A program made the translations under genes and the position numbers. 21,347 bases of DNA from a virus: IMG/VR virus record IMGVR_UViG_3300023216_002983, positions 1-21,347 of that record; one strand, given 5' to 3'. This document shows, piece after piece, positions 1 to 21,347 of this stretch. Below the pieces are notes generated by a model that made no database searches, was not told the origin of the DNA, and was given only the letters and a program-made list of their open reading frames with translations. Every line of letters starts with the position of its first letter. Within the stretch, counting starts at the first letter, position 1.

Positions 1-462
1 CTTGAGCAAGAGAATCTTATTTTGTTAGAAGGTTGGGCACGTGATGGACTGACCGATGAACAGATAGCACAAAGAATGGGTATAAGCACAACTACATTGT
101 ACAGGTGGAAAAGTGAGCATCGGGAGATTAGGGAGGCCATAAAAAAAGGGAAAGAAGTCGTTGATTTCGAAGTGGAAAACGCCTTATTAAGAAATGCTAG
201 AAAAGGTGATACGACAGCTCAAATATTTTGGTTAAAAAATAGGCGTCCTGATAAGTGGCGAGATAGTAGAGATAGAACAGATAGACAAGATAAGCTTATG
301 GCTGCTCAACTGCAAAAAGAAGAAATGCAAGCTAAGAAAACAGAAGTGGAAATAAAACTTGCTGAGGCTAAACTTGAGAAAATCAAAAATGGCACAACTC
401 AGACTACTGAAGATAAGTTGGATGAGTTGTTAGAGAAGATTAGTGGTGAATTGAATGATTAG
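1..462 (+). CDS. terS: Terminase small subunit (5' end cut by the window)
   Basis: The frame is open from base 1 and already looks like a terminase small subunit there (Leu-Glu-Gln-Glu-Asn then Gly-Trp-Ala-Arg-Asp-Gly-Leu). The TTG at 22 is therefore probably internal, and the real start lies a few codons upstream of the window. An N-terminal helix-turn-helix of resolvase type (GLTDEQIAQRMGIS followed by TTLYRWK) should bind the packaging (pac/cos) site. The middle part has the family-typical run KKGKEVVDFEVENALL, and the C-terminal third is a charged helix likely used for oligomerisation and contact with TerL. The gene overlaps the large subunit start by 8 bases, suggesting translational coupling. 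The role follows from the family and from the position directly before TerL. Confidence 0.9.
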   Translation, partial: LEQENLILLEGWARDGLTDEQIAQRMGISTTTLYRWKSEHREIREAIKKGKEVVDFEVENALLRNARKGDTTAQIFWLKNRRPDKWRDSRDRTDRQDKLMAAQLQKEEMQAKKTEVEIKLAEAKLEKIKNGTTQTTEDKLDELLEKISGELND

Positions 463-1687
463 TGATGTATACACTACTAAACAAATTCAAGTTTTGAATG
501 AAACGGTAAAGAAAGATTGGTTCATTACTTTGCTACATGGAGCTAAGCGATCAGGAAAGACAAAGATAAACAATGACTTATTTTTGTTTGAGTTAAGACG
601 TGTGCGCAAGATAGCAGATAAAGAAGGTATTAAAGAGCCAATGTATATTCTCGCTGGTGTATCAAGCGCCACTATTCAAAAGAATATTCTGCAAGAGCTT
701 TACAACATGTATAGCATTGAACCCAAATTTGATAAGCATAATAACTTTGTCTTGTTCGGTGTGAAGGTGGTTCAAGCATACACTGGAAACATTGGCGGTG
801 TCGGTGCTATTCGTGGCATGACGGCTCATGGTGCATATATCAATGAAGCTTCATTAGCTAAGCAAGAAGTATTTGCTGAAATCGTTTCTCGTTGTTCAGG
901 GACAGGCGCTAGGATATTGGGCGATACCAACCCTGATAATCCAGAGCATTGGCTAAAAAAGGAATATATCGACAATACAAGTGAAAATATCAAGGCGTTT
1001 CATTTTGAATTAGATGACAACACTTTTCTTTCTGATCGATACAGAGAAAACATTAAAGAGTCGACACCTAGCGGTATGTTCTACGATCGTGACATAAAAG
1101 GATTGTGGGTATCTGCTGAAGGCGTGGTATATCAAGACTTTGATGCGAGTAAGCATTACGTCCAATCGAATGAAATCCCTCAGTTATCCTCTTTCTATTG
1201 TGGAGTTGACTGGGGGTACGAACACTGGGGATCAATTGTTGTTATAGGCGAAACAGATAACGGAACAGCATATCTCATAGAAGAACATGCCACACAGTTT
1301 GAAGAAATTGATTATTGGGTAGAAATTGCCAAAGGTATTCAAGAGCGTTATGGCTCTAGGATACCTTTTTATTGTGATTCTGCCAGACCAGAACATGTTG
1401 CAAGGTTCAAACGTGAACGCATCGAAGCTTTCAATGCAGACAAAGCCAGATTAAGCGGCGTTGAATCTGTTGCTAAGAAGATTAAAGCGGATAAGCTTTT
1501 TATCTGTCGTGACAAAGTTAAGAAGTTTTCAAACGAAATTTATCAATATGTTTGGGATAAACGAAAAGGGGAACCAATCAAAGAATTTGATGATGTTCTT
1601 GATGCATTAAGATATGCAATTTACTCACACGAGTTGAAGAAAAGCAAAAAGGCTCAAATCGTCAGCAAAGTTAAATTCGGATTTTAA
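455..1687 (+). CDS. terL: Terminase large subunit (packaging ATPase and nuclease)
   Basis: Motor and headful/cos nuclease that pumps DNA into the procapsid through the portal. The N-terminal ATPase domain has a Walker A at residues 29-36 (GAKRSGKT) and a Walker B-like stretch near residue 130 (AYINEAS). The C-terminal RNase H-like nuclease has its usual acidic residues: Asp252 in GVDWGYEHWG, Asp308 in YCDSARPEH, and Asp379/Asp380/Asp383 in EFDDVLDALRYA. The length of 410 residues is typical of the SPP1 gp2/Terminase_3 (XtmB) type, and no domain looks broken. It overlaps terS by 8 bases and is followed after 13 bases by the portal gene, the standard packaging order. Confidence 0.96.
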   Translation: MISDVYTTKQIQVLNETVKKDWFITLLHGAKRSGKTKINNDLFLFELRRVRKIADKEGIKEPMYILAGVSSATIQKNILQELYNMYSIEPKFDKHNNFVLFGVKVVQAYTGNIGGVGAIRGMTAHGAYINEASLAKQEVFAEIVSRCSGTGARILGDTNPDNPEHWLKKEYIDNTSENIKAFHFELDDNTFLSDRYRENIKESTPSGMFYDRDIKGLWVSAEGVVYQDFDASKHYVQSNEIPQLSSFYCGVDWGYEHWGSIVVIGETDNGTAYLIEEHATQFEEIDYWVEIAKGIQERYGSRIPFYCDSARPEHVARFKRERIEAFNADKARLSGVESVAKKIKADKLFICRDKVKKFSNEIYQYVWDKRKGEPIKEFDDVLDALRYAIYSHELKKSKKAQIVSKVKFGF

Positions 1688-1700
1688 GAGAGGTGATATT

Positions 1701-3119
1701 GTGGCAATTGTAGTTAATAGACAGATAGCCGGTGACTTAAATAACCCATCTGCTGAGTTGCTTAATTTTTGTATCCAACAGCACATGATGGAATTGGCGA
1801 GACTAGAAAGGCTATCAGATTATTACGATGGTAAGCATGACATTCTTAATCGCAAAAAAGAAAATGATGCAGCGCCAAATAATAAAGTGTTGATCAACCA
1901 TGCGAAATATGTAGTGGATATGAACGTTGGTTTTATGGTGGGTAATCCGATTTCTTATGTATCTGAATCAGATAAGAACATATTACCAATCTTAGATGCT
2001 TACGACAGGATTGACATCGTTTCTCATGATACAGAATTAGAGAAAGACCTATCAACATTCGGTGTGGGTTATGAACTTGTGTATTTAAACAAGACAAAGG
2101 AAAACGATGGAACACAATTAGAAATCAAATGTATTGATCCTAGAGGGATCTTCTTGGTGACAGATGACACGGTAGATAAGAACCCTTTATTTGCAGTTCA
2201 TTATCAGCCTGTACTAACGCTACAAGGCGGCGTTGATCACTATGTGGTTAAGTATTACAACGACAATCGAGTGATTACGTATCACGCAAGCTCAAGAGGA
2301 TTTGGTGAATACTCACTAGTGGATGCCAAGCCACATTACTTCAAAGCAGTGCCAGTCATTGAGTATCGGAATAATGAAGAAAAGCAAGGTGACTTTGAAC
2401 AAGCCATTTCTTTGATTGATGCGTACAATCTACTCCAATCCGATCGACTAAACGACAAAGAGGCCTTTGTAGATGCAATTCTGTTTATTAGAGGATTTAC
2501 TTTAGAAGATGGTGATGGCGAGAAGTTGGCGAAAGAAAAGATGCTTCAAACGGCTGCAATGCCTAACGAAGTAGACGCAGGGTATCTTACTAAGGAATTA
2601 AACGAGGATGGCGTTAATCTTTTAAGATCAGCAATCCTTGACGATATCCATAAGATTACCTATGTACCTGATATGAATGATGAGAAGTTTTCTGGAAATG
2701 TTTCTGGTGAAGCTATGAAGTACAAACTGTTTGGCTTACTTCAGCTTATGTCGGTTAAATCACGTTATATGATTAAAGGTTTGAGAAAGCGCATGGAACT
2801 GTTTGAAACAATTTTGAAGGTTACAGACAATTCCGTTGATGCGCAAGGAACGAAGATCAAACTTAAGCCTAATTTACCTGTAAACACTAGCGATATCATC
2901 AATCAAATCGTCAGTGCTTACCAAGCTGGTATCTTACCGCTTAAAGTACTTCTGGGATGGTTGCCAGATATTGACGATGTGGACGAGGTGTTAAAACAGT
3001 TGAACCTTGAAAAAGAAGAAGCTATTGTGATGAACCAGAAAGCATTAGGTGTGCAAGCTGAAGATAGTCATTCGGATTTAGATGATGAGCCAGAGGAGGA
3101 CGAAGGGGATGAAAGCTAG
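1701..3119 (+). CDS. Portal protein, SPP1 gp6 type
   Basis: Predicted to form the dodecameric ring at one head vertex through which DNA enters and to which the neck binds. It uses a GTG start with AGAGGTGAT just upstream. The 472 residues match the SPP1 gp6-like portal family: an N-terminal part with LERLSDYYDGKHDILNRKK and NKVLINHAKYVVDMNVGFMVGNP, a central beta-rich wing/stem region, and a C-terminal part with SGNVSGEAMKYKLFGL followed by helices. The last 25 or so residues are very acidic (DDEPEEDEGDES), as is common in this family. The gene follows TerL and precedes the minor head protein. Its last 11 bases overlap the start of the next gene. Confidence 0.94.
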   Translation: MAIVVNRQIAGDLNNPSAELLNFCIQQHMMELARLERLSDYYDGKHDILNRKKENDAAPNNKVLINHAKYVVDMNVGFMVGNPISYVSESDKNILPILDAYDRIDIVSHDTELEKDLSTFGVGYELVYLNKTKENDGTQLEIKCIDPRGIFLVTDDTVDKNPLFAVHYQPVLTLQGGVDHYVVKYYNDNRVITYHASSRGFGEYSLVDAKPHYFKAVPVIEYRNNEEKQGDFEQAISLIDAYNLLQSDRLNDKEAFVDAILFIRGFTLEDGDGEKLAKEKMLQTAAMPNEVDAGYLTKELNEDGVNLLRSAILDDIHKITYVPDMNDEKFSGNVSGEAMKYKLFGLLQLMSVKSRYMIKGLRKRMELFETILKVTDNSVDAQGTKIKLKPNLPVNTSDIINQIVSAYQAGILPLKVLLGWLPDIDDVDEVLKQLNLEKEEAIVMNQKALGVQAEDSHSDLDDEPEEDEGDES

Positions 3120-3618
3120 GAAGAAACCGGTAGTAGTTGAAGTTGTACAACTAAAAATGCTATCTGCACGTTCTTATCGCAAATGCAAAGAATTTGTTGG
3201 TGAAGCATGGGTTGACCATAATAATATGCCGAATGGATTACCTGGTATTGAAACATTAGAAGGCACAATGGAAATATCTGACGGTGATTACATCATCAAA
3301 GGCGTTCATGGTGAGTTCTATCCATGTAAACCGGATATCTTTGAAGAAACTTACGACTTGATAAATGACGATGGTGCTAAAAATGTCGATGATTCTGACT
3401 ATGGCTTTTTATGGAATGGACCAGAAAAAACTTTGATAGTTAATGGACAAAAAGAAGAACGTATTACTAAAGCTGTAATCACTCTCGTACCATATCAAGT
3501 TGTAAAAGTAGAATTGGAAAAACTTATAACTATGCCAAATGTTGGTGTAATAGGCGAGGTGGATGTCGAAATAAAAGATATCGACTTCGATTCTGGTACA
3601 AGAGGATTGGCAGAGTAA
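3109..3618 (+). CDS. Phage protein of unknown function, apparently two-domain
   Basis: I chose the ATG at 3109 over 3082 because GAGGAGG at 3093-3099 sits at proper distance only from it; this gives 169 residues. Residues 1 to about 90 resemble a widespread small phage protein that begins MKARKKPVVVE and ends with a segment like GDYIIKGVHGEFYPCKPDIF. That family is normally around 100 residues and has no known function. Here a second part of roughly 75 residues follows (from about NDDGAKNVDDSDYG to GTRGLAE) that looks like a separate beta-rich unit. The gene starts inside the portal gene and lies before the minor head gene, a place where small accessory head genes occur. I infer no specific role. 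The reading frame is intact and has a strong ribosome binding site. Confidence 0.8.
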   Translation: MKARKKPVVVEVVQLKMLSARSYRKCKEFVGEAWVDHNNMPNGLPGIETLEGTMEISDGDYIIKGVHGEFYPCKPDIFEETYDLINDDGAKNVDDSDYGFLWNGPEKTLIVNGQKEERITKAVITLVPYQVVKVELEKLITMPNVGVIGEVDVEIKDIDFDSGTRGLAE

Positions 3619-3635
3619 AAAAAGGAGCTGATTAA

Positions 3636-4784
3636 ATGGCTCAAAAGAAACGCAAGCTATCCTACTGGGAACGACGTAACATCGACGCAGAACAAAAGAT
3701 AAACGATGGAGCAATCAAAGTTGAGGAAGCTGTAGCGAAGGCTTACAGGCAAGCACAGACTTACTTAACCCAAAAGGTTAGGAAGTTATTTGAACGCTCT
3801 CAACAACGGTCTGGGCTATCTGAGAATGAAGCTAAACAGATACTGAATCAAACAACATCAGTTGAAGAGTTAGCGGAGTTAAGAAAGCTATCCAAGCAGA
3901 TTAAGGATCCTGAGTTACAAGCTGCAGCAAAAAAACGATTGCAAGCATTAGCATTTAAAGAGCGTATCACTCGTGCAGAAGACTTGAAAGCCAAGTCTTT
4001 TTTAGTTTCTAAGCAAGTTGCAGATGTTCAGTTAGAAAAGCAGACAGAGTTCTATGTAGATGCTATTCACGAATCGTATCGTGAGGCAACGGCAGAATCA
4101 GTCATCCGAAAGGCGCAAGATAATGCCAAGAATGGCGTAGTTATTGAGGTATGGAATAAGAAGGATTATCAGTTTAAGGAACTATCGACCAGGTATACAA
4201 AGAACATCCTCGATAGCCACTGGCATGGATCGAATTATTCTAAACGGTTGTGGGGCGATACTGAAGCTTTAGCAGCAAGGTTGGAAGAATTGTTCACCGT
4301 TGAATCCATGACTGGCATGTCTGAGTTTGAAATGGCTAAGGCAATAGCTAGTGAATTTGACCGCTCAATAGGTGTTGCTAGGCGGTTGATACGCACGGAA
4401 GCTAATTACATGGCTAATCAAGCGAAACTCAAAGCGTGGCAAGATAACGGCGTAAAAGAGTACATGCTTGTTGCAGTCTTGGACTTACGAACATCTGATA
4501 TCTGTAAAGGAAAAGATCATAAAATATATCGAGTTTCTGAAGCTAAAGTAAATGGTGTTAGTGGTACGTATCCGCCTTTCCATCCTTGGTGCAGAACAAT
4601 AGCTATTATGTACAGCAAACGCACTCTTAAGCTGCCTAGAAATACTTTGGATCCTATCAGTGGCAAAGTCATTCCAATTAGAGGTGACACTACCTATAAC
4701 GAATGGATAGATAAGCTGAAAGAAAAGTATTCGGATGAAGAAATAAGAGAACAGAAAAGAAAAATAATGGGATTGAAAGCTTAG
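3636..4784 (+). CDS. Minor head protein, SPP1 gp7 / Mu gpF type
   Basis: Predicted to be packaged in small copy number with the portal and to assist head morphogenesis or DNA delivery, as SPP1 gp7 does. The ATG follows AAAAGGAG. The first 200 residues are mostly helical and charged. The C-terminal MuF-type domain carries the usual Cys/His-containing segment: Asp288-Ile-Cys in LRTSDICKGKDHKIY, then PPFHPWCRT around residues 315-323. The region just before it, RRLIRTEANYMANQAKL, is also typical. Length (382 residues) is in the normal range, and no C-terminal toxin or ADP-ribosyltransferase extension is present. The stop codon lies inside a terminator-like hairpin. Confidence 0.9.
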   Translation: MAQKKRKLSYWERRNIDAEQKINDGAIKVEEAVAKAYRQAQTYLTQKVRKLFERSQQRSGLSENEAKQILNQTTSVEELAELRKLSKQIKDPELQAAAKKRLQALAFKERITRAEDLKAKSFLVSKQVADVQLEKQTEFYVDAIHESYREATAESVIRKAQDNAKNGVVIEVWNKKDYQFKELSTRYTKNILDSHWHGSNYSKRLWGDTEALAARLEELFTVESMTGMSEFEMAKAIASEFDRSIGVARRLIRTEANYMANQAKLKAWQDNGVKEYMLVAVLDLRTSDICKGKDHKIYRVSEAKVNGVSGTYPPFHPWCRTIAIMYSKRTLKLPRNTLDPISGKVIPIRGDTTYNEWIDKLKEKYSDEEIREQKRKIMGLKA

Positions 4785-4803
4785 TCATTGACTAGGCTTT
4801 TTG
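4777..4803 (+). terminator. Intrinsic terminator-like hairpin after the minor head gene
   Basis: A 10-bp stem (AAGCTTAGTC pairing with GACTAGGCTT, one T-G wobble) with a three-base loop is followed by a run of Ts. The left arm includes the stop codon of the minor head gene. It lies within the late operon, so it probably lowers rather than ends transcription into the scaffold and capsid genes, unless a new promoter lies just downstream. Confidence 0.7.
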
Positions 4804-4885
4804 TCATGTCCAAGCGTGAAGACATTAAAAGCATCGGAAGTGCAAGCATTTATCCACTCTAAAAGATATGGAAGGAGTACAGAAC
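4804..4885 (+). promoter_or_regulatory. Untranslated leader before the scaffold-capsid genes
   Basis: This is the longest gap in the head region and has no plausible gene. It can form a small hairpin (ATGTC at 4806-4810 with GACAT at 4821-4825, loop CAAGCGTGAA). An AT-rich segment follows, then a weak AGTG/CACT pairing at about 4840-4858. A poor sigma-A-like pair can be drawn (TTGTCA at 4801 with ATTAAA 17 bases downstream), but the -10 is weak. It could be a promoter or a structured 5' leader controlling the two most abundant head products. Its function is not shown by the sequence alone. Confidence 0.35.
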
Positions 4886-5536
4886 ATGAAACACAAAAAA
4901 CTGTTGCCACTTAACCTACAATTCTTTACTGAAAAAGATGAATCAGATACTCCGGATGATTCTGAAACATCAAAACAGATTAATGTAGAAGAGTTGAGCG
5001 ACGAAGAGATTGCAGCAATCAAAGAGAAGTTTGGTTTCAAGGACGACAAAGAAGTTGACTCTATTGTCAAAAGTAAAAAGTCACGCTGGCAGAAAGAATT
5101 TGAAGAAGAAAAGAATGAAGCTGCCCGTTTGGCAAAGCTAAGTGAGGAAGAAAGACAAAAAGAATTGCTTAACAAAGATAAGTTGGAATTCGAAAAAGAA
5201 AAAGAAGCTTTTCGACAAGAACAATTATTTGTTGAAAAAGGCAATCAGTTACAGTCAATCGGAATCAGCAAAGAGTTAGCGGCACGTATCAAGGGTGACA
5301 CCGCAGAAGAAATTTTGGAAGATGTCAAAACATTCAAGAAAGCATGGGATGAAGCGCTAAAAGTTGCTGTTGATCAAGCGCTATTGAATTCAGTTGATTC
5401 GCCACTAGGTGCTAATACAACTTTGCCTGACATTAATCCGTTTGCTGCAGAAACCTTAAACCTTACTGAGCAAGGAAGATTGCTACGAGAAGATCCAGAA
5501 AAAGCCAAAGCCCTACAGGCATTAGCGAATAAATAG
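4886..5536 (+). CDS. Capsid scaffolding protein (DUF4355-like)
   Basis: Predicted to line the procapsid and guide major capsid protein assembly, then leave. The ATG at 4886 is preferred over 4868 because GGAAGGAG lies 8 or so bases before it; this gives 216 residues. The protein is highly charged and mostly coiled-coil (residues 30-120 are rich in Glu, Lys, Arg and Gln), as scaffolds are. It ends with a segment around NPFAAETLNLTEQGRLLREDPEKA, where these scaffolds often make their capsid contact. The N-terminus has the motif PLNLQFFT, closely matching MNLQYFAA at the start of the next gene product. Position immediately before the major capsid gene supports the call. Confidence 0.87.
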   Translation: MKHKKLLPLNLQFFTEKDESDTPDDSETSKQINVEELSDEEIAAIKEKFGFKDDKEVDSIVKSKKSRWQKEFEEEKNEAARLAKLSEEERQKELLNKDKLEFEKEKEAFRQEQLFVEKGNQLQSIGISKELAARIKGDTAEEILEDVKTFKKAWDEALKVAVDQALLNSVDSPLGANTTLPDINPFAAETLNLTEQGRLLREDPEKAKALQALANK

Positions 5537-5551
5537 AAAGTGGGAGAAAAA

Positions 5552-6586
5552 ATGGAAAAAAGTTTAATGAAAATGAACTTGCAGTATTTTGCTGCAAAAA
5601 CAAAAATCGAAGATGTCATTGTACCAGAAGTCTTCAACCGTTACGTTATTGAACGTACTGCTGAATTATCAGCGTTGTACCAATCAGGAATTGTTGTGAA
5701 AGACCCAGAATTAGATGCTTTGGCTACTGCTGGTGGTAAGTTGATCAACATGCCGTTTTGGCAAGATTTAACAGGCGACGATGAAGTGTTATCTGATACA
5801 GAATCATTGGCAACAGATAAAATCACTGCTGGTCAAGACGTTGCCGCTCTCTTGATGCGTGGTAAAGCTTGGAAAGTAAATGATTTATCTAAAGCATTGT
5901 CTGGTGACGATCCTATGCGTGCTATCGGTGACTTGGTTGCTGCTTATTGGGCACGCCGTCAACAAGCTACTTTGTTGAGCGTCTTAAAAGGTGTGTTTGG
6001 TGCCACAACTACTAAAATGGGCGACAATAGCTTAGATATTTCTGCTTTAACAGGTAACGATGCAGCATTCACTGGTGAAACATTCCTAGATGCTTCATAC
6101 AAATTAGGTGATGCAGAAGAAAAACTGACTGCCATTGCCGTTCATTCATCTGTATATGCTAACTTGCGTAAACAAAACTTGATTGAGTTCTTGCTAGATT
6201 CAAACAACACGAAAATCCCAACTTACATGGGTAAACGCGTGATCGTTGATGATGGTATGCCTAATTCTGGCGGAGTGTTCACATCTTACATCTTTGGCCA
6301 AGGGGCTATCGGTTTAGGTAACGGCGCTGCTCCAGTTCCAACAGAAACAGATCGTGATGCATTAGCTGGCGATGATATCTTGGTTAACCGCCAACATTTC
6401 TTATTGCATCCTCGTGGAGTTAAATTCACTAGCAAATCTGTCGCTGGCTCTTCTCCAACAAACACTGAGTTAGCTACTGGCGGTAACTGGGAACGTGTAT
6501 ACGAATCTAAAAATGTTCGTATCGTTCAATTCAAGCATAAATTATGGACACCGACTACTACGATCGCTGGTGGGACTGGCGAATAA
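5552..6586 (+). CDS. Major capsid protein (Gp13-like)
   Basis: Expected to be the HK97-fold shell subunit. I start at ATG 5552 rather than GTG 5540 because the GTG overlaps the GTGGGAG ribosome binding site; this gives 344 residues. The N-terminus has MNLQYFAAKTKIEDVIVPEVFNRYV, with an early motif shared with the scaffold. It continues with typical shell-protein features: a long segment with INMPFWQDLTGDDEVLSD, then KITAGQDVAALLMRGKAW, and a C-terminal FLLHPRGVKFTS. There is no sign of an N-terminal protease-cleaved delta domain of HK97 type, consistent with a separate scaffold gene. Codon use looks optimised for high expression. It is followed 11 bases later by the neck genes. Confidence 0.92.
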   Translation: MEKSLMKMNLQYFAAKTKIEDVIVPEVFNRYVIERTAELSALYQSGIVVKDPELDALATAGGKLINMPFWQDLTGDDEVLSDTESLATDKITAGQDVAALLMRGKAWKVNDLSKALSGDDPMRAIGDLVAAYWARRQQATLLSVLKGVFGATTTKMGDNSLDISALTGNDAAFTGETFLDASYKLGDAEEKLTAIAVHSSVYANLRKQNLIEFLLDSNNTKIPTYMGKRVIVDDGMPNSGGVFTSYIFGQGAIGLGNGAAPVPTETDRDALAGDDILVNRQHFLLHPRGVKFTSKSVAGSSPTNTELATGGNWERVYESKNVRIVQFKHKLWTPTTTIAGGTGE

Positions 6587-6597
6587 GGAGTGAAATC

Positions 6598-6924
6598 ATG
6601 GACGAGAAACGAGATGAAGTTATTTCAGTACTAGCTGAGCAATTGGAGATATCTCCTATCTCAGCAACAGTATTGATCGAGGACGCTGTCGCACTCGTCC
6701 TTGATTATACTGGTCGTGAAGCGATGATTGATAGTATGTGGGTATATGCAAGACAACTTGCAACAATCGCATACAACCAACAGGGCGCTGAAGGTGAAGC
6801 TTCAAGGTCTGAAGGCGGCGTATCGCAGTCTTTCTTGACCGATATTCCAGTCTCTATTCAACGTGGCTTGAACAGATTCCGAAAGGGAAAGGTTGTGAGT
6901 TACTATGCGCCTACTGAAGAATAA
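6598..6924 (+). CDS. Head-tail connector (HK97 gp6-like adaptor)
   Basis: Small, largely helical protein of 108 residues following the capsid gene, in the place and size range of the adaptor that binds under the portal. I start at ATG 6598, which has AAGGAG at 6584-6589; the frame is open further upstream but only inside the capsid gene. Helical N-terminal segments (EVISVLAEQLEISPISATVLIEDAVALVLDYTG) and a conserved-looking ...WVYARQLATIAYN helix fit the gp6-like connector family. It ends 20 bases into the next gene. The assignment rests mostly on gene order and fold type. Confidence 0.75.
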   Translation: MDEKRDEVISVLAEQLEISPISATVLIEDAVALVLDYTGREAMIDSMWVYARQLATIAYNQQGAEGEASRSEGGVSQSFLTDIPVSIQRGLNRFRKGKVVSYYAPTEE

Positions 6925-7255
6925 CCTACAAACTGTTTATCTAAAGAGGCGGAAAGTCACTCTTGACGAAGAAGCAGAAGAAATAATCACTTACCCATAT
7001 GATCCAATTGAGTTGCGAATGAATGTACAAGCGGCAAGCGGTACGGTAAACGCACAAATATACGGTAGTAAGCTTGAAACGATGAAAGCATGCAAATACC
7101 AGGGCGACAAAATAAACGAAGCGCAAAACGAATTAGACGGCATTTGCGTCTACGTTGGTAAAGATGAGGAACCAGACTTCACGATCAAATCTATCCAGAC
7201 ATTTTCGACGCACAAGAACATTACGCTAGAAAGGAATGATAATCGTGAGAGTTGA
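6905..7255 (+). CDS. Head closure protein (head-tail joining)
   Basis: 116-residue protein in the position of the head closure (stopper) protein that seals the connector and receives the tail. It is predicted to be beta-rich; the order of strands and the segment ITYPYDPIELRMNVQAASGTVNAQIYG resemble head-tail joining proteins of Firmicutes siphophages. Its start overlaps the previous gene by 20 bases and its end overlaps the next start by about 11, indicating translational coupling in the neck cluster. Confidence 0.72.
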   Translation: MRLLKNNLQTVYLKRRKVTLDEEAEEIITYPYDPIELRMNVQAASGTVNAQIYGSKLETMKACKYQGDKINEAQNELDGICVYVGKDEEPDFTIKSIQTFSTHKNITLERNDNRES

Positions 7256-7787
7256 AATCAAAGGCCTTGAAAGTTTACGGCGAAAAGTCAAAGCAATACC
7301 GCAAATCTTAGATGATGCGATGTGGGATGCGACTTTTGAAATCACTGAGTTGATCAAACAAGCTGCCGAATTGCGATTGTCGTCTAGCATGAAATATTCT
7401 AGTGGTGAATTGTTGGATAGTTTGAAAAACGAAGTCGTGATTAATGCACAAAACCAAATTGTTGGACGTGTCTGGTCCGACAAGCAAGAATCGCTATTTC
7501 GTGAAGTTGGTACTGGTCCTGTCGGTGAAGCTAGTCAAAAAGACTTACCAGAAGGATTTACACCAGTTTACTCGCAAACAGCATGGTTTATCCCAGCAAA
7601 AGATGTTGCAGTTGATTTGGAAGCTATATACGGTATTCCTCGTGTGACTGTTCAAGGTACAGACTTCTACATTACCAAAGGACAGCCAGCACGACCGTTC
7701 TTGTATCCTTCTTTAGTAGATTTGATCGGTGAAGCACCTGAAATCTACAAAGAACATGTACAACGCAAATTAAGGGAGTTGAAGTGA
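7245..7787 (+). CDS. Neck protein, HK97 gp10-like (tail completion)
   Basis: 180-residue protein that probably acts in head-tail connection or tail completion. I favour GTG 7245, which is 9 bases after AAGGA at 7231-7235, over the ATG at 7236, which directly abuts the ribosome binding site. The N-terminus VEIKGLESLRRKVKAIPQILDDAMWDAT and the central SGELLDSLKNEV and REVGTGPVG motifs are characteristic of the HK97 gp10 family. The C-terminal GQPARPFLYPSL segment is also typical. The length is longer than many members because of an insertion between REVGTGPVG and GQPARPFL. The stop overlaps the next start. Confidence 0.85.
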   Translation: MRVEIKGLESLRRKVKAIPQILDDAMWDATFEITELIKQAAELRLSSSMKYSSGELLDSLKNEVVINAQNQIVGRVWSDKQESLFREVGTGPVGEASQKDLPEGFTPVYSQTAWFIPAKDVAVDLEAIYGIPRVTVQGTDFYITKGQPARPFLYPSLVDLIGEAPEIYKEHVQRKLRELK

Positions 7788-8149
7788 TGGAACGAGTGAA
7801 TATGAAGACAGTCACTGTTGAAGTATTACAATCCGTTACTGCTATCAAGAAGATTGCTACGGACTATCCTTCGACATGGAATACTTTCCCGTTAGCTATC
7901 TATCGAACGGCCAACAAACCATATCAGATTGATTCGTTGGGCAACGAGTTACAAACAGATTGGACGATCACAGTTGAATTATACGGAGACAAAAGCCAGA
8001 CCAGTATTGCTGAAAGTGTTTTAAGTACATTCAGTGTTATTGGTTTTTCTGGTACCGCTAAAGATGCTAACACGGCTGATTTGAAGCGAATCATCGTTGA
8101 AGTAACAGCTGTAGTTGATAATGTTACGAAATACGTTTACAAAAAATAG
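7787..8149 (+). CDS. Tail terminator / tail completion protein
   Basis: 120 residues, starting at ATG 7787 with AAGGGAG at 7772-7778; the GTG at 7784 would be too close. It lies between the gp10-like gene and the major tail gene, exactly where the tail terminator (lambda gpU or SPP1 gp17 type) is found in siphophages. The mixed alpha/beta composition (TVEVLQSVTAIKK, then TDWTITVELYGDK, then IIVEVTAVVDN) fits that fold. Such a protein would cap the tail tube and bind the head. Recognition is by context and fold type rather than by strong motifs. Confidence 0.7.
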   Translation: MERVNMKTVTVEVLQSVTAIKKIATDYPSTWNTFPLAIYRTANKPYQIDSLGNELQTDWTITVELYGDKSQTSIAESVLSTFSVIGFSGTAKDANTADLKRIIVEVTAVVDNVTKYVYKK

Positions 8150-8161
8150 GAGGAATTACAC

Positions 8162-8581
8162 ATGGATTTTGCAGGACTATTATCAAAGGGCACTGTCTTA
8201 ACCTACAAAGATGGTGCAACAACTAAAACTGTAGCAGGAGTTAAATCTATCCCAGCGTTGGGCAGTGACCCAGAAAAAGTTGATGTTACACACTTGGGAT
8301 CAGAAAAGAAAGCTTATATCAAAGGTATCGAAGATACTGACAATTTGGAATTTGCAATTGTATATCAAGGAGATAACTTCCGTGATATTCATGCGCTAGT
8401 TGAAACTGGAAAATCTGTAGATTGGACGATTACTTATCCAGACGGATTGAAAGCTGAATTCACTGGCGAACCTTACTACAAATTTGATGGAGCTGAAGTT
8501 AACCAAGCGATTGGATTTAACGTAGGTATTGTGGTAAGTGACGGTCCAGATATCACTCCGGCACCAGCGCCGGGGGCGTAA
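8162..8581 (+). CDS. Major tail (tube) protein
   Basis: 139-residue tube subunit, with AGGAGG upstream of the ATG. The start MDFAGLLSKGTVLTYKDG and the motif IPALGSDPEKVDVTHL are typical of Firmicutes siphophage tail tube proteins, as is the DNLEFAIVYQGDNFRDIHAL segment. The zero-frame product ends in a Pro/Ala-rich tail (PAPAPGA) and a TAA at 8579-8581. The -1 frame stays open from there to 8637, so a frameshifted longer form with 20 extra residues is possible (see separate entries). Position between the tail terminator and the assembly chaperone genes fits. Expected to be one of the most abundant virion proteins. Confidence 0.9.
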   Translation: MDFAGLLSKGTVLTYKDGATTKTVAGVKSIPALGSDPEKVDVTHLGSEKKAYIKGIEDTDNLEFAIVYQGDNFRDIHALVETGKSVDWTITYPDGLKAEFTGEPYYKFDGAEVNQAIGFNVGIVVSDGPDITPAPAPGA

Positions 8582-8637
8582 CAACCCTCAATATTACTGA
8601 GGAAGATAACGTAAACGAATCAGAGACTGAGGGATAA
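8573..8637 (+). other. Possible -1 frameshift extension of the major tail protein
   Basis: At the end of the tail tube gene the codons are CCG GGG GCG TAA. The five Gs let a glycine tRNA on GGG move back one base and still pair. The -1 frame then reads from GGC at 8575 to a TAA at 8635-8637, adding about 20 residues, acidic and without Cys. A 5-bp hairpin (CCTCA 8586-8590 with TGAGG 8598-8602) begins 7 bases after GCG, at the distance usual for a stimulatory structure. Extended tail tube proteins made by frameshifting are known in other phages, for example Listeria phage PSA. Whether it happens here is inference. Confidence 0.4.
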
Positions 8638-8657
8638 TCCTTAGTCTCTATTTTTAT
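8622..8657 (+). terminator. Intrinsic terminator-like hairpin after the major tail gene
   Basis: AGAGACTGAGG (8622-8632) pairs with CCTTAGTCTCT (8639-8649) in an 11-bp stem with one G-T wobble, followed by TATTTTTAT. It sits between the very highly expressed tail tube gene and the low-copy chaperone genes, a place where partial termination would set the ratio. The stop codon of the -1 extension lies in its loop. Confidence 0.7.
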
Positions 8658-8676
8658 AAATTAGGAGGAAACATAC

Positions 8677-9084
8677 ATGTCAAAAAACAACGTAGTACAA
8701 ATGCCAAACACTAAAACATTTCAATTAGGAGAGCTAAATTTACAACTTCGTTTAGACGGTAAATCGATTTTAGCAATCGAAAAGCGCTTAGATGAAGGGA
8801 TTATGGGACTGTTTGTTAAAAAGCAAGGCGAAATCAAATTACCACCAGCCAACAGTTTATTGATTATCTTACAAGGCGCCAATAAAACAAGCGGCGTGAC
8901 AGATAAAGCAATCGTTGATGCGTTCGAGCAATACATTGAATCAGGAAAAACAACGATGGATCTATTTGGTGAAATCAACGACTTCTTGGATGAAGCTGGT
9001 TTTTTCGGAAAGAAAGAAACGGCGAACGAAGCGACAGATGGGGAATCTTTGGATCAAACGAACAGCGAAGACAGTCTTCTGTAA
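8677..9084 (+). CDS. Tail assembly chaperone, G-like (short form)
   Basis: 135-residue zero-frame product (DUF6096-like), the analogue of lambda gpG. It should coat the tape measure during tail tube assembly without entering the virion. The start ATG has AGGAGG upstream. A beta-rich N-terminus (FQLGELNLQLRLDGKSILAIEKRL) and helical C-terminal half are typical. The slippery heptamer T TTT TTC at 9000-9006 (codons for GlyPhePhe) precedes the C-terminal 25 residues, which are polar and low-complexity, as expected for a tail that is replaced in the frameshifted form. The zero-frame stop is at 9082-9084. Confidence 0.86.
   Translation: MSKNNVVQMPNTKTFQLGELNLQLRLDGKSILAIEKRLDEGIMGLFVKKQGEIKLPPANSLLIILQGANKTSGVTDKAIVDAFEQYIESGKTTMDLFGEINDFLDEAGFFGKKETANEATDGESLDQTNSEDSLL
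9000..9006 (+). other. -1 programmed frameshift heptamer (T TTT TTC)
   Basis: In the frame of the G-like chaperone, bases 9000-9006 read T TTT TTC, a canonical X XXY YYZ slippery site. The -1 frame is open from 8994 (a TGA precedes it) through to 9482, so the slip must occur between 8994 and 9084, and this heptamer is the only good candidate there. G/GT frameshifting is a conserved feature of long-tailed phages. Confidence 0.8.
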
Positions 9085-9482
9085 AAAACTTCGATAATCT
9101 ATCCGAAATGCTTGAATTCATGTACCCACAAGCTGTTGAAGCAGGAATCCCTTCTACAGAGTATTGGGGAATGACACTTGAGGAAATCATGATACAAGTT
9201 CAAGCCAACAAGCGGATAAAAGAAAATGAAATGAGAGAGAGGGCATATTTTGATTATGCGCAGCAAAAATTATCAATCTATGCTTTTAACGACCCTAAAC
9301 ACATGCCTGGGTTCGAAGACGCTTATCCTTTTCTCAAACAAATTGAACAGGCGGTTGAAGAAGCGAAGACCGAAGAAGAAACAAAGCAAGAAGCTATGCA
9401 GCGTGAGCAAGAAATTTTCTTGGCCCAAGCTCAGGCTATCAAAGCAACAAGAGAAAGAAGAAAACTCATAGAAGAAAGGTAG
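9006..9482 (+). CDS. Tail assembly chaperone, T part (made as G-T fusion by -1 frameshift)
   Basis: Read from the -1 frame after slippage at 9000-9006. The fused GT protein would have 110 residues of G followed by 158 from this frame, 268 in all. An ATG at 9108 would give a free 124-residue protein, but it lacks a ribosome binding site, and the family-like sequence (NFDNLSEM then LEFMYPQAVEAGIPSTEYWG) begins upstream of that ATG. This supports expression by fusion. The T part ends in a long charged helix (AKTEEETKQEAMQREQEIF). As with lambda gpGT, the T domain should bind tail tube subunits and recruit them to the tape measure. The tape measure gene starts 10 bases later. Confidence 0.82.
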   Translation, partial: RKERNGERSDRWGIFGSNEQRRQSSVKNFDNLSEMLEFMYPQAVEAGIPSTEYWGMTLEEIMIQVQANKRIKENEMRERAYFDYAQQKLSIYAFNDPKHMPGFEDAYPFLKQIEQAVEEAKTEEETKQEAMQREQEIFLAQAQAIKATRERRKLIEER

Positions 9483-9492
9483 GTGAGAAAGC

Positions 9493-12400
9493 ATGGAATT
9501 AGAAACACTTGAAGTCTTATTAGATATCAATACTGCTCGAGTTGAGCAATCCCTAGAGAGTGTATTGCCAAAAATTGAGGGTGCAATGAGTAGAATCCAA
9601 CAAATGTCCGGTAACTCAATGGATCGCACAGAGAAAAATATGGATATTGAAAAAGGCGCTAGCAATTTCACGAAACAATTAGAAAAAATGAATCAAGCAC
9701 TCGAAAAGACGTTATCAAACTTCGAACGATCAACAAAGCAATCGTCTGAAGCGGCTGGTGATAACTTTGCAACAGGTGTACGTAAAGCTCGTCCGAAAGT
9801 GACCAAGGAAATCGATGCGATGGTGAATGAGATCAACGCCAAGATGGGACAAGCGAAAGCAGCACAAGAAAAGGTTGCTTATCTGAAATCGCAAAGGCAA
9901 ACGGCATCTAGTCAAGGAGATACAGGGAAAGTCGTTAAATACGATGAACAAATCGCTCGAGCGCAGGCACAGATGACTAAGTTTCAAGATCAAGCAAAAG
10001 GTATGGGTAATACAATTAAGCGTGAATTAGACGCTGTTCCGTCTTCCTTGGAAAATATAACAAAAGGCATGAGCCAAAACGAAGCCCAAATTGAAGCGAT
10101 GCGAAAACGAATTCGGACGTTGAAGGCGGAGTACAACGACCAACGTGTGCCAACAGGCAGCTTTACATCTGGATTCAAGAATTATGAAGATACTCCTCAA
10201 TCACTGAAAACGTCTGGTGAGATTCAAAAACAATCAATCAAGATGAATAAGCTTATAAGTGATAATGATCGTTTGCAAAAGGAATACGCACAAACTGAAG
10301 ACCGCGCAGACGCACTGAGAAAGGCACTACAACGTGTTAACTCCGCATTAGGACAATCATCCATCCAAACGGGTAACGCCTCTAGCGGCGCTAGTATGAC
10401 GGGTACAGGATTGAAACAATCTGAGCGAGCTGTTTCTAAATATGGCGGTGTATTCAACCGCATGTCCAATGCAGTTTCTCATGGATTTGGGAGCGTCGGA
10501 AATGGCTTAAGGAACTCTCTTGGATTTATTGGAAAGTTCGGAAGTCTATTTTCTAGTAACTCCAATAAAGTAACGGCCGGAACAAACAGAATGACTGGAA
10601 GCACAAACGCTTTTGGCCAGTCAATGAAATACTTGCTACCTTCATTAGTTGTGTATCAATTATTAGGTGGCGCAATCACCAAAATGGCTAGCGGTATGAT
10701 GTCAGCATTGAAAACGAACGATCAATTCAGCGCCTCGTTGAATCAGATTAAAGTCAATCTTATGACGGCATTCTATCCAATATACACGGCAATCTTACCA
10801 GCGTTGAATGCGTTAATGAGTACAGTGGCCCAACTCACGGGGCAGCTTGCTTCATTTATTGCAATGTTATTCGGGACAACCTATGACGCGGCAAAACAAG
10901 GCGCTAGTGGATTGTATGACAATATCCAAGCGCTGAACGATACTGGTTCTTCTGCAAATAAGGCCAATGAGAAAGTCAAAAAACTGCAACGATCGTTAAT
11001 GGGATTTGATCAAATCAACAAGCTAACGATGAATACTGATGATGCAAAGAAAGAAGATCCTGCTCCTGGTATTGATTTTGGGTCTGCAACTGGTAACTAT
11101 TCTACGCCCAAATGGATGAAGGATATTCAAAATATTTTGAAGGATTTCTTCAAACCTTTCCAAGATGCATGGAAAAATCAAGGACAACGAGTGATCGATG
11201 CTTGGAAGTATGCATTAGGTGAAGTAATAGGTCTAGCTTCTGCTATCGGCAAGTCATTTATGGAAGTTTGGACAAACGGAACTGGTCAAAAGTTTATCGA
11301 GAACATCCTTATTCTTTTGGCAGATGTACTCGGAATAATCGGTGATATCGCTGGTGCTTTCAAACGAGCTTGGGAAGACAAAGGACGAGGAACACGCTTG
11401 ATTCAATCCATTTTCGATATGTGGAACCGAATCCTTGAATTGCTTCATGAAGTGGCTGTTGCTTTTCGTAATGCATGGAACGATGGTCGTGGAGAAAGTA
11501 TAGCTGCGAACATCCTTGAAATCTATACGAATATCTTCAACACAATCGGCAACATTGCTGAGCAACTTAAAAAGGCTTGGAAAGAAGGAAAAGTTGGAGA
11601 ATCAATCTTCGGAACAATCCTTGATGCAGTAGATGATTTATTAGGTAATATCAACGGCATGACCAAAGCGACTGAAGAATGGGCGAAGAATCTTGATTTC
11701 ACACCATTACTCAAAGCTATAGATGAATTATTCAAATCGATTCGTCCAATCTTGAAAAATGTAGGTGATGGGCTTGAGTGGTTGTATAAAAACGTATTGT
11801 TGCCACTGGCAAGTTTTTACATTGAAGACTACGTGCCCAAATATTTTGATTATCTATCAGCTGCTCTAGATGTGCTGAACCAAGTGATTGAGATTTTCAA
11901 ACCAATCTTTAAATGGTTCTGGGATGTCGTTATTGTTCCTCTTGCTCAGGTGGCTAAATTCCTGATTATTGGACAAATTGAACTCTTGACAAAAGGGTTA
12001 GAAATTCTTGCTGGCGTGTTAGAAAAAGTTGCTAACGCAGTTAAGAATCCTAAAAAAGCGATTGGTGAACTTAAAGATGTCATAGATGACAAGTTTGGCA
12101 GCATCATGACATTTGTTTCTGATACTTGGGGAAATGTTCAAAAATGGACCAGTGATACTTGGGCCAACGCCAAGAAAACTGTTTCGGAAAAAGCTTCTGA
12201 TATTTGGAAGAATGTTAGCGGACGATGGAGTGACATCAAGAAGAATACCAAAGAAACTTGGGACACTTTTTCTACAGATGTATCAAACAAAGCAAGAACT
12301 GCTAAGGATAATGCATCCAAACGTTTACAAGAACTTAGAACGAACATTTCTGATCGATGGAGTAACGTCAAAAAGAATACCGTTGAAAAATGGAATGAAA

Positions 12401-14385
12401 TACAAGACAAAGTTACAACAGCAGCAGGAAATGCAAAATCAAAAGCAAGTACAGCGTTCTCTAATCTTAAGACTAGTATGGGCGGATCTTTTGAAACAAT
12501 GAAGAAAAATGCTTCTGAAGCTTTCGATAAAATCACTGGTTGGGCAACCGGATTAGGTAGCAAGATTGGTAAAGGTTTGAGCAATGGTGTCAAATCCGTC
12601 AAAGAAGGCGCTGGAAAAATTTTCAACGGAATGGTCGGAGTTATCGGAAAAGGTGTCAACGGTGTAATCAGCGGTATCAACTGGGTACTAAACAAAGTTG
12701 GTGCAGGAAGTAGCGCTTTGAAAAAATGGACAATTCCTACTTATGCTAAAGGTACTGGGTATCATCCAGGCGGCATGGCTCTGGTCAACGACGGACTAGG
12801 TTCTAATTATCAGGAAGCTTACCGGACACCAGATGGACGTACTGGTATCTTTCCGGCGCAAAGAAATCTAATGGTCGATCTACCAAAAGGAACGTCTGTT
12901 TTAAGTGGTCCAAAGACTGCTGCGATGTATGGCGTACCAGCCTATGCAAATGGTATAGGTGAATGGTTTAAAGAGAAATGGAATGGTGCAAAAGAAATTG
13001 CATCGGATATTTGGTCTTATGCATCAAATCCGAAGAAGCTTTTGAATGCTGCAATTTCTAAGTTCGTTAACTTGAAAGGTGCTGTTGAACCGGCTCTATC
13101 AATGGCGAAAGGTTCCGTTGGTACGATCGCAGAAGGTTCTTATGAATGGTTTAAATCGAAGTTCAATGCAGGATATGAAGCACAAAATATTTCGTTTGAT
13201 GGATCAATGGGGAGTTGGGGTGTATACAAATACCTATATGATATCGCTAGAAAAACTGTCGATCGATATCCTGGTATGAGAATCACTTCTGGCTTTAGAC
13301 CAGGTGATCCACATTCCCACGGAAAGCATCAAGCAATTGATGTCGCCTATCCAGCAAGTATGAACGGATCTTCGAAATACTTTGCTCCAGCGAACTGGGT
13401 GTTTGATAACTTTGCTTCAAAAGTAGCTTACGTAATCACTCAAGGTAAAGTTCGAGACCGAAAAGGAATGTCTGGTACTGGATCGAGCGGAAGTTGGGTA
13501 AGATGGCCGCAGAATGACCATTACGATCATTTGCATATCAACGGCTCACTCGGAGCAAGCGACATTGACAAGAATGCTTCGTTTGGTGCATCTGGAGGTG
13601 CAGCAGTTGCTGGTAAGTATGGTTCATCAGTAGAAAGATGGCGTTCGACTGTCAATAGCGCATTGAACAAACTAGGAATTTACTCACTAGCCAATGCAAA
13701 TCGCACGCTTTACCAAATGAAGACTGAATCAAATGGTAACCCTAACGCTATCAACAATTGGGATATCAACGCCAAAAATGGCACACCTTCAAAAGGTTTG
13801 ATGCAGGTTATTGATCCAACCTTTAGAGCATATGCAAGAAGCCCGTACAACAAAAATATTTGGGACCCAATGTCGAATATTTTGGCTTCTATGAGATATG
13901 CATTAAGTCGGTACGGATCATTGGCAGCAGCTTATCGAGGTGTTGGATATGAGAACGGTGGCTTAGTTACTCAAGACGGTTTATATCGTATGGGAGAAGG
14001 CAACAAGAAAGAGATGGTCATTCCACTTGAGAGACCTCAACGTGCTGCTGAACTGATTCAACAAGCTGTTGAGTATCTTGGGCTTGATATGTTCAACTCA
14101 AGCCTTGTTTTGCCAGAAATGTTCACAGAACCGGCAAGTGTATCTAGCATGTCTTCAAGTTTCAACAACCAGAGCACGCCTTCGCAATCAATGGGAACGG
14201 ATGAACTTTATCGCATTCTATTGATGTTGTTGAATCGTCCGGGTAATGGAGGCGGCGACAATCCAACTCCTACAAGAACGGAAGTCAATCTTAAAGTTGA
14301 TCGTGCTACCTTAGCCACAGTTGTACTAGAAGAAATAAAAAAAATTGAGAAACAAACTGGCGTTAATCCAGTAATCGGAAAATAG
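9493..14385 (+). CDS. Tail tape measure protein with M15-like peptidase and SLT lytic transglycosylase domains
   Basis: 1630 residues, the largest gene. It sets tail length and is probably ejected to help DNA cross the envelope. Residues 1-300 are coiled coil (Gln/Lys/Glu rich). A hydrophobic stretch lies near 378-400 (KYLLPSLVVYQLLGGAITKM), with others near 600-620 and 815-840. Residues 560-763 hold seven Trp-marked repeats of 33-35 residues, and 879-967 hold helices with Trp pairs 11 apart. The C-terminal region has two wall-degrading domains: a zinc DD-peptidase fold (M15-like) with His1276, His1279, Asp1283 and a DHLHI motif (His1346, His1348), and a transglycosylase SLT domain with catalytic-type Glu1412 in KTESNGNP and GLMQV. 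Both active-site sets look intact. The zinc-ligand assignment is by motif only. Confidence 0.95.
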   Translation: MELETLEVLLDINTARVEQSLESVLPKIEGAMSRIQQMSGNSMDRTEKNMDIEKGASNFTKQLEKMNQALEKTLSNFERSTKQSSEAAGDNFATGVRKARPKVTKEIDAMVNEINAKMGQAKAAQEKVAYLKSQRQTASSQGDTGKVVKYDEQIARAQAQMTKFQDQAKGMGNTIKRELDAVPSSLENITKGMSQNEAQIEAMRKRIRTLKAEYNDQRVPTGSFTSGFKNYEDTPQSLKTSGEIQKQSIKMNKLISDNDRLQKEYAQTEDRADALRKALQRVNSALGQSSIQTGNASSGASMTGTGLKQSERAVSKYGGVFNRMSNAVSHGFGSVGNGLRNSLGFIGKFGSLFSSNSNKVTAGTNRMTGSTNAFGQSMKYLLPSLVVYQLLGGAITKMASGMMSALKTNDQFSASLNQIKVNLMTAFYPIYTAILPALNALMSTVAQLTGQLASFIAMLFGTTYDAAKQGASGLYDNIQALNDTGSSANKANEKVKKLQRSLMGFDQINKLTMNTDDAKKEDPAPGIDFGSATGNYSTPKWMKDIQNILKDFFKPFQDAWKNQGQRVIDAWKYALGEVIGLASAIGKSFMEVWTNGTGQKFIENILILLADVLGIIGDIAGAFKRAWEDKGRGTRLIQSIFDMWNRILELLHEVAVAFRNAWNDGRGESIAANILEIYTNIFNTIGNIAEQLKKAWKEGKVGESIFGTILDAVDDLLGNINGMTKATEEWAKNLDFTPLLKAIDELFKSIRPILKNVGDGLEWLYKNVLLPLASFYIEDYVPKYFDYLSAALDVLNQVIEIFKPIFKWFWDVVIVPLAQVAKFLIIGQIELLTKGLEILAGVLEKVANAVKNPKKAIGELKDVIDDKFGSIMTFVSDTWGNVQKWTSDTWANAKKTVSEKASDIWKNVSGRWSDIKKNTKETWDTFSTDVSNKARTAKDNASKRLQELRTNISDRWSNVKKNTVEKWNEIQDKVTTAAGNAKSKASTAFSNLKTSMGGSFETMKKNASEAFDKITGWATGLGSKIGKGLSNGVKSVKEGAGKIFNGMVGVIGKGVNGVISGINWVLNKVGAGSSALKKWTIPTYAKGTGYHPGGMALVNDGLGSNYQEAYRTPDGRTGIFPAQRNLMVDLPKGTSVLSGPKTAAMYGVPAYANGIGEWFKEKWNGAKEIASDIWSYASNPKKLLNAAISKFVNLKGAVEPALSMAKGSVGTIAEGSYEWFKSKFNAGYEAQNISFDGSMGSWGVYKYLYDIARKTVDRYPGMRITSGFRPGDPHSHGKHQAIDVAYPASMNGSSKYFAPANWVFDNFASKVAYVITQGKVRDRKGMSGTGSSGSWVRWPQNDHYDHLHINGSLGASDIDKNASFGASGGAAVAGKYGSSVERWRSTVNSALNKLGIYSLANANRTLYQMKTESNGNPNAINNWDINAKNGTPSKGLMQVIDPTFRAYARSPYNKNIWDPMSNILASMRYALSRYGSLAAAYRGVGYENGGLVTQDGLYRMGEGNKKEMVIPLERPQRAAELIQQAVEYLGLDMFNSSLVLPEMFTEPASVSSMSSSFNNQSTPSQSMGTDELYRILLMLLNRPGNGGGDNPTPTRTEVNLKVDRATLATVVLEEIKKIEKQTGVNPVIGK

Positions 14386-14397
14386 GAGGGTGGTAAG

Positions 14398-14760
14398 ATG
14401 GCAAACTTAAGTATCAATGGGAGCGTGGTCAAGCCACCCAAGACTTTTTCAGCAAGTATCCAAACGATTGATGCTGATTCTACTGGAAGAAACGCCAGCG
14501 GGAAAATGATCAGAGATATAATCGCAGAGAAAGTAAAGCTTGATATTGCTTGGGGACCACTATCTGACAGTGAAATATCACAAATACTATCAAAAGTATC
14601 TGCTGCTTTTTTCTCGGTTTCATATCCTGATCCGCAAGTTGGCGGAAATACAACTAAAAGATTTTACGTAGGGGATAGGACTGCCGCTTCATATTCTTGG
14701 AATGATAAGTTTCAAGCTATGAAGTGGGAAGGTTTAACCCTAAGTTTTATTGAGGAGTGA
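14398..14760 (+). CDS. Tail protein, DUF6711-like
   Basis: 120-residue protein with AGGAGGGTGG upstream. The start MANLSINGSVVKPPKTFSAS, the central RNASGKMIRDIIAEKVKLDIAWGPLS, and the segment FFSVSYPDPQVGG followed by KRFYVGDRTAA match a family of small proteins (DUF6711) always found directly after the tape measure in Firmicutes siphophages. Its place suggests a distal tail role, between the tape measure and the hub. No enzymatic motif is visible. Its end (GAGGAGTGA) carries the ribosome binding site of the next gene. Confidence 0.82.
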   Translation: MANLSINGSVVKPPKTFSASIQTIDADSTGRNASGKMIRDIIAEKVKLDIAWGPLSDSEISQILSKVSAAFFSVSYPDPQVGGNTTKRFYVGDRTAASYSWNDKFQAMKWEGLTLSFIEE

Positions 14761-14764
14761 TTAT

Positions 14765-16507
14765 ATGTTGAAATCAAGTATTAAATTCAATGAAGCTTTC
14801 GAGAAAAACGAACGTAAAATTTATGCACGGATCACTATTAATGATCAGTCATTTACTGAAGCTGATATTTTCAATATAAAATTTGAATCTGGAAGTATAA
14901 ACGGACCTGGTTATCAAATCGGGTCTGTTTTTTCTGATTATGTTTCTATCACGCTTGACAAGATAGTTCGCGGAATCAGTGAACTAGACAAAGTAATTGT
15001 TGAGTTGGGTATTGAACGGGAACAAAAAACAGGTTCTGAAGCAAGAAAATATGTGAATAAGACTAACAAAATGAGAATAGGCAGCTATCTGAACAAGATT
15101 TTTTATGATAACCCAATCGAGTACGTTCGGTTAGGCACTTTTTTTGTTAGCGAGCATGTAGATGTTGACGAGAATGAAAAAACAACAACTATAAATTGTA
15201 TGGACTCAGTTTTGTTTCTGGAAGGCACATACAATCCAACGGTAACTTTCCCAGCCAAGCTATTTGATGTAGCCGCAGATGCGTGCTATCAAGCAGGTGT
15301 TGCCATGGATGTTGAAACATTCTTACAACTGCCAGATAAAAAAATCACAACTATACCAACAGACTTAACCATTAGGCAAATGTTGGGTTATATTTCCCAG
15401 TACGTAGCAGGATACATCAAGTTTTCTAAATATGATGTACTTCAACTAAAGAGTGGTAGCGATACTGTGAAGATTATCAATACAGATTTGTACTATTCGA
15501 AAGGCCTAAGCAAAAATGATTTGAAATATAAAATCAGTGGATTGACAAATTCCCCAGCGGGCGATTCGGCTAGTATAACAGTTGGATCTACCACAGGTAA
15601 TCAATTAGAAATCGATAATCCATTTGTTAGTAAAGCTGATTTGCAAGACATATTCTCGCTGCTTAGCTCGATCGAGTATTATCCATTCAATATTGAATGG
15701 CGTGGTATCCCTTCGATAGAAGCAGGAGACTGGATGATTGTCGAAGATATCGAAGGCAATCAATACAAGATACCTAATTTGAAATACACGCTGTCCTATA
15801 ACGGAGGGTTGCGTGCAACTAGTTCAGCAGAAGCAGAAGCAGTTTCGAACGCAACAACAGCATATAAGAGTAAAGCTGATTCTGGGGTCAAAGCTGTAGC
15901 AGCTCAAGTTGCAAGTGTTAAAAATGAAATGATCGACAAAGAAAAAATCATTGAGCAGATTAATTTGTCTGAAGAAAAAGATCCCGACAACAATCCTTTA
16001 CGAATAAATCCTAGAAAAGTAAGAATAAATGCAAACACTGAAATCGATGACAGCTCTATTTCGGGAGAAAAAATTGCTGATATTCAAGCTGAAAAACTCA
16101 AAGGGGAATTTAACGGAAATGGACTAAAGATAAACTTTGATGAACAGTTCATCGAATCTAAGATTGATGATGAAAATAAAGTTAAATTTTCTGACGGGAT
16201 GGTTTCTCTACATAACGCTAGCGAAATTATCTCGAATTTATCTGCGGATCAAATAAGCAATCCGGTTATATTTGATGGCGATTTAGCAATACAAGCTATC
16301 AAAAATACCGATATAGTTTCGTTTGATTATTTGGCAAATGGAAATAATGGATTGGGAATACTACTTTCTGAAGAGTTCGTGGCAGATAGTTCTGTTTTAG
16401 ATTTAGAAGGAAATGTTTCAGAGTCAAAACTAATATATTTACTTTTTTCAGCTATAAAAAACTTGGAAAGTAGAATTGAAGAATTAGAAAGGGTAGGTGA
16501 AGGATAA
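14765..16507 (+). CDS. Tail hub / Tal-like minor structural protein
   Basis: 580 residues from ATG 14765, which has GAGGAG at 14752-14757; the upstream TTG at 14750 overlaps that signal and is unlikely. The N-terminal 350 residues resemble baseplate hub proteins of siphophages (IYARITINDQSFTEADIFNI, then VRLGTFFVSEHVDVDENEKT and TINCMDSVLFLEGTYNP), and would close the tail tip. The C-terminal part is a different style: Ile/Asp/Asn-rich with short repeats such as SSISGEKIADIQAEKL and a final coiled coil (LLFSAIKNLESRIEELERV), likely a trimeric stalk that reaches to the next protein. No peptidase domain is evident, so wall hydrolysis must come from the tape measure. It directly abuts the next gene. 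Confidence 0.8.
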   Translation: MLKSSIKFNEAFEKNERKIYARITINDQSFTEADIFNIKFESGSINGPGYQIGSVFSDYVSITLDKIVRGISELDKVIVELGIEREQKTGSEARKYVNKTNKMRIGSYLNKIFYDNPIEYVRLGTFFVSEHVDVDENEKTTTINCMDSVLFLEGTYNPTVTFPAKLFDVAADACYQAGVAMDVETFLQLPDKKITTIPTDLTIRQMLGYISQYVAGYIKFSKYDVLQLKSGSDTVKIINTDLYYSKGLSKNDLKYKISGLTNSPAGDSASITVGSTTGNQLEIDNPFVSKADLQDIFSLLSSIEYYPFNIEWRGIPSIEAGDWMIVEDIEGNQYKIPNLKYTLSYNGGLRATSSAEAEAVSNATTAYKSKADSGVKAVAAQVASVKNEMIDKEKIIEQINLSEEKDPDNNPLRINPRKVRINANTEIDDSSISGEKIADIQAEKLKGEFNGNGLKINFDEQFIESKIDDENKVKFSDGMVSLHNASEIISNLSADQISNPVIFDGDLAIQAIKNTDIVSFDYLANGNNGLGILLSEEFVADSSVLDLEGNVSESKLIYLLFSAIKNLESRIEELERVGEG

Positions 16508-18055
16508 ATGGCATATCAAAGACATTACTGGAATGATTACGATGAGAGCAAAACTGAGGCGCAGAATATTGAGGCTGGCGCAGTTGTGACAACTGAAAAA
16601 TTGAATGAAATTGAAGAAGGAATTGTTCGAAACTATAATGAACTTGAAATAAAAAAAATGGACAAAGGCGGAAACGAACAAGTTACGATGACAATGCTAT
16701 CACAACAAGTAAAAGAAGCGATGACAGGAGGAAGCGTGGCAGTTGTCGGCGAAGGAGCGGTCAACGTCAGTAATATTGTTCCAAGAGCGGTAACACCTAG
16801 CAAGACAAGTTTCTTCACTAAAAGGTCTGACACTCTGTTTGATGGAGAGTGGGCCAATAGTTTTTATCTGTCGGGATCAGCCAATACAATGAAACTAACC
16901 CGAACAGCAGGATTCAAAACAATGATAGTTCCTTGCTCACCAAACACTACCTATACCATAATCAAAGAACCTATAGCTGCGGAAGATGGAAATTGGTATT
17001 TTAAAATAGCAACATCCAGCATGACAGTGGATTCCTTAAAAAACATTACAGAATCAACAGATATCAACAGTTACTATCAATTTTCTGCAACAAATATTGA
17101 TACAACATTAAAAACATTTTTGACAGGTCCAAACGATAAATCAATCGTTATTGTATGTGCGAAGTCTGCCAACCCATACACCGAATTATTGGTAGGAATC
17201 CAAACTGATTTCAAATACAATGATTATAATAAAATGTTTGATTTAACAGTTGATATACCTGAAAAGAGAATGTTCTTTACCAAGAATGGGGATATTCTTT
17301 TTATTTATACCCATCAAAAAAATGGATGGCTTAGACATACGTACGAAAGATTTATTGATAATAGCATTAATGTAGATGTTTGGAGAGCAACCGATGTTTA
17401 CGTTTGTTCGGTTAATTTCGATCCTCTATATAGCATTACCACGGGGGATAACGAAGGGGTCATAAGGTTAGACGGTGAAAGCGATTATATTGGCGGATGG
17501 CATGGAGACGAGATAGGGCAAGATGTCTTCATTTATGTAGATGACAATTTAATCACTTCAAGCAGTAATTTAAGCGGCTATTGTGATAAAGTTCAAATAA
17601 TCGTCAAGTCAGATATCTATCATGCGGATACTCAAAACTTAGCTTTTATCAAATACAAAGATGTTACTTATAAGGGAAACGAAATACTTATTAAATGCCG
17701 TTGGATTGCGCAAAGCGGTTTTACTGTGCAGCATATACGGGCTGGAATTTATAGTATATACAAGGAGCACAATGGGATTCCGTTAGTAAGTACCATGAGA
17801 AATAACGACACATATCTTATCGATGAACCCGTGCATGGTATAGGGGGAGCAGCAACCATTCAGAATATAATTATGAATGGTAACATCCACTTAAATGTAG
17901 AATTAGAAGATTCTAACAGTCAGCAACGATGGGGGAGTATTACAGACTTTGGCACTAGATATAAGATATATTTAGACAGTTTTGTGAACCAAATTGTGGC
18001 GAAAAACGAACCTTTAAACACGTCAGTTAGAATATATTTAAAGCTAACCGATTAG
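16508..18055 (+). CDS. Tail fibre / receptor-binding protein candidate
   Basis: 515 residues. The ATG follows the previous stop with no gap. The N-terminal 80-90 residues (YQRHYWNDYDESKTEAQNIEAGAVVTTEKLNEIEEGI) are the kind of anchoring head found on many Firmicutes phage fibre and baseplate proteins. The rest is beta-rich and not recognised, with Trp/Tyr/Asp-rich segments such as DGESDYIGGWHGDE that would suit a carbohydrate- or teichoic-acid-binding module. AT-richer composition and rare-codon use compared with the head genes suggest a horizontally exchanged host-range determinant. There is no collagen repeat or autoprotease motif. Function is inferred from position (last tail gene before lysis) and architecture. 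Confidence 0.72.
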   Translation: MAYQRHYWNDYDESKTEAQNIEAGAVVTTEKLNEIEEGIVRNYNELEIKKMDKGGNEQVTMTMLSQQVKEAMTGGSVAVVGEGAVNVSNIVPRAVTPSKTSFFTKRSDTLFDGEWANSFYLSGSANTMKLTRTAGFKTMIVPCSPNTTYTIIKEPIAAEDGNWYFKIATSSMTVDSLKNITESTDINSYYQFSATNIDTTLKTFLTGPNDKSIVIVCAKSANPYTELLVGIQTDFKYNDYNKMFDLTVDIPEKRMFFTKNGDILFIYTHQKNGWLRHTYERFIDNSINVDVWRATDVYVCSVNFDPLYSITTGDNEGVIRLDGESDYIGGWHGDEIGQDVFIYVDDNLITSSSNLSGYCDKVQIIVKSDIYHADTQNLAFIKYKDVTYKGNEILIKCRWIAQSGFTVQHIRAGIYSIYKEHNGIPLVSTMRNNDTYLIDEPVHGIGGAATIQNIIMNGNIHLNVELEDSNSQQRWGSITDFGTRYKIYLDSFVNQIVAKNEPLNTSVRIYLKLTD

Positions 18056-18076
18056 AAACCTGAATGGAGTACAATA

Positions 18077-18157
18077 ATGAAACCATATCAAATCTGGCGG
18101 ACAATCATTCTTGGTTGTCTGCTTTTTTGGCTAGTAGTGTTGTGGATTATATTTTAG
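18077..18157 (+). CDS. 26-residue single-pass membrane peptide
   Basis: A small gene with ATG preceded by GGAG (18066-18069, 7 bases before). It encodes 26 residues: a short polar start (MKPYQIWR) followed by one hydrophobic helix to the stop. The size and position between the fibre gene and the lysis genes recall the tiny membrane peptides that many Gram-positive siphophages carry there, but I know no named family. Its stop codon (TAG 18155-18157) lies inside the first copy of the 14-bp direct repeat. Confidence 0.55.
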   Translation: MKPYQIWRTIILGCLLFWLVVLWIIF

Positions 18158-18163
18158 GAAAGT
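18150..18163 (+). repeat. 14-bp direct repeat, left copy
   Basis: TATTTTAGGAAAGT, identical to bases 18856-18869. It overlaps the stop codon of the 26-residue peptide gene. Together the two copies frame a two-gene cassette with its own terminator. Confidence 0.75.
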
Positions 18164-18192
18164 GCGCTTTATAAAATAAGGAGATGGCATAA

Positions 18193-18363
18193 ATGATCAG
18201 GGCAGAAAATTTATCAAAAAAAGCTTTTAAAGCTGATCCAGATGGGCAAAATAAAATTAAGCTATTTTTAAAAAACTTCCAAAATGATATTATTGAGAAA
18301 GAAACTGGAGGTTTTGAGGTTGAAAATACTAAATATGAAAAAGCAAGTAATGAAAGTCCTTGA
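18193..18363 (+). CDS. 56-residue protein of unknown function (cassette gene 1)
   Basis: ATG at 18193 follows AAGGAG at 18178-18183. The product is 56 residues, charged and hydrophilic (MIRAENLSKKAFKADPDG, ending KASNESP), without membrane segments, Cys pairs or a recognised domain. The next gene starts 43 bases before this one ends, in another frame, so the two are translationally linked. It lies inside the repeat-bounded cassette. AT-rich sequence relative to the tail genes suggests recent acquisition. I do not recognise it. A paired small-protein system is conceivable but not shown. Confidence 0.6.
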   Translation: MIRAENLSKKAFKADPDGQNKIKLFLKNFQNDIIEKETGGFEVENTKYEKASNESP

Positions 18364-18823
18364 CAGCCCATTAGGAAGAAAAATAGTATTAAGCGCTGAC
18401 TTCATCATAAGTGAGGAATTTAATCGTGAATTATTATTGGCTATCAGTTTAGTAGAATTAGAAATGAAAAGTCAAAATATTGATATCGATAAATTGAAAG
18501 GGACTAATTTCATAATTTCTGAAACAGGTCATTTGAGTGTACAGATGGATGATGTCGGCAATTATGTCTATTTTTCAGTAATAAACTACTCGGAGATTAA
18601 AAAATACGAAAATCAAAATAGCAGAATTGCGGTGATAATTGAAGAGTTAGTCCATAATTTTTGGAACTATAGTGATGAAGAAAAAATTAAACTGATTGAT
18701 ATAAAAATTATGAAGAGGTGGAATCAAAATATTGAGCTTGAAGATATATTTGATATGAGTACGATTCAGGATTCTGAAAAGATCAGCTATTTAGTACTTA
18801 CACCCGAAAATTTTGATAAGTAG
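18320..18823 (+). CDS. 167-residue protein of unknown function (cassette gene 2)
   Basis: I choose TTG 18320 because GGAGG at 18307-18311 sits 8 bases before it. An ATG at 18335 has no ribosome binding site. The product is soluble, Ile/Glu/Lys-rich and alpha/beta. A notable motif is IIEELVHNFWNYSDEEK (Glu108, Glu109, His112). It looks like the helix of a zinc protease, but the first His of HExxH is Glu, so catalysis by that mechanism is unlikely. It overlaps the 56-residue gene and is followed 7 bases later by a terminator, which makes a self-contained transcription end. Function unknown; accessory (moron-type) cargo is my inference. Confidence 0.72.
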   Translation: MKILNMKKQVMKVLDSPLGRKIVLSADFIISEEFNRELLLAISLVELEMKSQNIDIDKLKGTNFIISETGHLSVQMDDVGNYVYFSVINYSEIKKYENQNSRIAVIIEELVHNFWNYSDEEKIKLIDIKIMKRWNQNIELEDIFDMSTIQDSEKISYLVLTPENFDK

Positions 18824-18829
18824 TAAATT

Positions 18830-18861
18830 AAGCATACTCAATCGAGTGTGCTTTTTATTTT
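18830..18861 (+). terminator. Intrinsic terminator of the cassette
   Basis: AAGCATACTC (18830-18839) pairs with GAGTGTGCTT (18844-18853) around loop AATC, with one T-G wobble, followed by TTTTTATTTT. It lies 7 bases after the 167-residue gene and inside the direct-repeat boundaries, and would insulate the lysis genes downstream. Confidence 0.82.
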
Positions 18862-18869
18862 AGGAAAGT
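18856..18869 (+). repeat. 14-bp direct repeat, right copy
   Basis: TATTTTAGGAAAGT, identical to 18150-18163. It begins in the T-run of the cassette terminator and ends before the leader of the holin-related gene. Confidence 0.75.
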
Positions 18870-18901
18870 AGTTGGCATATGTTCATTTGGGGGAAATTAG
18901 A

Positions 18902-19366
18902 ATGAAAGAGTTTTTGGAAATCAATAGTTTTTGGGCAGCGGCATTTGGCAGTGGATTGTTGGCTACTCTTTGGCGGGTTGGTACATGGGTCACTAAGCTA
19001 GTTAAAGCTAAAAGGGCTGAGAATGAGCTTAGGGAACAAACAATCACAGCCTTGGAAACGGCAAATACTGAACAAGACAAACGCCTCAAAAGTGTAGAGG
19101 ATTATCAGGCAATGGCAGAAGCCAGAAGTCAGAAAATCGTTAAAGCTGAGAAAGCTTCTTTGCACAATCAAATATGGAACAAAGCAGATGAGTACATTAA
19201 GCGTGGCTATATCACTGTTGGTGAATTAAACAACTTTGATTATCTATTTGAAGCCTATAAAAATCTAGGTGGAAATGGAACTGGCGACACATTACGTGCC
19301 AAGGTATCTAATTTAAATGTACGTGATGAAGGTATTCTGCAACAAAAAGAAATTGATGAACATTAG
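18902..19366 (+). CDS. Holin-related membrane / coiled-coil phage protein
   Basis: 154 residues from ATG 18902, with GGGGGA at 18889-18894; the upstream TTG 18872 would lack a signal. Layout: a short N-terminus, one hydrophobic segment (about residues 8-28, with SFWAAAFGSGLLATLWRVGTWV), a charged coiled coil (about 35-85), and a conserved-looking C-terminal part with FDYLFEAYKNLGGNGTGDTL. This GNGTG-containing type is common in lysis regions of Firmicutes phages, where it is often labelled holin or hypothetical. One transmembrane segment and a following Dp-1-type holin suggest an accessory or anti-holin role. That role is inference. Confidence 0.65.
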   Translation: MKEFLEINSFWAAAFGSGLLATLWRVGTWVTKLVKAKRAENELREQTITALETANTEQDKRLKSVEDYQAMAEARSQKIVKAEKASLHNQIWNKADEYIKRGYITVGELNNFDYLFEAYKNLGGNGTGDTLRAKVSNLNVRDEGILQQKEIDEH

Positions 19367-19377
19367 GAGGAAATATC

Positions 19378-19623
19378 ATGAAATTAACAAACAAACAGTA
19401 TGATCTAGCAAAAAAAGTTTTAACCGTTGGGGTGCCAGGTATCACGGCGTTTATCGTAACTCTAGGTGGTTTATATGGATTTTCAACAGAAATCATTGTT
19501 GGGACGATCACGGCTGCTGCAACTTTAGCCGGTGTGTTCTTGAATATAGCTAGTTCTCAATATCAAGATGATCAGAAACCCGATTATGGTGATGGACAAG
19601 AGTTCACAGAAAAGAAGGAGTAG
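19378..19623 (+). CDS. Holin, Dp-1 type
   Basis: 81-residue protein with two predicted membrane helices (around residues 14-34 and 38-58), a lysine-rich start (MKLTNKQYDLAKKVLTV) and a charged C-terminus (DDQKPDYGDGQEFTEKKE). The motif GLYGFSTEIIVGTITAAATLAGVFL matches the Dp-1-like holin family, in which such pairs form membrane lesions that release the endolysin. AGGAGG precedes the ATG. It lies directly before the endolysin gene, the usual order, with a hairpin between them. Confidence 0.88.
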   Translation: MKLTNKQYDLAKKVLTVGVPGITAFIVTLGGLYGFSTEIIVGTITAAATLAGVFLNIASSQYQDDQKPDYGDGQEFTEKKE

Positions 19624-19642
19624 CCAATCGGCTGCTTTTTTT
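19619..19642 (+). terminator. Hairpin between holin and endolysin
   Basis: AGTAGCC (19619-19625) pairs with GGCTGCT (19630-19636) around loop AATC, with one T-G wobble, followed by a run of seven Ts. The stem includes the holin stop codon. It resembles a weak intrinsic terminator that could make endolysin mRNA scarcer than holin mRNA. Confidence 0.55.
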
Positions 19643-19663
19643 AATTTGAAAGGAAGATATGAA

Positions 19664-20683
19664 ATGACTGTATCAGCAAATACGGTTTTAACCGAAGCAA
19701 GAAAATATCTCGGTACTGTAATGGGAACAACTTCCCACAAAAACATCGTCGATAATTACAATGCAACCAAGCCGCTTCCAGTCGGCTATCAAGTGAAATA
19801 CACCGACGACTGGTGTGATACGTTTGTCAGCTTTATCGGAATTAAAACTGGCGCAACTGATTTAATTGGGCGTGAATGTGGGGTACAGCGTCATATTGAC
19901 ATCTTTAAATCTAAAGGGATTTGGATTGAAGATGGAAGAATCACACCTAAAGCAGGAGACATTGTCTGCTTTAACTGGGATGATTCCACACAACCCAATG
20001 ATGGATGGGCGGATCATATCGGATTTGTTGAATCTGTTTCGAATGGCGTGATCACCACTATTGAAGGCAATTACGGGCGCCAAGTAAAACGGCGTACGAT
20101 GCCTGTAGGATGGGGCTATATCCGAGGGTATGCTCGTCCGGCTTATGGTGCTTCCGCATCCTCTGGTGGCACAGTAGGACAAAAGACGATCGAAACGATT
20201 GCAAAAGAAGTGATCAATGGCGCTTGGGGGAATGGTGACGATCGCAAGAAGAAATTAGCAGCTGCAGGTTACTCTTATGATGCAGTTCAAAAGAAAGTTA
20301 CCGAATTATTAAAAGGATCTTCAAGCAGCCAAGCATCAACCAATCCATTTGCCAATATCGTGATCGATTCTAATTGGGATGGCGAGTTAAATGGTTACCT
20401 TCAACGATACTACGGAACAACCGTGGATAAAGTGATTTCTGGTCAAATAAAAGGTGATTGGAATGCGGGAATGACCGGTATTCAGTTTGGAACCGGAGGT
20501 AGTGATTTAGTCGCAGCAATTCAAAAAGATTTAGGACTGAAGGTCGATCGCAATATGGGACCAGATACCATTGGTTCTATGCAAGCTAAAGCGGGCTCTG
20601 CTGTTGATCGAAAAATTACACGACCATCGGCACTTGCTAAACAGATTAAGACGAACTTAAAAACTAAAGGTAAACCTTGGTAA
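19664..20683 (+). CDS. Endolysin: CHAP domain, CW_7 repeat, C-terminal wall-binding region
   Basis: 339 residues from ATG 19664, with AAAGGAAG before it; the longer frame upstream is read through the holin end and is unlikely. Residues about 5-140 form a CHAP-type peptidase: catalytic Cys51 in DDWCDTFVSF, His118 in ADHIGFVE, and Glu134/Asn136 in IEGNYG. Residues 172-216 match a CW_7 (Cpl-7-type) wall-binding repeat (EVINGAWGNGDDRKKKL, YSYDAVQKKV). After a Ser-rich linker, a third domain of about 110 residues has LNGYLQRYYGT, then VAAIQKDLGLKVDRNMGPDTIG, resembling a peptidoglycan-binding unit. There is no signal peptide, so export needs the holin. It should cleave peptidoglycan peptide or amide bonds at the end of infection. 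Confidence 0.93.
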   Translation: MTVSANTVLTEARKYLGTVMGTTSHKNIVDNYNATKPLPVGYQVKYTDDWCDTFVSFIGIKTGATDLIGRECGVQRHIDIFKSKGIWIEDGRITPKAGDIVCFNWDDSTQPNDGWADHIGFVESVSNGVITTIEGNYGRQVKRRTMPVGWGYIRGYARPAYGASASSGGTVGQKTIETIAKEVINGAWGNGDDRKKKLAAAGYSYDAVQKKVTELLKGSSSSQASTNPFANIVIDSNWDGELNGYLQRYYGTTVDKVISGQIKGDWNAGMTGIQFGTGGSDLVAAIQKDLGLKVDRNMGPDTIGSMQAKAGSAVDRKITRPSALAKQIKTNLKTKGKPW

Positions 20684-20690
20684 ACAAATA

Positions 20691-20728
20691 CCCTCTTACT
20701 CTTAATTGAGTAGGAGGGCTTTTTTTAT
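20691..20728 (+). terminator. Strong terminator at the end of the late operon
   Basis: CCCTCTTACTC (20691-20701) pairs with GAGTAGGAGGG (20708-20718), 11 bp with one T-G wobble, followed by CTTTTTTTATTTT. It lies 8 bases after the endolysin stop. Read in the other direction it also stands after the convergent minus-strand gene, though with a poorer T-run. Confidence 0.9.
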
Positions 20729-21045
20729 TTTCCAGAAATGAATCTGTTGTACTCTTTCATCTTTTCTTTACTGATGCTAAATTTATGATTGCACTCTTGA
20801 CATGTCACCGAAGCATTTTTGGCGAACAAAGGAGCAATTAGTGAAGCTAGCATTATAATTCCTCCAAGTGGAATCACTACAAACCACCCAACAACTGGTA
20901 TCCATATGCCTGTACATATTAAAAGAAAACCTATTCCAAAACCAGCGCAACCCGTTGCTCCTGCCGTTGTCACTTTCACTTTATTGCTTCCACAATTTGG
21001 ACAAGTGACTATACGTTGACCCTTACTTTCCACAATACCCCTCAT
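20725..21045 (-). CDS. Membrane protein with split zinc ribbon (lysogeny-region accessory gene)
   Basis: Convergent to the lysis genes and next to attR. Up to 106 residues from ATG (21045-21043), or 102 from the GTG at 21033-21031, which has GAGG at a good distance; the true start is uncertain. An N-terminal CPNCG (Cys15, Cys18) and a C-terminal CQECNHKF (Cys82, Cys85) would together make one zinc ribbon. Between them is a Gly/Ile-rich hydrophobic region of about 45 residues, likely two membrane helices, so the halves meet on the same side. Similar membrane zinc-ribbon proteins of unknown function are common in Firmicutes. Orientation, location and own promoter suggest expression in the lysogen, possibly altering the host (lysogenic conversion). 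The role is inference. Confidence 0.82.
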   Translation of the reverse strand: MRGIVESKGQRIVTCPNCGSNKVKVTTAGATGCAGFGIGFLLICTGIWIPVVGWFVVIPLGGIIMLASLIAPLFAKNASVTCQECNHKFSISKEKMKEYNRFISGK

Positions 21046-21059
21046 TTCATTTTTTCTTT

Positions 21060-21068
21060 ATTGTATCA
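21060..21068 (-). promoter_or_regulatory. Extended -10 promoter for the minus-strand zinc-ribbon gene
   Basis: On the minus strand TGATACAAT (an extended -10, TGnTAnnnT pattern) lies 14 bases before the ATG and 26 before the GTG start. No good -35 is visible at 17 bases. Transcription would begin near 21053. This suggests expression separate from the late operon. Confidence 0.45.
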
Positions 21069-21092
21069 GAAAAACACATCAAGAGGATATGA

Positions 21093-21115
21093 GTAAATTT
21101 ACTATCATTGGTTGA
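21093..21115. other. attR: right prophage-chromosome junction inside comGC
   Basis: Phage DNA passes into the host comGC frame here. The frame is closed by TGA at 21090-21092 just upstream, and comGC-like coding begins at about TTGGTTGAAATG (21108-21119), where the pilin consensus Phe-Thr-Leu-Val/Ile-Glu-Met is expected. The exact core cannot be fixed without the left junction or an empty site. Lactococcal phage TP901-1 (serine integrase) is remembered to use a site in the same pilin-start motif. Confidence 0.65.
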
Positions 21116-21347
21116 AATGCTAGTCGTTTTATTAGTGATCAGTATTTTGGTTTTGTTGTTTGTCCCAAATCTTGCCAATCAAAGAGGAATCATTGATGAG
21201 AAAGGAAATGCGGCGATCGTGAAAGTAGTGGAAACCCAGATCGAACTCTTTCGTCTAAATGAAGATCGGGTGCCTTCGAAAGAAGAATTGATTGCAGAAG
21301 GGTATGTATCTGAGGAACAATATGCGATTTATGAGCAGGGAAAGTGA
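21108..21347 (+). pseudogene. comGC: 3' part of host comGC, split by the prophage
   Basis: The frame from 21108 to the stop at the window end gives 79 residues: a pilin N-terminal helix (VEMLVVLLVISILVLLFVPN) followed by a small C-terminal globular part (AAIVKVVETQIELFRL). This is a ComGC/ComYC-type major competence pseudopilin. The start, leader peptide and prepilin-peptidase site (Gly-Phe) are missing, having been left on the other side of the prophage. TTG 21108 is a sequence accident, not a start with a ribosome binding site. If expressed, the product could not be processed as a pilin. In an uninfected cell the gene should be intact and needed for DNA uptake. Confidence 0.85.

Follow-up and report, generated by a model that had tools for sequence, protein, structure and literature searches.

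Why do two small genes lie between perfect copies of a short direct repeat, at the very point where the tail genes of a prophage give way to its lysis genes? The locus belongs to a viral stretch of 21,347 nucleotides, hereafter called the window. The original prediction took the gene pair, orf1-orf2, to be a mobile or recombinational cargo unit, a moron, bounded by the repeat. We consider it likely that the site is a module joint of Enterococcus-type prophages, at which a short linker guides the exchange of the flanking modules, and that orf1-orf2 is an optional passenger between two copies of this linker.

Layout of the window

The features around the joint are the following.

16508..18055, + strand: tail-end structural protein, 515 aa; the left neighbour, whose kind varies among relatives
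18077..18157, + strand: peptide of 26 residues, MKPYQIWRTIILGCLLFWLVVLWIIF, with a single membrane segment; retained with the left linker in relatives
18096..18128, + strand: left intrinsic terminator (hairpin 18096-18123 plus T run), inside the ORF of the 26-residue peptide
18150..18163, + strand: left repeat copy, core of the left linker; in L002 and L004 it is followed by AGGTG, as in the right linker; the window differs there
18193..18363, + strand: orf1, 56 aa (63 aa in relatives), of no family
18320..18823, + strand: orf2, 167 aa; start codon TTG, preceded by GGAGG; 44-nt overlap with orf1; relative of phrog_33355/phrog_25707
18830..18858, + strand: right intrinsic terminator (hairpin 18830-18853 plus T run)
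18856..18881, + strand: right linker, TATTTTAGGAAAGTAGTTGGCATATG; repeat copy at 18856-18869, then an RBS-like sequence and ATG
18902..19366, + strand: first gene of the lysis module, phrog_4105/4257, of unknown function; 82-98% identity to 20 relatives, cassette carriers and others
19378..20683, + strand: holin (Phage_holin_Dp1) and CHAP/CW_7 endolysin

The 14-bp repeat, TATTTTAGGAAAGT, occurs at both predicted positions (18150-18163 and 18856-18869), and the whole window holds no further match with up to two mismatches. Between the copies we recovered the two overlapping genes and the terminator (18830-18853) as described, and the left copy indeed covers the stop codon (TAG) of the 26-residue ORF. 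The terminator inside that ORF had escaped the original prediction; with 12 pairs (ΔG -17.2 kcal/mol, z -5.4) it is stronger than the right one (10-pair stem, ΔG -13.5, z -6.7). This short ORF contains a complete intrinsic terminator, and both ORF and hairpin are retained in relatives, the stem being maintained by G-U pairs in L002. Rfam and tRNA searches returned nothing.

From the left terminator to orf1, the + strand gave no sigma-70 promoter match, and the region held as many promoter-like sites as shuffled sequences did, a number not above background. Since a promoter of the cassette was not found, read-through from the late operon appears likelier and is the simpler assumption for how the two genes would be expressed.

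Elsewhere in the prophage, three further observations deserve mention. Its right end lies inside comGC (window 21108-21347; NF040999, E 4e-29), so integration interrupts the major competence pilin gene. Between the endolysin and the attachment site, a lone gene on the - strand (20725-21045) encodes zinc-ribbon ends and membrane segments; this stretch is ~92% identical in one relative (L023), and the gene is a candidate for lysogenic conversion. Finally, an ORF of 178 aa (3082-3618), lacking an NCBIfam match, lies between the portal and the next head gene, overlaps the portal end, and is possibly another passenger gene.

Could the repeat be fortuitous? Among simulated 3.7-kb regions with matched trinucleotide composition, 4.5% contained at least one exact 14-bp repeat within 1 kb, which renders the repeat suggestive by itself, not compelling. 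The earlier claim that chance is improbable is thus borderline on statistics; it was comparison with relatives that settled the matter in its favour.

A linker at the tail/lysis joint

Using the first lysis gene as query, we retrieved 20 IMG/VR loci that carry it over its whole length. In all 20, the lysis gene is directly preceded by a match to the right repeat copy and to what follows that copy (consensus TATTTTAGGAAAGTAGGTGGCATATG), and to the left of this match the loci are unrelated to the window, save for one cassette carrier (L006, which is on the contig of L005). In the cassette-free loci, BLAST matches start at 18841-18857, with the exception of L007 (start 18831), which also shares the cassette's terminator hairpin with the window; homology to the lysis modules begins within ~15 bp of the linker in all cassette-free loci but one. 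The 14-bp repeat is accordingly the core of a linker of ~26 bp, which includes the TATTTTAG part, carries a ribosome binding site and start codon at its end, and is conserved before five kinds of lysis module. The exact pattern TTTTAGGAAAGTAGGTGDCATATG (linker plus start codon) was present in 12 viral contigs, with several different first lysis genes downstream. In a set of 37 contigs, some of them near-identical (e.g. L014-L019), the linker has well over ten types of tail-end gene (by rough clustering) on its left and five kinds of first lysis gene on its right, which identifies it as the joint between tail and lysis modules. A short identical sequence with unrelated flanks in several phages is what defines a boundary-sequence joint, and the linker has this property. 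Virus contigs are fragments, some represent the same phage sequenced again, and the loci were collected via searches for the lysis gene, the cassette and the linker, so these frequencies are not population estimates.

In L002, the left copy runs on as TATTTTAGGAAAGTAGGTG, which equals bases 1-19 of the right linker, and in L004 it does so with one change; both copies thus represent one and the same linker. In the window, the left linker is interrupted after 14 bases; extended, the two copies form a repeat of 23 nt at 87% identity. Beyond the 14 bp the left copy is imperfect, L005 and L047 have altered versions of it, the left variant of L003/L029 is weak, and L002 lacks the right linker. The perfect identity over 14 bp is a coincidence of which parts of a longer linker remained. 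A short frame, MFIWGKLE (window 18879-18905), starts at the linker's ATG, and its stop overlaps the ATG of the lysis gene at 18902; the frame is similar in relatives, and a leader peptide is conceivable.

In most of the cassette-free loci that were folded, a terminator hairpin precedes the linker, with a sequence that varies by phage. Unrelated hairpins stand directly before the same linker in L009, L010, L012, L013, L014, L021, L022, L024 and others, and hence the tail/lysis terminator seems to be a retained feature whose sequence is free to change. A membrane-spanning peptide before the linker was also considered for phages of the L010/L022 type and dropped: they have no conserved ORF there, only the terminator.

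Might the linker be conserved solely as a regulatory and translation signal, a terminator tail followed by a ribosome binding site that happens to be used twice, with recombination being incidental? That the linker carries both ribosome binding site and start, and that hairpins of unrelated sequence precede it in most folded cassette-free loci, would be expected under such an explanation. Against it, conservation reaches into the T-rich part upstream of the ribosome binding site, and module boundaries repeatedly fall on the linker. As a full account we regard this as possible yet doubtful; it does not exclude linker-guided exchange, and a role as translation signal could in part underlie the conservation of the linker.

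An optional cassette and its products

The original prediction had anticipated relatives with one repeat copy and no cassette. Three contigs (L036, L037 and L038) have precisely this arrangement, the 26-residue ORF being followed by one linker and then directly by the lysis genes; in a further contig (L048), only the end of the peptide ORF is retained before the linker. Full-length orf2 was found at the joint in six contigs including the window, where its neighbours comprise five tail types and four lysis types. One of these stretches, that of L029, recurs in an Enterococcus-group genome (G053). The host group is assigned as Enterococcus by the one named relative. Were the two genes a fixed component of these phages, they should be present in all relatives and diverge like their neighbours; instead, they are missing from most relatives, and their divergence is quite unlike that of the adjacent genes. 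None of the relatives found combines an empty site with both the tail and the lysis genes of the window.

The closest comparison comes from L040, which shares 99.92% identity with the window across 8685-18383 (9.7 kb). A deletion between two copies of GAAGAAAAA (9-bp microhomologies) has removed 302 bp of its orf2; past this gap, near-identity resumes up to 18881, and from the linker on a completely different lysis module follows. Such a one-sided switch at the linker is what a boundary-sequence exchange should look like, although this evidence is comparative, not experimental. Other carriers are remodelled in different ways: in L047, a relative of orf1 is followed directly by terminator and linker, orf2 being absent; L005 combines a broken orf1 with intact orf2. 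L040 itself retains intact orf1 beside the deleted orf2.

The cassette itself is mosaic. From 18623 onward, the end of orf2 and the terminator share 92-94% DNA identity with L003/L029, and orf1 together with codons 1-100 of orf2 is ~60% identical to all relatives, with synonymous change saturated. Judged by substitution rates among relatives (dN ~0.07, dS 0.4-0.5 [0.41-0.47]), orf2 is under purifying selection.

These features match a moron in that the genes are present in one genome and absent between adjacent genes of a relative (L036/L037/L038), and in that they bring a terminator of their own (18830-18853). The moron-like reading of the original prediction is therefore largely right: the cassette is an optional, moron-like unit at the tail/lysis joint, with neighbours that differ on both sides. 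What did not hold up is a mobile unit with its own ends, as the repeat belongs to the joint, the leader before the lysis genes, whether the cassette is present or absent.

What might orf2 do? Its residues 1-142 match the phrog_33355 profile (1-145 of 152, E 1e-5), as do all five members tested, and a distant homologue matches it at E 2e-12; phrog_25707 is matched as well, and both families are of unknown function. Distant homologues are 22-28% identical to orf2. The 28% relative, from another Bacilli genome (L051/L053), belongs to a contractile-tail prophage, where it separates the tail fibre from the holin/lysin genes, and the 22% relative lies in the tail region of L060/L064. All family members retain the motif EExxHxFxNxxDE; in place of the HExxH of zincins, EExxH is found in eight of eight aligned sequences. 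Two AlphaFold models (mean pLDDT 59.5 and 64.9, pTM 0.64 and 0.62), searched with Foldseek against the PDB, both ranked zinc peptidases of the gluzincin kind on top (E 0.01-0.9, none significant), the best matches being M1 aminopeptidases and other zinc peptidases (E > 0.001). A degenerate zincin-like fold, suggested by these models, is a weak lead.

Other searches added little. With the cassette genes, nothing exceeded threshold in Pfam, NCBIfam and PADLOC; orf2, compared by tblastn with phage (50,697) and plasmid (72,556) records, gave no matches or spurious ones only; a PDB sequence search produced chance matches; and nothing credible emerged for phrog_33355 in 296 or for phrog_25707 in 399 genomes. 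A search for the EExxH pattern at the DNA level yielded mostly unrelated proteins, with L060 as the sole true new relative. Matches to an slr1658 regulator and to OGG were sub-threshold and inconsistent across members, and a GHKL-type N-box reading of EELVHN, prompted by one weak match in one member, was dropped.

One may ask, then, whether orf2 is an accessory tail or lysis protein, possibly a degenerate gluzincin (EExxH for HExxH), whose position is retained because the protein is required late in infection. Its distant homologue between tail fibre and holin genes of the unrelated contractile-tail prophage, the other in the L060/L064 tail region, and the first rank of zinc peptidases for both models are in keeping with this. 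Foldseek E-values of 0.01-0.9 on models of mean pLDDT 60-65 argue for caution, though, the first zinc-ligand His of gluzincins is a Glu in orf2, and the gene is missing from most relatives; we deem this explanation possible yet doubtful. Less probable still is the full combination, namely an unrecognised family of phage proteins (EExxHxFxNxxDE), with the fold of a degenerate zinc peptidase, that recurs at the tail/lysis joint of unrelated phages as a late tail or lysis factor.

A small upstream gene overlapping a larger one in an optional cassette also recalls a toxin-antitoxin pair that stabilises the prophage. Yet orf2 is intact beside a broken orf1 in L005, orf1 lacks its partner in L040 (deleted) and L047 (absent), and the cassette genes match no toxin-antitoxin or PADLOC family; as each ORF occurs without the other, in conflict with a type II system, we rate this option as very improbable. 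Very improbable, too, is a self-inserting mobile element with the 14-bp repeat as target-site duplication or element end, a notion that draws on presence/absence among relatives and the single copy at the empty site. Against it speak the lack of any recombinase or transposase match for orf1 or orf2, the same linker before the lysis genes of phages without cassette, the right side that changes independently of the cassette in L040, and left copies that differ between alleles.

Probable linker-guided exchange and known systems

We return to linker-guided module exchange with an optional passenger. The observed linker, joint, presence/absence pattern and neighbour swaps can be assembled into the following scheme. 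TATTTTAGGAAAGTAGGTGGCATATG stands between a tail module, usually ended by a terminator, and a lysis module; as the same linker precedes different modules, phages that share nothing but the linker can exchange everything on one side. Exchange would probably proceed by annealing-type (ERF/RecT) or other short-homology recombination. ERF is encoded in four and RecT in two of 11 related records, the cassette carriers G002, G1106 and G053 among these, and De Paepe et al. describe Rad52-like phage recombinases, Erf and RecT included, as working independently of RecA and tolerating diverged sequence (PMC3945230); we infer that such enzymes also act where the joint measures no more than 26 bp. Flanked by a linker copy on either side, orf1, orf2 and the terminator form a passenger that is optional and non-essential; recombination of one copy with the other would generate the cassette-free state of the relatives, and orf2, possibly a degenerate zincin-like protein, may have an accessory late role. 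Given the altered left copies, the missing right linker of L002 and the weak variant of L003/L029, some events were not simple linker exchanges.

What makes the locus of wider relevance is that it provides a clean natural case for a long-standing and contested idea, that the exchange of phage modules is guided by short sequences shared at gene borders: one small linker is combined with many tail types, five lysis modules and a passenger cassette that is full, partly deleted or empty. In addition, orf2 draws attention to a family of uncharacterised proteins encoded where tail and lysis genes meet in distant phages.

How does this compare with known systems? Boundary sequences are short conserved sequences at the module borders of phage mosaics (summarised in PMC3029335). 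As in these, a short identical stretch lies between unrelated modules and is the proposed site of homologous exchange; here, however, it is a terminator-tail/RBS linker at one specific joint, that of tail and lysis genes in Enterococcus-type prophages, and two copies bracket a cassette. A moron, present in one genome and absent from a relative, consists of an ORF flanked by promoter and terminator (PMC3029335). In our cassette, too, optional genes separate what are direct neighbours in relatives, and a terminator of its own is present, but a promoter was not found, a terminator is also present upstream, and a linker copy lies on both sides. A further parallel is gene 68 of mycobacteriophage Island3, an extra gene relative to Brujita with a short repeat on either side, which has been explained by recombination of one repeat with the other (PMC3029335). 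An extra insert within a short repeat is common to both; in Island3, the repeat is the C-terminal coding end of a neighbouring gene, whereas in the window it is a leader/RBS linker. Morons and boundary sequences being established ideas, the present case is a well-supported new example of a known route of phage evolution.
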